Assembly: GCA_030528625.1 (NCBI GenBank) | Contig: JAUMYN010000001.1 | Span: forward strand, 248,001 to 312,000 | DNA length: 64,000 nt | Source: Candidatus Saccharimonadota bacterium | Lineage (GTDB): Bacteria; Patescibacteriota; Saccharimonadia; Saccharimonadales; Saccharimonadaceae | Reading direction: 5' to 3' | Shown here: positions 1 to 64,000 of the stretch, in pieces | How the letters are laid out: each line of letters starts with the position of its first letter | Position numbering within the stretch: position 1 is the stretch's first letter | The notes under the pieces: generated by a model | Seen by the model: only the letters and a program-made list of their open reading frames with translations | Databases searched by the model: none | Told to the model about the DNA's origin: nothing | Program-made: the position numbers and the translations under genes

Positions 1-2
1 AG

Positions 3-782
3 AAAATTGACCGTGTGGCGCGCCGTCATCTGCAACAGTTGCTACCAGCCTGGTGCGATTTTCCGTCTACCAAGCGCATCTTGCATTTTGAGGGCAATAA
101 TGGTCCGGATGGCATTAAACGCAAAAGTCCAGCGGTGGACGAACCCTGGCACTATATCGATCCGCATGACGCGAATGATACGGCGCTGCTAGAGATGATT
201 GATGAACATATCGCTAATCTGGCGGTGGCACTGGCGGCGGATAATCAAGCGCGCGCGGCGTTTGAAGCGGCCTGGATGGCGCATGCGATTACTGACGGCC
301 TGACGCCACCGCACCATTTTCCGCTCGAGGAAAAATTGATGGAGCTGCGCGGCGGCGAGGGGCTGGAGACGCGGACAACCCTTGTCAAAAAGAATCTGAT
401 GCCGGGCGATGGTGCGCTGGACATGCTGAAAAATAACTGGGAGTTCTGGGGCGCCAAGGGGGTGATGACCATGCATGTCGGCTTTGAGGCTGGCGTGGCG
501 AGCGTGGTGGCCTATAAACGTTTTGCCAGTGGCCTGCCGACCGCTCAAGATGTGGCGCAGCTGCACATGGACGGTTTTCGTACCTGGTATATTGGCGCAG
601 TGCATCGGGTGGTTGATTTGAAAATGTACCAAAAATTTGCCGAGACGGGCTGGACGACAGCGCTGGCGCGGCAGACCAACAAGCAACTGATGCCGCTGAT
701 TATTCGGGCGGTGGTCTTGGGGTGGCTGAGTGCGGTGTGGCGTGCGGAAACCTTGCGGACTGAGGGCCGCCATGCGCATTAG
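3..782 (+). CDS. Conserved hypothetical protein, 5' end outside window
   Basis: The reading frame is open to the left edge of the window, so the true start is upstream and only the C-terminal part is seen. A GTG at 15 is an internal possibility but has no ribosome binding site in view. The protein is mostly helical. It carries an early segment FEGNNGPDG and a WMAHAITDGLTPPHH segment (near 280-320), whose spaced histidines and aspartate recall the metal-binding helices of zinc-dependent phospholipase C/P1 nuclease-type proteins. That resemblance is only suggestive. The stop overlaps the start of rsmD by 11 nt, so the two are probably co-transcribed and translationally coupled. I do not assign a function. 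Confidence 0.7.
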   Translation, partial: KIDRVARRHLQQLLPAWCDFPSTKRILHFEGNNGPDGIKRKSPAVDEPWHYIDPHDANDTALLEMIDEHIANLAVALAADNQARAAFEAAWMAHAITDGLTPPHHFPLEEKLMELRGGEGLETRTTLVKKNLMPGDGALDMLKNNWEFWGAKGVMTMHVGFEAGVASVVAYKRFASGLPTAQDVAQLHMDGFRTWYIGAVHRVVDLKMYQKFAETGWTTALARQTNKQLMPLIIRAVVLGWLSAVWRAETLRTEGRHAH

Positions 783-1317
783 GATTATTACTGGACAGTA
801 TGGCGGGCGCTTTATCCAGGCGCCGCCAGGGAGCGCGACGCATCCGATGGGTGAGCGAGTGCGTTCGGCACTGTTCAATTCATTGGGCGGTGTGGTCGAA
901 GGAGCGCGGGTGCTTGATGCGTTTGCTGGTTCGGGTGCGGTGGGACTGGAAGCGCTGAGTCGCGGTGCCGCCTCGGCGACTTTCGTGGAGCGCGACCGCG
1001 TAGCGCAGAAAGTACTGGCGGAAAACATCCAGTCGCTCGGTGCTCAAGAACAATCTATTGTAATAAATACAACAGTGGCGAATTGGCTGGAAAGCATGAG
1101 CATAACAGAGGAGTTTGACCTGATTTTTGCCGATCCGCCCTATCATCACCCGCAGTTTTCCACAATTAAGCGGCTCTTTGGACTTCTCAAACTAGGCGGC
1201 ACTATGGTATTATCACATCCAGGAATAGGTGAGGTGCCAATTCAAAACGGAATTGTTGTGGTGGACAATCGTAGTTACGGAGGTGCGCACCTCACCCGGT
1301 TCCTTCGAGAAAAGTAA
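772..1317 (+). CDS. rsmD: 16S rRNA (guanine966-N2)-methyltransferase RsmD
   Basis: SAM-dependent methyltransferase of 181 aa that in this family methylates G966 of 16S rRNA during small-subunit assembly. The sequence shows the Rossmann SAM-binding motif VLDAFAGSGAVGLEALSRGA, an acidic VERD after strand 2 and the catalytic FADPPY (DPPY motif) typical of N2-guanine/N6-adenine methylases. The N-terminus MRIRIITGQYGGR matches the family start (RIIGG.. followed by R.TP.R.RE-like), so I place the start at the ATG at 772 rather than at upstream codons. It overlaps the upstream unknown gene by 11 nt. A strong palindromic terminator follows the stop at once. Confidence 0.93.
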   Translation: MRIRIITGQYGGRFIQAPPGSATHPMGERVRSALFNSLGGVVEGARVLDAFAGSGAVGLEALSRGAASATFVERDRVAQKVLAENIQSLGAQEQSIVINTTVANWLESMSITEEFDLIFADPPYHHPQFSTIKRLFGLLKLGGTMVLSHPGIGEVPIQNGIVVVDNRSYGGAHLTRFLREK

Positions 1318-1332
1318 TTCGTAACCTAACAT

Positions 1333-1359
1333 CCTGACAGATATCTGTCAGGACTTTTT
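1333..1359 (+). terminator. Terminator after rsmD
   Basis: Perfect 20-nt palindrome, CCTGACAG-ATAT-CTGTCAGG (1333-1352), then ACTTTTT. It sits 16 nt after the rsmD stop. Confidence 0.8.
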
Positions 1360-1371
1360 GTTGTACAGCAA

Positions 1372-1405
1372 AACCCGCTGGAAGTAGAGAGCCAGCGGGT
1401 TTTTC
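1372..1405. terminator. Bidirectional terminator
   Basis: Ten-base-pair stem AACCCGCTGG (1372-1381) / CCAGCGGGTT (1392-1401) with a T-run on the plus side and an A-run (T-run on the minus strand) on the other. It can end transcripts from both directions. Because another terminator lies just before it, it may mainly serve a minus-strand transcript from 1406-1760. Confidence 0.7.
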
Positions 1406-1764
1406 TGTTTCAAGGGGTTAGCAGTTGGGTTGTTGAACCGCTGGTAACTCCTTGCAGACGGAACAATCTGCACTGACCGGACTAGAACAAGCCGCTCCAT
1501 ATGGCAACCTCACCGCAAGCAACGGCGCACGAAATGTAGGCGCGACGGAGGTATCACCCGCATGGGTGCTGTAGATGAAGTACGGCATCAGTTAGTTAGG
1601 AGTCAAAACAGAGTAGCGGAGCCGCCGCGGTCAGCTCCGCTATAGCAACGTTCTTACCGAAAGCGGTCGAAGTCTCGCCCGCACCACTTGCCGTAGGGTG
1701 ATTTCATCTCCTCTTACCCGATGATGAGTGAATACAGTGTTCAATTTAATAGCAGGTTAATAAT
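1406..1764. other. Unexplained intergenic region with divergent direct repeat and small ORFs
   Basis: About 360 nt between a double terminator and the hicBA promoter, with no recognised gene. It contains a perfect 9-bp hairpin TAGCGGAGC/GCTCCGCTA (1614-1622 and 1634-1642), a small CACCC-GCAT-GGGTG hairpin near 1557, and two diverged copies of a roughly 60-nt unit (about 1512-1575 and 1641-1706). On the minus strand there is a 17-codon ORF beginning at about 1708 just after AAGAGGAG, then a 56-codon cysteine-containing ORF (MPYFIYSTHAGDTS...). Both would end at the terminator at 1372-1401. In the plus direction the two repeat copies encode EVSPA-like peptides that are interrupted by stops. This could be a decayed gene, two microproteins or a structured RNA. 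Confidence 0.35.
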
Positions 1765-1793
1765 TTGGAGATTTGGGGTTTGTGGTGTATGCT
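1765..1793 (+). promoter_or_regulatory. Promoter of hicBA-like pair (leaderless)
   Basis: TTGGAG (1765-1770), 17-nt spacer, TATGCT (1788-1793), then 6 nt to the ATG at 1800. The spacing predicts a transcript that starts at the start codon. Confidence 0.55.
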
Positions 1794-1799
1794 ATAAGC

Positions 1800-2153
1800 A
1801 TGATAAACCGTCTTTACCACCACATTAGGCGACTATTTGATACTCCATCTATTGAAGAAGTTGCCGCATACCAGCATAAAATGCCAGGAAGTATTCGTGT
1901 TAAGATTTCCTACGACAAAAAGACGAAGCTCTATACCGCAACTATCGCTGCCCTTGACAAACAAAAGGTTACTGCGCTGCTTATCACTGAAAGTCGTGGT
2001 GCGGCGAGGCTTGTTGAGAATGTCAATGATCTATTGCTCACTTACTTAGACATACCGGAGCGCATTAAGCCAAGCATGCCGAGGTTACTACCAGAAGACA
2101 TAGACTACGCAAATCAGCTAATGAAGAGCCCTCAGCTTGTCCTGGCAAAATAG
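1800..2153 (+). CDS. HicB-like antitoxin candidate
   Basis: 117-aa protein directly upstream of, and abutting, a HicA-like gene. The order antitoxin-toxin, a size within reach of HicB proteins and a central segment rich in short beta-strands (VKISYDKKTKLYTATIAALD) fit the partial RNase H fold of HicB. The C-terminal half is helical, as expected for a DNA-binding or partner-binding tail, but I see no unmistakable HicB signature. I start it at the ATG at 1800, which lies 6 nt after a -10 element, instead of the upstream TTG/GTG codons. In known systems HicB neutralises HicA and represses the operon. Here that role is inferred from the neighbour. Confidence 0.55.
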   Translation: MINRLYHHIRRLFDTPSIEEVAAYQHKMPGSIRVKISYDKKTKLYTATIAALDKQKVTALLITESRGAARLVENVNDLLLTYLDIPERIKPSMPRLLPEDIDYANQLMKSPQLVLAK

Positions 2154-2387
2154 ATGTCTGAGTTCTACCGCTCAATTCGCACGCAGAAACTCATAGCACT
2201 ATTGATACGTTATGGGTTTGTTAGCAAACTGGGCTCAAAACACGGCAAGTATGTCAGAGAATCGGACAATAAGACGGTTATCATACCACGGCACTGCACA
2301 CTTTCTTCGGGCACATCAAAGCAGACATGTGAATACCTCCAAAAGGAATGTGGCATACCCGCCAAAGACCTGAGGAAGCTATTCTAA
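2154..2387 (+). CDS. HicA-like mRNA interferase toxin
   Basis: 77-aa basic protein that starts on the base after the upstream stop codon, so the two are translationally coupled. It has the HicA/YcfA double-stranded-RNA-binding-like layout: an N-terminal helix ending LLIRYGFV, then LGSKHGKYVRE (the region of the catalytic histidine in GSHH-type motifs), IIPRHC (equivalent to the VPVH strand), then GTSKQTCEYLQKECGI, equivalent to the GTL..ILKQAGL C-terminal helix. HicA toxins cleave mRNA and inhibit translation. The motif is GSKH rather than GSHH, so activity should be considered likely but unproven. Confidence 0.7.
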   Translation: MSEFYRSIRTQKLIALLIRYGFVSKLGSKHGKYVRESDNKTVIIPRHCTLSSGTSKQTCEYLQKECGIPAKDLRKLF

Positions 2388-2400
2388 AGTCGGAGGCATA

Positions 2401-2429
2401 TTGACTTTTCACCCCTGTTATGCTAGCAT
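2401..2429 (+). promoter_or_regulatory. Promoter of CAP-domain gene (leaderless)
   Basis: TTGACT (2401-2406), 17-nt spacer, TAGCAT (2424-2429), then exactly 6 nt to the ATG at 2436. Confidence 0.8.
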
Positions 2430-2435
2430 AAAGAC

Positions 2436-3002
2436 ATGAAGCGAGCCATAATCATCACCGCAATTTTGGCGCTCGTAGCGGGCGCTGGTGGTGGTGTGTG
2501 GCTCAAGACTCAGCTGGACAGCCAAACGGCCGCCAAAGCGGCTCAGGAGCAAGCACAGAGCAAACCAGAGCCAGAGCCGAGCAAGTATGACGTCGGTCCG
2601 CCAGACCCAGCAGAAATGTGGGAGCTGACAAACGAAGAGCGACGCAAAGCGGGACTACCGCCTATGACGCTTGATCCACGGTTGAATGCCAGCGCTCAGG
2701 AAAAGGCAAACGATATGGCAGTGCGCGACTATTATGGACATGAGTCGCCAGAGGGCACACAAGGCTATCTGTTGGTATATAAGCATACTCAGCAGCGGTG
2801 TCGGGGCGCGGGTGAGAATCTGGCAAAGCTTTTTGAGTCGGGTGGTACTAGTCGTGAAGCCGTAGATGGCTGGTTGACTTCTACCAAGGGACACCGCGAG
2901 GCGATATTAAGTGACCGGTATGACTCAATCGGCTTCGGCTTGTCCAAGGATAAACACGGTCTTTACTTGGTAGTGCAGCATTTCTGCGCCGTGAAGTGGT
3001 AA
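2436..3002 (+). CDS. Secreted or membrane-anchored CAP (SCP/PR1) domain protein
   Basis: 188 aa. An N-terminal hydrophobic segment (about residues 4-24, IIITAILALVAGAGGGVWL) acts as signal or anchor, followed by a Glu/Pro/Gln-rich linker. The CAP domain covers about residues 60-188: LTNEERRKAGLPPMTLDPRL, then YYGHESPEG with the conserved His-Glu, RGAGENLAKLF, and WLTSTKGHREAILSDRY with the second His. These four blocks are hallmarks of the cysteine-rich secretory/PR1 superfamily, in which the two His and acidic residues form the central cavity. The exact biochemical role of bacterial CAP proteins is unsettled; cell-surface or envelope functions are common. The start is fixed by the leaderless promoter. 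Confidence 0.88.
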   Translation: MKRAIIITAILALVAGAGGGVWLKTQLDSQTAAKAAQEQAQSKPEPEPSKYDVGPPDPAEMWELTNEERRKAGLPPMTLDPRLNASAQEKANDMAVRDYYGHESPEGTQGYLLVYKHTQQRCRGAGENLAKLFESGGTSREAVDGWLTSTKGHREAILSDRYDSIGFGLSKDKHGLYLVVQHFCAVKW

Positions 3003-3023
3003 CTAGCATATAGCACTAACCCC

Positions 3024-3053
3024 AAATCTCCTTATTAAGAAAAGGAGATTTTT
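3024..3053 (+). terminator. Terminator after CAP gene
   Basis: Ten-base-pair stem AAATCTCCTT (3024-3033) / AAGGAGATTT (3042-3051) followed by further T residues. The 3' arm also contains an AAGGAGA sequence 5-6 nt ahead of an ATG at 3057 (see the findings). Confidence 0.7.
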
Positions 3054-3161
3054 ACTATGAGAGCATGGGGATGGTCACTCAACCCTATAGACTATATCGC
3101 CAATGGGGCACACGCGGCGACTGGTGGGAGGATCGGCTTTATGTTGTGATACCATAGATTC

Positions 3162-3701
3162 ATGGAGCATGCGTCTCAGCCGCACTCGGAACTCAAGCCT
3201 CGGCCATTGTCTCGCTGGGCGCAGCTGGGTGATGCCGCCTTGTGGCCGATCATGTACCTGGCCTGTGGAGGTCGGGCGACAGGGTTTCGGACGGGCGATA
3301 TTCAGAACACGCACCCGTGGCACTGCCAGCGAGTTGATGCAGCGGTGTTGGACGACGATCAGTTGTTGCGCGTTATGGCGCCGACCATCAAGAGTATGCG
3401 CCGCATCAGGCCGTTCTTTCAGCTGCCGCTGTTGGGCGGCTGGCGCCAGTATGTGGTAGTGCAGGCCGACGCGCCGTGCTATCATATCGGCTGGGCTATC
3501 CCCGCGGTCGATGGCGAGGGCTATCGCATGGCGCAGCTTAATCGGTTGCCGCTGGACGGGCCAGTCAAAATGCTGCGTGCTGGCGATGCACCATGGGTGG
3601 ATTTGTTTGCGGTGGATGAGACTGGTCGGCAACGGTCGCTGAGGTGTATTGGCGAGGGGCGACTAGGCGACGGCACCTACCTAGAGTATCCGCTATTTTA
3701 A
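3162..3701 (+). CDS. Hypothetical protein
   Basis: 179-aa soluble-looking protein with no motif I recognise. It is rich in Trp, Arg and aromatic residues (PLLGGWRQYVVVQ, LEYPLF at the C-terminus). The ATG at 3162 lies 6 nt after a TACCAT box (3150-3155) preceded by TG, so it fits the leaderless start pattern. The same frame is open upstream to an ATG at 3057 except for a single TGA at 3147-3149. The original gene may therefore have been about 35 codons longer. It converges with the glucosidase gene: both stop codons share the palindromic TTAA at 3698-3701. Confidence 0.6.
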   Translation: MEHASQPHSELKPRPLSRWAQLGDAALWPIMYLACGGRATGFRTGDIQNTHPWHCQRVDAAVLDDDQLLRVMAPTIKSMRRIRPFFQLPLLGGWRQYVVVQADAPCYHIGWAIPAVDGEGYRMAQLNRLPLDGPVKMLRAGDAPWVDLFAVDETGRQRSLRCIGEGRLGDGTYLEYPLF

Positions 3702-5281
3702 CCGCGTTCAAGCAGCAGTAGTGCGGCGCCATAGCCAGGCAGTCGTAGCGATGTCTCGTGATGCTCAACCGTCGAGTCGGTGGCTATCAGCAGTGTGGCC
3801 GGAGCAGGCAAGGTAATGTCTTGCGGAGCGTCAGCAAAATTAACCAACACCACAGCCTCTTCTGCTTCCAAATAGCGGCGTAGTCCCAGAACATAACCAT
3901 TGCCCGTCAAGTAGGGCTCGGTACTGCCGCGCGACAGGAGTGGCAAGGTGTGCCGCAGCTTCAGTAATGAGCGCTGGAGCTGCAACAGCGAGTCTGGCTG
4001 CTTGGTTTGGGTTAGGACATTGACGGTCAGATGATTATCATGTACGGGCAGCCACGGCTCAGCGCAGGAAAAGCCAGCGTGCGGCGCATTGGCCCACTGC
4101 ATCGGCGTGCGAGCGCGGTCGCGACTATCATGTGGTGAGTGATTAGGGCTAAAAGTGTCGCGTACTTCGTCGTCACTCAGCTGGCCATTTTCCATGCCGA
4201 TTTCATCGCCGTAGTACACGACACTTACGCCAGGGCACGTTAAATTCAGAAACTGCAAAGCCCGGGCGCGGGCGGCTCCCAGACGCGACGCGACACGCGG
4301 CTGGTCGTGATTACCGACGCAGAAAAAGGGCAGTGCCGGGCCGGCTGCTGCTAGGTAGCGCGCGATAGCCTGCCCGGTGTGCTCGGCGTGCCACTCATCC
4401 TGCCGATGCTCCATGAAAAACGCTGAGCCGCGCGGATGTGCTTGCAGCACCGCTTGGTACTGATCATAAATATCGCCCAGCTGCTCATCTGGATAAAATT
4501 CAAACACCATGTGCCGGTCGTCGTACTCGTCGCACACGCTGGCTAGCTCATGCAAATATTCCTGAAAATGCGGCCCATATTTACAGTGCGTGTGCCGAAA
4601 GGCGCCGTACGCGTCGGGCGGTCCGTCAAATTGCGGATTCGCCGGGTCATCACGTAGTGCTGGGTCTTTGGAAATACCCCAAATCGCGTCAACGCGCATC
4701 CCATCCACACCCATATCAAACCAAAACCGCACCACGTCCTGCATGGCGTGGCGCACTTCAGGATTATCCCAATTGAGATCGGGCTGGGTCGGCAAAAACG
4801 AGTGTAAGTAATACTGCCCGGTCGTTTCGTCCAGCGTCCACGACGACCCGCCTGCTAAGCTCCGCCAATTATTCGGCGGCTGACCATCCCTACTATCACG
4901 CCAGACATACCAATCGCGCTTTGGATTACTTTTTGAGGCACGCGACTCCTGAAACCACGGATGCTGATCAGACGTATGGCACGGCACAAGGTCGATCATC
5001 ACTTTAATATTATGCTGGTGCGCCGCCTTCAGGAGTTGCTTAAAATCCTGTAGCGAGCCAAACACGGGATCAACCGATCGATAATCCGCCACATCATAGC
5101 CAAAATCGGTCATTGGCGAAGTGAAAAACGGCGAGATCCACACCGCATCAATTCCCAGCCAGCTCAGATAATCCAGCCGCGAGGTGATGCCCCGTAGATC
5201 ACCCACGCCATCACTATTGGTATCACGAAAACTGCGCGGATAAATCTGATACAGCGAAGTAACGTTGCGCCATGAAGCCAT
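3698..5281 (-). CDS. GH13 alpha-glucosidase / oligo-1,6-glucosidase-type enzyme
   Basis: 527-aa cytoplasmic glycoside hydrolase family 13 enzyme; no signal peptide is seen. The TIM-barrel motifs are intact: the calcium-loop-like DTNSDGVGDLRGI (20-32), DAVWISPFFTSPMTDFGYD (substrate-side loop, 45-63), VMIDLVPCHTSDQHPWF (94-110), GMRVDAIW with nucleophile Asp198, VFEFYPDE with acid Glu261 and VGNHDQPR with Asp326. The layout matches exo-acting oligo-1,6-glucosidases and alpha-glucosidases rather than endo-amylases; the precise substrate cannot be read. Together with the branching enzyme at 43.8-45.8 kb it points to storage or scavenging of alpha-glucans. The ATG at 5281 sits 6 nt after TATACT (plus-strand 5288-5293), so the mRNA should be leaderless. 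Confidence 0.88.
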   Translation of the reverse strand: MASWRNVTSLYQIYPRSFRDTNSDGVGDLRGITSRLDYLSWLGIDAVWISPFFTSPMTDFGYDVADYRSVDPVFGSLQDFKQLLKAAHQHNIKVMIDLVPCHTSDQHPWFQESRASKSNPKRDWYVWRDSRDGQPPNNWRSLAGGSSWTLDETTGQYYLHSFLPTQPDLNWDNPEVRHAMQDVVRFWFDMGVDGMRVDAIWGISKDPALRDDPANPQFDGPPDAYGAFRHTHCKYGPHFQEYLHELASVCDEYDDRHMVFEFYPDEQLGDIYDQYQAVLQAHPRGSAFFMEHRQDEWHAEHTGQAIARYLAAAGPALPFFCVGNHDQPRVASRLGAARARALQFLNLTCPGVSVVYYGDEIGMENGQLSDDEVRDTFSPNHSPHDSRDRARTPMQWANAPHAGFSCAEPWLPVHDNHLTVNVLTQTKQPDSLLQLQRSLLKLRHTLPLLSRGSTEPYLTGNGYVLGLRRYLEAEEAVVLVNFADAPQDITLPAPATLLIATDSTVEHHETSLRLPGYGAALLLLERG

Positions 5282-5419
5282 GCTATAAGTATAAGCGAGA
5301 CAGGGGACTTTTTCCAGGGCGCACTGTTGGCGGTGCTAGAGATTAGCAATGTGCCACCTCTAGCTTAATCCAAATCAGAATCATTAAAAATTAAAAAAGA
5401 CGCTGCTGCACCATAATTC

Positions 5420-5494
5420 TGGTGCGGATGGGGAGAGTCGAACTCCCGTCTCAACCTTGGGAAGGTCACATAATAGCCGTTATACGACACCCGC
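5420..5494 (-). tRNA. tRNA-Gly(CCC)
   Basis: Cloverleaf on the minus strand: acceptor GCGGGTG/CATCCGC, anticodon loop TTCCCAA (anticodon CCC, codon GGG), T arm GGGAG-TTCGACT-CTCCC, discriminator A and encoded CCA. The CCA-proximal GCACCA can also pair with TGGTGC just downstream. Confidence 0.93.
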
Positions 5495-5565
5495 GTCTTG
5501 CTTATTGTAACACGCTTGCGTCCGGGCTGCAATCTGTAGTATAATAAAACTCGCAGTCTTGACGT

Positions 5566-5641
5566 GGCTCTTTAGCTCAGTTGGTAGAGCAGAGGCCTGA
5601 AGAGCCTTGTGTCCCCAGTTCGAGTCTGGGAGGAGCCACCA
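5566..5641 (+). tRNA. tRNA-Phe(GAA)
   Basis: Acceptor GGCTCTT/AGGAGCC, D arm GCTC-AGTTGGTA-GAGC, anticodon loop CTGAAGA (GAA), T loop TTCGAGT, discriminator A and encoded CCA. A TATAAT box lies 20-25 nt upstream. It has the standard G18-G19 and C56. Confidence 0.95.
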
Positions 5642-5688
5642 GTATTGCAATGAGCGCGCGGCTTTGCTACAATAAGTCGTGACCACAT

Positions 5689-5764
5689 GCGGGTTTAGCT
5701 CAGTTGTTAGAGCGCTTCCTTGCCATGGAAGAGGCCAGGAGTTAGAGTCTCCTAACCCGCACCA
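5689..5764 (+). tRNA. tRNA-Gly(GCC) with altered elbow pair
   Basis: Acceptor GCGGGTT/AACCCGC, anticodon stem CTTCC/GGAAG with loop TTGCCAT (anticodon GCC, codons GGC/GGU), encoded CCA. The D loop is AGTTGTTA, compared with AGTTGGTA in the neighbouring tRNA-Phe, so position 19 is U. The T loop is TTAGAGT instead of TTCGAGT, so position 56 is A. The near-universal G19-C56 tertiary pair is thus replaced by a U-A combination that could still pair. A TACAAT box (5668-5673) precedes the gene and a hairpin terminator follows. Confidence 0.92.
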
Positions 5765-5785
5765 AAATGGAACTTTCTGAGATTT

Positions 5786-5816
5786 GGTCGCCCGACAGGG
5801 CGACCGTTTCCGTTTT
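5786..5816 (+). terminator. Terminator after tRNA-Gly(GCC)
   Basis: Eight-base-pair stem GGTCGCCC-GACA-GGGCGACC (5786-5805) followed by GTTTCCGTTTT. Confidence 0.75.
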
Positions 5817-6154
5817 AGTTCCGAAATGGTGGCAATATACGCCAAAGCTCGAACCTGTTTCGAGCGTAAAAGTTGAGCCGTGCAGGCTTGGCCTTGAGCG
5901 CCTGGCGGGCGCAAGCGCCCGCTCGCCCCACCAGCCGGGGTTCCTGCAAAACTCTGTTTTGTGGGGTGGAGATATACCCTTTGAATTATCTTTTTTGAAA
6001 TTTCCCCCGCCGATCTTTTTATTTTTTAGTTGAAAAGGGTGTTTTCTGGTGGGGACAACTACTGCCCGTGACGGCAGGGGCGTTAGATCTTCACCCAGGT
6101 GGCAGAGCCGACGCGCTACGCGCCCTCATCACTAGGGAAAATACGTAGTCGAGT
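5817..6154. other. Hairpin-rich intergenic region, no gene seen
   Basis: About 340 nt with several local inverted repeats: GCTCGAA/TTCGAGC near 5848, a GC-rich GCGGGCGC-AA-GCGCCCGC near 5905-5922, CAAAAC-TCT-GTTTTG near 5948 and CTGCC/GGCAG near 6061-6076. ORFs here are short or run antisense through the tRNAs and have no plausible start or domain. It may be decayed DNA or unrecognised structured RNA. Confidence 0.4.
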
Positions 6155-7198
6155 TTATGAATAATCCAATGAAATCATGTTTCTCTCTGGAGAAAGGGTG
6201 GCTTTACGCCCAACAGGCAAGACGATTTGAGGGTCGGTGTGTCCAAAGTCAACATTTTGAACTATTGGGATTGTCTCGTTGTATTCCCTAATAACCGATA
6301 TGACTGTCTCTCTTTGATCTTTTCGATAGTTTGCTTTTTGTTCAACTGTATTTTGCTGAGTGAAATCCCATGCTTTTGGCCGACCGATCATTACACCGCT
6401 CAACTGGCTAAACCATCCTCTTTCACCAAGCCCAACCAGCAAATAGCGTACGACCCAGTGTGGAGGTATATTTTCGGCTGATTCCAGAAAAAGGATCTTT
6501 CCTGCCATATCTTCAGCACTGGGTAGGTACTTCTCTGCCGAACACTGAGCGACCATACTCTCGATACATCCACCCCACAGCAAGCCACTTACTTCTTGCT
6601 CTCCGTTCCAGATGAGTCCATCATTTTGCTCCATGGGGCGCTGCTTATTGAGGGATGATTTATCTGCCCAGTCAAGACCGATGTCATTATACGTTGCACT
6701 TCCGCTCGTTTCGAGCGTACCACCGTCAAACAATGCCTTGTTGAGTGACTCTATAGTGAGATCCATCATATTTTTTTGCATAGCGAACTGAGTCATTATA
6801 CAGCCACCGTAATATGACGGTATTCCAAGGTTTGATAAATACACATGCAAATGAGTATTGTCGCTAAAACCAAAAAATGGTTTCGGATTTGCTTTGATGA
6901 GCTCTAGATCAAGTAATTTAAGTAGCTTTATCTGGTCTGTGCCACCAATCGAAGCGATAATAGCTTTGATGCTCGAATCACTGAAAGCGGCCATTATATC
7001 GGTAGCCCTATCCTGCAGTGACGAACCCATGCGTCGAGTTGTCGGGTACTCTACGGGTTCTAGTGAAAAAACTGTACGCAAACGATCTAGCCCAAGGTCT
7101 TGTACCCACGGAAAGAGTCCAGGCAGCCCATTTGAAGGTGACAGGACTGCGACTTTGTCGCCTTTTTGAAGTTTTGGTAGCGTAACGTAAGTATTCAT
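6155..7198 (-). CDS. S66-family serine carboxypeptidase (LD-carboxypeptidase / MccF-like)
   Basis: 347-aa member of peptidase family S66, which contains cytoplasmic LD-carboxypeptidases that trim murein tetrapeptides and MccF proteins that detoxify microcin C-type peptide-nucleotides. Visible features are KGDKVAVLSPS at the N-terminus, the IIASIGGTDQ strand, the nucleophile Ser112 in FFGFSDNT, the YYGG oxyanion region, a LFLESAEN segment with the expected Glu, and a C-terminal FGHTDPQIVLPVG with the catalytic His. The length and the SDNT motif lean slightly toward the MccF branch, but I would not separate the two roles without a tree. The ATG at 7198 follows TATAAT (plus-strand 7206-7211) by 7 nt, so I use it instead of upstream in-frame codons. 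Confidence 0.85.
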   Translation of the reverse strand: MNTYVTLPKLQKGDKVAVLSPSNGLPGLFPWVQDLGLDRLRTVFSLEPVEYPTTRRMGSSLQDRATDIMAAFSDSSIKAIIASIGGTDQIKLLKLLDLELIKANPKPFFGFSDNTHLHVYLSNLGIPSYYGGCIMTQFAMQKNMMDLTIESLNKALFDGGTLETSGSATYNDIGLDWADKSSLNKQRPMEQNDGLIWNGEQEVSGLLWGGCIESMVAQCSAEKYLPSAEDMAGKILFLESAENIPPHWVVRYLLVGLGERGWFSQLSGVMIGRPKAWDFTQQNTVEQKANYRKDQRETVISVIREYNETIPIVQNVDFGHTDPQIVLPVGRKATLSPERNMISLDYS

Positions 7199-7254
7199 AC
7201 GTACTATTATAGCTATTTTTACTATAAAAAATACCCGTAATACTAGGTGTGATC

Positions 7255-7300
7255 GGATGGGTGTCAGCTTGCTTGTTATCCAAGTTGCTGACACCCATCC
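7255..7300. repeat. Long perfect inverted repeat
   Basis: Two 14-nt arms, GGATGGGTGTCAGC (7255-7268) and GCTGACACCCATCC (7287-7300), with an 18-nt loop and no T-run beside it. A second hairpin lies immediately to the right (about 7302-7323, TGGAGCGCG/CGCACTCCA). That second stem is better formed as minus-strand RNA, through a G-U pair. It lies upstream of the S66 gene and may be an untranslated or decayed element. Confidence 0.6.
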
Positions 7301-7436
7301 GTGGAGCGCGTAAACGCACTCCATACTCACGATCATGGTGTGAGACGGTTGATCCCGCGGTAGAGGAAAGTAACTGAATTCTTGGTAAGATGAAATCGAT
7401 GATTGCTAGAGAGGCGTGGCACCTGGAAGATAATTA

Positions 7437-7964
7437 CTAAAATTTCCTGCGCTGTATAGGCTTTAGGCGAGTGGGTATCTTCTTGTTTGTGAGCGCAGAC
7501 TGGATTCTATCGATCTCATTACCGTTTATCTCTATAAGATTTTCTATATAATCACGCTTTCCTTCAAATAAAATCGAATTATGCAGGTATATCAAGCCCT
7601 GGTAGGCAGTCTCGATTCGTTCTTGGCTAGGTATAACTCTAATCCATGACAGCGCCCTCTTCATTGGGACTAATGTATAGTTTGACATTAAATTTGTTGC
7701 TGTTTTTCTAAGATCATCGGTAACTGAGTCTATAATATCCATCTCGCGCCTACTTGGCTTTGCTGGAAAGTAGTTTGTTAGTCTATTCGAATAGAAAATA
7801 ACTCGGCTTAGTGCGATTTGTATGTGCTCGCGTGTTTTTTGTATGGGTATGATAACCAGTATCTTTAGCAGTTCACCAATAACAAGCAAGATAACGCCAC
7901 CGACCAGTGTTATGCACGCAGTAAGTATTATAGACTCTACGCTGTTAACCTCAAGCCCCGTCAT
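7437..7964 (-). CDS. Hypothetical membrane-anchored protein
   Basis: 175 aa. An N-terminal hydrophobic span (about residues 11-38, ILTACITLVGGVILLVIG plus LLKILVIIPI) precedes a basic helical cytoplasmic or extracellular domain ending RLKPIQRRKF. No known domain is recognised. A TTAGTA/TAGTAA element lies 5-6 nt ahead of the ATG, compatible with a leaderless start. AT content is higher than in the flanking genes. It stands alone between the S66 and SPFH genes. Confidence 0.6.
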   Translation of the reverse strand: MTGLEVNSVESIILTACITLVGGVILLVIGELLKILVIIPIQKTREHIQIALSRVIFYSNRLTNYFPAKPSRREMDIIDSVTDDLRKTATNLMSNYTLVPMKRALSWIRVIPSQERIETAYQGLIYLHNSILFEGKRDYIENLIEINGNEIDRIQSALTNKKIPTRLKPIQRRKF

Positions 7965-8003
7965 ATATATTACTAAACCTATGCAGTAGCGTATATTATC
8001 TGG

Positions 8004-8747
8004 CTACTTCTTCCCGCCCCTCAGCGCGTCGATCAGCTCCACCGGGAAGAGCATCATAGTCTTTTGTGACGGTTCGGTGGAGATGCGCTCCAGGGTGTTC
8101 AGGGTGCGCAGGTTGATGGCGCCAGGGGTGGTAGCTAGGATTTTGGCGGCTTGTGCCAGCGTTTCAGCGGCAGCTTTTTCGCCGTCGGCGTTGATGATGT
8201 TGGCGCGGCGCTCACGCTCAGCTTCGGCTTGCTTGGCCATGGCGCGCTTCATATCACCCGGCAGCTCGATGTTCTGAATCTTGACATTTTCCACGTCAAT
8301 GCCCCATTTGTCGGTCTCAGCGTCAACAATTTGCTTAATTTGCTGCGAAATTTCCTCACGCTTAGCCAGCAGGTCGTCCATGTCGACATTTCCCGTCACG
8401 TCGCGCAGCGCTGCTTGAGCAAACTGACTCGTCGCATAGATGTAGTTCGTCGTTTCTAGCACCGCTTTTGGCGCGTTGATGACCCGGAAATACACTACGG
8501 CATCTACGCCTACGGTCACGTTGTCTTTGGTAATGACTTCTTGTTTGGGCACGTCGATTGGTGTCGAGCGCACGTCAACTAGCATCATTTGCTGGAAAAT
8601 CGGCACCACAATGCGCAGGCCTGGTTCGCGCAGGCCAGTAAAGCGCCCCAGCGTCAGCACCACGCCGCGCTGATATTGATTGACCACTCGAATACCGCTG
8701 AGCACGAATGCCAGCAGCAGAACCGCGATAACAATAATAAACTCCAT
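8004..8747 (-). CDS. SPFH/stomatin-family membrane protein (slipin)
   Basis: 247 aa. It has one N-terminal transmembrane segment (about residues 2-20), then the SPFH/band-7 domain: VNQYQRGVVLTLGRFTGLREPGL, VDVRSTPIDVPKQEVITKDNVTV, YFRVINAPKAV, then ALRDVTGNVDMDDLLAKREE and the KIQNIELPGDMKRAMAKQAEAERERRA segment typical of slipins and the start of the coiled coil. Family members form oligomeric rings that organise membrane microdomains and often regulate membrane proteases; no NfeD-type partner is adjacent. The start has a strong Shine-Dalgarno site (AAGGAGGAG, 3 nt before the ATG) with a TATGCT box about 30 nt upstream. Confidence 0.9.
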   Translation of the reverse strand: MEFIIVIAVLLLAFVLSGIRVVNQYQRGVVLTLGRFTGLREPGLRIVVPIFQQMMLVDVRSTPIDVPKQEVITKDNVTVGVDAVVYFRVINAPKAVLETTNYIYATSQFAQAALRDVTGNVDMDDLLAKREEISQQIKQIVDAETDKWGIDVENVKIQNIELPGDMKRAMAKQAEAERERRANIINADGEKAAAETLAQAAKILATTPGAINLRTLNTLERISTEPSQKTMMLFPVELIDALRGGKK

Positions 8748-8801
8748 AACTCCTCCTTATTGGTTACTGGCTCTAGCATAGCACAGACTTGAGCTCTGCG
8801 G

Positions 8802-9812
8802 CTACTTCGCCGTGGCGTCGGCGATCAGCTGCTCGACAAGCGCCGTGGTGGTCACGCCGGCTGCTTGCCATAGCTTAGGATACATGCTAATGCTGGTAAA
8901 GCCAGGAATGCTGTTAATTTCATTAAGAAAAATCCGCCCCTGCTCGTCCAGGAAAAAGTCAACGCGTGCCATGCCGTGTCCATTGGTCGCTTGGTAGGCG
9001 CGGCGGGCGTAGTCTTGTAACGTAGCAAGTGTTGCCGCCGGCAGGGCTGCTGGAATGGCCGTCTGCGAAGCGCTGTCGCCACTGTATTTATCATCATAGC
9101 TGTAGAATTCCTCGCCAGGCATAATCTCGCCAGCGCCACTGACAACGATCTGGCTGCCGCTGCCGCGCACTGCTAATTCAATCTCGCGAGCGTTGACGGC
9201 TTGCTCGATCAGCACCGTGGTGTCGTAGCGTAGGGCGTCGGTCAGCGCCGGCGCTAGTTCGTCGGCTGAGTGCACCTTGTGAACGCCGACCGATGAGCCG
9301 GCGCGCGACGGCTTAACGAAGCAGGTTGGCCCTAGTGCGGTCTCCAGCTCTGCATAGGTAGGATACGGTTCGCCACGATACACCCGCCACGGCACTACGG
9401 GCACACCAGCCGCTGCCGCTAGCCGCTTGGTCATATCTTTCTCCATAGTGACCGCTGCCGATAGGACGCTTGGCCCGATGCAGGGCAAATGCAACAACTC
9501 GGCTAAGCCTTGCACTGTGCCATCCTCGCCGCGCTGACCGTGCAGTACCGGAAAGAGCAGAGTAGGCTTAAGGATTTCTTGGGGATTATCAAGCTGGAAC
9601 GCACCCTGGCCGAGCAGTGGCTGCAAGTGCCGGCGCTTGGCGGGCGGCGCGGCCTCATCGGCCAGCCACCACGCACCTTGCTGGTCAATATAGCCGTAGC
9701 TCACATGGTGCGGCGTGTCGGCCAGCGCGTCAGCAATGGTGCGCGCCGATCGCAGCGACACCTCGTGCTCGGAAGATTCGCCGCCAAATAACAGTAGAAT
9801 GTGATGTGTCAT
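8802..9812 (-). CDS. ddl: D-alanine--D-alanine ligase
   Basis: 336-aa ATP-grasp ligase that joins two D-alanines for peptidoglycan precursors. Evidence: the N-terminal LLFGGESSEHEVSLRSA (the GG.S.EH.VS signature), LPCIGPSVLSAAVTMEKDMTKRLA (the IGP motif with the lysine that binds ATP), CFVKPSRAGSSVGVHKV (ATP-grasp lid), EIELAVRGSG, and the C-terminal ARVDFFLDEQGRIFLNEINSIPGFT with the Mg-binding Glu and Asn. The length is normal for the family. The ATG lies 7 nt after TACAAT on the minus strand, so a leaderless transcript is likely. Presence implies cell-wall synthesis from D-Ala-D-Ala. Confidence 0.95.
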   Translation of the reverse strand: MTHHILLLFGGESSEHEVSLRSARTIADALADTPHHVSYGYIDQQGAWWLADEAAPPAKRRHLQPLLGQGAFQLDNPQEILKPTLLFPVLHGQRGEDGTVQGLAELLHLPCIGPSVLSAAVTMEKDMTKRLAAAAGVPVVPWRVYRGEPYPTYAELETALGPTCFVKPSRAGSSVGVHKVHSADELAPALTDALRYDTTVLIEQAVNAREIELAVRGSGSQIVVSGAGEIMPGEEFYSYDDKYSGDSASQTAIPAALPAATLATLQDYARRAYQATNGHGMARVDFFLDEQGRIFLNEINSIPGFTSISMYPKLWQAAGVTTTALVEQLIADATAK

Positions 9813-9847
9813 ATAGTTTATTGTAGCATGGGAGGCGGGGCAGCATG

Positions 9848-9853
9848 TATACT
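9848..9853 (+). promoter_or_regulatory. -10 box of rarA (leaderless)
   Basis: TATACT, 6 nt before the ATG at 9860. It fixes the start of rarA at MDNRQPL. Confidence 0.65.
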
Positions 9854-9859
9854 AGGAAT

Positions 9860-11047
9860 ATGGACAATCGTCAACCGCTGGCAGAACGAATGCGCCCTCA
9901 GACCCTGGATGAGGTGATTGGGCAGGGGCAATTGCTGGGCGAGGCGCAGCTGCTCAGGCAGATCATTACCAATAAGCAGCCGGTGAGTCTGATTTTATGG
10001 GGGCCACCAGGGACAGGCAAGACGACACTGGCGCGGATTATTGCGCGCGAGGTCGAGGCGGAGTTTGTTGAGCTGAGCGCGGTGACCAGCGGCAAAAAAG
10101 ACGTCGAGCGGGTCATCGAGCACGCCCGCCAAAACTGGAATTTGCAGCTACGCACCGTGCTGTTCGTGGACGAAATTCACCGCTTTAACAAGGCGCAGCA
10201 GGATGCTTTTTTGCCGCATGTGGAGTCGGGGCTGATCACTCTCATTGGCGCGACCACCGAAAACCCCAGCTTTGAAGTCATCCCGGCGCTGCTCAGCCGG
10301 ACGCGGGTGCTGGTGTTGTCGCCGCTCAGTAAAGAGGAGTTGATGAACATTATGAAGCGGGCGCTCAAAACCCTGGGCAAGACGCGCGCTGTCACGCCCA
10401 AGGCGCTGGACTATCTGACTGAGCTGGCGGGCGGTGATGCGCGGGTAGCGTTGGGTAATCTCGAATTGGCGCTCAGTTTTGGCGACAAAGTGACACCAGA
10501 GGTAGCGCGGGCGGCAGCGCAGAAAAAACTACCCGGTTATGACAAGGCGGGCGACATGCACTACGACGTTATCTCGGCGTTCATCAAGTCGATGCGCGGC
10601 TCGGACGTTACGGCAACGCTGTACTATCTGGCGCGGATGATCGATGCGGGCGAAGATCCGAAGTTTATCGCTCGGCGCATGGTGATTTTTGCTTCAGAGG
10701 ACATTGGTCTGGCGGGCAATGGCGCCCTCGCCCTGGCAGTGGCGACGTTCCAGGCGGTGGAACGAGTGGGACTCCCAGAGGCGAATTATAATTTGTATCA
10801 CTGCGCGGTCGCCCTGGCGCGCAGCCCGAAATCACGCGAAATTACCGACCTGATGCACGCTGCCCAGGCCCTGGCAAAACAATTTCCACACAGCCCCGTG
10901 CCGCTGCACCTGCGTAACGCTCCGACAAAGCTCATGAAAGAACTCGGTTACGGCAAAGATTACCAATGGAAGGCAGATTTTAAGCACCAAAAAGGCTTTT
11001 TGCCGGATGAGGTCTTCGATTACACACAAGGATCCCGCTCATGTTGA
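9860..11047 (+). CDS. rarA: Replication-associated recombination ATPase RarA (MgsA)
   Basis: 395-aa AAA+ ATPase related to clamp-loader subunits that acts at stalled replication forks. The N-terminus [22 protein letters not shown] is the RarA signature. Walker A is GPPGTGKTT, Walker B is [23 protein letters not shown], sensor 1 is [13 protein letters not shown], followed by LLSRTRV. The C-terminal half carries the tetramerisation/MgsA domain ([27 protein letters not shown]). The start is taken at 9860 because the ATG is positioned 6 nt after a TATACT box; an in-frame ATG five codons earlier would overlap that box. It is divergent from ddl across a short shared promoter region. Confidence 0.95.
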
Positions 11048-11122
11048 GATTTTCCTCTTTACTATCTGACAATTGGTAGTATAATAAGGACTGATAGTTA
11101 TAAACAAGGAGAATACTATTCC

Positions 11123-11743
11123 ATGGCAACCAAACGACAACCTCAAGATGCTTCAGTATCGCAGCCAGTAGGGCCAGTGCCGGTACAACCGGTCGCCCCT
11201 GTGCCGCCACAGGTCTATGCTCAAGCGCCGCAGCCAGTTGGTATGCCGCAGCAGCCAACGCAGTATATCGTTATGCAGCAGTCCCTCAAGGGAGTTGGCG
11301 GTTGGCTGATTTTTTGGCTGATCTGTTTCGGCTTTGCAGCAATTGGCTACATCTATAGCTTTTTTGCGTCGATGCTTAATCTGTCATCAGCCCCTGCAAT
11401 CGTCTCGCTAATCTTTGCGCCGTTGTTGGCGGCTGGCTATATCACGTCGATCGTCCTCATCGCGATGCAGAAGAAGCTTGGCCGGCTACTTACCTGGATT
11501 ACCCTCGGTGTCTCAGCGGTGTTCAGTGTAGTAAATACCATCGTAGCTTACGTCACAGTAAGCAGCGCTGCGCGTTCGTTTGACACTTACTACTCTTCCT
11601 ATTCTAGCTATTCTACTAGTTCGGTAGTAGAGAAGAGCCTGCCGCTAGTAATTGCGACCATTTTGGTCTCTCTTGTGGTGCACGCCCTGATTGCGCTGTA
11701 CTTCATTCTGTCAAAGCGCGTCAAGGAGACGCTAGTTAACTAA
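11123..11743 (+). CDS. Hypothetical integral membrane protein with Pro/Gln-rich N-terminus
   Basis: 206 aa. The first ~55 residues are low-complexity, rich in Pro, Gln, Val and Ala (VQPVAPVPPQVYAQAPQP), and probably cytoplasmic. The rest has four hydrophobic spans (about residues 63-85, 92-115, 122-145 and 175-197) separated by a Ser/Tyr-rich loop (YYSSYSSYSTSS). The start of the membrane part, GVGGWLIFWLICFG, resembles DUF2569-like membrane proteins, but only loosely. A TATAAT box at about 11080 and AAGGAGA at about 11107 precede the ATG. A good terminator follows. Confidence 0.7.
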   Translation: MATKRQPQDASVSQPVGPVPVQPVAPVPPQVYAQAPQPVGMPQQPTQYIVMQQSLKGVGGWLIFWLICFGFAAIGYIYSFFASMLNLSSAPAIVSLIFAPLLAAGYITSIVLIAMQKKLGRLLTWITLGVSAVFSVVNTIVAYVTVSSAARSFDTYYSSYSSYSTSSVVEKSLPLVIATILVSLVVHALIALYFILSKRVKETLVN

Positions 11744-11758
11744 GCGCAACGAGCTTAG

Positions 11759-11788
11759 AAAACCGCTCCAATATTGGGGCGGTTTTTT
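11759..11788 (+). terminator. Terminator after 11123-11743
   Basis: Stem AACCGCTCC (11761-11769) / GGGGCGGTT (11776-11784), one G-U pair, followed by a T-run. Confidence 0.85.
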
Positions 11789-11847
11789 AATTGAACTGGG
11801 CGCCTTGGCGGCTGCGGGCTGGGTGGCCTGATGAGAGCTGCTCTCGG

Positions 11848-13686
11848 CTACTGCCTGGCAGCGCGCTTGCGTTCGTTGGCGTCCAGATAGCGCTTGCGCA
11901 GCCGCAAATTTTTCGGCGTCACCTCCAGAAGCTCGTCGTCCTCGATGAAGTCAATGCATTGCTCTAAGCTAAACTGTGTAAATGGCGTGAGCTGCACCGT
12001 GCCGTCGGACGATTTGCTGCGCATGTTCGTCAAATGCTTGGCCTTGCAGACGTTAATTTCCAGATCTTCCTGGCGATTATAAATACCGACGATCATTCCG
12101 GCATACACTTCCGTGCCCGGCCCGACCAGCAGTTCGCCGCGGGCTTCGGCCGCCTGTAGAGCGTACGGCGTGGTGGTGCCAGCTTCAAAGGCGATGAGTA
12201 CGCCGCCACGGGTTTTTGGCAATTTACCGCCCAGCGGTTGATAGCCATGCGGCAGGGAATTCATGATCACCGTGCCTTTGGTGGCGGTCAATAGTACGTT
12301 GCGCAGGCCGATCAACGCCCGTGTCGGCAAAATATAGGTCAAGCGCACCGCACCAGAAGCGGTGGTTTCTTGGCTGCGCATTTCGGCTCGCCGCGCACCC
12401 AACTCTTGGCTAATGGCGCCGACAAACTCCGGCCCAACCTCAATCAGCAATTCTTCGACCGGCTCTTTTTCTGCGCCGTCTTCCTGAATGGTCACCACTT
12501 GTGGCCGGCCAACCTCAAATTCAAAGCCTTCGCGGCGCATGGTCTCAATGAGCACTGACAAGTGCAGTTCGCCGCGCCCCGAGATCGTAAAGCCGATACC
12601 GTTTTCTTCAACGCGCAGCGCCACATTCGTTTCCAGTTCGCGCTGCAAACGGTCGCCGATTTGCCGTGAGGTGGTGAACTCGCCCTCTTTGCCCTTCATC
12701 GGGCTGGTGTTCGGGCCGAGGTACATACTCAATGTCGGCGCTTCAATAGCAATCGCTGGCAGGGCTTCAGGCTGTTCTTTATCGGCAATCGTATCGCCAA
12801 TGTGCGCTTCACTCACGCCAACCAGCGCCACGATGTCGCCAGCAAACGCCTCGTCAAGCTCTTCGCGACTCAAGCCGCGGTAGTCAAAGACTTTCTCCAC
12901 CCGCGCTGAACCTGCAACCTCGCCATTCTTCATCAAACTGACCGCCAGGCCGCGCTTAACCGACCCGCGAGCAATCCGCCCGATGGCATATTTACCTTGG
13001 AAGGTGTCGTACTGCAGGCTGGTCACTAGCATCTGAAACCCGCCGTCAGCCGTGATGCTCGGTGCGGGAATGTCATTGATAATCGCCTCAAAAATCGGCG
13101 TCAGATCGGCGTCGCTCGCTGGGTCGCTTGGCATCTCGCGCCAAGCTTTGCCATCGCGCCCAACGGCATAATAAATTGGATAATGCAGCTGACTATCATC
13201 AGTCGCCAGCTCCAAAAACAGGTCCGACAGCTCATCTTCCACTTCAGCGATCCGGCGCGCCGGCTTGTCAATTTTATTGATCACCACCACGGGTTTGAGC
13301 CCCAGCTCCAGCGCCTTTGACAGCACAAACTTAGTCTGCGGCATTGGCCCTTCCTGCGCATCAACGATCAGTAGCACGCCGTCCGCCATCTGTAGCGTGC
13401 GCTCCACTTCGCCCGAAAAGTCGGCGTGACCTGGCGTGTCGATAATATTGATTTTATACTCATCGCCGTCCGGCTGTTGATAAAACACAGAGGTCTGCTT
13501 GGCGGTGATGGTAATACCGCGCTCGTGCTCTTGATCGCCCGAGTCCATGATGAGCTCTTGTGCCATCTCGGCCTGGTTGTCGCGAAACGTGCGCGACTGC
13601 TTCAAAAGCCCGTCCACCATGGTCGTCTTGCCGTGGTCAACATGGGCAATAATTGCGATATTGCGAATGTGTGATGTGTTATTCAT
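11848..13686 (-). CDS. typA: Ribosome-associated GTPase TypA/BipA
   Basis: 612-aa translational GTPase related to EF-G and LepA, involved in ribosome assembly and stress adaptation. G1 is AHVDHGKTT, the G2 region is ERGITITAKQ, G3 is DTPGHADF, G4 is NKIDK. The C-terminal BipA part includes TSRQIGDRLQRELETNVALRV, RGELHLSVLIETMRREGFE and NLRLRKRYLDANERKRAARQ. I choose the ATG at 13686 (MNNTSHIRNIAIIAH) since the GTPase fold begins there; an alternative in-frame start at 13737 would add 17 residues. The leader holds AGAGGAGG, then a 6-bp hairpin, then the ATG. Confidence 0.95.
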   Translation of the reverse strand: MNNTSHIRNIAIIAHVDHGKTTMVDGLLKQSRTFRDNQAEMAQELIMDSGDQEHERGITITAKQTSVFYQQPDGDEYKINIIDTPGHADFSGEVERTLQMADGVLLIVDAQEGPMPQTKFVLSKALELGLKPVVVINKIDKPARRIAEVEDELSDLFLELATDDSQLHYPIYYAVGRDGKAWREMPSDPASDADLTPIFEAIINDIPAPSITADGGFQMLVTSLQYDTFQGKYAIGRIARGSVKRGLAVSLMKNGEVAGSARVEKVFDYRGLSREELDEAFAGDIVALVGVSEAHIGDTIADKEQPEALPAIAIEAPTLSMYLGPNTSPMKGKEGEFTTSRQIGDRLQRELETNVALRVEENGIGFTISGRGELHLSVLIETMRREGFEFEVGRPQVVTIQEDGAEKEPVEELLIEVGPEFVGAISQELGARRAEMRSQETTASGAVRLTYILPTRALIGLRNVLLTATKGTVIMNSLPHGYQPLGGKLPKTRGGVLIAFEAGTTTPYALQAAEARGELLVGPGTEVYAGMIVGIYNRQEDLEINVCKAKHLTNMRSKSSDGTVQLTPFTQFSLEQCIDFIEDDELLEVTPKNLRLRKRYLDANERKRAARQ

Positions 13687-13730
13687 AAAAATAGGGTCTG
13701 ATTCGCCAGACCTCCTCTTGAATTCATTAT
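13687..13730 (-). promoter_or_regulatory. typA leader with hairpin between SD and start
   Basis: On the minus strand TATAAT is followed by AAGAGGAGGTCTGG. GGTCTG-GCGAAT-CAGACC then forms a perfect 6-bp hairpin, followed by CTATTTTT and the ATG. The SD is too far (about 25 nt) unless the hairpin brings it close. Confidence 0.5.
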
Positions 13731-13740
13731 ACCACACTCG

Positions 13741-14291
13741 TTAGTATCTGATAACCTCAACAGCTGCTTGCGGCAACTTCGCCGCTTCGAGAGTTAGAGG
13801 CGCCTCACCGCCTAAGGATATAATTTCTCGTGGAGTGCAATCCAAGGCGCCCCATAGTCCATACGCACCGAGTTCGGCAATGTAGCGGGATGTCTCAGGA
13901 TCGTGAGGTGCGTCAGGGCATTCAGTGATTTCTCGATATGAACAGTATACCACAGGAGTGTTGTCGGGCTGGTAGAAGTAGCCAGTAATAATTAAATCGG
14001 TGAGGCAAGTGAGGTGGTTTAGCTCCGGAGACGCTCCGTGGCGGATTATCTTTTCGTCATCACTACTTAATTGCCGGCCCAAAAGACGGGAATAGTACCG
14101 AGCTGCCTGAACGAACAAAAATCATGATTACCAGCTGGTTGGAGAAAATGTCTATAGTGGGTGACTCCATCGGCACCCTGGTTAATATAGGTCACTCCTA
14201 TGGGTGCGGTACAGTAAGAACTTGGCTCGTAGTCGGGGCAGCGAATAACGGAATGAAGAGAAGGTATATCTTCACGTAGCGTAAAAGACAT
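13741..14291 (-). pseudogene. Hypothetical gene split by a -1 frameshift at a T5 run
   Basis: Two reading frames on the minus strand look like halves of one protein. The first begins at the ATG at 14291, exactly 6 nt after TATAGT, and reads MSFTLREDIPSLHSVIRCPD up to ..HFLQPAGNHDF before going out of frame and stopping at 14067. The second continues from the same place (..FVQAARYYSRLLGRQLSSDDEK..) to 13741 without a plausible start of its own. They join if one base is re-read in GATTTTTGTTC (near 14118). A joined product would be about 183 aa with many His, Cys and Tyr residues and no recognised domain. It may be a real pseudogene, a base-calling error or a slippery frameshift site. Confidence 0.55.
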
Positions 14292-14333
14292 GCCTTCACT
14301 ATACACTAAAAATATAAAAAAGTCAAATAAACA

Positions 14334-14410
14334 TGGTGGGAAATACAGGGCTCGAACCTGTGACCTCACGAATGTGAATCGTGCGCTCTAGCCAACTGAG
14401 CTAATTTCCC
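14334..14410 (-). tRNA. tRNA-Val(CAC)
   Basis: Acceptor GGGAAAT/ATTTCCC, D arm GCTC-AGTTGGCTA-GAGC, anticodon stem CACGA/TCGTG with loop TTCACAT (CAC), T loop TTCGAGC, discriminator A and encoded CCA. Confidence 0.95.
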
Positions 14411-14421
14411 ATGATAAATTC

Positions 14422-14506
14422 TGGTGCGGACGAAAGGACTTGAACCTTCACGCCGTGAGGCACATGCTCCTAAGGCATGCGTGTCTACCAATTCCACCAC
14501 GTCCGC
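14422..14506 (-). tRNA. tRNA-Leu(TAG)
   Basis: Long-variable-arm tRNA on the minus strand: acceptor GCGGACG/CGTCCGC, anticodon loop CTTAGGA (anticodon TAG), variable arm TGCCTCACGGCGTG, T loop TTCAAGT, encoded CCA. It lies 12 nt from tRNA-Val and is probably co-transcribed with it. Confidence 0.95.
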
Positions 14507-14590
14507 ATGTACTCAGTATAGCAAACTACCCGACTCTTATCAACGCCCGCGTCGTATGCTAGAATATGAACAGTAGAACAAGGAGGGTAG

Positions 14591-16189
14591 ATGAATAAGG
14601 TAGCGGCATATCTAAACGAGCATGTGGCGGGTGAAGTATTGACTGCAGATGCTGCTTTGAGCGCGGCTCAGACCGATGGCAGCGTGCTATTGCGCCGTCC
14701 CGAGATGGTGGTGCGCGTTTCAAATGTTAATGATATCCGCAAAATCATGCGGTTTTGTTCGCAACTAGCCGAAAAGGGCCACGTCATGCCGGTGTCGGTG
14801 CGCGGTCATGGTACTGATACAACCGGTGCGGCAACGGGTACGGGGATTATGATCGAGCTGGCGCCCTATATGAATCGCGTGGCTGGGTTGGATGTTAAGC
14901 AGCGCCTGATTCACGTACAGGCCGGTATATCGCTGGCGGCGGTTGAAGCGGTGCTGTCGACGCATAAAGGGCTCGGCCTGCCAACAGGAAGTACCGTGAG
15001 GCCTCAGGGAACGGTTGGCGGAGCGATCGGCTCTGGGATCGCTGGGTGGCAGGCGGGCCGGTGCGCGCCTTTCGGACAAGCAGTTCAGCAGCTGGAGGTT
15101 GTGCTCAGCAATGGCGAGGTGTTGCAGACGGGGCGGCTCAGTAAGCGGGAGCTGCACAAAAAGAAGGGCTTGGCGAATTTCGAGGGCGAAATTTATCGGC
15201 AGGTAGATAATTTGATTACAGACAATGCCGAACTGTTGGCCCAACTTGACCCCGAAGTGCCCGAGACAGCTGGTTATGCCGGTATTGCCAAAGTCAAGCG
15301 GCGCGATGGGTCGTTTGATCTCACGCCGCTCTTTATCGGCGCACAGGGCGGTTTGGGAATTATCAGCGAGGTTATCCTAAAAGCTGATTTTGTTCGTCCA
15401 GAAGTGACCGCCGTGGTTGCTGCATACGGTGCGGTGGAGGACGCTCAGGCTGCGGCCGAGATAGCTGTGCAGCTGCCTGCGGCGAGCGTTGATATTGTTG
15501 ATGGTAGGCTGTTTGAGCGGGCGGCCCAGGGCGGCAAGAAGCTTAGTTGGGCGCCAAAAAAGGCCTTCCGAGGGGCGGTATTGTTAGTGGTGTTCGACGA
15601 TTTCTCAGTACGAACACGCACAAAATTAGCCAAAAAGCTTATCAAGCGCCTGCCTGGCGAGCCGCTAGAGACAGAGGTGATGACTATGGAGTTGTCGGAA
15701 GAACAGGGTATCTATGCTGCCGTGTCGCTAGCGGCGCAGCCAGCGGCACCACAGATGGCTGTACCGGCCACATTTAGCGGCCTATGGCTGCCAGCGAATC
15801 GCATGAGTGTTGTTCGTGCCGAGCTGAAGCGCCTCGAAAAAGAATTTTCGACCGAACTGCCGTACGTTATGAGTTTGAAGAGCGGCTTTGTTGATATACT
15901 GCCGCTGTTTAGCACTAACAGGGTGAGCGATCGTCAAAAACTGCTTAAATTGTTGGCGGAGCTAACAGGCATCGTGATGGCGCATGGCGGCACGATGGCG
16001 GGGCGAGGCGGCGATGGTCGCCTGAAGGCTGGCATGATTCGAGCGCGGCTATCGGATGAGGAAAGGCAGCTGCATGATGATATCAAGCATATTTTCGATC
16101 CGTCAGGATTGTTTTCGCCAGGCAGCAAGCACGATGTTGAGGCCAAGCAGCTGGTGGCGGAAGTAAATGCCTGGTGCCGGGCGGCGTAG
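14591..16189 (+). CDS. FAD-linked oxidase (GlcD / D-lactate dehydrogenase-like)
   Basis: 532-aa flavoprotein of the FAD-binding PCMH/VAO superfamily. The FAD-binding domain shows VLLRRPEMVVRVSNVNDI, PVSVRGHGTDTTGAATGTG, GLGLPTGSTVRPQGTVGGAI and LEVVLSNGEVLQTG. The C-terminal FAD-oxidase domain ends GRGGDGRLKAGMI ... HIFDPSGLFSPGSK, matching the IKxxFDPxGLLNPGK ending of the GlcD family. Substrate is likely a 2-hydroxy acid such as D-lactate or glycolate, but this is inferred from family. No Fe-S domain is fused. A Shine-Dalgarno AAGGAGG precedes the ATG, and a TAGAAT box lies about 30 nt upstream. Confidence 0.82.
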   Translation: MNKVAAYLNEHVAGEVLTADAALSAAQTDGSVLLRRPEMVVRVSNVNDIRKIMRFCSQLAEKGHVMPVSVRGHGTDTTGAATGTGIMIELAPYMNRVAGLDVKQRLIHVQAGISLAAVEAVLSTHKGLGLPTGSTVRPQGTVGGAIGSGIAGWQAGRCAPFGQAVQQLEVVLSNGEVLQTGRLSKRELHKKKGLANFEGEIYRQVDNLITDNAELLAQLDPEVPETAGYAGIAKVKRRDGSFDLTPLFIGAQGGLGIISEVILKADFVRPEVTAVVAAYGAVEDAQAAAEIAVQLPAASVDIVDGRLFERAAQGGKKLSWAPKKAFRGAVLLVVFDDFSVRTRTKLAKKLIKRLPGEPLETEVMTMELSEEQGIYAAVSLAAQPAAPQMAVPATFSGLWLPANRMSVVRAELKRLEKEFSTELPYVMSLKSGFVDILPLFSTNRVSDRQKLLKLLAELTGIVMAHGGTMAGRGGDGRLKAGMIRARLSDEERQLHDDIKHIFDPSGLFSPGSKHDVEAKQLVAEVNAWCRAA

Positions 16190-16248
16190 AATTCGCCCAG
16201 CCTCTTGCCAATTCGCGTCCAGTAGCGTATAGTGATGATGGGTCACAT

Positions 16249-16335
16249 GCGGATGTGGCGGAATTGGTAGACGCGCTAGCTTCAGGTGCTAGTGTACGCA
16301 AGTACGTGAAGGTTCAAGTCCTTTCATCCGCACCA
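16249..16335 (+). tRNA. tRNA-Leu(CAG)
   Basis: Acceptor GCGGATG/CATCCGC, anticodon loop TTCAGGT (CAG), long variable arm TGTACGCAAGTACG, T loop TTCAAGT, discriminator A and encoded CCA. Confidence 0.95.
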
Positions 16336-16350
16336 ATCGTGTATGAAGAG

Positions 16351-16380
16351 AAAATATCGCCAGTATGGGGCGATATTTTT
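16351..16380. terminator. Bidirectional terminator between tRNA-Leu and the surface-protein gene
   Basis: Perfect 11-bp stem AAAATATCGCC (16351-16361) / GGCGATATTTT (16369-16379) with T on both outer sides. It serves both converging transcripts. Confidence 0.85.
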
Positions 16381-16410
16381 CATAGGTTTTTTCACAAGTC
16401 TACTGGGTCT

Positions 16411-19400
16411 TTATCGGTCGATCGGCAATTGTCGTCTTAGGACGTATGCGCCAAGTAGTGTAAGAGTTGCACTGGTGACGATTAGCCCGAGCAAGCCATT
16501 GCCAGTGTCCGCTAGGGTCATGCTGTCGCTGCGTGCAGAAGCAAGAGGCGGTGTATATGTATTGGTGATGCGATTACCATCGACAAACTTCGTGTAATGT
16601 TGTGGTGTCGCTACTTCGTCGACGCTATAGTGGTAGTGGGCACCCAGCTCGTCGGTTTCATCAAGGTTATTCCAGGTATGTGTCGTGGTGCCGTTTGCAA
16701 GGGCAATCGGCAGGCCGAATTTCTCGCCGTTGCGGAATAGTTGCACTAAAATAGTTGGCTTGAGCGCCGGCGCATTGCGCCAGACCTTTTCAACAGTGTA
16801 GGTTGTCTTTGGCGAGACGTAGTTATTAACGACAGTTAGGCCTTCGTTAGTATAGCCTGCTCGATAGTTAGTCGGGGTTGCTTCAGTGCCGCTGGCGTTA
16901 ACTTCGCGGATAAAGAAACTGTACGCATTACCATTAAAATCGGTTGCTTCCAAGTTCCGCCAGGTAGCGTGAGTGGTGCCGTTAGGAAGTTTAGCAACTA
17001 CGGCGCCTGGTACGCGTTCTTCTTTGCCGTTGGTTTTGCGCCACAGCTGTAGCCATATGGTTGGTCGATCAGCTGGGCCGCCGACCCACACTTTTGTGGC
17101 AGTGGCAGCGGCGGTTTTCGGAATCACATAGGTATTCACCACTGTCAAGCCGCTATCATCATAATACACTGCGTAGTTTGTCGGTACAGTCTTTTCTCGC
17201 ACGAAGAACTGATAGGTATTGCCCTGGCGGTCAGTTTGCTCAAGTTTGTTCCAGCAGGCTTTTGTTTCGCCATTGACTAGGATGCGAGTCGTGACGCCTG
17301 GTACGCGTTCTTCTTTGCCGTTGGTTTTGCGCCACAACTCAAGCTCAACGTCTGGCCGGGTAGTCGGACCGCCAATCCACCGCTTGGTGGCACATGCCGC
17401 ACCGTTTGTTGGAATAACGTAGCGGTTAGTGATTGTTAGGCCATCATCCGAAACGGTGCTTTCGTAGTGCTCTGGCACAGCCACTTCATTGACGCGATAG
17501 GTATATGGTGTGCCGGACTCGTCGGTTTGATCCAGCCCATACCAGGTGTGGGTTGTTTTATCGGCGTCCAGTACCGCTGGCGTGCCAAACGCGGCACCAT
17601 TACGGTATAGTTGCAGTAGTAGTTCAGGTTTGGTGTCTGGTCCGTCGATCCACCGTTTGGTGGCAGTAACATCGATTTTCGGCGAGGTATAGGTGTTGGT
17701 AATCGTGTCGCCAGTAGCGTTGACCGTTTTGCTGTAGTTGGCTGGCACTGCCACTTCGTCAGCGGTGTAAACATACTCTTTGCCACTCGCATCGGTCTTA
17801 TCCAAATCGTTCCAAGTATACGTCTCGGTGCCGCTGGCAAGTGATATCGGAGTCCCGAAGGCCGTGCCATTGCGTTGCAGTTGCAGCTCAATCGTTGGCC
17901 GGTTGATCGGCCCATTTACCCATTTCTTTATTGCGCGAAAACTTGTTTTCGGCGATACGTAGGTGTTGATGATATCGGTGACGTTGCCGGTGGTGGTCGT
18001 AGTCTTGCCATAGTTGACTGGCACTGACACTTCGTCGGCGGTGTAAACATACTCCTTACCATCAGTATCGGTTTTTTCCAGATCATTCCAGGTGTATCGC
18101 CATCCTGTAGCTGGTGTTAGGGTAGCGGTCTGGTGCGGTATGCCGTCTCGCAGCAAGGTGACCTTGAGTTCGGGCTGAGCTGGGCCGCCGATCCACGTCT
18201 TGACAACAGTGTGAGAGGTGGTTGGCGGCGTATAGGTATTGGTGATAGTCGCACGGCCGTTGCTGAAGAGGCATCTATCGCTGCTTGCAACCGTATCGCA
18301 CGACAGAGAGTAGTGGTCGACCGTAGTTTCCTTGACAGCGTAGGTGTATGGATTGCCGTAGACATCCGCCTCTGGTAGGGAGTGCCAGGTGACGGTTTGG
18401 TTGCCAGTGATAGTTTTTGCAGAGCCTGCCACGGGGTCGCTGCCTCGATACAGCGTCAGGGTTGTTTGATGATCGCTTGCCGCGCCGCCTACCCACTGCT
18501 TGGCGGCGGTAAGATCGATGAGCTTATGGTGGGCATTCTGAAAGACTACGCGGCGATGCAGTGCGGCGGTCAGGCCAACCGTTATCTTCGCCTGCTTACC
18601 AGTTCTTTGCTCGCTGTCGATCGTGTAGGTTGTCTGATAGTCTTCAGTACCCTTCTCGGTGATAGTGTAGTTACCCTGCGGCAGGCCGTTCACGACTGTT
18701 TCGGCGCGGCAGGCCTGCTCGGAGACTACGAGGGTGACCTCTCTGACGACTGCGCCAGCGGCATTTCTCATTTCAAAGGTGAATGGCGTGCCCTTGTCGC
18801 TAGTTACAAATGTCCCAGTAGGGCAGTCGCCCAGTGTTTTTACGATGCTAATGCTCCCGTGCTTAGCGGTATTCGTAACGGTGATATAAATATCGTTATC
18901 AATGTCACTACTGTCGTTGCGCTGTTGATAATCGTCAACCAGCGAGAAGCGAGCGCTCGTCAAAGCTGTACCTGGTACGCCCGGAGCGGTATTGTCTCCC
19001 TTGACACTATGAGCGAACCTAGTCTTGTAGTGGCCAGCGCCAACGACCACTTCACTGGCAAGATAAGAACCGGTTGTTCGTGCTTTCGTCGTGTAGTAAC
19101 TGCCGGCAGCATCAAAAGTGTGGCCATGATTAACGTTCGCCATGTCTGTGACCGAAATGGCAAAACGATCATCCGCGGCAGCCTTATTGCCCTCGATTTT
19201 CTTTTCGGTGTGAATAAGCACTGGATTGACACGTGGCGAGACGGCGCTCTTGGTTTGGGTGCTGCCGTCAGTGTCAGTGTAAGTAAATAGTGCAGTAGAA
19301 CGGTTGGTGTCATAGAGGTGCACGCCAGCGGTCGGGGAGAAGTTATCGGATAGCTCGATTCGAACGGTTGTAGTAGCGGTACGAACACCGCTGGCATCAG

Positions 19401-20499
19401 GTTTACTGAGCGATACATTATGCCACACCGCCTGGTTGTTGGTTACTACCGCGCCATCGGCTTGTACGATCCTGAAGTGCTCGGCAACCACGTCTTTAAT
19501 GGAGATATTCTTTGCGGCGGCGGTGATATTGCCGCTAATTTTATGAAAGATGCTCGACAAGTCCCCTGGCGTTGCAGTGTAGTAGTTCTGCGGGCTGGCG
19601 ATTTGTTTTAAGACTGACTCGCCAGTGGCTCCCGCACTCAACGCCACGCTATACAGAACATGCTTTGGAGAGGCGGCCTTGTAAAAGCCAGCCTCCGCAA
19701 TCGCTGCATTGCCGCTATTGTAGTAGCGATATTCATATTCTGGAAAGAGTAAAGTGCCGACATTGATCGTTCGATATAGTTTCCACATTGTATTGCCATA
19801 GCCCTCGCGCTGGCTATAGATAAACTCGGACTCTGGGACTAAGGCGCTAGTCTGCTTTTCGCGAGCTGCAATGTTTGGGCCGCCAGTTACCAAATAATTA
19901 TCTGGCTGCTTGATTTTATAGCCATAAGTTGGTTCGCCATCAGACAAGAGGATGATATTTTTCGCTGCACCTGGGTTGTCATGCGCCTCTAGTAGCTGGG
20001 ATGCGCGACGGATAGCAGCCTGGGTAAACGTGCCTCCGTCAGCCTGAAGGGCATCAATGGCTGCGCGAGCTGCCAGCCGATCCGTGGTAAGGCCGATATC
20101 AGTCCGCGCTTCGCTGGCGAAGGAGATGATGGCGACGCGATTGGCGGTATTGCCTTCGACGAGTAGTTTATCAATAAGTTCTTGTGCGGCCTTTTTGGCG
20201 GCATCCATTCGCGAATCAATCGTCATACTTCGTGAGCGATCAATAACCAGGACGGTATCAGCTGCTTTTTGCTGGTGGTCGCGGGCCTGAATCGTTAGGT
20301 CAATATCCCAAGTATTCAGCGTCCCCCGAACCGCCTTTGCTGTCTTTGAAACCTTGACTTCGCCAGGGGCAAGATCGGTGCTTGTTGCCATGGTTGACCG
20401 CAGCGCGAACAGCCCGCCGATAAGAGCAAGAATAAGGGCCATAATTCCAATTCCCCAAAACTTTCGGCGATATAGACTGATAGAAAAGTGCTTTTTCAT
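16411..20499 (-). CDS. Giant surface protein: VWA domain, SpaA-like domain, seven Cna-B repeats, C-terminal anchor
   Basis: 1362 aa. The N-terminus has a basic stretch and a hydrophobic segment (about 13-36). A von Willebrand A domain (about 80-330) has an intact metal-ion adhesion site: DRSRS (DxSxS), a Thr in GGTFTQAAIR and LSDGEPTYG. Next come a linker and a SpaA/prealbumin-like module (SISIVKTLGDCPTG..ITEKGTEDYQTTY). Seven tandem Cna-B-type repeats of about 90-100 aa follow, each beginning (A/T)xK.W..GP and ending E(V/K)..VP..Y ... TNTY..P. The Lys, Glu and Asn positions suit self-formed isopeptide bonds. The C-terminus is LADTG, a hydrophobic span and RRQLPIDR, like a sortase signal with a non-standard motif. 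The probable role is a stalk-like adhesin for host-cell contact. SD GGAGG precedes the ATG. Confidence 0.88.
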   Translation of the reverse strand: MKKHFSISLYRRKFWGIGIMALILALIGGLFALRSTMATSTDLAPGEVKVSKTAKAVRGTLNTWDIDLTIQARDHQQKAADTVLVIDRSRSMTIDSRMDAAKKAAQELIDKLLVEGNTANRVAIISFASEARTDIGLTTDRLAARAAIDALQADGGTFTQAAIRRASQLLEAHDNPGAAKNIILLSDGEPTYGYKIKQPDNYLVTGGPNIAAREKQTSALVPESEFIYSQREGYGNTMWKLYRTINVGTLLFPEYEYRYYNSGNAAIAEAGFYKAASPKHVLYSVALSAGATGESVLKQIASPQNYYTATPGDLSSIFHKISGNITAAAKNISIKDVVAEHFRIVQADGAVVTNNQAVWHNVSLSKPDASGVRTATTTVRIELSDNFSPTAGVHLYDTNRSTALFTYTDTDGSTQTKSAVSPRVNPVLIHTEKKIEGNKAAADDRFAISVTDMANVNHGHTFDAAGSYYTTKARTTGSYLASEVVVGAGHYKTRFAHSVKGDNTAPGVPGTALTSARFSLVDDYQQRNDSSDIDNDIYITVTNTAKHGSISIVKTLGDCPTGTFVTSDKGTPFTFEMRNAAGAVVREVTLVVSEQACRAETVVNGLPQGNYTITEKGTEDYQTTYTIDSEQRTGKQAKITVGLTAALHRRVVFQNAHHKLIDLTAAKQWVGGAASDHQTTLTLYRGSDPVAGSAKTITGNQTVTWHSLPEADVYGNPYTYAVKETTVDHYSLSCDTVASSDRCLFSNGRATITNTYTPPTTSHTVVKTWIGGPAQPELKVTLLRDGIPHQTATLTPATGWRYTWNDLEKTDTDGKEYVYTADEVSVPVNYGKTTTTTGNVTDIINTYVSPKTSFRAIKKWVNGPINRPTIELQLQRNGTAFGTPISLASGTETYTWNDLDKTDASGKEYVYTADEVAVPANYSKTVNATGDTITNTYTSPKIDVTATKRWIDGPDTKPELLLQLYRNGAAFGTPAVLDADKTTHTWYGLDQTDESGTPYTYRVNEVAVPEHYESTVSDDGLTITNRYVIPTNGAACATKRWIGGPTTRPDVELELWRKTNGKEERVPGVTTRILVNGETKACWNKLEQTDRQGNTYQFFVREKTVPTNYAVYYDDSGLTVVNTYVIPKTAAATATKVWVGGPADRPTIWLQLWRKTNGKEERVPGAVVAKLPNGTTHATWRNLEATDFNGNAYSFFIREVNASGTEATPTNYRAGYTNEGLTVVNNYVSPKTTYTVEKVWRNAPALKPTILVQLFRNGEKFGLPIALANGTTTHTWNNLDETDELGAHYHYSVDEVATPQHYTKFVDGNRITNTYTPPLASARSDSMTLADTGNGLLGLIVTSATLTLLGAYVLRRQLPIDR

Positions 20500-20688
20500 G
20501 GTGTGCCTCCGTTACGAAATCTTGCTTTCATCGAGCAATATACGCAAGAGTCAAGTCTTGCGGCCCACCATGCTGGCTCATTGCGTTGCCAATTATAAAG
20601 TAATATGATAAAAAAGTCAATTATAAAATAAAAATGCAATAAGCGCAAGCTTTATGGGGCATGATAGCTTTTTACGTCATTTGTATGC

Positions 20689-20694
20689 TATGAT
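20689..20694 (+). promoter_or_regulatory. Extended -10 box (leaderless) for 20701-21234
   Basis: TGCTATGAT, with TATGAT at 20689-20694, then 6 nt to the ATG. Confidence 0.6.
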
Positions 20695-20700
20695 AGAGAA

Positions 20701-21234
20701 ATGAAAATCGCTCAAGACGGGCGTAATGTCACCGATGAATTCAAAGGCCGATCCGAGGCGGAGATTATCCAGACGCTTGATGCGCGCAGCCATGATTTAG
20801 TAATTGCACTGGAGAACACCGAGCGGGATTTTAATGCCGGGACAATTGTGCGTAGTGCCAATGCCTTTGGGGTGCGCCGGGTGTATATCATCGGGCGGCG
20901 GCAGTGGAATAAGCGCGGGGCGATGATGACTGACAAATATCTGCATGTCGAATATCTGCCGACGACCGAAGAGTTTATTCAGCTGATGCGCGCCGAAGAC
21001 AGAGCAATTATCGCCATTGATAATGTGCCAGGCAGCGTGTTGATGGCGCAGACGACATTGCCGCAGCGGGCGGTGCTGGTGTTTGGGCAGGAGGGGCCGG
21101 GGATTTCAGCGGAGCTAGCGGCGGCGGCCGATCAGATCGTCGCTATTGAACAGTTTGGCTCGACGCGCAGCATCAATGTCGGGGCGGCTGCTACCGTGGC
21201 GATGTATTGCTGGCTACAGCAAAATGTGCTATAA
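20701..21234 (+). CDS. TrmH/SpoU-family RNA 2'-O-ribose methyltransferase
   Basis: 177 aa, the size of a minimal SPOUT-knot methyltransferase. Motif 1 is ERDFNAGTIVRSANAFGVRRVYIIG (the conserved Asn and Arg), motif 2 is AVLVFGQEGPGIS and motif 3 is FGSTRSINVGAAATVAMYCWLQQ, which forms the SAM-binding trefoil knot. Such enzymes methylate a ribose 2'-OH in tRNA or rRNA. The target nucleotide cannot be deduced: the protein lacks an N-terminal RNA-binding domain, which fits tRNA enzymes of the TrmH/TrmL type better than RlmB. The start is fixed by the leaderless promoter. Confidence 0.88.
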   Translation: MKIAQDGRNVTDEFKGRSEAEIIQTLDARSHDLVIALENTERDFNAGTIVRSANAFGVRRVYIIGRRQWNKRGAMMTDKYLHVEYLPTTEEFIQLMRAEDRAIIAIDNVPGSVLMAQTTLPQRAVLVFGQEGPGISAELAAAADQIVAIEQFGSTRSINVGAAATVAMYCWLQQNVL

Positions 21235-21276
21235 CAAAGACATGAGTATGTTGCAACTCCACCATCCACATCTGTT

Positions 21277-21331
21277 GCCGAGGTAGGACTTGTGCTTTTA
21301 CTGTGTATTGCCCGCCGAGTTCTACCTCGGC
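21277..21331 (+). repeat. Inverted repeat upstream of hisS
   Basis: Perfect 10-nt arms GCCGAGGTAG (21277-21286) and CTACCTCGGC (21322-21331) with a 35-nt loop, followed by GATTTTGATTG. It may be the terminator of the methyltransferase gene or part of a hisS leader. The T-run is weak. Confidence 0.5.
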
Positions 21332-21377
21332 GATTTTGATTGAAAAAAGCAAAGAATTAGACCATAATGGAGATAGT

Positions 21378-22715
21378 ATGAGCAGTTTATCAACCCAAAG
21401 TTACAAAGGCGCGCGGGACTATTACCCAGAAGAGAAGCGTCTGCAGAATTATATTTTTGCCACATGGCGTCGCGTAGCGGAGCAGTTTGGTTATGAGGAA
21501 TATGGCGCGCCGCTGTTAGAGCCGCTGGAGATTTATACCGCAAAATCAGGCCAGGAGTTGGCTGGCGAACAAACCTATATTTTCACCGATCGTGGTGGCC
21601 GCCAGGTGACGATTCGGCCAGAAATGACGCCGACGATTTCACGCATGGTGGCGGCGCGGCGCCAGGAGCTCGCTATGCCGGCTCGCCTCTACTCTATCGC
21701 CAATTTTATGCGCTACGAGCGGCCGCAGCGCGGTCGGGAGCGTGAGTTTTGGCAACTGAATGCCGACTTGTTTGGCGTAGAAGGCCCGGCAGCCGATGCC
21801 GAAATCATAGAATTGTCGTACGCCTCGGTGATGGCCTTTGGCGCCACGCCCGATATGTTTGCGGTGCGGGTCAATCATCGCCAGCTCATCAATCAACTGA
21901 TGAGCCAGTTCTTGGGGCTAGATGTGATTGGCGCCACTATGATGACGAAGCTACTGGATAAAAAAGACAAGATTACCCCAGAAGCTTTTCGGCAGCAGGC
22001 GATTGAGATTTTCGGGAGCGAGGCGGCGCGTCAAGGCTTGCCAAAGTTGGCTCGGATGATTAGCATGCGGCGCATAGCTGATTTGCCAGCTGAAGTAGCC
22101 GACAGCCCCTATGCCGCGCAACTGCGCCAAGTGATGGCGTCGCTGCAACAAAAGGGTGTCGCGAACGCGGAATTTGATATTACCCTGATGCGCGGACTGG
22201 ATTATTATACGGGTACGGTATTTGAGCTGTTTGACACCTCGCCAGAGAATCGACGAGCGCTGTTTGGCGGCGGCCGTTATGACGGACTGGTGGGGCTGTT
22301 CGGTGTCGAAGCGGTGCCGACGGTTGGTATGGCGGTGGGTGCTACCACTATGCAGCAATTTCTTGAAGTACACAGGCTACTGCCGCGACTTGCCACTCGC
22401 ACCGATGTTTATATTATTCCAGTGGGCGAGGCGGTACAGGCTGGTGCTGATGCGCTGGCGCGACAGCTGCGGGCCGAAGGAGTCTGCGTGGAGCTAGATA
22501 TTACGGGGCGTAAAGTGGATAAGCAGCTCAAGACCGCACTGAAAAAACAGATTCCGTTTGCGGTGTTTGTCGGCGAAGAAGAACTACAGACTGGTGTCTA
22601 CATGGTGAAAAATCTGGTGGAATCAACCGAGCAGCGAGTCGATATCAATCGGATGGTGACGGTAGTGATGGATCGTCGGTATGACAGTGATGAGGATGCG
22701 GCGTTTCGTATATAG
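21378..22715 (+). CDS. hisS: Histidyl-tRNA synthetase
   Basis: 445-aa class II aminoacyl-tRNA synthetase that charges tRNA-His. Motif 1 lies in GARDYYPEEKRLQNYIFATW.. with the following YGAPLLEPLEIYTAKSG. Motif 2 is RLYSIANFMRYERPQRGREREFWQLNAD. The histidine-A loop is LMRGLDYYTGTVFELF and motif 3 is FGGGRYDGLVGLFG..VPTVGMAVGATT. The anticodon-binding domain (DVYIIPVGEAVQAGADALARQLR) completes the chain. I start at MSSLSTQSYKGARDYY (21378), preceded by GGAGAT and by CATAAT only 9 nt away, rather than at an upstream frame extension. Confidence 0.95.
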   Translation: MSSLSTQSYKGARDYYPEEKRLQNYIFATWRRVAEQFGYEEYGAPLLEPLEIYTAKSGQELAGEQTYIFTDRGGRQVTIRPEMTPTISRMVAARRQELAMPARLYSIANFMRYERPQRGREREFWQLNADLFGVEGPAADAEIIELSYASVMAFGATPDMFAVRVNHRQLINQLMSQFLGLDVIGATMMTKLLDKKDKITPEAFRQQAIEIFGSEAARQGLPKLARMISMRRIADLPAEVADSPYAAQLRQVMASLQQKGVANAEFDITLMRGLDYYTGTVFELFDTSPENRRALFGGGRYDGLVGLFGVEAVPTVGMAVGATTMQQFLEVHRLLPRLATRTDVYIIPVGEAVQAGADALARQLRAEGVCVELDITGRKVDKQLKTALKKQIPFAVFVGEEELQTGVYMVKNLVESTEQRVDINRMVTVVMDRRYDSDEDAAFRI

Positions 22716-22752
22716 ACAGACAGAGAGACTGGCGTGCTTTCGCCGTATCTGT

Positions 22753-22758
22753 TATAAT
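22753..22758 (+). promoter_or_regulatory. -10 box of tig-clpP (near-leaderless)
   Basis: TATAAT, with 8 nt to the ATG at 22767. Confidence 0.6.
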
Positions 22759-22766
22759 AGGCAGTT

Positions 22767-24050
22767 ATGAAGACGACTGTAAAGAATCTATCAGACACGA
22801 AAGTACTTTTGACGATCACCGTGGGCAGCGAGGAGCTGCGGGCGGCCGAGCAAGTTGCTTTGACAAAATTGGCGCGCGATATCAAGGTGCCGGGGTTTCG
22901 CAAGGGCAAGGTGCCAGCCAGCGTGGCGGCGAAGCACGTTAATCCGAACACCTTGCAGGAGCAGACATTGGATAATGCCTTGTCAAAGGCAGTGGCCGAG
23001 GCTTTTTTGGCGGAGAAGTTGCAGGCGCTGGATCGCCCGAGCGTTGAAGTAAAGAAGTTTGTACCAGGCCAGGAGTTGCAGTTTACTGCCGAAGTAGAGG
23101 TGGTGCCGCCAGTGAAGCTTGGTAAGTACCAAAAGCTGAAAGCCAAAAAGCAGCCAGTGAATGTTGAGGCAAAGGAAGTCGACGAGATTATTGAGCGGAT
23201 GCGCCAGAATTTCGTGGAGAAGACGGCGGTTGAGCGCGCGGCGAAGAACGGCGACGAGGCGGTGATTGACTTTGTTGGCAAAAAGGACGGCGTGGCGTTT
23301 GATGGCGGTACAGCGAAAGGCTATGGCTTGAAGCTGGGCGCGGGGCAGTTTATCCCTGGGTTTGAAGAAGGCGTTGTTGGTCATAAGGCTGGCGAGGAGT
23401 TTGATCTTGACCTGACTTTCCCAGAGGATTATCACGCCAAAGAATTGGCCGGTGCCAAGGTGGTCTTTGCGGTAACTTTGCAGACGGTGAACGAACTAAC
23501 CCTGCCAGAGCTAAACGATGAGTTTGCTGCTAAGTGCGGTCCGTTCACCGACGTGAAGGAGCTGAAAGCCGATATTGAACGCGAAATTACGGCACAAAAA
23601 GAGCGTGAGGCTGGTGAAAAGCTGAAGGATGATTTGGTGGCTGAGTTGGCTGACGGCTCAAAGGTGGCGCTGCCAGAGCTGTTGGTCGAGGATCAAATGC
23701 GCTCAATCGAGCAGGACATGACGCAGAATTTGATGTACCAAGGCCTGACGCTGGAGCAATATCTATCAGCGCAAAAGTTTGCCGATAAGGATGCGTGGCT
23801 GAAACAGGAAGTGCGCCCAGCGGCCGAAAAGCGCGTGAAGGCCGGCTTGGTGCTGGCAGAATTGTCAAAAGAGCTGAAGATTGAGGTGTCGCATGAGGAA
23901 TTGTCAGCGCAGATTGACAGCCTGAAACAGCAATACGGCAAGGATGCCAAGCTGGCGGCGCAGCTGGATAACCCAGAGGTGCATCGTAACATCGCCAATC
24001 GGATGATCACCGACAAGACGGTTGAGAAGCTGGTGGAATTGAACGCCTAG
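22767..24050 (+). CDS. tig: Trigger factor (ribosome-bound chaperone / prolyl isomerase)
   Basis: 427 aa. It has the three-domain trigger-factor layout: an N-terminal ribosome-binding domain with [10 protein letters not shown] (the GFRxGKxP signature, about residues 45-54), an FKBP-type PPIase domain ([17 protein letters not shown] to [10 protein letters not shown], about 165-240) and a long helical C-terminal chaperone domain ([20 protein letters not shown] onward). It binds near the exit tunnel and assists folding of nascent chains. clpP follows 13 nt later, the usual tig-clpP arrangement linking folding with proteolysis. The -10 box sits 8 nt ahead of the start codon. Confidence 0.96.
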
Positions 24051-24063
24051 GGAGTTGCTGTAT

Positions 24064-24654
24064 ATGCCGCTATCTTACCTCGTCCCCACCGTCATCGAAA
24101 AGTCCGCCGATGGCGAGCGGGCGTTTGATATTTATTCGCGTTTGCTCAATGAGCGGATTATTTTCCTCGGCGAGGAAGTGAATGAGCATACCGCCAACAT
24201 CGTGGTGGCGCAGCTGCTGCATCTGGCGCACGTGGATCCTGAGGCGGACATCTCGCTGTATATCAACAGTCCGGGCGGCAGTGTCTATGACGGCCTGGCG
24301 ATTTACGACACCATGAACTTTATTAAGCCAGATGTAGCGACCTACGGTATTGGTTTGCAGGCCAGCATGGGCGCTTTTTTGCTGAGTTCGGGTGCCAAGG
24401 GTAAGCGATTTTGCTTGCCACACGCCAAGGTGATGATTCATCAGCCGTCCAGCGGCACTCGCGGCAAGGTGACCGACATGGAGATCGACCTTAAAGAGAC
24501 GGTTGAACTCAAAGAAATGCTGGCCAAGATTATGGCCAAAAACACTGGCCAGAAGCTCGGCAAGGTGAAGGCCGACATGGAGCGCGACTATTGGATGACG
24601 CCAAATGAGGCGCTTAACTACGGGCTGATTGATAAAGTCGTGAAAAAGGCGTAA
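24064..24654 (+). CDS. clpP: ATP-dependent Clp protease proteolytic subunit
   Basis: 196-aa serine protease subunit that forms tetradecameric barrels with Clp ATPases. The oxyanion glycines lie in [16 protein letters not shown], the catalytic Ser in [14 protein letters not shown], the catalytic His in VMIHQPSSG and the acidic residue in [19 protein letters not shown]. The N-terminal [23 protein letters not shown] is typical. I use the ATG at 24064 ([10 protein letters not shown]); a TTG three codons upstream is in frame, and AGGGAG overlaps the end of tig. It converges with 24662-25390 with 7 nt between the stops. Confidence 0.96.
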
Positions 24655-24661
24655 TCGGCTG

Positions 24662-25390
24662 TTATTTTCTAGGTGGTTTTTCGGGTAAATCAAAGCCAAT
24701 GAGCGGTGCGGTAAAGACGCGCTTTAGAGTTGAGGGGTCGCTCTCGTTGAGCTTGCCAAACGCTGCGGTTGCCAGTTGACGCATTGCGGTAGTAAACTTC
24801 TTGCCGTTCTCGCCGAAGCCAGCCATCTTTTGAGCGGCCTCGGTGACGGCTGGCGCGTCGGAGAGCCTGCCGGTATAGCTGCCGCGCAACCCTAGGTCGG
24901 GCGCTTCGTCAACAATAGTTATATCGTGCGGCCAGGCCGGGTCATAAAGCGGTGTCCTGACCGTCAGATCTCCTTCTCCTCGTAGGCCCCGCACCAAGGC
25001 GACAGTTGCGAAGCATAGCTGCATAGCCTCAGTAGAAAGCGGGGTGGTTTTTTCACTTCCTTTGACATCAAGAAAGGCCAACGGTAGAACAACCCTGCCG
25101 GAGACGTCCCTTTCGTTAGGGGGGGACATCGTATAAAGCGGCGTATCGTATGGCAAGCCCTCATCAGTTGGTAGGCGCCCCACTAGTCCTAGCGTGTTTT
25201 CGCTCGTGCCCTTACTGCCAACTCGCACCAGCCTCACTCCATTAACGCTGTCCCGAACGCGCCGGACAACTTCGCTAATGGGGTCGCCTGGGCCTGGCTC
25301 GCCGTCAAAGAATGTTTTGTAAAAAAATGCTTCGTCAACTATTCTAGGCTCTGCCTCTGCCAAACTTGAAGATAAATTGCCTTCTTTCAT
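24662..25390 (-). CDS. Hypothetical protein
   Basis: 242-aa soluble protein without signal peptide or membrane span and with no domain I recognise. It is acidic in the middle and ends in a basic PEKPPRK. It contains segments such as VRLVRVGSKGTSENTLGLVGRLP and VVLPLAFLDVKGSEKTTPLS that look like beta-strand-rich folds. TATACT and AAGGAGG precede the ATG. The next upstream gene on the same strand (25468-26427) is also unknown and has its own promoter-like box, so the two form a small block of lineage-specific genes. Confidence 0.65.
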   Translation of the reverse strand: MKEGNLSSSLAEAEPRIVDEAFFYKTFFDGEPGPGDPISEVVRRVRDSVNGVRLVRVGSKGTSENTLGLVGRLPTDEGLPYDTPLYTMSPPNERDVSGRVVLPLAFLDVKGSEKTTPLSTEAMQLCFATVALVRGLRGEGDLTVRTPLYDPAWPHDITIVDEAPDLGLRGSYTGRLSDAPAVTEAAQKMAGFGENGKKFTTAMRQLATAAFGKLNESDPSTLKRVFTAPLIGFDLPEKPPRK

Positions 25391-25467
25391 TGCCTACGCC
25401 TCCTTTTCTTCAGTATACGCCAGGGGGTTCGCCTGGGCAAGTATGGGCGGTTTGGTGGCGCTAGGGT

Positions 25468-26427
25468 CTAGCGCGCCGCCTTGAAATATTGAGCGATAGC
25501 GTTATCCCAAGCCTTAGCTTCGGCGTCAGGATTATTCGCTTTTGCTTCGCGCACGCGGACGACCTGCTTGCGGAGCGCCTCTAGCATGCCTGTGACGGCG
25601 CAGAGTGGCGCTGGGGCATGGATATTGAGTCTGCCGCCCTCAGAAAAAGCCTTTGCGCCAGTGATTTTGTCTTGGCCAATCACATACTGCTCTGAAAATG
25701 CTGGAGGTAAGGGCCAGTCGCTCCAGCTCTCTTGCGGGTCCCCGTTATAGTGCGAGCAAATTTCAACGGTGTCGCTATCGAGCCGACGGCGTGCCTTAAG
25801 GAGAGGAAGCATAGCATAGGAAACAGGGATTGGTTGTTCTGGTGGTCCTCCGAGAGTGGCCGTAGCAGCGTAAACAGGGAGGAGCATATGGCCCGTCACG
25901 CGTTCTACTGGCTTCCCTGCTGTATCTGGTATTTTGTCAAGAAGGACAGCGCAAAGCGTGCGAGCGCCCATAGCTGGGTAGTAAATACGCGCCGGCACCT
26001 GCTCAAGCCCCCAATATTGCTGGTAGCTCTCTAAAACTTCCTTAGGCATAAAGGGACGATGGGACAAAGTGTCCTGGAAAGGGCCGTAGTCACCGAGTAA
26101 GTCCGCCAGCCATCCTTCTGTAAGCTTCATCTCGCGTATAGCTGCTGGGCGGCTAGGGCGGTTTGGATTGAAGAGGGCCAAGAGGAACTCTTCATTGCAG
26201 CGGTTCCGGGCATATCCTTCGAGCTCCCGCCAATCGTTGTTATGGCAGATTCCGCCCTCGCCTGGTTTGATGCCGCATGCTGTAATGCCGCGCCTGGCGA
26301 TCTGGCGGACAACGCGGTTCATTATGTCGCGTGCTTCGTTGCCTGCACTTTTATCATGATCTGTCCTGATTTTGCGTATGGCATTGAATGCCTCGGTAGT
26401 GCTCATCGGTTGCTGTGTTTTGCCCAT
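25468..26427 (-). CDS. Hypothetical protein
   Basis: 319 aa with no signal peptide and no recognised domain. The N-terminal third is helical and basic (FNAIRKIRTDHDKSAGNEAR), followed by a Cys/His-containing stretch ITACGIKPGEGGICHNNDW. The middle is Pro-rich and aromatic (LGDYGPFQDTLSHRPFMP). The C-terminus is helical and charged (REAKANNPDAEAKAWDNAIA). TATACT lies about 36 nt upstream and AAGGAGC just before the ATG. It is paired with another unknown gene at 24662-25390; joint function is possible but unsupported. Confidence 0.65.
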   Translation of the reverse strand: MGKTQQPMSTTEAFNAIRKIRTDHDKSAGNEARDIMNRVVRQIARRGITACGIKPGEGGICHNNDWRELEGYARNRCNEEFLLALFNPNRPSRPAAIREMKLTEGWLADLLGDYGPFQDTLSHRPFMPKEVLESYQQYWGLEQVPARIYYPAMGARTLCAVLLDKIPDTAGKPVERVTGHMLLPVYAATATLGGPPEQPIPVSYAMLPLLKARRRLDSDTVEICSHYNGDPQESWSDWPLPPAFSEQYVIGQDKITGAKAFSEGGRLNIHAPAPLCAVTGMLEALRKQVVRVREAKANNPDAEAKAWDNAIAQYFKAAR

Positions 26428-26590
26428 GGCGTGCTCCTTGTTTAGTTACTTACTAGTATAAAGATTTGGCGTCCAAGCGCAAGCATAAGCATTTCGGACG
26501 CTATATATGGCGTGGCAGCGCGAGATCTAGCCTGCCGCTTGTACTTTGAGGGGCGAGTTGTCATAATGGAGCTCAGGAGGTGAAATAACT

Positions 26591-27529
26591 ATGAGGCAAT
26601 ATCTGACACTACTGCGCGATATTCGTGACAATGGAGAGGAAAAGGGTGACCGGACAGGTACGGGCACCAGAAGTGTGTTTGGCCGTCAAGTGCGGTACGA
26701 TTTACGCGACGGGTTTCCGGCGGTCACAACGAAGAAATTGTATTTTCGTAGCGTGGTGCATGAGCTGCTGTGGTTTCTGAAAGGCACCGGGAACATTGAA
26801 TACCTGGCGCAAAACGGCGTGCATATCTGGGACGAATGGTCGTTCAAGGCGTACCTGGAGAAAAATGGCCTGCCACTGCCAGAGGTGAATTCTGACGAGT
26901 GGCGCCGGCAGATGGACGAGTTTATCCAGCGGGTGGCGACTGACCATGACTTTGCCAAAAAGTGGGGCGACCTGGGGCCGGTGTACGGTGTGCAGTGGCG
27001 CAAGTGGCCGGATGGTAAAGGCGGCACGATCGACCAGATTCAGCAAGCGATTGACACAGTGAAGCATAATCCGAATTCGCGGCGTAATATTGTCAGCGCG
27101 TGGAATGTGGCGGAGATCGACGATATTGCGGCAGCGGGCGGACTGCCGCCGTGCCACACGCTGTTCCAGTTGAGTGTGCGGCCGGCGCGGGACGGCGGTG
27201 AGGATTGGTTGGATCTACATTTGTATCAGCGTTCAGCGGATACTTTTCTGGGCGTGCCGTTTAATATCGCTTCATATGCGCTATTGCTAAGTATGCTGGC
27301 GCAGGTGACGGGGCTGAGGGCTGGTGAATTCGTTCATACACTGAGCGACGCCCATATTTATCTGAATCATCTGGCGCAGGTGGATGAGCAGCTGTCGCGC
27401 GAGCCGCTGCCGTTGCCAAAGCTATGGCTGAACCCGGAGGTTACGGACATCAATGACTTTACCTTTGATGATATTCGCCTTGAGGGCTATCAATCGCACC
27501 CAGCCATCAAAGCGCCGATTTCGGTGTAG
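26591..27529 (+). CDS. thyA: Thymidylate synthase (ThyA type)
   Basis: 312 aa. It converts dUMP to dTMP using methylene-tetrahydrofolate. Motifs: [20 protein letters not shown] (phosphate-binding Arg), [37 protein letters not shown], the catalytic Cys in [36 protein letters not shown] and [16 protein letters not shown]. It is about 48 residues longer than the 264-aa E. coli enzyme, mainly through an insertion before YGVQW, as in several Gram-positive enzymes. CATAAT and AGGAGGTGA precede the ATG. The 3' end overlaps the convergent folA by 23 nt; the pair supply and recycle folate for dTMP synthesis. Confidence 0.97.
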
Positions 27530-28022
27530 TGATGCGCCGATACTCCACGAAGTCAAAGGCGTAAGCGTTGCGCTCGTCCGCTGGATAATGCTGGCGTGAG
27601 ATTTCGTGCCACTGGCTCATGTCAAGCAGCGGGAAAAAGGTGTCAGCCCCCGGGAACTCGGCGTCAATTTCAGTGGCGTAGAGCGTGGTGATGTCAGGGT
27701 GGGCCAGGGCGTCGGCGTAAACGCGGGCGCCGCCGATGATAAAGGTGTCGTAGCGAGCAAGCGCCAGAGCGCTGTCGAGGTTGAGGGCCGTGAGGACTTT
27801 TGGCATACCAGTGGGCGTGGAGGAAATAACGATGTTTTCCCGGTTCGGTAGGGGCTGGCGGCCGATTGACTCAAAGGTGTTGCGGCCCATGATGACGCAG
27901 CCGCCAGAGGTCAGGCGCTTGAAATGAGCCAGATCTGCCGGCAAGGAGCGCCCCCACGGCAAATCGCCATTCTGTCCGATGGCCCGGTCGCGTCCGTAGG
28001 CGGTGATGATGGCATACTGCAT
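27507..28022 (-). CDS. folA: Dihydrofolate reductase
   Basis: 171-aa NADPH-dependent enzyme that regenerates tetrahydrofolate consumed by ThyA. Visible motifs: [11 protein letters not shown] (substrate loop with the conserved Trp), [22 protein letters not shown] (the GRxTxxSIGRPLP-like region), RENIVISS and [15 protein letters not shown] (NADPH-binding GG). I start at the ATG at 28022 ([12 protein letters not shown]). It is 6 nt after TACACT on the minus strand, so the transcript is predicted leaderless; in-frame upstream codons would lie within or before the promoter. Convergent with, and overlapping, thyA. Confidence 0.95.
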
Positions 28023-28111
28023 ACCACCAGTGTAGCATGTTGTGAAAAACGCCAAAAGGCTTGCCGCCGCGCCAAAATCTTGGCATAATCAAGCGTAATG
28101 GGGGATGAGGA

Positions 28112-28831
28112 GTGAGCGTCTATTCAAATAGGGAGATTTTGGCGGCTATCGCGGACGGACGGATTGTTTGTACGCCATTTGATCCTGCGCATGTAGCCGA
28201 GGCCAGCCTGGATTTTACGCTGGGGTATTATTTTTATAAGCAAGAGTTTGCCGAAGAATATCGCACCTACAATCCATTTGACAGGGCGGATGTAGCGCGC
28301 TATTTCAAAGGGCCGCTAGAGGCGACGCCGCATGCTGAGTGGTGCCAGCGGCATGGCATGGCGCCGTTTGCTAATATTCCGGCCGATCATCCTATCATCG
28401 TGCTGCGGCCAGGCGAGCGGATTTTGGCGCACACCCACGAGTTTATCGGTATTCGGGCCGAGGGCGGTGCTGCGCAGGTGTTGAGCCGGAGTTCGTGGGG
28501 GCGTAATGGCGTGGCGGTGTGCTTTGACGCGGGGTGGATTGACCCGGGGTATATCAATCGCATTACGCTGGAGATTTACAATCTGAACATGCACGAGAGC
28601 GTGGTGTTACCGGTGGGCGAGCGTATCGGGCAGCTGGTGTTTCATCAAACGGGGCCGGTGGACGGCGGTTACGGCTCGGGCGTTCGTGGTGTGAGCGACA
28701 AATATCAGACGGGGAATAATCTGGATGAAATTATTGCTGCGTGGCAGCCAGAGATGATGCTGCCGAAGGCGTATAAGGACGAGCGGCGTGTTCCAGAGGT
28801 GATTGATGGCCTGCGGGAGGGGCTACGATGA
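28112..28831 (+). CDS. dcd: dCTP deaminase / dUTPase-family protein
   Basis: 239 aa. It belongs to the trimeric dUTPase/dCTP deaminase superfamily, producing dUTP or dUMP for thymidylate synthesis. The signature is VLSRSSWGRNGVAVCFDAGW followed by IDPGYINRITLEIYN, where the Glu matches the catalytic Glu of dCTP deaminases. The N-terminal MSVYSNREILAAIADGRI matches the SDxxIxxxIxxGxI start. It is longer than typical Dcd (about 190 aa), with insertions after the first strand. GTG is the start, with GGGGATGAGGA just upstream and CATAAT further up. It overlaps the HIT gene by 4 nt, so they form an operon. Confidence 0.85.
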   Translation: MSVYSNREILAAIADGRIVCTPFDPAHVAEASLDFTLGYYFYKQEFAEEYRTYNPFDRADVARYFKGPLEATPHAEWCQRHGMAPFANIPADHPIIVLRPGERILAHTHEFIGIRAEGGAAQVLSRSSWGRNGVAVCFDAGWIDPGYINRITLEIYNLNMHESVVLPVGERIGQLVFHQTGPVDGGYGSGVRGVSDKYQTGNNLDEIIAAWQPEMMLPKAYKDERRVPEVIDGLREGLR

Positions 28832-29274
28832 TGCGAAGCGGGCCGATGGTACGCAGCCGAGCTGCAGAGAAGCGCTACCTTGAGCAGAGGAGAATGGTTT
28901 GCTTGGACGGGTGTGCCTTTTGTGATTTGGTGAAAAAAGGCGGGGACCAGGTGGTAAAAAAGACAAAGCACTGCTTGATTGTTAAAAATATTTTCAGTTA
29001 TGATATCTGGGACGGGTGCGGCGTCGTTGAGCATTTGATGGTCATACCGCAGCAACATACAGCTTCACTGGCTGATTTATCTCATGAGGAGAGGGTCGAC
29101 TATATGGATCAGCTGGCTCAGTTCGAAGCACAAAACTATTCGCTGTATGCTCGGTCACCGGGAAATATTACAAAATCCGTAACGCACCAGCATATGCACC
29201 TCATCAAAATTGATAATAAGCGCAAAAAATTCCTGTTTTATCTGCGCAAGCCGCACGTGCTGTTTAGTAAATAA
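28828..29274 (+). CDS. HIT (histidine triad) family protein
   Basis: 148 aa. The histidine triad motif is THQHMHLIK near residue 125, equivalent to HxHxHxx, with the catalytic middle histidine that hydrolyses nucleoside phosphoramidates or dinucleotides. An N-terminal CAFC could bind zinc together with later His residues, as in many HIT proteins. Segments HCLIVKNIFSYDIWDG and HLMVIPQQHTASLADLS fit the HIT beta-sheet. It overlaps dcd by 4 nt (ATGA) and has GGGAGGGG just upstream. The first ~30 residues are rich in Arg and may not be part of the fold; an ATG at about 28894 (MVCLDGCAFC) is an alternative start. Confidence 0.85.
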   Translation: MMRSGPMVRSRAAEKRYLEQRRMVCLDGCAFCDLVKKGGDQVVKKTKHCLIVKNIFSYDIWDGCGVVEHLMVIPQQHTASLADLSHEERVDYMDQLAQFEAQNYSLYARSPGNITKSVTHQHMHLIKIDNKRKKFLFYLRKPHVLFSK

Positions 29275-29309
29275 AGTAACAAGCTAGGGTGGAGAAGGGT
29301 AAATTACGA

Positions 29310-30077
29310 ATGTCGGTAGAGTTATTAGGTCAAGAGTCGCATTTTCTCTACGAAGTGTATGGTGAAACGCTGCATCAACGAGGAAGGGTGCTGTATCCTT
29401 TGGGGGGTGATATTGATAGGGTTGTTCTGGATGCTTTCCGCTCTCTGAAGCAGCGTAATAAAAAGACTGGCCTCGTTGACGGTGCTTTTGATGTTCCTCA
29501 CCCTTCGCATGAGTGGTATTTGCGTCACTGCAAGGTACTGGGGGCAGCAGCATGTTTGGGTACAGTTGATGCTGGCTTGGTAAGGGGCGCCCTAGTACGT
29601 GGCGAGGTTAGTCTGGCAGTGACGGTCGACGCGGATGCAAAGATTGCAATGAAAAAGTCAGGAAAAGCCGAAAAAGGCGGCGTGGCGCGTCCGATCTATC
29701 CATGGACTGCCAGGGCAGAGCGTATCGCTAGTTATGCGCATAAACTTGGAGACACAGTGCAGTATACAGCTGATTTGGTTACGGTTGAAGGCGACCCGCT
29801 TCACGAGGGGACACTACTGGAATCTTCGCTCTCATTAGCAAAGGGGTTACAGGAGGAGGGCCTCTTAGATTATTTTGTCATTTATGGGGAACACGGGGCA
29901 ACCGTCGAAGAAGCTCGGGCTATAGGACTCCATCCTCTCATTATTAGCGACGATGTGTCTTATGGAGCAAACCCGCAAACGGGCGACACATGGAGTAGTA
30001 GTGCCCTTATTGCTCGTGCTCAGGGGGGGGCGGTGCCCTTCCCTATTACGCGACCGGAGGTTGGTCAATATGAGTAG
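29310..30077 (+). CDS. Nucleotidyltransferase-like protein (cytidylyltransferase superfamily)
   Basis: 255 aa. The segment LVDGAFDVPHPSHEWYLRHC resembles the GxFDxxHxGHxxxL ATP/CTP-binding signature of cytidylyltransferase-like enzymes, though the second element is HPSH instead of HxGH. Later blocks GVARPIYPWTARAERIASYAH and TWSSSALIARAQ match the RPI.....R and TSTTxLI-like elements in position. The substrate is unknown. The ATG at 29310 is preceded by GGAGAAGGG about 10 nt upstream. It overlaps tmk by 8 nt and sits in a deoxynucleotide metabolism cluster, which suggests a nucleotide-linked role without proving it. Confidence 0.6.
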   Translation: MSVELLGQESHFLYEVYGETLHQRGRVLYPLGGDIDRVVLDAFRSLKQRNKKTGLVDGAFDVPHPSHEWYLRHCKVLGAAACLGTVDAGLVRGALVRGEVSLAVTVDADAKIAMKKSGKAEKGGVARPIYPWTARAERIASYAHKLGDTVQYTADLVTVEGDPLHEGTLLESSLSLAKGLQEEGLLDYFVIYGEHGATVEEARAIGLHPLIISDDVSYGANPQTGDTWSSSALIARAQGGAVPFPITRPEVGQYE

Positions 30078-30723
30078 GTCAAAAGGCGCGTATATCGTCA
30101 TTGAAGGTAATGACGGCACGGGTAAATCCACTCAAGTAGCGCTGCTGGCGGAGTGGCTGCGCGAGCGGGGACGCGAAGTCGTGGTGGTGGAGGAGCCAGG
30201 CAGTGATGATCTGGAGAAGTCAACGCCAGTGGCCAATGAGCTGCGGCGGGTGATTAAAAATGGCGAGCTCGTTAGGGCGCCGGAGATCAACCTGGCGCTA
30301 TTCAGCGCGGCGCGGCGCGAATTGTGGCAGCAGAAGATCCAGCCGGCCTTGAGCCGCGGTGCGGTGGTGCTCAGCGCGCGTAACTATCTGTCCACCCTGG
30401 CTTATCAGGGGCGCGGCGAGGGGCTGGACGAGGCGGAAATTGTGCGAATGACCCGCGTGTTTACCGATGAGCGCTACCTGCGCCCAGATGTGATGTTGAT
30501 TCTGACGTTGAGTGATGCGGGGCGAGCAGCGCGGATTGCTATGCGCGGCGCACTAACTCGTCCAGATACATTTGAGTCGCGCGACCAGAGCTTTCAAGAT
30601 AAGGTCAATGCTGGCTATAAGGCAGTGGCGCGTGCTTATGATGTGCCGCTGGTATCGGCGGATGGCGATGTTGAGGCGGTGCAGCAGCAGATTCGACGGT
30701 GTGTCACCGATCTTGTTAGCTAA
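30070..30723 (+). CDS. tmk: Thymidylate kinase
   Basis: 217 aa P-loop kinase that phosphorylates dTMP to dTDP. The N-terminal GAYIVIEGNDGTGKSTQVALL is the Walker A motif of TMP kinases. VVVVEEPGSDD carries the DR(E/Y)-equivalent EP segment, and VVLSARNYLSTLAYQGRGEGL matches the DRY..S.AYQG region. MLILTLSDAGRAARIAMRG precedes the lid. The ATG at 30070 has GGAGG about 9 nt upstream inside the previous gene. It completes a pathway here with dcd, thyA and folA, the steps from dCTP/dUMP to dTDP. Confidence 0.93.
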   Translation: MSRSKGAYIVIEGNDGTGKSTQVALLAEWLRERGREVVVVEEPGSDDLEKSTPVANELRRVIKNGELVRAPEINLALFSAARRELWQQKIQPALSRGAVVLSARNYLSTLAYQGRGEGLDEAEIVRMTRVFTDERYLRPDVMLILTLSDAGRAARIAMRGALTRPDTFESRDQSFQDKVNAGYKAVARAYDVPLVSADGDVEAVQQQIRRCVTDLVS

Positions 30724-30728
30724 CCCTC

Positions 30729-30757
30729 TTGCAATTTGCCCTAAGTTCAGGCATAAT
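30729..30757 (+). promoter_or_regulatory. rpoBC promoter
   Basis: TTGCAA (30729-30734), 17-nt spacer, CATAAT (30752-30757). The predicted start at about 30764 gives a ~124-nt leader. Confidence 0.75.
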
Positions 30758-30763
30758 GTAATT

Positions 30764-30887
30764 AGTGAAGCAGTGTAGTTGTGGCGGGGACTGGCCGACG
30801 AGTGGGCACCTCATCGGTTGGCGTCAGCAGCTAGGAGATCTTCCGGCCGTGATCACCAAATAAATCTAAGCGAGGAGTATTGCGCCT
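30764..30887 (+). promoter_or_regulatory. rpoB 5' leader
   Basis: GC-rich untranslated leader with self-complementary segments: CGACGAG near 30799 and CTCATCGG/CCGACGAG can pair, and GGCC (30793) with CTTCCGGCC (30841-30849). It may hold an autoregulatory structure, but I do not recognise a named leader class. Confidence 0.45.
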
Positions 30888-33800
30888 GTGGCAAAACAAC
30901 AGACCCAGGGCAGTCAGCGTGTGTTCTTCACCTCTGAAGATAACGCTATCAAGCTGCCAAACCTCATCGCTCACCAAGAAGACTCGTGGCGTTGGTTCGT
31001 CACCGAGGGGCTGAGTGAAATCTTTTCAGAAATTAATCCAATTGATGACTATACCGGTCAGAAATTGGCGCTGCGGTTCGGGGCGTATCGGTTTGATGAG
31101 CCAAAAACCACCGATTTGTTCGCCAAAGAAAACAACCTGACCTTTGAAGCGCCGCTGCACGCTGTGGTTGAGCTGACCAACAAGGTGACGGGCGAAGTCA
31201 CCGAGCAGGAAATTTACCTTGGTGACTATCCATGGATGACTGAGCGCGGTACCTTCATTATCAACGGTACGGAGCGCGTTGTTGTGTCACAGCTGATTCG
31301 CTCGGCTGGCGTATTCTTTACTGCTGACAGCGTGGCTGGCCGCAATTATTACGGCGCTAAGTTGATTCCGGGCCGCGGCGCATGGTTGGAGTTTGAAACG
31401 GCTGCTAACGGTGCGCTGTATGTCAAGATTGATCGTCGCCGCAAGCTGCCGGTGACGACCTTGTTGCGCGCTTTGGGTCATCCAAAGACCAGCGAAATCA
31501 AGGAATTGTTTGCCGATGTTGATACTGGTGAAGTGAAGTATATTGATGAGACGCTGGACAAGGATACCACGCGCGGCGCGAATGAAGCGCTGATCGAAGT
31601 GTATCGCCGCTTGCGCCCAGGTGATTTGGCGACAGTGGATAACGCCCGCCAGATGATCGAGCGGATGTTCTTTGACTTCAAGCGTTTTGACTACAGCCGC
31701 GTTGGCCGCTACAAGCTAAACCAGCGCCTGGGTCTGGATGTGGCAAACACGGCCGAGAACCGCATCTTCCAGATGAGCGATTTGGTGGCGATTATTCGCG
31801 AATTGATTCGCTTGAATAATACACAGGAGGCGCCAGATGACATTGACGCATTGAGCAACCGCCGCGTTAAGTTGGTCGGTGAGCTGATTGCCCGTCAGTT
31901 CCGCGTCGGTATGCTGCGCATGCAGCGCAACGCCATGGACCGCATGAGTGTGACTGATATCGAAAGCGTGACGCCAAGCCAGCTGATCAATGCCCGCCCA
32001 GTCGTGGCAGCGGTGCGTGAGTTCTTTACCAGCTCACAGCTGTCGCAGCTGCTTGATGAGGTGAATCCACTGTCAGAGCTGAGCCATAAACGGCGTCTTA
32101 GTTCAATGGGCCCTGGCGGTCTGAGCCGCGAGCGCGCTGGCTTTGATGTGCGTGACGCGCACCCGACTCACTACGGCCGTATCTGTTCAGTGGAGACGCC
32201 AGAAGGCGCCAACATTGGTCTGGTGCTGAACTTGGCGACCTACGCTCGTGTCAATGAGTACGGCTTTATCGAGACGCCATATCTGCGAGTTAAGGATGGC
32301 AAGGTGACGGACGAAGTGGTGTACCTTGACGCGGCGCAGGAGCTGAATGAGGTGATCGCCGACGCCGGTGAGCCGCTCAACGAAGACGGTAGCTTTCGTG
32401 ATGAGCGTGTGTCAGCTCGCAACAATCTGCGCCCAGAGCAGGTTGACGCCGAGCAGGTGACCTTGATGGACGCTGCGCATAAGCAGATTTTGGGTTCAAC
32501 CGCTGGCCTCGTGCCGTTTATCGAGAAAAACCGTGTTGACCGCAGCTTGACTGGTTCAAACATGCAGCGCCAGGCAGTGCCGCTACTCACACCAGAGCCG
32601 GCTATCGTTGGTACGGGCATTGAGCGATCCGTCGCTGAGAACAGTGGCCATATCGTGACGGCGCCAGCTGACGGTGAGATCGTACGGGCTGATGCCGACG
32701 AGATTCACCTGAAGACCAAGGATGGCGTGAAGGTGTTTGATGTGCGTCACTTTGTGAAGAATAATGACGATCGCTGCTACAACCAGAAGGCTCGCGTATC
32801 CCGCGGTGATACGGTGAAGACTGGCGATATTCTGATTGAAGGCGCGTCGATTGCCGAGGGTGAAATTGCCTTGGGTCGCAACCTGCTGGTGGCCTTTATG
32901 CCATGGGGCGGCTACAACATGGAGGACGCCATTATCCTGAGCCAGCGCCTGGTACAGGACGACACGCTGACCTCGATCAACATTAAGGATTACAACGTTG
33001 AAGTGCGCGAAACCAAGCTTGGTCCAGAGATCGTGACGCGCGATATTCCAAATGTGTCAGAAGAATCGCTGCGCCATCTGGACGAAAACGGTATCGTGCA
33101 GATTGGCTCAGAGGTCAAGGCTGGTGATGTCTTGGTCGGTAAGATTACGCCAAAGGGTGAGCAGGAACTCAGTTCTGAGGAGCGTCTGCTGCGTGCTATC
33201 TTCGGTGAAAAGGCCAAGGATGTGCGCGATACTTCACAGCGCATGAATAATGCCGGTGGTGGTAAGGTTGTTGGTGTGAAGATTTTCAGCCGCGAAAACG
33301 GCCATGAGCTGAAGGCCGGCGTACTGATGCAGATTCAGATCTTCGTTGCACAACTGCGCAAGATCGGCGTTGGTGATAAGATGGCCGGTCGTCACGGTAA
33401 CAAGGGTGTGGTCGCCAAGGTGCTGCCAGTTGAAGACATGCCATTTATGGAAGACGGTACCCCAGTTGATGTGATTTTGAACCCGCTCGGTGTGCCAAGC
33501 CGTATGAACCTTGGCCAGTTGTTTGAAACGCATCTCGGTATGGCGGCAAATGCGCTGGGGTACCGCGTAGCAACGCCATCATTTAACGGCGTGCCATCAG
33601 ATAAGATCGCTGATGAATTGGAAAAAGCCGGCTTTGCCCGTGACGGTAAGAGTCAACTGTTTGACGGCCGCACTGGCGAGGCCTTTGAAGAGCGCACGAC
33701 AGTTGGTGTGATGCATATGATTAAGCTGCACCACATGGTGAGTGATAAGATTCACGCTCGCTCAACTGGCCCATACACCATGGTTACCCAGCAGCCACTT

Positions 33801-34244
33801 GGCGGTAAGGCACAAAACGGTGGTCAGCGCTTCGGTGAAATGGAGGTATGGGCACTGGAGGCGTATGGTGCTGCTGCAACCCTGCAGGAAATGTTGACCA
33901 TTAAGTCCGACGATGTCTATGGTCGTGCCAAGGCGTATGAGTCAATTATCAAGAATGAGCCGATTGTCGGGCCAAAGCTGCCAGAGTCGTTCAATGTCCT
34001 GGTGAAGGAGCTACAAGGCTTGGGTCTGCGCGTGGATCTGCTTGATGATGACAGCGTAGTTGACGCCGAGCATGTGATTGCTTCGAGCGGCCCAGCCGAC
34101 AAGACGGTAGCGCAAATCGCTAGTGATGATGACGATGGCGATGATGAGACCTACCTGGATGAGTCAGATGATATCGGTGCTATTGAGGACGGCATGAGCG
34201 TCCAGGATATTGATGAAGTTGAAGAAATAAAGGAGGAGGCGTAA
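30888..34244 (+). CDS. rpoB: DNA-directed RNA polymerase beta subunit
   Basis: 1118 aa, compact compared with the 1342 aa of E. coli; the large beta insertions of proteobacteria are missing. The rifampicin region SQLLDEVNPLSELSHKRRLS keeps wild-type Asp516, His526 and Ser531 equivalents, so no resistance substitution is seen at these sites. Other blocks are GRICSVETPEGANIGL, NLLVAFMPWGGYNMEDAI, GDKMAGRHGNKGVV and the C-terminal GGKAQNGGQRFGEMEVWALEAYGAA. A GTG start (30888) is used, with GAGGAGT about 12 nt upstream; ATG alternatives are absent nearby. The C-terminal tail is acidic (DDDDGDDETYLDESDD). rpoC follows with one base between. Confidence 0.98.
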   Translation: MAKQQTQGSQRVFFTSEDNAIKLPNLIAHQEDSWRWFVTEGLSEIFSEINPIDDYTGQKLALRFGAYRFDEPKTTDLFAKENNLTFEAPLHAVVELTNKVTGEVTEQEIYLGDYPWMTERGTFIINGTERVVVSQLIRSAGVFFTADSVAGRNYYGAKLIPGRGAWLEFETAANGALYVKIDRRRKLPVTTLLRALGHPKTSEIKELFADVDTGEVKYIDETLDKDTTRGANEALIEVYRRLRPGDLATVDNARQMIERMFFDFKRFDYSRVGRYKLNQRLGLDVANTAENRIFQMSDLVAIIRELIRLNNTQEAPDDIDALSNRRVKLVGELIARQFRVGMLRMQRNAMDRMSVTDIESVTPSQLINARPVVAAVREFFTSSQLSQLLDEVNPLSELSHKRRLSSMGPGGLSRERAGFDVRDAHPTHYGRICSVETPEGANIGLVLNLATYARVNEYGFIETPYLRVKDGKVTDEVVYLDAAQELNEVIADAGEPLNEDGSFRDERVSARNNLRPEQVDAEQVTLMDAAHKQILGSTAGLVPFIEKNRVDRSLTGSNMQRQAVPLLTPEPAIVGTGIERSVAENSGHIVTAPADGEIVRADADEIHLKTKDGVKVFDVRHFVKNNDDRCYNQKARVSRGDTVKTGDILIEGASIAEGEIALGRNLLVAFMPWGGYNMEDAIILSQRLVQDDTLTSINIKDYNVEVRETKLGPEIVTRDIPNVSEESLRHLDENGIVQIGSEVKAGDVLVGKITPKGEQELSSEERLLRAIFGEKAKDVRDTSQRMNNAGGGKVVGVKIFSRENGHELKAGVLMQIQIFVAQLRKIGVGDKMAGRHGNKGVVAKVLPVEDMPFMEDGTPVDVILNPLGVPSRMNLGQLFETHLGMAANALGYRVATPSFNGVPSDKIADELEKAGFARDGKSQLFDGRTGEAFEERTTVGVMHMIKLHHMVSDKIHARSTGPYTMVTQQPLGGKAQNGGQRFGEMEVWALEAYGAAATLQEMLTIKSDDVYGRAKAYESIIKNEPIVGPKLPESFNVLVKELQGLGLRVDLLDDDSVVDAEHVIASSGPADKTVAQIASDDDDGDDETYLDESDDIGAIEDGMSVQDIDEVEEIKEEA

Positions 34245-34245
34245 G

Positions 34246-37200
34246 ATGGCGCAGTTTGCATTTCATGCCACGGGCATTAGCGACTTTGACGCGGTGCGCT
34301 TGGTGGTGGCGAGTCCAGAGGACGTCCTGAAGTGGAGCCACGGCGAAGTTACCAAGCCAGAAACGATCAATTACCGCACCCAAAAACCAGAGCGCGACGG
34401 GTTGTTCTGTGAGCGCATCTTTGGGCCAGTCAAGGATATCAACCCGCACGATTCAAAGCTGAAGGGCGTGCGTTCCCGCGAGGCGGCAGTCGATAAAAAT
34501 GGCGAGTTGGTCACCAAGGCCATCGTGCGTCGCGAACGCATGGGGCATATCCAGTTGGCGACACCAGTGGCGCACATTTGGTTCCTGCGCGGCACGCCAA
34601 GTGCCATGAGCCAGCTGCTGGGTATGACCGTGCGCAGCCTGGAGCGTGTGGCGTATTTTGCGACCTATGTCATTTTGAAGGTTGACGAGGCGACTCGTGA
34701 TCAGTATTTGGCTGATCTGGAGGCTGAGACTGACGCAGCTCGTGCAGCCATCAAGATCCGCTTTGAAAAGCTGGCTGAGGAAGACGGTGCTGACGTGAAG
34801 GCGCTCGCTAAAGAGCAAAGCCGCGAAGTTGAAGAGCTGAATGAGAAGTATACTGTGCGCAAGGCCCAGTTGGACAGCTTGGTGAAGGGTGCGCTGATTT
34901 CTGAAACTGATTACCGCAATCTGCCAGAAGAGTACGACGAGCTGATCGAGGTTGGCATGGGTGCGAGCGCGTTGAAGGCGCTGCTCGACGAGATCGATCT
35001 GCCGCAGCTAATCGCCGAGCTCACCGAGGAAGTTGAAAGCGCGAAGGGTCAGCGTGAAAAGAAGCTGCTGAAGCGTTTGAAGATGCTGGAGAGTATGCAC
35101 GCTGCTGGCATTAAGCCATCAAGCCTCTGTATGACCGTGTTGCCAGTTATCCCACCAGATCTTCGTCCAATGGTGGCTTTGAGCGGTGGTCGCTTTGCAA
35201 CTTCAGACCTGAACGACTTGTATCGCCGTATCATTAACCGTAACAACCGCCTGAAGAAGCTGGTTGAGCTGAATGCTCCAGAAGTGATTCAGCGCAATGA
35301 AAAGCGCATGTTGCAAGAAGCAGTTGACGCGTTGATCGACAATGCTGCGGCTCGTGGTGGCCGCGCCGTCAGTGCAACTGGTGGTCGCCGCCGCCTGAAG
35401 TCCATCAGCGATATGCTGAAGGGCAAGCAGGGTCGCTTCCGCCAGAACCTGCTCGGTAAGCGCGTGGACTACTCAGGTCGTTCAGTGATCGTGGTGGGTC
35501 CAAAACTGAAGATTCACCAGTGTGGTCTACCAAAGCAGATGGCGCTGGAGCTGTTTAAGCCATTTGTGATTAGTTGGTTGATTCAGGGTGAATACGCTCA
35601 TAATATCCGCTCAGCGACGCGGCTGATTGAAGCTGGCGAAGCAGTGGTATGGGACGCACTTGACGCGGTGATTGAGGGTAAGTATGTGCTGCTTAACCGT
35701 GCGCCGTCGCTGCACCGTTTGTCAATCCAGTCTTTCCAGCCAGTCTTGGTTGAGGGTAAGGCGATTCAGCTGCACCCGCTGGTTTGTGCCGGCTTTAACG
35801 CCGACTTTGACGGTGACCAGATGGCCGTGCACCTGCCTTTGAGCAAGGAAGCGCAGGCTGAGGCGCGCGAATTGATGAGCGCAACTGCGAACCTCTTGAA
35901 GCCAGCTGACGGTGCGCCGGTCTTGCACATTTCGCAGGACATCGTGCTAGGTAACTACTACCTGACTTACGACAAGCCAAGTGCGCAGACTGACGACATT
36001 AAGGCGTTCAGCTCAGTCTACGAAGCTGAAATGGCGTATGACAATGGCGTGATTCAGCTGCAAACACCAATTCGCTTGCATGTGAAGGGCGAAACTCGCC
36101 AGACCACACTGGGTCGTGCGTTCTTCAACGAGATTCTGCCAGAGGACTTCCCATACGACAATAATGTCCAGACTAAGAAGCAGCTGAAGAAAGTGCTGGC
36201 GCAGATCTTTACCCGCTATGGTGCTGAAGAGACTGCTAAGATCGCTGACCGCATGAAGGGTCAGGCCTTCCGCTTTGCAACCACGGCTGCGGTATCGACG
36301 GGTAAGGGCGACTATGTCCACTTTGATGAAATCGCTGAGTTCGTGGCTGAGGGCGACGCTAAGGCAGCGTTGATTTCTGAGCAGTTTGACCAAGGTCTGA
36401 TTACTGAGGACGAGCGCTATAACTTGACCGTTGCGGCATGGCGTGCGGTTGACAATAAGATTACTGACTTCCTGCGTGACCAGCTGGGTCATATGGACAC
36501 CAGTATCTCGATGATGGTCAACTCTGGTGCGCGTGGTGATATTTCCAATGTGAAGTTGGCCAGCGCCATGGTTGGTATTACCGTTGACGCGACAAACCGC
36601 GAAATTGAGCTGCCAATCCGTAGCTCGTACACCGAGGGTCTGTCGAGCCTTGAGGCCTTCGTGGCAACCCGCGGTGCCCGCAAGGGTCTGATTGACACCG
36701 CGCTCAAAACTGCCGACTCAGGGTACTTGACCCGTCGTTTGGTGGATGTGGCGCAAGATGTCTTTACGGTTGAGGATGTCGAAGGTGATGACGAAGGCTA
36801 CGCAATTTACCGCTCAGAAACTGAGGAGACGATGATCGACTTCTCAAACCGTTTGGCTGGCCGTTACGCTGCTGAAGATGTGGCAGGTCATGTCAACAAA
36901 GACGAGTTGATTACGCGCCAGATTGCCGACGCCATCGACGCTGATCCAAGCATCGACAGCGTGAAGATTCAGTCGGTGCTGTCAACTAACAACCTGAACG
37001 GTATTCCGCAGCGCAGTTACGGTGTTGATATGGCAACCGGTTCATTGGTTGGCGTGCATCAGCCAGTCGGCGTGATCGCCGCGCAGTCAGTCGGTGAGCC
37101 AGGCACGCAGCTCACGCTGCGAACCTTCCACAACTCTGGTGTGGCCGGTGGTGACATCACCCAAGGTCTGCCGCGCGTTGAAGAGTTGTTCGAAGCGCGC

Positions 37201-38076
37201 ACACCAAAGGGTCAGGCGTATGTTACCGAGGTAGCCGGTCTGGTTGATATCTGGCAGGATGGCAAGAAGCACATCGTCCAGGTAACCCCAGAGTCAGGCC
37301 GCGTGGAGCGTCTGCCGCTGGAGGGCCGCATGGTTGTCGTGAAGTCTGGCTCAAGCGTCAAGGCGGGTGATGTGCTGGCAACAGGCGAGGGTGATTCACG
37401 GCCGCTAGTAGCGCCATTTGACGGCGTGGTGGAGCAGGCTGAGGACACCTTGGTTATCGCTGCAGCTGCTGGTGCACCAGTCAAGTACGAGATCCCTGGT
37501 CAAATGCAGTTGGTCGTGAAGGCGAACGATATGGTTGAGGCGGGTGATCGCTTGACGGCTGGTTCACTGAACTTGCACGACTTGATGCGCCTGAAGGGTG
37601 TTGAGGCAACCCAGCGTTATATCATTAACGAAGTGCTGCGCATCTACGCCGCACAGGGCCAGGATGTGGCCGACAAGCACTTGGAGATCATCGTACGCCA
37701 GATGTTTAGTCGCGTGCAGATTGAGGATCCGGGTGACAGCGAATTTGTCACTGGCGATATCGTATCGAAGGCGGCGGTGGTCAACGCCAACAAGCAGCTG
37801 GCTGCTGAGGGCAAGAATCTGATCAGCTACACCCAGTTGCTACTTGGTATTACCAAAGTGTCAATCTGGAGCGACTCATGGCTATCAGCTGCGTCCTTCC
37901 AGGATACGACGCGCGTGCTGATTAACGCTGCTGTGTCTGGTCGCGCCGACCGCCTGCATGGTCTGAAGGAAAATGTCATCATCGGCCGCAAGATTCCAGT
38001 TGGGACTGGTGCGGTTGAAGAAGGCGACGTTGAGTCTGACGACATGCCGAGCGAGGAGGAGTTTAGCGAGGAGTAA
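34246..38076 (+). CDS. rpoC: DNA-directed RNA polymerase beta' subunit
   Basis: 1276 aa. The catalytic Mg-binding motif is NADFDGDQMAVHLPLS. The switch and bridge helix regions include GKRVDYSGRSVIVVGPKLK, RAPSLHRLSIQSFQP, AARGGRAVS and PVGVIAAQSVGEPGTQLTLRTFHNSGVAGGDITQGLPRVEELFEAR. The N-terminus starts MAQFAFHATGISDFDAVRLVVASPEDV and goes directly into PETINYRTQKPERDGLFCERIFGPVKD. The four-cysteine zinc ribbon normally found after CERIFGPVKD..C.C is not evident: the following sequence (INPHDSKLKGVRSREAAVDK) lacks those cysteines. An SD (AAGGAGGAG) lies at the end of rpoB. A strong terminator follows. Confidence 0.98.
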   Translation: MAQFAFHATGISDFDAVRLVVASPEDVLKWSHGEVTKPETINYRTQKPERDGLFCERIFGPVKDINPHDSKLKGVRSREAAVDKNGELVTKAIVRRERMGHIQLATPVAHIWFLRGTPSAMSQLLGMTVRSLERVAYFATYVILKVDEATRDQYLADLEAETDAARAAIKIRFEKLAEEDGADVKALAKEQSREVEELNEKYTVRKAQLDSLVKGALISETDYRNLPEEYDELIEVGMGASALKALLDEIDLPQLIAELTEEVESAKGQREKKLLKRLKMLESMHAAGIKPSSLCMTVLPVIPPDLRPMVALSGGRFATSDLNDLYRRIINRNNRLKKLVELNAPEVIQRNEKRMLQEAVDALIDNAAARGGRAVSATGGRRRLKSISDMLKGKQGRFRQNLLGKRVDYSGRSVIVVGPKLKIHQCGLPKQMALELFKPFVISWLIQGEYAHNIRSATRLIEAGEAVVWDALDAVIEGKYVLLNRAPSLHRLSIQSFQPVLVEGKAIQLHPLVCAGFNADFDGDQMAVHLPLSKEAQAEARELMSATANLLKPADGAPVLHISQDIVLGNYYLTYDKPSAQTDDIKAFSSVYEAEMAYDNGVIQLQTPIRLHVKGETRQTTLGRAFFNEILPEDFPYDNNVQTKKQLKKVLAQIFTRYGAEETAKIADRMKGQAFRFATTAAVSTGKGDYVHFDEIAEFVAEGDAKAALISEQFDQGLITEDERYNLTVAAWRAVDNKITDFLRDQLGHMDTSISMMVNSGARGDISNVKLASAMVGITVDATNREIELPIRSSYTEGLSSLEAFVATRGARKGLIDTALKTADSGYLTRRLVDVAQDVFTVEDVEGDDEGYAIYRSETEETMIDFSNRLAGRYAAEDVAGHVNKDELITRQIADAIDADPSIDSVKIQSVLSTNNLNGIPQRSYGVDMATGSLVGVHQPVGVIAAQSVGEPGTQLTLRTFHNSGVAGGDITQGLPRVEELFEARTPKGQAYVTEVAGLVDIWQDGKKHIVQVTPESGRVERLPLEGRMVVVKSGSSVKAGDVLATGEGDSRPLVAPFDGVVEQAEDTLVIAAAAGAPVKYEIPGQMQLVVKANDMVEAGDRLTAGSLNLHDLMRLKGVEATQRYIINEVLRIYAAQGQDVADKHLEIIVRQMFSRVQIEDPGDSEFVTGDIVSKAAVVNANKQLAAEGKNLISYTQLLLGITKVSIWSDSWLSAASFQDTTRVLINAAVSGRADRLHGLKENVIIGRKIPVGTGAVEEGDVESDDMPSEEEFSEE

Positions 38077-38097
38077 TCCTGCGCGGTAATGAAACCC

Positions 38098-38133
38098 AAA
38101 ACACCCGCTTCTGAGATATGGGGCGGGTGTTTT
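38098..38133 (+). terminator. rpoBC terminator
   Basis: Perfect stem AAAACACCCGC (38098-38108) / GCGGGTGTTTT (38123-38133). Confidence 0.9.
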
Positions 38134-38196
38134 GCATATCGGACCAGCTAAAGACTTATGAGCGAGATCATTCGTATAACCCGCAACCTGGTGTGT

Positions 38197-38278
38197 TATA
38201 CTGGAAGCATCATGTCTAAAGACGCGGCTGGCGTCAGGATAGGAGGTAGCTATGTCAAAAACGGACAAGCAACATAAT
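38197..38278 (+). promoter_or_regulatory. Promoter with overlapping leaderless upstream ORF
   Basis: TATACT (38197-38202) is followed 9 nt later by an ATG at 38212. This opens a 21-codon frame (MSKDAAGVRIGGSY...) whose own codons contain the AGGATAGGAGGT Shine-Dalgarno site of the main gene at 38252. The short frame runs across the main start codon. Confidence 0.4.
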
Positions 38279-38941
38279 ACTAGTGATACTAGTTCGGAGG
38301 CGACTACTAACCCCTCGCGCTCGGTCTACCTGCGTCTTGCTGCCACTGGTGTAGCGGCGACGATGATTGTGGCACTGGGCTGGCTCGCCTATGCCTATAT
38401 GGATCTGGCCGGAAAACACTCGGGGCTGCAGGAGGAGATTACCAATCTTAGCTCAAGACAGAAAAGAGAAGCGCCGTCAGGCCCTTCGCAGCCGTCCACT
38501 ACTCAGCAGGGAACAGAGCAGTCGCCAGTCATCAAGCCTGCGCCACCCAAGCCTGATGAGTATTTCCGGCCGAGCGATAGCTTTATCGAAAACACGACCG
38601 CGGTGTTCAATACCATGAACACTCAGCCGCTCGAGGGGCATATGGCTCCTGAGGTAACGCTCTATTATAACTCGCCGAAACCCGCAACAAAGCTCGCACC
38701 AAGGCCGGCTACGCTGGCACTGGATTATTTCTCCGACGCTAAGGGGCCGTGGAATTTTCGGCTCCCTGCGGCTGACATCGCCAAATATAAGGCCACGGCT
38801 GGCTACGACGCACTGTTTGGTAATGGCTGCCTGACGGGGCGCTCAGCGACTGGTCAGCACATAGTGTCGCTATGTTTTACCAAAGAAGGTAAGATTCATG
38901 ACATCTTTATGACGCGCGAGGCGCCGAAACTCTTTCGGTAA
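38252..38941 (+). CDS. Hypothetical membrane-anchored protein
   Basis: 229 aa. The first ~28 residues are hydrophilic (Ser/Thr-rich), followed by one transmembrane segment (about 29-52, LAATGVAATMIVALGWLAYAYM), a short helix and a Ser/Pro/Gln-rich linker. A C-terminal globular domain of about 130 residues is predicted outside the cell. The segment KYKATAGYDALFGNGCLTGRSATGQHIVSLCFTKEG has two cysteines that could form a disulfide. I do not recognise the domain. An AGGAGGT site precedes the ATG. Confidence 0.7.
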   Translation: MSKTDKQHNTSDTSSEATTNPSRSVYLRLAATGVAATMIVALGWLAYAYMDLAGKHSGLQEEITNLSSRQKREAPSGPSQPSTTQQGTEQSPVIKPAPPKPDEYFRPSDSFIENTTAVFNTMNTQPLEGHMAPEVTLYYNSPKPATKLAPRPATLALDYFSDAKGPWNFRLPAADIAKYKATAGYDALFGNGCLTGRSATGQHIVSLCFTKEGKIHDIFMTREAPKLFR

Positions 38942-38953
38942 GGCCTTTATGGC

Positions 38954-38982
38954 TTGCTTGGTACTAGCTGTCGTGCTATAAT
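38954..38982 (+). promoter_or_regulatory. rpsL-rpsG promoter
   Basis: TTGCTT (38954-38959), 17-nt spacer, TATAAT (38977-38982). The start at about 38989 gives a leader of roughly 173 nt. Confidence 0.8.
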
Positions 38983-38988
38983 AAACCA

Positions 38989-39161
38989 CGAGTTTCCTCT
39001 TTTCGGAGTAGGCGGCGCACTTTGAGGTGTACAGCGCAGCCTTCTCGGCAGAAAAGGTAAAGACGCGCCCCGTGGAGTTGCTGAATCCACGGCGCAAGGG
39101 AAAAATCCCAAACCCGCGACAATCTCGTCGCAAATAGTAATGAACCATAAGGAGAGATTGG
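38989..39161 (+). promoter_or_regulatory. Structured rpsL leader
   Basis: Long 5' leader containing a clear hairpin CCGTGGA-GTTGCTGAA-TCCACGG (about 39070-39092), extended by GCG/CGC, and further GC-rich pairings. SD AAGGAGA is just before the ATG. The length and structure suggest ribosomal-protein autoregulation. Confidence 0.5.
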
Positions 39162-39575
39162 ATGCCAACCATCAACCAGTTGGTGCGCAAACCGCGCCAA
39201 ACGGCCAAGAAAAAATCCAAGTCACCAGCGCTGGGCCGAATTCATAACGCCCTGAAGACTCGCTACTACGAGCAGGACGCTCCTTTGAAGCGTGGCGTGT
39301 GTGTGCGTGTGACGACCAAGACCCCAAAGAAGCCAAACTCGGCGCTTCGTAAGGTCGCTCGTGTGAAATTGAACAACGGCTACGAAGTGTGGGCCTACAT
39401 CGGTGGTGAAGGCCACAACCTGCAGGAGCACGCTGTGGTCTTGATCCGCGGTGGTCGTGTGCCTGACCTTCCAGGTGTGCGCTATCATATCGTGCGTGGC
39501 GCGCTTGACCTTCAGGGCGTGAATAATCGCAAGAAGGGCCGCTCAAAGTACGGTACAAAGAAAGGGGATAAGTAA
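39162..39575 (+). CDS. rpsL: 30S ribosomal protein S12
   Basis: 137 aa. It lines the decoding centre. Motifs are [11 protein letters not shown] at the N-terminus, [22 protein letters not shown] (with the conserved Lys equivalent to E. coli Lys42) and [20 protein letters not shown]. In the last motif the residue equivalent to E. coli Lys87 is Pro (RVPDLPG instead of RVKDLPG), a position where changes affect streptomycin response. There is an insertion ([18 protein letters not shown]) relative to E. coli. First gene of a short str-type operon with rpsG; fusA has its own promoter. Confidence 0.97.
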
Positions 39576-39577
39576 TC

Positions 39578-40057
39578 ATGCCTCGTAAAGTCACCAAGAA
39601 ATTGCAACGCGAACTGAAGCCTGACCGCCGCTACCAAAGCGTGCTGGTACAGCGCCTGATCAACAAGTCAATGCTGGATGGCAAGAAGCTGGCCGCTGAG
39701 CGTGCTGTGTACACCGCGCTGGAAACGGCTGCCAAGAAGCTGGACTCAGAAGACCCATTGGCAGTATTTGAAAAAGCATTGAAGAATGTTTCGCCAAGCT
39801 TTGAAGTAAAGAGCCGCCGCGTCGGTGGTGCCAACTACCAGATTCCATTCCCTGTGCAGGGCCACCGCCAGCTACACTACGCGTTTAGCTGGCTGGTACA
39901 GTCAGCCCGCGCCCGCTCCGGTATGCCATACTCACAGCGTTTGGCGCTGGAAATTGTTGACGCCTACAACGAAGCTGGTGCTGCCTTCAAGAAGAAGGAA
40001 GACACTCACAAGATGGCCGAGGCCAACCGCGCCTTTGCTCACTTTGCGCGCGGCTAA
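39578..40057 (+). CDS. rpsG: 30S ribosomal protein S7
   Basis: 159 aa primary 16S rRNA-binding protein that organises the 30S head. Starts MPRKVTKKLQRELKPDRRYQSVLVQRLINKSMLDGKK, with the typical VARLINKxMxDGKKxxAexIvY pattern. EVKSRRVGGANYQIPFPVQ is the RRVGGxxYQVPxxV motif, and MPYSQRLALEIVDAYNEAGAAFKKKEDTHKMAEANRAFAHF is the C-terminal helix set. The stop of rpsL is 2 nt upstream, so the two genes are co-translated. In many bacteria S7 represses the str operon; the leader upstream of rpsL is a possible target. Confidence 0.97.
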   Translation: MPRKVTKKLQRELKPDRRYQSVLVQRLINKSMLDGKKLAAERAVYTALETAAKKLDSEDPLAVFEKALKNVSPSFEVKSRRVGGANYQIPFPVQGHRQLHYAFSWLVQSARARSGMPYSQRLALEIVDAYNEAGAAFKKKEDTHKMAEANRAFAHFARG

Positions 40058-40074
40058 TTAGCCCCGTGCAGATG

Positions 40075-40105
40075 AAAATCGCTCCAACTTCTGGGGCGAT
40101 TTTTA
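40075..40105 (+). terminator. rpsL-rpsG terminator
   Basis: Stem AAAATCGCTCC (40075-40085) / GGGGCGATTTTT with a T-run. Confidence 0.88.
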
Positions 40106-40117
40106 TTGACGCTATCG

Positions 40118-40146
40118 TTCACAAATTACAACATATCTGATATAAT
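40118..40146 (+). promoter_or_regulatory. fusA promoter
   Basis: TTCACA (40118-40123), 17-nt spacer, TATAAT (40141-40146). The leader is about 72 nt, with AAAGGAAAG before the ATG. Confidence 0.82.
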
Positions 40147-40224
40147 GATACCCAAGCGTAGTTTTTTGGTGGCAAAAAATAGCTGTCGAGAATCTCGGGA
40201 TAATAACGTAACAAAGGAAAGACA

Positions 40225-42312
40225 ATGGCAACAGTCGTTTCATTACAAAACTTTAGAAACATTGGTATTATTGCCCATATTGACGCCGGTAAGACGACGA
40301 CAACTGAGGGTATTTTGTACCGCACGGGTCTGACCCATAAGATCGGCGTGGTGAAGGGCGACGGCGACGGCGCTACCACTGACTGGATGGATCAGGAGAA
40401 AGAGCGCGGTATCACCATTACCAGCGCGGCCGTGACCTGCTTCTGGAAGGGCCACAAGATTAACATTATCGACACCCCGGGTCACATCGACTTTACCGCT
40501 GAGGTGGAGCGCTCACTGCGCGTGCTGGACGGTGCGGTGACCGTGTTTGACGGTAAGATGGGCGTGGAGGCGCAGTCTGAGACCGTGTGGCGCCAGGCCA
40601 ACAAGTACGGCGTGCCTCGTATCTGTTTCATCAACAAGATTAACCAGACCGGCGGTGACTTCTGGAAGTCGCTGGAGTCGATTCACAACCGTTTGAGCAA
40701 GCAAGCCTTCCCAATTCACATCCCGATCGGTTTCGAAAAGACCATCAACGGTGTGGTTGACCTGATTGATATGAAGGCGTATACCTACACTGATTATGCT
40801 GATCATGAGCTGGTGCAGGGCGAGATTCCGGCTGATATGCTGGAGAAATGTAAAAATGCCCGCAGCCTGCTGGTGGAAAATGCTGTTGAGGCTGATGACG
40901 AGCTGATGATGAAGTTCCTCGACCAGGGTGAAGACGCTATCACCGAAGATGAGCTGAAGGCGGCACTGCGCAAGCGCGTGCTGGCTGGCGACTTCTTCCT
41001 AGTGACCGGTGGTGACGGCCGCGGTGTGATCGTGGAGAAGGTGCTTGACCTGATGGTTGACTACCTGCCAAGTCCGCTGGATGTGGACGAAATTTGGGGT
41101 AAGAATCCAAAGACTGGCGACGAAGTTGGCCGCAAGCCAGATGAAAAAGAGCCGATGAGCGCGCTGGCGTTTAAGATTGCCACTGACCCATTTGTCGGTA
41201 AGCTGATCTTTATCCGCGTTTACTCGGGTGTTTTGAGTTCGGGTAGCTATGTATTGAATACCACAACGGGCGAAAAAGAGCGCATTGGTCGTATCGTGCG
41301 TATGCATGCTGACAAGCGTGAGGACATTGACAAGATCGGCGCCGGCGACATCGCTGCGGTGGTTGGTTTGAAGAACACTGGCACCGGCCATACACTGACT
41401 GATCCAGCGCACCCAATTGCGCTTGAATCAATCGAGTTCCCAGATCCTCCAGTGTCGATTGCCGTTGAGCCAAAGTCAAAGGCTGATCAGGAAAAGATGG
41501 CGCTTGCATTGCAGCGTTTGGCTGAGGAAGACCCAACCTTCCGCATCCACACTGATGAGGAAACTGGCCAGACGATTATGTCAGGCATGGGTGAGCTGCA
41601 CCTCGACATCCTGATCGACCGTATGAAGCGCGAATTTAAGGTTGAAGCCAACATCGGTGAGCCGCAGGTGGCTTTCCGCGAGTCAATCAAGGGTCGCGCT
41701 GAAGTGCAGGGTAAGCACGCCAAGCAGTCTGGTGGTCGCGGTCAGTACGGTGATGTATGGGTCCGCTTTGAGCCAAACGAGCCAGGCAAGGGCTTTGAAT
41801 TCATCGACGAAATTAAGGGTGGTGTGGTTCCTCAGGAATATCGCCCAGCGGTCATGAAGGGTATCAAGGAGACCCTGGAGGGCGGTGTGATTGCTGGCTA
41901 CCCAGTGGTCGATGTCAGGGCGACGCTGTACGATGGTTCATACCACGATGTCGACTCATCAGAACTGGCCTTCTCGTTGGCGGGTTCGTTGGCGGCGCGT
42001 GAAGGCGTCAAGCAGGCAACGCCAATTCTGCTCGAACCGATCATGAAGGTCGAGGTGACGACTCCAGAGGAATTCATGGGAGACATCATCGGCGACCTCA
42101 ACTCGCGCCGCGGCCGCATTGATGCAATGGAAGATCTGATGGGCGGCGCCAAGTTAGTCAAGGCCTTTGTGCCGCTGGCAAACATGTTTGGCTACACTGG
42201 CGACATCCGCTCGATGTCACAGGGCCGCGCAGCCTCAACCATGGAGCTGGCGCAGTACGAAGAAGTACCACCAAACGTGGCGCAGGAGATTATCGAGAAA
42301 CGCTCAAAGTAG
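40225..42312 (+). CDS. fusA: Elongation factor G
   Basis: 695 aa translocation GTPase of normal length. G1 is [21 protein letters not shown]2 is [15 protein letters not shown]3 is [17 protein letters not shown] and G4 is FINKINQ (NKIN in place of the usual NKMD). Domain II-V blocks are [58 protein letters not shown] and the domain [22 protein letters not shown]. Although it is next to rpsG as in the str operon, it is separated by a terminator and has its own promoter. The terminator downstream is shared with the convergent exporter gene. Confidence 0.97.
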
Positions 42313-42333
42313 CGGTTCGTCGATGAAAAAAAC

Positions 42334-42363
42334 AAAGCCCCGGGAGTAATCCCGGGGCTTTTG
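42334..42363. terminator. Bidirectional terminator between fusA and the exporter gene
   Basis: Perfect stem AAAGCCCCGGG (42334-42344) / CCCGGGGCTTT (42351-42361) with T-runs on both strands. Confidence 0.9.
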
Positions 42364-42365
42364 CC

Positions 42366-43772
42366 TTATTCGGCTGCCGATCGGGCAGCTTGTGAGCGCT
42401 GGCGGTAGAGTCGAATGACACGTCGTCTGAGCGGCCGGCCGATCATATTGCCGAGCGAGGCACCAGCGGCCACGGCGAGGCCGATCATCACCGCTCGCGC
42501 CAAAATACCGGCCGCCACCATGAACTGCGGATCTTGCGGTTGATACTGTACCATGCCAAGCAACCCGTTGTAGAGCGACAGACCTGGCACCAACGGCACG
42601 ATGCCGGCGCCGATGATGGCGAGCGAAGGAATACGCCATAGCCGCGACACAAAGGTCGCCATCAGACCAATCAAAGCTGCCGCAGCACCGCTGGCAATCA
42701 CTACACCCAATTCCCAACCGGTCAATAGCCGCATTACCCACCAGCCTAACAATCCGACCGCACCGGCGATAATCATGCCGAAAAGGCGCGCGTGATTGCG
42801 CAAGGCAAATGCCGCGGCGATGATAAGCGCTCCGATATATTGCGTACTAGCTTCGGCTAGCGACAGGCGATCGGGCGTTGCCGGAAAACTGATGCCAAAT
42901 TTCGTGGCGATATACAAGCCGCCCAGCACGCCGACCACGATGCCGCCCGTCGCCATCATCACCTTCAACAGCCGAGCATTCGCTGTTACATAGTATTCGT
43001 CAATTGCATCCTGAAAGGCCCCGACAATCATCATACCTGCTACCAGCAGGACGATACCACCAATCACTAGCAGCGTCGGATTAACCTGGAGCTGCCACGT
43101 CATATTCAGCCAGGCGATACCAGATGCTACCAGGGTGATAATGAGCGCCGCCAGGGTCTGCGAATAAAATGTCGCTAGCCCCAAACGTCCCAGCCAGCGC
43201 AGCAACCCCGTCGCCAAAAAGCCGATTATAAAAGACAGGCCAGCCATGAGCGGTGTACCGTCATACAACACCACGACACCAGCACTCACCGCGCCGCCTG
43301 CTGCATAAATCAGCCAACGCGAATGCCGAGCTGGTGTGGCGAGGAGCTTTTCCAGTTGCTGTTCGGCCTCTTCCAGTGGTAGGTGTGTGTCGCGAATGGT
43401 CAGTGCCAGCGATTGCAGCGATTGAATCAGCTGATAGTTAGCATCCTCTGGCACGATGACTCGCACCAGCGTCAGCGGTTCGCGATCAACACCGCGATCT
43501 TGCGAGATGGTGATCAGAGTGTAGCTAATATCCAGATGCGCCCGCCGCTTACAGTAGGTGTCGGTAATCCCTAGCGCCATATGCGCCACATCTTTGGCTG
43601 CAACGCCCATCGATAGTAGCTGTTCGGCGATGGTCATGGTAAGCCGCAAAGCACGCATGTTCGGCGTCAAGCTTTCGTCGATTTTCTCCAGGGGGCGCAC
43701 CAGGGCGGGGACGGGCAGGCGAGGGAGTTTACCTAGCGATTGTTTGATCAGTTTCGGGACAGTTCGCTTCAT
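42366..43772 (-). CDS. ThrE-family (DUF1212/DUF3815, YjjP-YjjB-type) threonine/serine exporter-like protein
   Basis: 468-aa membrane protein. An N-terminal cytoplasmic domain of ~140 residues (LTIAEQLLSMGVAAKDVAHM..) is the YjjP/ThrE helical-beta module. It is followed by about ten transmembrane segments in two sets: AAGGAVSAGVVVLYDGTPLMAGLSF.. (YjjP part), then a second set ending PSLAIIGAGIVPLVPGLSLYNGLLGM (YjjB/ThrE_2 part, with the conserved PLVPG). Both halves are fused, as in ThrE. Family members export threonine, serine or similar small molecules. The ATG at 43772 lies 6 nt after TACACT on the minus strand. Confidence 0.85.
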   Translation of the reverse strand: MKRTVPKLIKQSLGKLPRLPVPALVRPLEKIDESLTPNMRALRLTMTIAEQLLSMGVAAKDVAHMALGITDTYCKRRAHLDISYTLITISQDRGVDREPLTLVRVIVPEDANYQLIQSLQSLALTIRDTHLPLEEAEQQLEKLLATPARHSRWLIYAAGGAVSAGVVVLYDGTPLMAGLSFIIGFLATGLLRWLGRLGLATFYSQTLAALIITLVASGIAWLNMTWQLQVNPTLLVIGGIVLLVAGMMIVGAFQDAIDEYYVTANARLLKVMMATGGIVVGVLGGLYIATKFGISFPATPDRLSLAEASTQYIGALIIAAAFALRNHARLFGMIIAGAVGLLGWWVMRLLTGWELGVVIASGAAAALIGLMATFVSRLWRIPSLAIIGAGIVPLVPGLSLYNGLLGMVQYQPQDPQFMVAAGILARAVMIGLAVAAGASLGNMIGRPLRRRVIRLYRQRSQAARSAAE

Positions 43773-43826
43773 ACTTCCAGTGTAACGCCTCGGGCCTAAA
43801 AAGCAACCTGTATGACTGCGCGGGTG

Positions 43827-45791
43827 CTAGTCAATTTTTTGCAATACCAGGCCGACACGGGCCGGAATATAGAGGCGCAGGCGGTGGCCTTCTGGTTCTG
43901 GCGAGGTGAAATAGCGTTGTTTGGCCATCAAGCGTTCTTGTCCGCCGAATTCGCTCGCATCACTGTCGAGCGCCAGACGATATGAGCCGGCTGCTGCCGG
44001 TACCGGAAAATGAGCGTATGATTCGGTCGGGGAAAGATTAAGTACATAGAGGTAAGCGTTTCGTTGAAAGCTGATCGTCCGGTCGGCTTCAGATATAGTC
44101 AGGTGTTCCAGCGCGGCTTGACCGTCAGGCTGTGCGATGATCGCCATCAGCGCCCGATCAAACTCAGCCAGCCATTGATATTTCAAAAAGCCGTTATCGC
44201 GCAGCGACCACTGCCGCCGGGCATAGTGAAATGACCAGCCGTTGCCTTCGCGCGGAAAATCGATCCACTCTGGATGGCCAAATTCATTGCCCATAAAATT
44301 AAGCCAGCCGCCGCCATGCAGTCCGGCCGTCAGCAGCCGGATGAGTTTGTGCAGCGCCACGCCGCGCTCCACCGTCTGGTCGGGGTCGGCCTTGTCCATA
44401 TGCCGGTACATCGCCGCGTCCATCAATCGAAACATGAGCGTTTTGTCGCCAACCAGCGCCTGGTCGTGGCTCTCGGCATAATTGATAACTCGCTCTTCGG
44501 GGCGATGTGAACTCAGCGTATGAACCAGCTCGCCTAAGTCCCAATCCTCATCGCGCCGCTCTTTGAGCGTTTTGATCCATAAGTCTGGCGCACCCATGTT
44601 CAGGCGATAATCAAAGCCGATGCCGCCGTCCTCGGCCGGCAGACACAGTCCCGGCAGACCGCTCATCTCCTCGGCAATGGTGATGGCGTCAGGACGCACG
44701 GCGTGAATCACTCGGTTTGCCAGCCGCAGGTAGGCCAACGCATCCATGTTAACATCGTCGCCGAAATAATCATCATACGAGGTAAAGGACTTGCCGAGGC
44801 CATGATGCTGATAGATCATGCTAGTGACACCATCAAACCGAAAGCCGTCGATGTGATATTCATCCAGCCACCAGCGGCAATTGCTGGCCAGAAAGTGTGC
44901 CACCTCCGGCCGTCCATAATCAAACAGCCGCGAATCCCACGCCGGGTGGTCGCCCCGGCAGTACTGCGTCAGGGTGCCATCAAACCGGCTCAGTCCCTCG
45001 GCTTCATTTTTCACCGTGTGCGAATGCACCAGGTCGATGATCACGCGCAACCCCAGCCCATGCGCCGCATCCACCAGCCGCTTGAAATCATCTGGCGTGC
45101 CGAACCGCGAGCTGACCGCAAAAAAGTTGCTGACGTGATAACCGAAACTGCCGTAGTACGGGTGCTCAGCGATGGCCATCAGTTGCACGGTGTTATAGCC
45201 AGCCTGCTTGATACGCGGCAGCACCTCGGTGCGAAAATAATCAAAGCTGGCTACTTCCGGCGCCTCGCTGCTCATGCCGACATGCGCTTCGTAAATGAGC
45301 GGTGTGTCTGGAGGTGGCGGCGTATCGTACTGCCAGGCGTACGGTTCGTCTGGCGCCCATACTACCGCCACAAACCCTACGCCATCCGCCTCTTGCACGA
45401 CGGAGGTGGCATAGGACGGCAGCCGCCAGCCGCTTCCGCCGTGCCAATGAACGCGTAATTTATAGTGCTGTCCATGGCGCAACGCCTCAGGCGGCAGCCG
45501 CAACTCCCATTCGCCGCGCGCACTCGGACGCAAAGCATACTCCTCGCGTTCCTGCCACTGCGAAAACTCGCCGACCAGCACCACCCGCGTGGCGTTCGGC
45601 GCCCATTCGCGAAACGCCCAGCCCTCCGCCGTCTGGTGCAGGCCAAAATGATGAAACCCCAGGGCAAACTCGGCTGGCGAGGCACCGTTCAGTAATGCGC
45701 GTTGTTTTTCCTGTAGTACACGCTGGCGCTCGGCAATCGCCGCTGCATACGGCTCAAGCCACGGGTCAAGAGTCAGCAGGGTGTGATGCAT
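43827..45791 (-). CDS. glgB: 1,4-alpha-glucan branching enzyme, eukaryote-type (GH13_8-like)
   Basis: 654 aa. It creates alpha-1,6 branches in glycogen. A CBM48-like N-terminal domain (GWAFREWAPNATRVVLVGEF) precedes the barrel. Motifs: VIIDLVHSHTVKNEAEGL, DGFRFDGVTSMIYQHHG (nucleophile Asp), ITIAEEMSGLPGL (acid Glu) and YAESHDQALVGDKT. NFMGNEFGHPEWIDFPREGN and the C-terminal YIPARVGLVLQKID match the animal/fungal branching enzymes closely, and unlike the bacterial GlgB the long N1 domain is missing. The start is the ATG at 45791, 6 nt after TACAAT on the minus strand. The glucosidase at 3.7-5.3 kb may act on the same polymer. No glycogen synthase is in view. Confidence 0.9.
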   Translation of the reverse strand: MHHTLLTLDPWLEPYAAAIAERQRVLQEKQRALLNGASPAEFALGFHHFGLHQTAEGWAFREWAPNATRVVLVGEFSQWQEREEYALRPSARGEWELRLPPEALRHGQHYKLRVHWHGGSGWRLPSYATSVVQEADGVGFVAVVWAPDEPYAWQYDTPPPPDTPLIYEAHVGMSSEAPEVASFDYFRTEVLPRIKQAGYNTVQLMAIAEHPYYGSFGYHVSNFFAVSSRFGTPDDFKRLVDAAHGLGLRVIIDLVHSHTVKNEAEGLSRFDGTLTQYCRGDHPAWDSRLFDYGRPEVAHFLASNCRWWLDEYHIDGFRFDGVTSMIYQHHGLGKSFTSYDDYFGDDVNMDALAYLRLANRVIHAVRPDAITIAEEMSGLPGLCLPAEDGGIGFDYRLNMGAPDLWIKTLKERRDEDWDLGELVHTLSSHRPEERVINYAESHDQALVGDKTLMFRLMDAAMYRHMDKADPDQTVERGVALHKLIRLLTAGLHGGGWLNFMGNEFGHPEWIDFPREGNGWSFHYARRQWSLRDNGFLKYQWLAEFDRALMAIIAQPDGQAALEHLTISEADRTISFQRNAYLYVLNLSPTESYAHFPVPAAAGSYRLALDSDASEFGGQERLMAKQRYFTSPEPEGHRLRLYIPARVGLVLQKID

Positions 45792-45868
45792 ACGCTTATT
45801 GTACTGAAAAAATAGCAGCAAATCTACTCTTGTACTTTGGCTGAGCGGGGAGTACAATGGGGGGTATT

Positions 45869-46486
45869 ATGCATAAACGTTTTTACTCTTCACCCCAGGG
45901 TTTTACTATCGTCGAACTGATCGTCGTCATCGTGGTGATTGCCATTCTGGCGGCTATCGCCATCGTTGGCTACGGCTGGGTATCAGGCGATGCCCGCGAC
46001 ACTGCTCGGCGCGCAGCAGCCCGCGATGTCCAAAAAGCAGCGGCGGCGCTGGCGCTGAAAAAACAAGTGACCAGTTGGGGTCATAATAGTATAGCGTTAA
46101 ATTCTGCGACAAAGCTCTGCGAGCGCGCATCGGGTGCGGCAGGCACGTGGAATGGAAGCATGTGGGTGGCTGATAAGGCCTATCACGCCAGCAATGGCTG
46201 CACGCTTGGTGATATGCTGATAGCCAATAGCCTAACGCCGGCTGATTTTTGGGATAAGATTCCGAAAAATGAGGAGGCCTATAAAACTCGCGTCGGTACC
46301 CAGCTGGTTGGCGACTGCCAGGGCGGCGGAACGCATCGTGGCATCTATCTTTTCTATTATGTCAAGAATCCTACCGCTGAAGAAACTAAGGTTATGAACG
46401 ATCTGGCAACCACATGCGCCTCGCAGGTCACGCGTATGCGCGACACCTATAAAATGAAGACTGCTATTAAGATCGCTGAATTCTAA
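45869..46486 (+). CDS. Type IV pilin-like protein
   Basis: 205 aa. The leader MHKRFYSSPQG is short and basic, and is followed by the prepilin peptidase site G|FTIVELIVVIVVIAILAAI with Glu at +5, the hallmark of type IV pilins and pseudopilins. The hydrophobic helix runs to about residue 36 and the globular domain contains four or more Cys (KLCERASG, NGCTLGD, GDCQGGG, TTCASQ), probably forming disulfides. It is located outside the cell or in the pilus. No other pilus assembly genes are in the window. I use the ATG at 45869; the preceding ATG at 45857 overlaps a TACAAT box. Saccharibacteria use type IV pili for motility and host attachment. Confidence 0.85.
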   Translation: MHKRFYSSPQGFTIVELIVVIVVIAILAAIAIVGYGWVSGDARDTARRAAARDVQKAAAALALKKQVTSWGHNSIALNSATKLCERASGAAGTWNGSMWVADKAYHASNGCTLGDMLIANSLTPADFWDKIPKNEEAYKTRVGTQLVGDCQGGGTHRGIYLFYYVKNPTAEETKVMNDLATTCASQVTRMRDTYKMKTAIKIAEF

Positions 46487-46504
46487 ACGCTAGTGCGAGA
46501 GTGC

Positions 46505-46510
46505 TATAAT
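46505..46510 (+). promoter_or_regulatory. -10 box of tgt (leaderless)
   Basis: TGCTATAAT with TATAAT at 46505-46510, 6 nt before the ATG at 46517. Confidence 0.7.
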
Positions 46511-46516
46511 AGGCGA

Positions 46517-47752
46517 ATGACTGAGTTTTCATTCACTATTACCTCCCGCCTCGATAGTGCTCTGGCACGCACTGGCGTCATCCACACGCCGCATGGCGAC
46601 ATTCAGACGCCGGCCTTCATCGTGGTCGGCACCAAGGCTAATGTGAAGGCGATGGTGCCTGAGATGGTGGCGGATGTCGGCGCTCAGGCGGTGCTGGCTA
46701 ATGCCTATCACCTCTATCTCCAGCCAGGCCACGAGCTCATCGAAAAAGCGGGCTATCTCGGAAAATTCATGCACTGGGATGGCCCGACATTCACGGACTC
46801 TGGCGGCTTTCAGGTGTTATCGCTCGGTTCCGGCTTCAAAAAAGTGTTGGCGATGAGCACTGATGTCGAGGAGGAAATCGCCATTGCTAAAAAGTCGTCG
46901 CGCCACGCTTGGGTAGATGAGGACGGAGTGATGTTTAAGTCGCACTTGGACGGCTCGTACCATAAATTTACGCCGGAGTTGTCCATGCAAATCCAGGCTG
47001 GCATTGGGGCGGATATTACTTTCGCCTTTGATGAACTGACGTCGCTGATTGATCCGTATGAGTATCAAGTCGAAGCTCTGGCGCGTACGCACCGATGGGC
47101 GAAGCGATCGCTCGCTGAAGTCAAGCGCCTGCGGGCCGCCCGTCCCGATAAGCCATACCAGGCGCTGTTCGGTGTCTTGCAGGGCGCGAACTATGAAGAT
47201 TTGCGCAAAGAAACCGCCGCATTTTTGGGCGCGATGGATTTCGACGGCTACGGCATTGGCGGCGCACTGGAAAAAGAAACCATGGCGCAGACTATCAATT
47301 GGGTGAATTCAATTCTGCCGGAAACTAAACCACGGCATTTGCTGGGCATTTCTGAGCCAGATGACATTTTTGCCGCCATTGAACAAGGCATTGATACCTT
47401 TGACTGCGTGAGTCCGACGCGCGTGGCGCGCAACGGTGCGGCCTATACGCCGTATGGCCGGGTGAATGTGCGCGGTCGGAAGTACCGCGAGCAGTTTACG
47501 CCCATCATGGAGGGCTGCGACTGCTATACCTGCCAACATTACACTGCAGCCTATCTCTGCCACCTGCTGCACGCTCGCGAAAGCTTGGCCGGTACGCTGC
47601 TGTCAATTCACAACGAGCGATTTATCGTTAAACTGGTTGACGACATTCGTGCTAGTCTGCAAGATGGTAGCTTTTACGATTTTCGTGATAGCTTTTTGGC
47701 TGCCTACTACTATTCGCGCCGCACGGAATCGCCTCGTTTCGCTGCGAAATAG
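46517..47752 (+). CDS. tgt: Queuine/preQ1 tRNA-ribosyltransferase
   Basis: 411 aa. It exchanges guanine 34 of GUN-anticodon tRNAs for preQ1 in bacteria. Motifs: TPAFIVVGTKANVKAM, ANAYHLYLQPG, FTDSGGFQVLSLGSG (catalytic Asp region), FGVLQGANYEDLRKE, FDGYGIGGALEKE, DTFDCVSPTRVARNGAAYT (nucleophile Asp) and the zinc site CDCYTCQHY...LLHARE. The start at 46517 is set by the adjacent TATAAT. No other queuosine biosynthesis gene is in the window, so the precursor may be salvaged or made elsewhere. Confidence 0.95.
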   Translation: MTEFSFTITSRLDSALARTGVIHTPHGDIQTPAFIVVGTKANVKAMVPEMVADVGAQAVLANAYHLYLQPGHELIEKAGYLGKFMHWDGPTFTDSGGFQVLSLGSGFKKVLAMSTDVEEEIAIAKKSSRHAWVDEDGVMFKSHLDGSYHKFTPELSMQIQAGIGADITFAFDELTSLIDPYEYQVEALARTHRWAKRSLAEVKRLRAARPDKPYQALFGVLQGANYEDLRKETAAFLGAMDFDGYGIGGALEKETMAQTINWVNSILPETKPRHLLGISEPDDIFAAIEQGIDTFDCVSPTRVARNGAAYTPYGRVNVRGRKYREQFTPIMEGCDCYTCQHYTAAYLCHLLHARESLAGTLLSIHNERFIVKLVDDIRASLQDGSFYDFRDSFLAAYYYSRRTESPRFAAK

Positions 47753-47763
47753 CGGACTGCCTA

Positions 47764-47792
47764 TTTACATCCCGAGATAAACCCCGTATAAT
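47764..47792 (+). promoter_or_regulatory. tuf promoter
   Basis: TTTACA (47764-47769), 17-nt spacer, TATAAT (47787-47792). The leader is about 71 nt, with AAAGGAGAA before the ATG. A second TATAAT lies near 47841. Confidence 0.85.
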
Positions 47793-47869
47793 CAGACTCA
47801 TACGCCGTGGAGCCTTTTTGAGGGTACGCCCGCGTGACAATATAATTAAATAAAGGAGAACTTCTACAA

Positions 47870-49054
<1,185 letters not shown>

Positions 49055-49078
49055 CCACTTGCCTGCGAGCATCCAGAG

Positions 49079-49108
49079 AGCCCCCGGTATATCCGGGGGC
49101 TTCCGTTT
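49079..49108 (+). terminator. tuf terminator
   Basis: Stem AGCCCCCGG (49079-49087) / CCGGGGGCTT (49093-49102), then CCGTTTG. It runs directly into the -35 box of the next gene. Confidence 0.85.
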
Positions 49109-49135
49109 GTCAGAAATCAGCAAGGCGAGTATACT
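49107..49135 (+). promoter_or_regulatory. Leaderless promoter of 49142-49843
   Basis: TTGTCA (49107-49112), 17-nt spacer, TATACT (49130-49135), then 6 nt to the ATG. Confidence 0.82.
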
Positions 49136-49141
49136 AAAGCT

Positions 49142-49843
49142 ATGACACAGCATACGCATCGCAAAAAACGTCTCATCATCGCTATTATTCTGGGCCTTAT
49201 CGTAGCAGCGATTATCACCAGCGTTGTCCTTTGGTCGATTCGCTATACACCGCCGCAGGTGTCGCAGGAGGCGGTGAGCCAGGCGCGGCGCGAGGCTGAC
49301 GCATATTTTGCGCGCCAGCAGGCGACAGCGCCGCTGCAAGGGACTCAGCCAATCGGTCGCCTTGCGTATAACACCTGCTACATGGATCATCAGGACGCTG
49401 GCTGGACAATTCGGTCATACGTCAGCACTTGCTTCCTGACGTTTGTTACTATCCACCAACCTGACACCTCAAAGCAGTCCTATCAGCACTTTGAGCGCCA
49501 ACTGACGTCTCCAAAAGAACTAATGCGCCGCATCCCGCTGGAAGATTCATATACGAGCAGCCCGGACGGGAGAGCAAGAGTTGTCGGGCAGGCATATCTT
49601 AGCTATCCAGGAAAGCCTCTGACGCCTGAATATGTCAAGGAGACTATCATTTCACAGGCTGGTAATGTCGTCGCCTACGCCAAGCAAGAAGCCGTTGATA
49701 ATACTAAAACAATCGAAGAGAGCTGGCAAGGTGAATTTCAGCCGCAGCAGCGTCCGTACCTCATTTATGTATGGTCGCAGCGCTACCACCACCAAAAAAT
49801 CGGCTGTCGTCAACCGCACATCCTTTTTTGCGAGCGACCCTAG
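49142..49843 (+). CDS. Hypothetical membrane-anchored protein
   Basis: 233 aa. A basic N-terminus (HRKKR) precedes one transmembrane helix (about residues 11-31, LIIAIILGLIVAAIITSVVLW). The remainder is probably extracellular: RREADAYFARQQATAPLQG, then a domain with two cysteines (NTCYMDHQDAGW, VSTCFLTF) and a C-terminal YLIYVWSQRYHHQKIGCRQPHI segment with a third and fourth Cys. No family is recognised. The promoter places the transcript start on or next to the start codon, and its -35 box overlaps the end of the tuf terminator. A lineage-specific surface protein is likely. Confidence 0.72.
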   Translation: MTQHTHRKKRLIIAIILGLIVAAIITSVVLWSIRYTPPQVSQEAVSQARREADAYFARQQATAPLQGTQPIGRLAYNTCYMDHQDAGWTIRSYVSTCFLTFVTIHQPDTSKQSYQHFERQLTSPKELMRRIPLEDSYTSSPDGRARVVGQAYLSYPGKPLTPEYVKETIISQAGNVVAYAKQEAVDNTKTIEESWQGEFQPQQRPYLIYVWSQRYHHQKIGCRQPHILFCERP

Positions 49844-49906
49844 GCTCGCGATACCCAGTCGTGGTATGATAAGACCATACGATTTGTAATACACAAGGGG
49901 GATACA

Positions 49907-50833
49907 GTGAATAAACAAAAAGTAGTCATTGTTGGTGCTGGCGGTATGGTCGGTGCATCGGCAGCCTATGCCTGTGCGCTGCGCAGTGTGGTTGAGGAGA
50001 TTGTACTAATCGATCGCAATCCCGATCTGGCATGGGGCCAGGCGGCTGACATCAATGATGCCATGGGAATTGACCGAGACGTCACGGTGCGCCCAGGCGA
50101 TTACAGCGATATTCGCGATGATGATATTGTGGTTATTACCGCTGGTGCACCGCAAGCGCCGGGCCAGACGCGCCTGGAGTTACTCGCAACCAATGCTGCC
50201 ATTATGAAAGACATCATCGCCCAGATCATGCAGGGCGGTGCCAAGCCCTATCTGGTGGTGGTGTCAAATCCAGTCGATATACTGACCTATGTGGCGCTGA
50301 AAGAATCGGGTCTACCAAAAGAGCGCGTCATGGGTACTGGCACAACTCTCGATACGGCACGCCTCAAATCGCATCTGGCTGATGCGCTGCATGTGACCAG
50401 CCGCGAAGTTGATGCCTATATTCTGGGCGAACATGGCGACTCATCCTTCTCGACCATTGAGACCGCCCAGATTGGTGATGTGCCGCTGCGCGACTACCCA
50501 GGATTCAGCGAAGATATGATAGAAGGTATCGAGCAAAAAATTCGCGATCGCGCTTACCGCGTTATCGAAACTAAGCGTTCGACCTACTTTGCTATCGGCT
50601 TCGTGGTCTCAAAGCTTGTCTCGGCGCTGCGGCATTCGTCACACAGTATCTATCCAGTATGTTCGCTTGCAGAGGGTGAATACGGGCTGCATGACGTGGT
50701 ACTTGGCCTTCCGTCAATCGTCTGCGCTGATGGCGTGCGTATTTTGGGCGGCTATCCGCTGACTGAACGCGAACAGCAGGCCTTGCAGCGCTCGGCTGCC
50801 GTAGTCAAAGAGGCTATCGCCAGCTTGCGTTAA
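49907..50833 (+). CDS. ldh: L-lactate dehydrogenase
   Basis: 308 aa NAD-dependent 2-hydroxyacid dehydrogenase. The Rossmann motif is VVIVGAGGMVGASAAYA, NAD is selected by the Asp in LIDRNPD, and the substrate loop GAPQAPGQTRLELL carries the Gln that distinguishes lactate from malate dehydrogenases (Arg there). SNPVDILTYVALKESGL, the catalytic His in YILGEHGDSSF and the C-terminal GLPSIVCADGVRIL agree. It reduces pyruvate to lactate, regenerating NAD in fermentative metabolism; the FAD-linked oxidase at 14.6-16.2 kb may handle a related hydroxy acid. GTG is the start, with AAGGGGGA upstream and TATGAT about 36 nt further. Confidence 0.93.
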   Translation: MNKQKVVIVGAGGMVGASAAYACALRSVVEEIVLIDRNPDLAWGQAADINDAMGIDRDVTVRPGDYSDIRDDDIVVITAGAPQAPGQTRLELLATNAAIMKDIIAQIMQGGAKPYLVVVSNPVDILTYVALKESGLPKERVMGTGTTLDTARLKSHLADALHVTSREVDAYILGEHGDSSFSTIETAQIGDVPLRDYPGFSEDMIEGIEQKIRDRAYRVIETKRSTYFAIGFVVSKLVSALRHSSHSIYPVCSLAEGEYGLHDVVLGLPSIVCADGVRILGGYPLTEREQQALQRSAAVVKEAIASLR

Positions 50834-50853
50834 GTGCTGCTTTTTGTTATAAT
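50825..50853 (+). promoter_or_regulatory. rpsJ promoter
   Basis: TTGCGT (50825-50830), 17-nt spacer, TATAAT (50848-50853). It overlaps the end of ldh. The leader of about 83 nt has a CCGAG-AA-CTCGG hairpin and AAAGGAGGAG before the ATG. Confidence 0.8.
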
Positions 50854-50942
50854 CACCGGTGAATCATTAATTGCTCCGAGAACTCGGCCAGACGCCGCGG
50901 CGAATCGAGCTCGAGGTTACGGAGTCGCACAAAGGAGGAGCT

Positions 50943-51260
50943 ATGGCTCAGGATACAGGGATTAAAATTCGCATTCGCCTCAAGGCGTATGATCATCGTT
51001 TGGTTGATCAGTCGGCTAAGCAAATCATCGACACCGCCATTCGTACCGGTGCCGAGGTGGCTGGGCCAGTGCCGCTGCCAACACGGCGCAGCACCTACAC
51101 AGTGGTAAAGAGCCCGCACGTCTACAAAATGGGCGGCGAGGCCTACGAGATGCGCGTTCACAAGCGCCTGATCGACATCACCAGCGCAACGCCAAAAACC
51201 ATCGACGCGCTGCAAAATCTCAGCTTGCCAGCCGGCGTCGATGCCGAAATTCGCATGTAG
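50943..51260 (+). CDS. rpsJ: 30S ribosomal protein S10
   Basis: 105 aa. The sequence [46 protein letters not shown] and [32 protein letters not shown] is complete and typical; it also serves as NusE in antitermination. The ATG at 50943 has a perfect SD (AAAGGAGGAG). In most bacteria rpsJ is the first gene of the S10 operon directly before rplC. Here it has its own promoter and terminator and is separated from rplC by two unrelated genes and about 2.1 kb. Confidence 0.97.
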
Positions 51261-51278
51261 GCGCGGAGGCAGGGCAAA

Positions 51279-51308
51279 CGAAACGGCCGCTTCGGGGGTC
51301 GTTTTGAT
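51279..51308 (+). terminator. rpsJ terminator
   Basis: Stem AAACGGCC (51281-51288) / GGTCGTTT (51297-51304) and T-run. It adjoins the -35 box of the next gene. Confidence 0.75.
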
Positions 51309-51337
51309 TTGCCAAAACAACCAGACGCTGCTATACT
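51309..51337 (+). promoter_or_regulatory. Promoter of 51351-51683
   Basis: TTGCCA (51309-51314), 17-nt spacer, TATACT (51332-51337). The ATG is 13 nt further, leaving only a ~6-nt leader without SD. Confidence 0.78.
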
Positions 51338-51350
51338 AGCCGCAAGCAGT

Positions 51351-51683
51351 ATGGCAACACAAAAATCCCGCACCTATGCCCGCAACCGTTCCAAGTCGAG
51401 CGAGCTGTTCAATCGCAAGGGCCGCGAACGCCGCTACGAAAACGACGCGGCATTTTTTCTCAAGCTGGTGATATTCATTATTCTCAGCGCCCTCTGGCTC
51501 CGCCTGGAGCAGCCATTGATCCTCGGCCCGATAGCGATTCACGCCGTGCCAGTCGGCCTGGTCGTAGCGCTGCTGGTGATGCTGCGCATCGAAACCTATC
51601 AGTTCAACCGCAAAATTTGGTACGTGACGCTAGTGCTGATGGCCATTCTCACCTCATTTGCGCCGGTCGGGGTGATGATTTGA
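51351..51683 (+). CDS. Small hypothetical membrane protein
   Basis: 110 aa. The N-terminal 35 residues are very basic (KSRTYARNRSKSSELFNRKGRERRYE). Three closely spaced hydrophobic segments follow (about residues 36-52, LKLVIFIILSALWLRL; 60-78, AIHAVPVGLVVALLVML; and 88-107, WYVTLVLMAILTSFAPVGV). No known domain. A basic cytoplasmic tail plus hairpin-like membrane part could bind nucleic acid or ribosomes at the membrane, but nothing shows this directly. The start is chosen by the promoter position. Confidence 0.65.
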   Translation: MATQKSRTYARNRSKSSELFNRKGRERRYENDAAFFLKLVIFIILSALWLRLEQPLILGPIAIHAVPVGLVVALLVMLRIETYQFNRKIWYVTLVLMAILTSFAPVGVMI

Positions 51684-51708
51684 CATCGCGCCGATAGTGC
51701 TATATAGT
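51680..51708 (+). promoter_or_regulatory. Promoter of the VCBS-like gene
   Basis: TTGACA (51680-51685), 17-nt spacer, TATAGT (51703-51708), with a ~54-nt leader holding CCGGGG-TTAG-CCTCGG and the SD AAGGAGGA. Confidence 0.72.
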
Positions 51709-51768
51709 CGAACAGGAAGTATAAATATCAGCCGGGGTTAGCCTCGGTTGTATGCATAAGGAGGATGA

Positions 51769-53121
51769 GTGAAGAAACTACTAATCGGGCTCGGCCTGTC
51801 TACTGCGGCAGTATTCTGCGCCTTAGTAATGACACCAGTGGCGGGAGCGGCTGGGCCGGCCTATAGCGATATCGTTGGCATCAAGTTCGACGGGACCATG
51901 ATGCTGTATACGAATACTGGCAATATGAATCGTCCATTCAGCAAGAAGACGCAGATTGGCAGTGGTTGGAATAAATGGCAGAGAACGCTGATGGGCGACC
52001 TCAAAGGTGATAACCGGGCAATGATCATGGCCTATAACGGCCCTAGTGCAGCGCAGCCAGCTGGTGAAGCAATGTTTTATCATAACTCAAATACCGCTTA
52101 CCCCTACAGTAAAACGAAGCCCGACAGTTTTGCGCTGGGCGAACACACCACGATAGCGCACCTCAGCGGCCTGGCGGGACGTCACTGTCCAGCGCAGTAT
52201 GTCACCCTAAGGAGTAGCGGTCGCGTCGTTGCGCAGGGTGTTGGCATGTATCGATCTGGCCCTCACAAGGACAGGGCTATCTTCTGCCCAGATCGTCTCA
52301 TTAGTCGTGGCTGGAGTGGCGTGAAGAGCATCATGGCAGGAGATGTTAATGGCGACGGGTTTGATGATCTGGCCGCTGTTAAGCAGGATGGTACGCTGTG
52401 GCTGTACCGCAACAATGGCCGCTATCAAACCAGTGAGGACTCTCCGTTGCACGGCGGTCGACAAATTGGACATGGCTGGCACACCTTCAACAAAGTGATG
52501 ATGGCTGATGTAAATGATGATGCCAAGGCTGACATCGTCGCCCGCAAACCGGACGGCACTCTGTGGCTCTACCTGAATAACGGCAATATCCAGCGGCCAT
52601 TCGACGGCACCGCTCGCCGTATCGGCGGCGGCTGGGGCGTATATAAGGAGCTGCACCTTGCGAACGTCCATGATACAACGAATTCAGTAACGTTAATGCC
52701 TAATGACTATAGGGTATTTGAGGGCGATGCCAGAATCGTAAACACGGCACATGGCAAAGCAGTTCGCATAGCAAAGGGTTCCGCGAAGCTCCATGGCCAG
52801 AAGCGCATCGATAAGGTTCATAATGGATATACCTATACCCTTTTCGAAGATCTCGGGCCGCTGCATTATCGGTTCAATAAGCTGACTCAGCAGTTTCTCA
52901 ACAAAGAGAAGTCGCAGCAAGCCTATCGAGTATGCGCCCGTATTATGACGGAGCGAAAAAATTTCAATCTATTCATTTCTGGATCTTTGATATACCTAGA
53001 TAATACTATACCCACCCCTCGCACTGTTTGTTACGACAATCGCTCTGGTATTGAGCCGTTTGGCGGTATTCAATCTAATCAACCGATCTATGTTTACTCT
53101 GTAAAATACACCATGCTGTAA
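51769..53121 (+). CDS. Secreted FG-GAP/VCBS-repeat protein
   Basis: 450 aa. The signal peptide is MKKLLIGLGLSTAAVFCALV with the probable cleavage after GAA near residue 28. About residues 30-300 contain four copies of a beta-propeller-like unit: IVGIKFDGTMMLYTNTGNM, DVNGDGFDDLAAVKQDGTLW, DVNDDAKADIVARKPDGTLW and further partial copies. The D.NGDG.DDL core binds calcium in FG-GAP/integrin-like repeats. The C-terminal ~150 residues form a different, unrecognised domain with a few Cys. GTG is the start, with AAGGAGGA 4 nt upstream. Likely a secreted binding or recognition protein; enzymatic activity cannot be seen. Confidence 0.8.
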   Translation: MKKLLIGLGLSTAAVFCALVMTPVAGAAGPAYSDIVGIKFDGTMMLYTNTGNMNRPFSKKTQIGSGWNKWQRTLMGDLKGDNRAMIMAYNGPSAAQPAGEAMFYHNSNTAYPYSKTKPDSFALGEHTTIAHLSGLAGRHCPAQYVTLRSSGRVVAQGVGMYRSGPHKDRAIFCPDRLISRGWSGVKSIMAGDVNGDGFDDLAAVKQDGTLWLYRNNGRYQTSEDSPLHGGRQIGHGWHTFNKVMMADVNDDAKADIVARKPDGTLWLYLNNGNIQRPFDGTARRIGGGWGVYKELHLANVHDTTNSVTLMPNDYRVFEGDARIVNTAHGKAVRIAKGSAKLHGQKRIDKVHNGYTYTLFEDLGPLHYRFNKLTQQFLNKEKSQQAYRVCARIMTERKNFNLFISGSLIYLDNTIPTPRTVCYDNRSGIEPFGGIQSNQPIYVYSVKYTML

Positions 53122-53141
53122 CAGACGCAGTCCATATCGAT

Positions 53142-53174
53142 ACTAATACAGCCTCTTGGTGAGGCTGTATTAGT
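53142..53174. terminator. Strong hairpin after the VCBS-like gene
   Basis: Perfect 14-bp stem ACTAATACAGCCTC (53142-53155) / GAGGCTGTATTAGT (53161-53174), loop TTGGT, without a T-run. Probably a terminator or mRNA 3' stabiliser. Confidence 0.6.
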
Positions 53175-53272
53175 TACTAGGCTGCTAGTGGAATCTCAGA
53201 GTCTAGTTAATTTTGCCAGTAGAAAAACTAGGCTCGTGTCCGCCCCATTGTTGGTAGCCGTAGCTAAAATCA

Positions 53273-53302
53273 TTGACATACCGCGGTGATTTATGCTATC
53301 AT
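53273..53302 (+). promoter_or_regulatory. Promoter of the rplC ribosomal operon
   Basis: TTGACA (53273-53278), 18-nt spacer, TATCAT (53297-53302). The start at about 53309 gives a ~109-nt leader. Confidence 0.75.
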
Positions 53303-53308
53303 GAAACG

Positions 53309-53417
53309 GTAATTTCTATTACGCGTAATATCAATCTGTCCTTGATGGCCGAGCAGGTCTGAGCATAGTCTCGGAAACCGCACAGCATCAGGGGTATTTA
53401 AGTGGGAGTGAGGAAAA
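53309..53417 (+). promoter_or_regulatory. Structured rplC leader
   Basis: CCTTGATG (53340-53347) can pair with CATCAGGG (53387-53394), enclosing CCGAG (53349-53353)/CTCGG (53370-53374). This gives a stacked stem typical of regulatory leaders. GAGGAAAA precedes the GTG start. Confidence 0.5.
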
Positions 53418-54032
53418 GTGAAAACACTTCTCGGTACCAAACTTGGTATGACCCAGCTCTTGGCTGACGATGGCAAAGCCGTTCCGGTGACGCTCATCCA
53501 GGCCGGCCCTGTCACCGTGACTCAGGTGAAGACTGTCGAAACCGACGGTTACAATGCGGTACAGGTCGCTTATGGAGAGGGTAAGAACCTGAGCAAGGCC
53601 GTGGCTGGTCATGTGAAATCAGCCCAAGTGACCCCGAAGCACATTCGGGAATTCCGCGTCGCTGAGATCCCTGCGGATCTAAAGGTCGGCGACGAAATCA
53701 ACGTTTCCGCGTTCGCAGTCGGCGATACAGTCGATGCAACCGGAACCAGCAAGGGTAAAGGCTTCGCCGGCACCATCAAACGCCACAATTTCAAGCGGCA
53801 TCGCAAGACGCACGGTGGCAAGGGGAACACTCGCAAGCCAGGCTCAATCGGCTCGATGTACCCGCAAAAAGTCTTTAAGGGTAAGACAATGGCAGGCCAG
53901 ATGGGCGCTGAGCGCGTGACGGTCAAGAACCTTGAGGTTGCCTATGTTGACCCAGCAACCAACCTAATTGGCCTGAAGGGTGCCGTTCCTGGTCCCCGCA
54001 AGGGTCTAATTATCTTAGGAGGTGACAAGTAA
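53418..54032 (+). CDS. rplC: 50S ribosomal protein L3
   Basis: 204 aa. Starts MKTLLGTKLGMTQLLADDGKAVPVTLIQAGP, the classic L3 N-terminus; further conserved blocks are GKGFAGTIKRHNF, HGGKGNTRKPGSIGSMYPQKVFKGKTMAGQMG and KGAVPGPRKGLIIL. GTG start, preceded by a purine-rich GTGAGGAAAA and by a structured leader. It is the first gene of a cluster that runs without promoters to rpsH. The stop codon overlaps the rplD start by one base. Confidence 0.97.
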   Translation: MKTLLGTKLGMTQLLADDGKAVPVTLIQAGPVTVTQVKTVETDGYNAVQVAYGEGKNLSKAVAGHVKSAQVTPKHIREFRVAEIPADLKVGDEINVSAFAVGDTVDATGTSKGKGFAGTIKRHNFKRHRKTHGGKGNTRKPGSIGSMYPQKVFKGKTMAGQMGAERVTVKNLEVAYVDPATNLIGLKGAVPGPRKGLIILGGDK

Positions 54033-54628
54033 TGGCTGAGCACAAACTTCCAAAAGATATTTTTGCAGTTGACGTGCCAAATCACGAACTGCTGAAGCTG
54101 GCGTATGATAGCTATTTGGCGAATGCTCGCCTGGCCAGCGCAACCACCAAGCAGCGCGGTGAAGTGTCTGGTGGTGGTAAAAAGCCATGGAAGCAGAAGG
54201 GCACCGGTCGGGCGCGTTTTGGCTCAACCCGTAACCCGATCTGGCGTGGCGGTGGTGTTGTCTTCGGTCCTCGCGGCAATGAAAACTACACTAAGAAGCT
54301 ATCAAAGACCGCAAAGAAGGTGGCTGTTCGCCAGGCATTGACTTTGGCTGAGCAGGCGAAGAAGATTAGCGTTAAAGACATCAAGACCACCGGCAAAACC
54401 GCTGAAATCGCCAAGTTCTTGGCTGACAACAAGCTGGAGCGCCGTGTATTGATAGTCGTTGATGAAAAGACGACAGAGTTGATGCGTGCAACCAACAACA
54501 TTCAGAATGTGTTGGTAGTGCGAGCAAACTACCTGAGCGTGTACCACATTCTGAACGCCGATCAGATTGTTATTACTCCAAAAGCGCTGCCGGTAATCAC
54601 TGAGTGGCTCGGTAAGGAGGAAGCGTAA
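54032..54628 (+). CDS. rplD: 50S ribosomal protein L4
   Basis: 198 aa. It shows the exit-tunnel loop region TTKQRGEVSGGGKKPWKQKGTGRARFGSTRNPIWRGGGVVFGP, which is almost invariant in L4, followed by KLSKTAKKVAVRQALTL and a C-terminal ANYLSVYHILNADQIVI. One-base overlap with rplC (TAATG) indicates translational coupling. In some bacteria L4 represses the S10 operon; the rplC leader would be the candidate site here, by inference only. Confidence 0.96.
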   Translation: MAEHKLPKDIFAVDVPNHELLKLAYDSYLANARLASATTKQRGEVSGGGKKPWKQKGTGRARFGSTRNPIWRGGGVVFGPRGNENYTKKLSKTAKKVAVRQALTLAEQAKKISVKDIKTTGKTAEIAKFLADNKLERRVLIVVDEKTTELMRATNNIQNVLVVRANYLSVYHILNADQIVITPKALPVITEWLGKEEA

Positions 54629-54629
54629 T

Positions 54630-54950
54630 ATGAAGTCTATGACGATTATTCCAGTAGTGAGCGAGAAGGCGTATGCACAGAGCATGGGCAATGTCTACAC
54701 CTTCCGCGTACCGCTGAACCTCAATAAAAACGAAATCCAGGCCGCAGTTGAAGCGCAGTATGGCGTCAGCGTCGTTAGCGTGAAGACTTTGGTGCAGGAC
54801 GGTAAAAGCGTGCGTTTCTCACGCGGCAAGAACCGCTATCCTGGCACGACTAAGCGCAAGGATTTCAAGAAGGCCTACGTGACTCTAAAAGACGGCGACA
54901 AGCTCAATGTCTTTGACGCAGTAGAGCAGCAGATGGAGGAGACCAAGTAA
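54630..54950 (+). CDS. rplW: 50S ribosomal protein L23
   Basis: 106 aa. The core PVVSEKAYAQSMGNVYTFRVPLNLNKNEIQAAVEAQYGVSVVSV is typical of L23 (P.xTEKs...e.n.YtF.V...AnK.qIk.AVe..F.VkV). It sits at the tunnel exit where trigger factor and SRP dock. The C-terminus is slightly longer than usual. The ATG is 1 nt after the rplD stop and its stop overlaps the rplB start. Confidence 0.95.
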   Translation: MKSMTIIPVVSEKAYAQSMGNVYTFRVPLNLNKNEIQAAVEAQYGVSVVSVKTLVQDGKSVRFSRGKNRYPGTTKRKDFKKAYVTLKDGDKLNVFDAVEQQMEETK

Positions 54951-55789
54951 TGCCAGTAAAAGCTTACAATCCAACCACCCCTGCTCGTCGCGGTATGACG
55001 AGTCAGGACCTATCAGACATTACGACCAAAAAGCCGCTCAAAAGCCTGATCAAGGCCAAGAAGCAACAGGCTGGTCGCAATAACCAAGGTCGCATTACGG
55101 TGCGCCACCGTGGCGGTGGTGTTCGCCGCCACTACCGCTTGGTGAGTCACAACTTGCCAGCTGGTCTGACCTTGACGATTGAAGAAATCGAATACGATCC
55201 AAACCGCTCAGCGCGCATCGCTCGCGTGAAGGATCAGCACGGTCTGCACCACTACATTTTGGCTGACACCTCAATGGTGAAGGGTAAGACGATTCAGACA
55301 GGCGATGAGGCACCGATTGAGACCTCAAACCGCTTACCATTGTCAGTGATTCCAGTTGGTACGATGATTTACGCCATTGAGCTGACCGCTGGTAAGGGCG
55401 CCCAGATGGTGCGCGCTGCCGGTGCGAAAGCACAGCTAATGGCCAAGGAAGGCGATTACGCTACGATTAAGCTGCCATCAGGCGAAGTCCGCAAGGTGCG
55501 CCTCGAGGCAACCGCGTCAATCGGTACGGTTGGTAACGTGCAGCACCAGAATGTGAAGATCGGTTCAGCCGGCCGCAAGCGCCGCAAGGGTATTCGCCCA
55601 ACCGTTCGCGGTGTTGTCATGAACGCCGCAGACCACCCGCATGGTGGTGGTGACGGTGGTCGCCACGGTACTGGCAAGGCGCCGCGCACGCCATGGGGTC
55701 AATTGACCCTCGGCTACCGTACGCGCCGCCGCAAGGGCTCTAACAAATTAATCGTACGCACGCGTCATGACGCGAAGAGGAAGAGGTAA
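54950..55789 (+). CDS. rplB: 50S ribosomal protein L2
   Basis: 279 aa, normal length. Conserved blocks: MPVKAYNPTTPARRGMTSQDL, GRNNQGRITVRHRGGGVRRHYRLV, IEYDPNRSARIARV, and the peptidyl-transferase-proximal GVVMNAADHPHGGGDGGRHGTGKAPRTPWGQLTLGYRTR with the essential His. Overlaps rplW by one base (TAATG). Confidence 0.97.
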   Translation: MPVKAYNPTTPARRGMTSQDLSDITTKKPLKSLIKAKKQQAGRNNQGRITVRHRGGGVRRHYRLVSHNLPAGLTLTIEEIEYDPNRSARIARVKDQHGLHHYILADTSMVKGKTIQTGDEAPIETSNRLPLSVIPVGTMIYAIELTAGKGAQMVRAAGAKAQLMAKEGDYATIKLPSGEVRKVRLEATASIGTVGNVQHQNVKIGSAGRKRRKGIRPTVRGVVMNAADHPHGGGDGGRHGTGKAPRTPWGQLTLGYRTRRRKGSNKLIVRTRHDAKRKR

Positions 55790-55795
55790 ATCACG

Positions 55796-56062
55796 ATGAG
55801 TCGTTCTCTGAAAAAAGGTCCATTCGTCGATGTCAAGCTGGCAAAGAAAGTTGCTGCGCTGAGCCTCGATGATCGTACCGTTATCAAAACGTGGGCGCGC
55901 GCTTCGACCATCACCCCAGACATGGTGGGTCGGACGATCGCTGTCTACAACGGTAAGATGCACGTGCCAGTGTTGATTACCGAAAATATGGTTGGCCACA
56001 AGCTCGGCGAGTTTGCGCCAACCCGTAAGTTCCGAAAGCACGGCGGAAAGGATAAGAAGTAA
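55796..56062 (+). CDS. rpsS: 30S ribosomal protein S19
   Basis: 88 aa. [75 protein letters not shown] cover the whole conserved protein. It lies in the 30S head next to S13. GAAGAGGAAGAGG precedes the ATG within the end of rplB. Confidence 0.97.
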
Positions 56063-56064
56063 TC

Positions 56065-56514
56065 ATGAGTGAGACTACTTATACCGTTCGCGCCTATGCT
56101 AAGGGTATCGACCAGACGCCGCGCAAGGTGTCATTGGTTGCCGCGCTGGTTCGTGGCCGCACTGTGGCTGATGCACTGGTTATTCTGGAACATGTGCCAA
56201 AGCGTGCTGCATTGCCAGTCAAAAAGGCCATCGACAGCGCCAAGGCAAACGCCATCAACAACCACGGCCTGGACGCCAAGAGCTTGGTAATTACCACGCT
56301 GAGCGTGACGACTGGCACACGGTTGCGCCGCTTCAAACCAGCATCACGTGGCCGGGCTTTGCCATTCCAGAAGAAGACATCAAACATTTTAGTTGAAGTC
56401 AGCGGCGTCGAGAAGCCAAAGAAGGCTCCGGCCAAGAAAGCTGAGACCAAGGCTGACAGGCAACCTGTAGAGAAAAAAGCCGCTAAAACCACGGCAAAAA
56501 AGGAGGAGAAGTAA
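56065..56514 (+). CDS. rplV: 50S ribosomal protein L22 with basic C-terminal extension
   Basis: 149 aa. The first ~110 residues are the L22 fold (AKGIDQTPRKVSLVAALVRGRTVADALVILEHVPKRAALPVKKAIDSAKANAINN and RRFKPASRGRALPFQKKTSNILVEV), including the hairpin that reaches into the exit tunnel. The last ~40 residues are a Lys/Ala/Glu tail (PKKAPAKKAETKADRQ and beyond) absent from E. coli L22. The start is 2 nt after rpsS; the stop abuts rpsC. Confidence 0.95.
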   Translation: MSETTYTVRAYAKGIDQTPRKVSLVAALVRGRTVADALVILEHVPKRAALPVKKAIDSAKANAINNHGLDAKSLVITTLSVTTGTRLRRFKPASRGRALPFQKKTSNILVEVSGVEKPKKAPAKKAETKADRQPVEKKAAKTTAKKEEK

Positions 56515-57147
56515 ATGGGTCAAAAAGTGAATCCAATCAACTTCCGCCTGCAAGTTCACAAGAACTGGAGCTCTCGTTGGTTTAGCGCCAATAAGAAAGA
56601 GTTTGCCCAGGCGATCAAGCAGGATCACGAGATTCGTGAGTTGACTGAAAAGAAGTTCGCGTCTCGTCCAACCATCAATCGGATTGAGATTGAGCGCAGT
56701 GCCAACCTGATCACTGTAACGATCCACACTGCCAAGGCTGGTGTGGTGATCGGCCGCGGTGGTGCTGGCGTCAACGAATTGAAGAAGGAAATTGAAAAGA
56801 TTGTCGGCCAGGCCGTACGCATCAACATTGAAGAGGTGCGCCGCCCAGAGCTGGCTGCCAAGCTGGTGGCTGAGAACATCGCTCGTCAGTTGGAGCGCCG
56901 CATCAATTTCCGCCGCGCAACCAAGATGACCGCGCAGAACACCATGGCAGCGGGTGCCAAGGGTATCCGTATCGAGGTGGCTGGTCGTCTGAACGGCGCC
57001 GAAATGGCGCGCCGCGAAAAGGTGATTGAGGGCTCAGTGCCGCTCCATACCTTGCGCGCTGATATTGACTTCCACTGCGCTCGCGCCCAGACGCCTGCTG
57101 GCATCATCGGCGTGAAAGTGTGGATTTATAAGGGTGAAAGGAGCTAA
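56515..57147 (+). CDS. rpsC: 30S ribosomal protein S3
   Basis: 210 aa. [22 protein letters not shown], the KH domain [19 protein letters not shown], then [58 protein letters not shown] with [12 protein letters not shown]. The mRNA-entry residues (RRA, basic patch) are present. It starts directly at the end of rplV, preceded by AGGAGAAGTAA, an SD within the previous gene. Confidence 0.97.
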
Positions 57148-57152
57148 TCGAT

Positions 57153-57566
57153 ATGTTGTTACCGAAAAAGACCAAATATCGCAAAGTTCGCATCGGTAAA
57201 AACCGAGGCAATGCCACCCGCGGTAATTACATCGCGTTTGGCGACTATGCCCTGCAATCGCAGTCAAACGAGCGCATTAACTCGCGCCAAATCGAGTCCG
57301 CCCGCCAGGCGATGACCCGCTACATCAAGCGTGGCGGTAAGATCTGGATCCGCATCTTCCCGCACACTCCAGTCACCCGCAAGCCAGTTGGCCTCAAGAT
57401 GGGTATGGGTAAGGGTAATCCAGAGTTCTTTGTCGCCAAGGTGAAGGCCGGTACCGTGATGTTTGAGATGAAGGGTGTATCAGAAGAAGTAGCCCGCGAG
57501 GCAATGCGTCTGGCGAGCCATAAGCTGCCAGTAAAGTGTAAGTTTATCAAGCGGGAGGAAGCGTAA
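57153..57566 (+). CDS. rplP: 50S ribosomal protein L16
   Basis: 137 aa. [66 protein letters not shown] and [30 protein letters not shown] are the standard L16 blocks. Contact to the A-site tRNA is through the MGMGKG loop. AAAGGAGC lies just before the ATG; the stop overlaps rpmC (TAATG). Confidence 0.96.
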
Positions 57567-57763
57567 TGGCCAAAGAAGCAACCGTTGTACCAACCGTTGA
57601 AGAACTACAGAAACAGTTGGCCGAAAAGCGCAGTGACCTCATCGAGGCAAAGCGCTCACACGCCGCTGGCGAACTAGTCAATCCAAAAGCGCTGCGGTCG
57701 CTCCGTAAGGACATCGCGCGCCTGCTGACACAAATTAACGAAAAGGAGCAAGCAAATGGCTAA
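57566..57763 (+). CDS. rpmC: 50S ribosomal protein L29
   Basis: 65 aa. Coiled helical L29: [51 protein letters not shown], with the typical LR..L......LR......G.l.n...lr.vRr.IAri.T pattern. It overlaps rplP by one base and rpsQ by 8 bases. Confidence 0.93.
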
Positions 57764-58058
57764 ACGAACACTGACCGGTGTCGTGACGAGTGCCAAGCGC
57801 GACAAGACCATCACCGTGACGGTCACCAGCCGCGAAACGCATCCGCTCTACGGCAAACAGTACACCGTGACGCGCAAGTACACTGCTCATGACGAGAAGA
57901 ATGAAGCAGGCGAAGGCGACACCGTACTGATCGAAGAGACTCGTCCGCTGTCAAAGACCAAGAGCTTTACGCTGGTGAAAATCATCGAGAAGTCTCGCGG
58001 TTCAATCAAACTAAAAGACGATGTTGAGGCGCCAGAGGCGAAGGAGGATGACAAATGA
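57756..58058 (+). CDS. rpsQ: 30S ribosomal protein S17
   Basis: 100 aa. [77 protein letters not shown] is the complete S17 OB-fold. It has a charged C-terminal extension ([16 protein letters not shown]). It overlaps rpmC by 8 nt and rplN by 4 nt. Confidence 0.95.
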
Positions 58059-58423
58059 TCCAACAAGAATCTCGCCTCAAGGTAGCGGACAACTCAGGCG
58101 CCAAGGAGGTGCTAGTGATCCGTGTCCTGGGCGGCACCAAGCGCCGTTATGCACGGGTTGGCGATGTTATCGTGTGTACGGTGAAAGACACTAGCCCAAC
58201 CGGTAATATCAAGAAGAAATCTGTCGTCAAGGCGGTGGTGGTGCGAACTCGTGACCAGATCCAGCGCAAAGACGGCTCAACGATCTGCTTCGATGACAAC
58301 GCCGTAGTGATTATCAACGATGACAAGCAGCCAAAGGCAACTCGTGTCTTCGGCCCAGTGCCACGCGAACTACGCGACATGGGCTACACCAAGATTATCA
58401 GCCTGGCTCCGGAGGTACTCTAA
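58055..58423 (+). CDS. rplN: 50S ribosomal protein L14
   Basis: 122 aa, the exact family length. [100 protein letters not shown] match L14 throughout. The ATGA overlap with rpsQ implies coupled translation. Confidence 0.97.
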
Positions 58424-58425
58424 GT

Positions 58426-58746
58426 ATGGCTCGGATTCATAAAGATGACCTAGTGAAAATCATCGCTGGTAAAGATAAAGGTACGACTGGTAAGGTCCTG
58501 GCTGTTAACACCAAGGCCGGCACTGTGCTGGTCGAAGGTGTGGGCGTCGGCCACCGCCACGTCAAGCCAAACCAGTTCAATCCAAAAGGCGGCAAAAAGG
58601 ACATTCATGTCCCAACTGACATCAGCAAGGTTGCGCTGGTCGTTGATGAAAAATCTGGCAAAACCAGCCGTGTTGGCCTGGTAAAGAACGCTGACGGCGG
58701 CAAGACCCGCGTCGCTCGGCAAGCAAAGAATAAGGAGATCAAATAG
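58426..58746 (+). CDS. rplX: 50S ribosomal protein L24
   Basis: 106 aa. The KOW motif is at the N-terminus (IHKDDLVKIIAGKDKGTTGKVLAVNTKAGTVLVEGVGVGHRHVKPN), followed by GGKKDIHVPTDISKVALVVDEKSGKTSRVGLVKNADGGKTRVARQAK. It initiates 50S assembly near the tunnel exit. The next coding start, a microprotein, lies 1 nt after the stop. Confidence 0.95.
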   Translation: MARIHKDDLVKIIAGKDKGTTGKVLAVNTKAGTVLVEGVGVGHRHVKPNQFNPKGGKKDIHVPTDISKVALVVDEKSGKTSRVGLVKNADGGKTRVARQAKNKEIK

Positions 58747-58747
58747 T

Positions 58748-58855
58748 ATGGACAATCTTGCAATGTGGCTGCTTCCTGTCGTTACGCTTCTTGTAATACT
58801 TATCGCCTTATTCGTTATGGGCAGTGATGATAAAGGTAAAAAGGAGAAGAAGTAG
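58748..58855 (+). CDS. 35-aa single-span membrane microprotein in the spc operon
   Basis: A complete small ORF in the only sizeable gap between rplX and rplE. The ATG at 58748 follows the rplX stop by 1 nt and has AAGGAGATC about 9 nt upstream. The product begins MDNLAMWLLPVVTLLVILIA, i.e. a single hydrophobic helix (about residues 6-24), and ends in a charged tail GSDDKGKKEKK. Its stop lies 1 nt before rplE, and its last codons hold the AAGGAGAAG used by rplE, so it is placed like a translated member of the operon. No known ribosomal protein fits. Orientation by the positive-inside rule puts the lysine tail in the cytoplasm, where it could touch ribosomes or RNA. Function unknown. Confidence 0.7.
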   Translation: MDNLAMWLLPVVTLLVILIALFVMGSDDKGKKEKK

Positions 58856-58856
58856 T

Positions 58857-59441
58857 ATGGCCAAAGCTAATACGAACCCACCAGCTCCTCGCCTGAAAGC
58901 CTTGTACAAAGAAAAGTACCAAAAGGAACTACAGGCCGAACTAGATCTAAAGAATGTGCACCAGGTGCCAGCTTTGGAAAAGATCGTGGTGAGCGTCGGT
59001 GTCGGTAAGAAAAAAGAGGACAAGCGCCACTTTGAAATCGTAAAAAATACGCTGGAAAAGGTAACTGGTCAGGCACCAGTGGCTCGCCTGGCGAAGAAGT
59101 CAATCGCTGGCTTCAGCATTCGTAAGGGTATGGGTGCGCCAATCGGCGCCAGTGTGACCCTGCGCGGCAGCAGGATGTACGAGTTCATGGATCGCTTGAT
59201 CAACGTAGCATTGCCGCGCGTGCGCGACTTTCACGGTGTGGGCGTCAAGTTTGACAAGGGCGGCAATTACAATCTCGGCATCACCGAGCAGTCGATTTTC
59301 CCAGAACTGACCTTTGAAGAAACGCAAATCTTGCACGGTGTTCAGGTGACCTTTGTCATCAAGAACGGCAGCAAAGAAACCTCACGCGCCCTGCTGGAGA
59401 AATTCGGTATGCCGTTTGAGAAGAAAGGAGGCGTTAAGTAA
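58857..59441 (+). CDS. rplE: 50S ribosomal protein L5
   Basis: 194 aa. [99 protein letters not shown] and [16 protein letters not shown] are characteristic. It binds 5S rRNA and contacts S13. I use the ATG at 58857 just after the microprotein stop; the N-terminal ~12 residues ([11 protein letters not shown]) extend beyond the E. coli protein. It overlaps rpsN by one base. Confidence 0.96.
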
Positions 59442-59710
59442 TGGCTAAGAAATCAATGATTGCACGCGACAACAAGCGCATCAAGCTGATCGCCAAGCAC
59501 GCCGCCAAGCGTGCTGAGCTGAAGGAATTGGGTGATCTGGAAGGCCTGCAAAAGCTGCCTCGCAATTCTAGCCCAACTCGGCACAAGAACCGCGACAGCA
59601 TTTCTGGTCGCCCACGCGGCTACATGCGCCAGTTTGGCCTGAGCCGTATCAATTTCCGCGAAAAAGCAGCCAAGGGCGAAATCCCAGGCGTAACAAAGAG
59701 TAGTTGGTAA
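59441..59710 (+). CDS. rpsN: 30S ribosomal protein S14 (zinc-free type)
   Basis: 89 aa. [80 protein letters not shown]. The CxxC..CxxC zinc motif of the short S14 form is absent, so this is the C-minus form, intermediate in length between the 61-aa zinc type and the 101-aa E. coli type. Overlaps rplE by one base. Confidence 0.96.
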
Positions 59711-59730
59711 GAAGGAAAGGAGATTCGACA

Positions 59731-60132
59731 ATGTCTATGCAAACTACAGACCCAATCGCCGACCTTCTGACCCGCATTCGCAATGCGAAATTGGTCGGCA
59801 AAACGGAAATTCGTGTTCCGTCTAGCAAAATGAAGAAAGTTATCGCTGAGCAATTGGTAAAGAATGGCTACCTAGCCGATGTCACTGCTGAAGCGGCCAA
59901 GCCACGCGATGTGTTGGTAATTACTATCAATCGTCCAGGCGAAAACAGCACCATCAACGAAATCACCCGTGTATCAAAGCCGGGCCGCCGTGTCTATGTT
60001 GGCGCCGCTGAGATTCCAAAGGTGAAATCAGGCCGCGGCCTAGTGCTCGTCTCCACCTCAAAAGGTGTGATGACCGGCGCCGAAGCTGTCAAAGCCAAGC
60101 TTGGTGGCGAGTTGCTGCTGAAGGTGTACTAG
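59731..60132 (+). CDS. rpsH: 30S ribosomal protein S8
   Basis: 133 aa. MSMQTTDPIADLLTRIRNAKLVGKTEIRVPSSKMKKVIAEQLVKNGY, then RPGENSTINEITRVSKPGRRVYVGAAEIPKVKSGRGLVLVSTSKGVMTGAEAVKAKLGGELLLKVY. It binds 16S helix 21. The ATG at 59731 has AAAGGAGA upstream; the in-frame GTG at 59704 overlaps rpsN and is unlikely. A terminator follows, although in most bacteria rplF would come next. Confidence 0.96.
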   Translation: MSMQTTDPIADLLTRIRNAKLVGKTEIRVPSSKMKKVIAEQLVKNGYLADVTAEAAKPRDVLVITINRPGENSTINEITRVSKPGRRVYVGAAEIPKVKSGRGLVLVSTSKGVMTGAEAVKAKLGGELLLKVY

Positions 60133-60155
60133 AATACGCCTTGCCGGCAGAGAGA

Positions 60156-60184
60156 AGCGCTCGGGAGAGATCCGGGCGCTTTTT
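60156..60184 (+). terminator. Terminator after rpsH
   Basis: Stem AGCGCTCGG (60156-60164) / CCGGGCGCT (60172-60180) with TTTTT. It ends the first part of the split spc operon. Confidence 0.85.
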
Positions 60185-60257
60185 GTGGCGTGGGGCGATG
60201 GGTTATTATTTCTACGAAGAGAGCCGTGGACAACTTAATAGTAGGAAGCCGCTCTTC

Positions 60258-60830
60258 CTAATTGACGCCCGCCAGCATGCATAAATCCCTGTACGGCTTG
60301 GTGACTACCTCCAGCTCAGTAGTGTGAAGTTGCTCCTCTATTTTTTCGAGCTTCTTCAGTCCATCCTCTTCGCTATGGCCCATCACCTCAACCTCCACGA
60401 ATACGCCGGCCCCTTTGATCTCATCAATCGCGACCGTTGTGTGCGGGTAATCGTCACTCTTGAAGGCGTGACGTTGTTTATTCACCTCAACCAATTTGAC
60501 CATCTCTAAATTACTCAGAAGTTGCTTAGCAACACCTGTGTCGCTGGTCCGTATCGGCAGGTTCGTCTCTGGCTTAATGATCACATCATCTCTCGTGTGA
60601 GTAGACTTTGTCGAAGCCGGCTTATATGTAATCTCAGCAAAGCCGTCTCGCTCTCTAATGCGCAAACATTCCACCGTTTTCATGAAATCAACGTCGGGTC
60701 GAGAGTAGTATGTATCAATTTCATGGAGCATGCCCGCCTCCGTGAATCCACAGCTTTTAAGTTGCGCTACAAGAGATTCAGCGCCAGAATCTAGCTTTCG
60801 TTTGCGTTCAATTTCCAGTAATTCTACCAT
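60258..60830 (-). CDS. CYTH-domain protein (class IV adenylate cyclase / triphosphatase-like)
   Basis: 190 aa. It starts MVELLEIERKRKL, containing the ExExK-type motif (EIERK) that names the CYTH fold. The tunnel residues continue with the internal CLRIRERDGFAEITYK, DDVIIKPETN, HTTVAIDEIKGAGVFVEVEV and a final Lys in VTKPYRDL. CYTH enzymes act on triphosphates (adenylate cyclase, thiamine triphosphatase, inorganic triphosphatase); the LR.R and EIKGAG-VEVE patterns are also seen in CyaB-like proteins. Substrate not decidable. The ATG lies 6 nt after TATGAT on the minus strand, hence a leaderless start. It is part of the 3-kb insert within the spc operon. Confidence 0.85.
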   Translation of the reverse strand: MVELLEIERKRKLDSGAESLVAQLKSCGFTEAGMLHEIDTYYSRPDVDFMKTVECLRIRERDGFAEITYKPASTKSTHTRDDVIIKPETNLPIRTSDTGVAKQLLSNLEMVKLVEVNKQRHAFKSDDYPHTTVAIDEIKGAGVFVEVEVMGHSEEDGLKKLEKIEEQLHTTELEVVTKPYRDLCMLAGVN

Positions 60831-60871
60831 GCTACTATCATATCAGATGGTGCCTTGGTGCTATATACCTT

Positions 60872-61261
60872 ATGAAATTAAAACACATCCCCGCCGCCTA
60901 TCGCGTCACCGTCAAGGGGTTGGTGCGAGACTGCCAAGGGCGCCTGCTGTTTGTACGGGAGCGGGGCGGGGCGTGGGACTTGCCGGGAGGCGGACTGGAG
61001 CATGGCGAAGAGATTTTCAACGCGCTGAGGCGGGAATTTCGTGAAGAATTGCGGGCGGAGATTGACATTACTGCCGCACCGCCGATCATCATTCCGACCT
61101 GGCATCAGAAATTTGACGATCCAGTACTAGTGATCGCCTATGAGGTAAGATTGCGAAACAAACCGCAAACGAGCAGTGAGGTGGATGAATATGCTTATAT
61201 GTATCCGAGTGATATTCCGCAGGGACAACTTGATTCGACGCTGATTGACAAGCTTTCGTAG
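60872..61261 (+). CDS. NUDIX hydrolase
   Basis: 129 aa. The Nudix box is GGGLEHGEEIFNALRREFREEL (residues ~32-53), matching GX5EX7REUXEE in layout; the acidic residues that bind the metal are present. The flanks RVTVKGLVRDCQGRLLFVRERGGAWDLPG and IPTWHQKFDDPVLVIAYEVRL are standard. It hydrolyses nucleoside diphosphate-linked compounds; the substrate is unknown. It is divergent from the CYTH gene with ~40 nt between starts. A TATATA/CTATAT box ends 4-6 nt ahead of the ATG. Confidence 0.85.
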   Translation: MKLKHIPAAYRVTVKGLVRDCQGRLLFVRERGGAWDLPGGGLEHGEEIFNALRREFREELRAEIDITAAPPIIIPTWHQKFDDPVLVIAYEVRLRNKPQTSSEVDEYAYMYPSDIPQGQLDSTLIDKLS

Positions 61262-61283
61262 TCCTGTATGTTAAAATATAATC

Positions 61284-61610
61284 ATGAGCGCCAAGATATT
61301 TCACTCGCGCCAGCCACAGCTTCCGGGAAGCTCCTATGACGAAGTGGTGGCGCGGGCGCGTAAGGAGCTTAATACCATTCGGCGCATCACTAAGCGCCAG
61401 CCATTCTGAAATTCTACAGCGCCGCGGTAGATTTGTTGAGAAATACAGCCAATCACCCAGAGCAGGTCGTGGATAGTCAGCACGAGTAGCATCTATTGCT
61501 GCGTTTTACGGCATCACAAAAGATGGTGTCTATTTTTGTGTGCAAGTCAAACACGATTTACGCAGTAATCGTAAAGACTTCATGTCGGTATTTGATCGTC
61601 GCCCAAAATA
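61284..61610 (+). pseudogene. Decayed small conserved gene
   Basis: An ATG at 61284, 6 nt after TAAAAT, opens 41 codons (MSAKIFHSRQPQLPGSSYDE.. to ..ITKRQPF) before a TGA. Downstream the same strand holds further pieces in shifted frames: FYSAAVDLLRNTANHPEQV (from about 61410) and then FYGITKDGVYFCVQVKHDL ... SNRKDFMSVFDRRPK ending at TAA about 61610. The pieces together look like one ~100-130-aa protein with deletions and frameshifts. The final segment resembles small nuclease-toxin-like proteins, but I cannot name the family. The promoter is intact, so the 41-aa fragment may still be expressed. Confidence 0.6.
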
Positions 61611-61680
61611 AAAAGTCCCCCGCTGTGTAGCCTGAAAACTACCTGCCGGAGACTCTGGCGACAGAGCTGATGCTTTGTCT
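61605..61680 (-). ncRNA. Candidate ~76-nt small RNA
   Basis: On the minus strand a consensus promoter (61687-61715) is followed by a stretch with no ORF, then a long hairpin and a T-run (TTTTTATTTT, plus-strand 61605-61614). The RNA would begin AGACAAAGCATCAGCTCTGT, contain a small hairpin CTCTG-TCGC-CAGAG, then a terminator stem of AGTCTCCGGC with GCGGGGGACT (one mismatch, one G-U) plus an inner GGTAG/CTACA pairing. No known RNA class is recognised. Its 3' end runs antisense to the end of the decayed gene. Confidence 0.6.
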
Positions 61681-61686
61681 GGCTTC

Positions 61687-61715
61687 ATTGTAGCGCGCGG
61701 CAGCTATAGTGTCAA
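61687..61715 (-). promoter_or_regulatory. Promoter of the candidate small RNA
   Basis: Minus strand: TTGACA (plus 61710-61715), 17-nt spacer, TACAAT (plus 61687-61692). It is a full consensus -35. Confidence 0.78.
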
Positions 61716-61732
61716 TGCTTTTTTGGTGCTCA

Positions 61733-61761
61733 TTGACAACCTTCCTACGCTTTTTTACAAT
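61733..61761 (+). promoter_or_regulatory. Promoter of 61770-62300 (near-leaderless)
   Basis: TTGACA (61733-61738), 17-nt spacer, TACAAT (61756-61761), 8 nt to the ATG. Divergent from the small-RNA promoter, with 17 nt between the two -35 boxes. Confidence 0.82.
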
Positions 61762-61769
61762 AGCAACCA

Positions 61770-62300
61770 ATGAAAAGCTTTCTTCATATGCCGGCAACCT
61801 CAAAAGACAGCCTTATCACGCTGCGCGACGTGTGGCGGCATGATATAGCACGATGGGCGCTGTCGCTGAGTGTCATGATGCCGCTACTATACGGTATCGG
61901 ATGGCTGATCGGCAGTAATGACCCGAAACAGGGGCCGCTTAATTATTACGTGCAGCTATTTCTGACGGAGAATCCGCTTGTCGAGCTCATCATGGTTGCT
62001 GCTGCCTGCATTATCGCCGTCGGGCTGAAACCTCCCGTGCGTTTTTGGTCGACGACTGTCGTCGCAGGGGTTATTTCGCTGCTTGACGCGCCAAATTCCC
62101 TGTGGTACATTGACACCAGCGGCTATCTTAGCATCTTCGCCGGCATCCTGCTGATGATCTGCGGCTGGCGGCTGTGGGATTATTATGAAGTGCGCAAGGC
62201 GTACGCAATGGACGAGCCGCGATTGACCAGACCAGCACTGGCGGCATATATTACACTTGGCGTCATGTCAATCATCCTGCTCATTCCTTACGGCAACTAG
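61770..62300 (+). CDS. Hypothetical integral membrane protein
   Basis: 176 aa with about five hydrophobic spans: residues 32-48 (WALSLSVMMPLLYGIGWLI), 70-90 (LVELIMVAAACIIAVGL), 93-105, 117-133 (YLSIFAGILLMICGW) and 155-173 (LAAYITLGVMSIILLIPYG). The N-terminus is hydrophilic and cytoplasmic. No known family recognised; the topology resembles small DUF membrane proteins. It has its own consensus promoter and lies within the insert that splits the spc operon, so it is unlikely to be co-regulated with ribosomal genes. Confidence 0.65.
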   Translation: MKSFLHMPATSKDSLITLRDVWRHDIARWALSLSVMMPLLYGIGWLIGSNDPKQGPLNYYVQLFLTENPLVELIMVAAACIIAVGLKPPVRFWSTTVVAGVISLLDAPNSLWYIDTSGYLSIFAGILLMICGWRLWDYYEVRKAYAMDEPRLTRPALAAYITLGVMSIILLIPYGN

Positions 62301-62362
62301 CCGCGCAGACTATCCCCGCTGCCTGTCTACGCAAGGCGACGTCTCTTGGTGATCCCGCAGCC

Positions 62363-62734
62363 CTACCACTCGTAGAGCGTATACATCCGCACCGCCGCAG
62401 CAAGGATAAGCGCGAGGCTGACATACAGCGGTGCGAGGCGTTTGTGGATGCTTAGATCGCTCCGCTTGACGCCGAAATAAATAGCGAATGCCAGCATCAA
62501 CACTGGCGCCGACAAGATGAGTTTATAAACCAGCGCAACTGTATCAGCCTGAAACGGCGTATTGTGGTACACGCCAAACAGTCCGTCCAGCATACTGGCG
62601 CCAGAGATACGGATGAGAACACCACCGAGCACGATCGGAGCCGCCAGACAAGCCAGGGCAACAAAGGGCGCAGCCAGCCATGGCAAGCGACGGATGAGTG
62701 ATGGTTTTGCGGGGCGAGTGCGTGGTTTGGTCAT
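62363..62734 (-). CDS. Small membrane protein, paralogue 1
   Basis: 123 aa. A basic N-terminus (TKPRTRPAKPSLIRRL) is followed by hydrophobic spans at about residues 20-40, 65-86 and 98-116. The sequence ALVYKLILSAPVLMLAFAIYFGVKRSDLSIHKRLAPLYVSLALIL aligns in layout with SVIATTPVILMMAAPFIAFAFSIYIAVKRKDLPARKRFALLVAV of the next gene, indicating a tandem duplication. The ATG at 62734 is 6 nt after TATACT on the minus strand. Function unknown. Confidence 0.65.
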   Translation of the reverse strand: MTKPRTRPAKPSLIRRLPWLAAPFVALACLAAPIVLGGVLIRISGASMLDGLFGVYHNTPFQADTVALVYKLILSAPVLMLAFAIYFGVKRSDLSIHKRLAPLYVSLALILAAAVRMYTLYEW

Positions 62735-62736
62735 GA

Positions 62737-63102
62737 TTATAGTATAGCAAACAATCGAAACAGTACCGACAGTAGAAATAATAGACACACGGCCACGAGT
62801 AGCGCAAAGCGCTTGCGGGCTGGGAGATCCTTTCGTTTGACGGCAATATATATTGAGAAAGCGAAGGCAATGAATGGTGCCGCCATCATCAAAATGACTG
62901 GTGTTGTTGCGATGACAGATAGCGCTGTCCCGCTATGGCCGGTAGCAAACAGATTGTACGGAAGCGCTACATCCGGAAACAGTCTCAAAAAGAGAACAGA
63001 TAGCAGCGGCATTACCGCAAGACCGAGAGCGATGGACGCCACCACCCGGGAAGCGCGACACATAGAGGCGTGCTTCGGGGAATTCGCTCGAGTGCTGCTC
63101 AT
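62737..63102 (-). CDS. Small membrane protein, paralogue 2
   Basis: 121 aa. Similar architecture to the neighbour at 62363-62734: a basic start (SSTRANSPKHASM), then three to four hydrophobic spans and the shared pattern P...A.AFSIYIAVKRKDLPARKRFAL. The ATG at 63102 is 6 nt after TATACT (plus 63109-63114), an arrangement identical to that of paralogue 1 (same box, same spacing). Duplication therefore seems to have included the promoter. Its stop is 2 nt from the neighbour's start, which places the neighbour's promoter inside this gene's coding end. Confidence 0.65.
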   Translation of the reverse strand: MSSTRANSPKHASMCRASRVVASIALGLAVMPLLSVLFLRLFPDVALPYNLFATGHSGTALSVIATTPVILMMAAPFIAFAFSIYIAVKRKDLPARKRFALLVAVCLLFLLSVLFRLFAIL

Positions 63103-63133
63103 GACTATAGTATAGCAGATCACGGTGCCCGCC

Positions 63134-63162
63134 TTGCATTTCTCTACAAACTTTGCTAAAAT
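63134..63162 (+). promoter_or_regulatory. Promoter of the rplF-rplR part of the spc operon
   Basis: TTGCAT (63134-63139), 17-nt spacer, TAAAAT (63157-63162). The leader is about 31 nt with GAAAGGTGAGG before the ATG. Confidence 0.78.
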
Positions 63163-63199
63163 ACCAAGGTTATTACTAAATTTTACCGAAAGGTGAGGT

Positions 63200-63739
63200 A
63201 TGAGTCTGAGTCGAATCGGAAAACTACCTGTCGCTATTCCGTCAGGTGTGACAATTACGGTTGACTCTGGTGACGTGACTGTCAAAGGTCCAAAGGGTGA
63301 ACTCACGCAGTTCATCACACCAGCTGTCGACGTAAAGGTCGAAGACGGACAAGTGACGGTTCATCCCAAAGATGAATCGAAAACCGCTCGCAGCCAGCAT
63401 GGTCTGATGCGCGCACTTATCAACAACATGGTAATCGGCGTGACCCAAGGTTTCGAAAAGAAGCTGGAAGTCAATGGTGTCGGTTTCCGCGTAGCGTCAA
63501 GCAATAACGAGCTTGATATGATGCTGGGCTTTTCACACCCAGTTAAATACAAAGCACCAGAAGGCGTGACTGTCACCAATGACAAGATGACCATCATCGT
63601 CAGCGGCATTGACAAGCAAAAGGTTGGCCAAGTGGCTGCCGAAATTCGCGCCCTGAAGAAGCCCGAGCCATACAAGGGCAAGGGTATTAAATATGCCGAC
63701 GAGCAGATTTTGCGCAAGGCAGGAAAGACAGGTAAGTAA
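63200..63739 (+). CDS. rplF: 50S ribosomal protein L6
   Basis: 179 aa. SRIGKLPVAIPSGVTITVDSGDVTVKGPKGELTQ, LINNMVIGVTQGFEKKLEVNGVGFRV, LGFSHPVKYKAPEGVTV and the C-terminal RALKKPEPYKGKGIKYADEQILRKAGKTGK are diagnostic L6 blocks. AGGTGAGG precedes the ATG. It resumes the usual spc order (rplF-rplR) after an interruption of 3.07 kb since rpsH, and has its own promoter. Confidence 0.97.
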   Translation: MSLSRIGKLPVAIPSGVTITVDSGDVTVKGPKGELTQFITPAVDVKVEDGQVTVHPKDESKTARSQHGLMRALINNMVIGVTQGFEKKLEVNGVGFRVASSNNELDMMLGFSHPVKYKAPEGVTVTNDKMTIIVSGIDKQKVGQVAAEIRALKKPEPYKGKGIKYADEQILRKAGKTGK

Positions 63740-63741
63740 TC

Positions 63742-64000
63742 ATGGCTGAAAACAAGAAATTACTCAACCGTCAGCTGCGCAAAAACCGCGTTCGCGCCAA
63801 GGTTAGCGGCACTGCTGAGCGCCCACGCCTGAGCGTGACGATTTCAAACACGCACATTTCTGCACAGCTGATCGACGATGACAAGCAGCACACTGTGGCT
63901 GCGGCAACCACCGTTGGCACCAAGGCAACCGGTACGATGACCGAAAAGGCTGCGGCCATCGGTACGGAAATTGCCAAAAAGGCTAAGAAAGTTAAGATTA
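63742..64000 (+). CDS. rplR: 50S ribosomal protein L18, 3' end outside window
   Basis: 86 codons seen. ENKKLLNRQLRKNRVRAKVSGTAERPRLSVTISNTHISAQLIDDDKQHTVAAATTVG is the L18 pattern (R..R..R.R.Kv.Gt.eRPRL.V..S..hi.aQ.iDd...Tla.aST). L18 binds 5S rRNA together with L5. Starts 2 nt after rplF; it continues past the window edge. Confidence 0.95.
   Translation, partial: MAENKKLLNRQLRKNRVRAKVSGTAERPRLSVTISNTHISAQLIDDDKQHTVAAATTVGTKATGTMTEKAAAIGTEIAKKAKKVKI

Follow-up and report, generated by a model that had tools for sequence, protein, structure and literature searches.

A compensated U19-A56 elbow pair in place of G19-C56 in the tRNA-Gly(GCC) of a Saccharimonadia genome

Introduction

The G19-C56 pair of the tRNA elbow is conserved so strongly that few comparative data show it covarying. 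Altered elbow nucleotides are found in the degenerate tRNAs of metazoan mitochondria. The face of the 19-56 pair is read by the ribosome (through the A-site finger, uL5 and the L1 stalk), by RNase P and by T-box RNA (PMC4810234). Many proteins, too, recognize this exposed surface. Alanine and glycine are named as isotypes whose codon-anticodon helices are GC-rich and require special conservations if decoding is to be uniform (PMC7566577). A changed position 19 has been described in the staphylococcal wall tRNA-Gly species, in which GG at positions 18-19 is replaced by UU or CU and pair 51-63 is A-U; glycine and alanine are the typical substrates of Fem enzymes (PMC4052509).

Here we describe a tRNA-Gly(GCC) gene in which U19-A56 takes the place of G19-C56. 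The gene lies in a 64,000-nucleotide stretch of DNA, all of which was analyzed (the window), from a Candidatus Saccharimonadota bacterium. A search of the open-access full-text literature, in which novelty was checked, found neither 'A19-U56' nor 'U19-A56' in these hyphenated spellings, and nothing relevant among published Saccharibacteria tRNA studies.

Results

The tRNA-Gly(GCC) gene is located on the forward strand at 5689-5764 and comprises 76 nt, including an encoded CCA and discriminator A73 (ARAGORN, Rfam RF00005). It has the cloverleaf and the GCC anticodon (5722-5724; read from the sequence and by ARAGORN) of an elongator tRNA-Gly(GCC). The Rfam tRNA model RF00005 gave it 68.6 bits against a gathering score of 29, the second-best value among six window tRNAs, and flagged no non-standard pair. 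The D loop reads A14 G15 U16 U17 G18 U19 U20 A21, with G18 retained and U19 in place of G19 (5706-5707, forward strand, from the sequence and scripted numbering). The T loop, UUAGAGU at 5742-5748 on the same strand, reads U54 U55 A56 G57 A58 G59 U60; A56 stands in place of C56, and U54, U55 and A58 are canonical. Scripted numbering placed G18 at 5706, U19 at 5707, U54 at 5742, U55 at 5743 and A56 at 5744. A first-pass annotation had proposed that U19-A56 replaces G19-C56, and ARAGORN, the Rfam alignment and the scripted numbering all bore this out; its position for base 19 (5707) was right, but base 56 had been placed one nucleotide off, at 5745, which is G57. Thus G19-C56, a near-universal though not strictly defining trait of elongator tRNA-Gly(GCC), is lacking from this gene, and the remaining elbow and core contacts (U8-A14, G15-C48, G18 with U55, and U54-A58) are canonical.

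Directly 5' of the gene is a promoter-like TTGCAA-17-TACAAT (5645-5673, forward strand), and 3' of it a hairpin resembling an intrinsic terminator, TGGTCGCCCGACAGGGCGACCG, is followed by a T-rich tail (5785-5806, forward strand); both assignments are consensus matches only. The neighboring tRNA-Phe(GAA) (5566-5641, forward strand) and tRNA-Gly(CCC) (5420-5494, reverse strand), both called by ARAGORN, have the canonical G19-C56.

The genome that contains the window has 788,276 bases, is 99.99% complete and encodes 44 tRNA genes by ARAGORN. All 43 other tRNAs have GG at 18-19 and C56, which extends to the whole genome what the first-pass annotation had seen in the few tRNAs it checked; Gly(CCC) and Gly(UCC) are both G19-C56. 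The GCC isoacceptor of glycine is encoded by a single gene, and no second, canonical tRNA-Gly(GCC) was found among the 44 tRNAs. In 14 ribosomal protein genes of this genome, 176 of the 183 glycine codons (96%) are GGU or GGC, so tRNA-Gly(GCC) should do almost all of the glycine decoding there. Sole gene and codon usage together identify it as the supplier for GGC and GGU, in agreement with the earlier argument that a sole GCC isoacceptor must serve translation. Elsewhere in the genome, an inverted-repeat-rich stretch holds a tRNA-like sequence with predicted anticodon AAA, C33 and a GC-rich anticodon stem (L021 1501-1571; G000:C3:376367-376437).

The first-pass annotation had also considered a specialized glycine donor possible, and an altered position 19 is indeed what the staphylococcal wall tRNAs show (PMC4052509). 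A dedicated, non-translational donor of this kind is highly improbable here, and the proposal is contradicted on several counts. The GCC gene is single, with no extra gene of the staphylococcal type, and GGU and GGC dominate the glycine codons. G18 is present, unlike in the wall tRNAs, whose positions 18-19 read UU or CU, and the T loop is altered in step with the D loop. Of the weak EF-Tu pairs A49-U65 and A51-U63, A49-U65 is present but 51-63 is G-C, a strong EF-Tu pair, in 37/37 distinct sequences of the class. We therefore rejected the wall-donor reading on the sole gene, the codon demand and the retention of G18 and G51-C63.

To survey the class to which the genome belongs, we used a pattern allowing any base at position 56. 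An initial search of 61 genomes had found tRNA-Gly(GCC) in most relatives, in two states, U19-A56 and A19-U56. The survey covered 147 class genomes, of which 137 matched. All 137 readable genes had a complementary pair (U19-A56 in 115, A19-U56 in 22), with no G-C, no mismatch and G18 retained throughout; these counts include many relatives, and the independent events are represented by a tree minimum of 10. Ten genomes were unmatched: three were partly resolved with other patterns, and seven gave no readable tRNA-Gly(GCC). One unmatched genome read A-U with other patterns, and another had A56 with the D arm beyond the contig end. In two genomes of 98-99% completeness tRNA-Gly(GCC) was not found with several patterns; an assembly gap, an intron or absence are possible. 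The third of the partly resolved genomes (G463) carries a gene (L337 1462-1537) with U19-A56 in which A58 is changed to G and the acceptor stem has a mismatch; this gene has the look of a copy that is decaying or rearranged, and a second fragment of its 3' half lies slightly more than 100 bases downstream.

The probability that U19-A56 is a sequencing error, contamination or the mark of a pseudogene is negligible: the tRNA-Gly(GCC) gene is 100% identical (76/76) in seven other genomes, four of them belonging to other genera, 137/137 class genomes carry a compensated non-GC pair, and the Rfam score is 68.6 bits. Chance and sequencing error are therefore excluded.

The history of the pair was followed on a quick tree of nine concatenated ribosomal proteins with 72 class rows. 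On it, the pair must have switched between U-A and A-U at least 10 times inside the class. The orientation flipped inside one genus, with three genomes set against three others, and a further genome differed in orientation from its own genus. Stem pair 28-42 of this gene served as an internal control: it changed 18 times on the same tree and visited all four Watson-Crick states (T-A, A-T, G-C and C-G). U8-A14, G15-C48, U54-A58, U55 and G51-C63 were invariant in the 37 distinct class sequences. With at least 10 flips, no mismatches and a freely varying 28-42, pair 19-56 is therefore free to take either orientation but not to mismatch, and it was not seen as G-C. The earlier suggestion of compensated change rather than decay is strongly supported by these comparisons of gene sequences: positions 19 and 56 covary across relatives, and no readable class gene carries only one of the two changes.

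Other tRNAs of the class were examined in 61 class genomes with a generic pattern open to any anticodon but fixed to a CTCA...AGAG D arm, which places Pro, Leu, Ser, Cys and others outside its reach; isotypes were assigned by reading the anticodon loops. It revealed 19 further tRNAs with a non-GC 19-56 pair, all complementary: 16 Ala (six GGC, six CGC and four UGC), two Gly (one UCC, one CCC) and one Val(GAC). A19-U56 was present in tRNA-Ala from 13 genomes and in the Val(GAC), and U19-A56 in Gly(UCC) and Gly(CCC), each from a different genome. Separately, tRNA-Cys(GCA) of four class relatives has A18 and G19 with U54, G55 and C56; here G18-U55 is changed jointly on both sides to A18 with G55, and G19-C56 is retained. 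The tRNA-Cys of the window genome is canonical, unlike that of these relatives.

Outside the class, most tRNA-Gly(GCC) genes in 157 sampled Patescibacteria genomes are G19-C56, and A-U occurs in few. Matches to the phylum-wide pattern were mostly chance and were counted only if ARAGORN confirmed a tRNA. A19-U56 was present in two of these Patescibacteria, and in one family and a single further genome from a larger sample. A wider scan covered species-representative genomes and asked for Gly(GCC) genes with neither G19 nor C56 and with any discriminator except A; it returned at least 80 loci. Among the matches listed, the Gly(GCC) genes read were all A19-U56, though nine base combinations were allowed; one listed locus gave no ARAGORN call. 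These listed matches came from Clostridia, Bdellovibrionales, Labilibaculum, Flavobacteriales, SAR86, Sporolactobacillus and Patescibacteria. The state is thus sporadic in Clostridia, Bdellovibrionales, Bacteroidota, Gammaproteobacteria and some Patescibacteria. In the phylum of one Clostridia MAG with A19-U56, only the MAG itself matched among 149 genomes (generic GCTC-type pattern, tRNA hits). Among the genomes with A19-U56 from this wider scan, 21/21 named ones checked with one pattern showed no canonical copy beside the altered tRNA-Gly(GCC). The discriminator is A73 in the class and U73 in most altered relatives outside it. The elbow change is therefore rare and scattered elsewhere and, as far as read, fixed in the class of the window genome.

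Altered Gly(GCC) genes read in viral contigs were likewise all complementary, and included C19-G56 in two contigs (L345 and L356). In four viral contigs (these two, L343 and L362), canonical tRNAs occur together with several tRNAs of different isotypes whose 19-56 pair is changed on both sides, to A-U or C-G; in L356 the altered elbows belong to, for example, Thr, Arg, Gly, Ala and Gly tRNAs.

Viral tRNA sets with compensated altered elbows in different isotypes would fit an escape of tRNA-Gly and tRNA-Ala from cleavage by toxins or anti-phage nucleases that recognize the G19-C56 elbow. We consider such an escape improbable as the driver in the class.

Two FemXAB-type transferases (PF02388) were predicted in the window genome. 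They are encoded by divergent genes lying back to back on opposite strands (G000:C2:114253-116403; L339); the better one matches FemA (1lrz, E 3e-21) and a lipid II:glycine glycyltransferase (6snr). From its translation, we take the adjoining ORF to resemble TsaD. With two FemAB-family genes present, translation and wall synthesis may both use glycyl-tRNA, and an altered elbow might aid FemX/MurM-like enzymes in drawing Gly-tRNA or Ala-tRNA for peptidoglycan bridges while translation is retained. The FemA-like character of the better protein fits this dual use, as does the identity of the altered isotypes, Gly and Ala being the typical Fem substrates (PMC4052509). It is set against by the retained strong EF-Tu pair G51-C63 and by the 21/21 genomes without a canonical copy beside the altered one. 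The same A-U change also occurs in Bdellovibrionales and Bacteroidota, which are not known for Fem-type wall bridges. Overall, dual use is quite improbable.

Discussion

Taken together, the comparisons indicate that the gene very probably encodes an ordinary translating tRNA-Gly(GCC) with a compensated and constrained elbow pair. It would serve as a working elongator for the GGC and GGU codons, in which a Watson-Crick pair other than G19-C56 underlies the elbow: U19-A56 here and A19-U56 in sister lineages. The pair would form the usual flat elbow face that is read by the ribosome, through the A-site finger, uL5 and the L1 stalk, and by RNase P. Since the known readers contact this flat face, a Watson-Crick replacement should keep the platform; elbow geometry would be conserved while the pair itself is weaker.

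As to the reason for the A/U elbow, a weaker pair may be favored where the codon-anticodon helix is very GC-rich, as for Gly(GCC) and also for Ala and other Gly tRNAs. The changes are concentrated on Gly and Ala, the isotypes singled out for GC-rich helices (PMC7566577), which suggests tuning of decoding. This is our leading guess at the reason, and a rather doubtful one: those Arg tRNAs of the window genome whose anticodons are GC-rich keep G19-C56, and the altered elbow also occurs in Val(GAC). In its broader form, the proposal is a class-wide selection against G19-C56 in tRNA-Gly(GCC), and often in tRNA-Ala, that favors a weak A/U pair in either orientation and tunes ribosome passage for particular isoacceptors. 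We put this forward tentatively, as a possibility. If such isoacceptor-specific selection is true, the near-universal G-C elbow would be a feature open to tuning, not one that the structure requires.

The main rival to tuning is neutral compensatory drift, in which the exact bases at 19 and 56 barely matter as long as they pair, the ancestral G-C was lost once (for example via G-U to A-U), and random flips have followed. Drift is a plausible account, if short of a probable one. Every altered pair that was read directly is complementary, all three alternatives exist (A-U, U-A and, in viral tRNAs, C-G), and A-U also arose sporadically in distant phyla. It is weakened by the lack of any return to G-C in 137 genomes, although A-U to G-C requires two transitions via a G-U wobble, the easiest route back, whereas the U-A/A-U switches, at least 10 of them, were double transversions. 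It also sits poorly with the near-fixation of G-C elsewhere, as in the Clostridia phylum where the MAG was the sole match in 149 genomes, and with the concentration of changes in Gly and Ala tRNAs. The absence of G-C in the class could partly reflect one ancestral loss combined with a low reversal rate.

Two other drivers were considered and dropped. Misfolding through complementarity between the D loop and the anticodon loop was dropped because the cloverleaf is predicted with similar probability for the two pairs (0.23 with U19-A56 and 0.27 with G19-C56). The idea that the change acts as an anti-determinant, keeping off the elbow-reading C-terminal domain of AlaRS, was set aside because Ala tRNAs of the class are altered at the elbow in a similar way.

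The class provides a natural set in which pair 19-56 of an essential single-copy tRNA was rewritten at least 10 times with complementarity always kept. It amounts to a mutational experiment performed by nature on a tRNA element regarded as nearly invariant, and makes it testable why G-C is kept elsewhere and whether weaker elbows balance strong codon-anticodon helices.

Compared with the canonical bacterial tRNA-Gly(GCC), as found in most other Patescibacteria sampled, the class shares the cloverleaf, the anticodon, U8-A14, G15-C48, G18-U55, U54-A58 and the acceptor start GCGG, but has U-A or A-U, not G-C, at 19-56. Eukaryotic tRNA-Ala, with its unusual tertiary pairs, offers a parallel: it too has a GC-rich codon-anticodon helix, and in it too a tertiary pair that is otherwise near-universal has changed in a particular isotype; the pairs concerned differ, being 15/48 and 54/58 there and 19-56 here. 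Unlike in metazoan mitochondrial tRNAs, a single pair is changed, the change is compensated and the other contacts are intact. The likeness to the staphylococcal non-proteinogenic tRNA-Gly used by FemXAB lies in a glycine tRNA with a changed position 19; the staphylococcal species have lost both G18 and G19 (UU or CU) and have A51-U63 (PMC4052509), whereas the window tRNA keeps G18 and G51-C63, compensates U19 with A56 and has no other GCC gene beside it.
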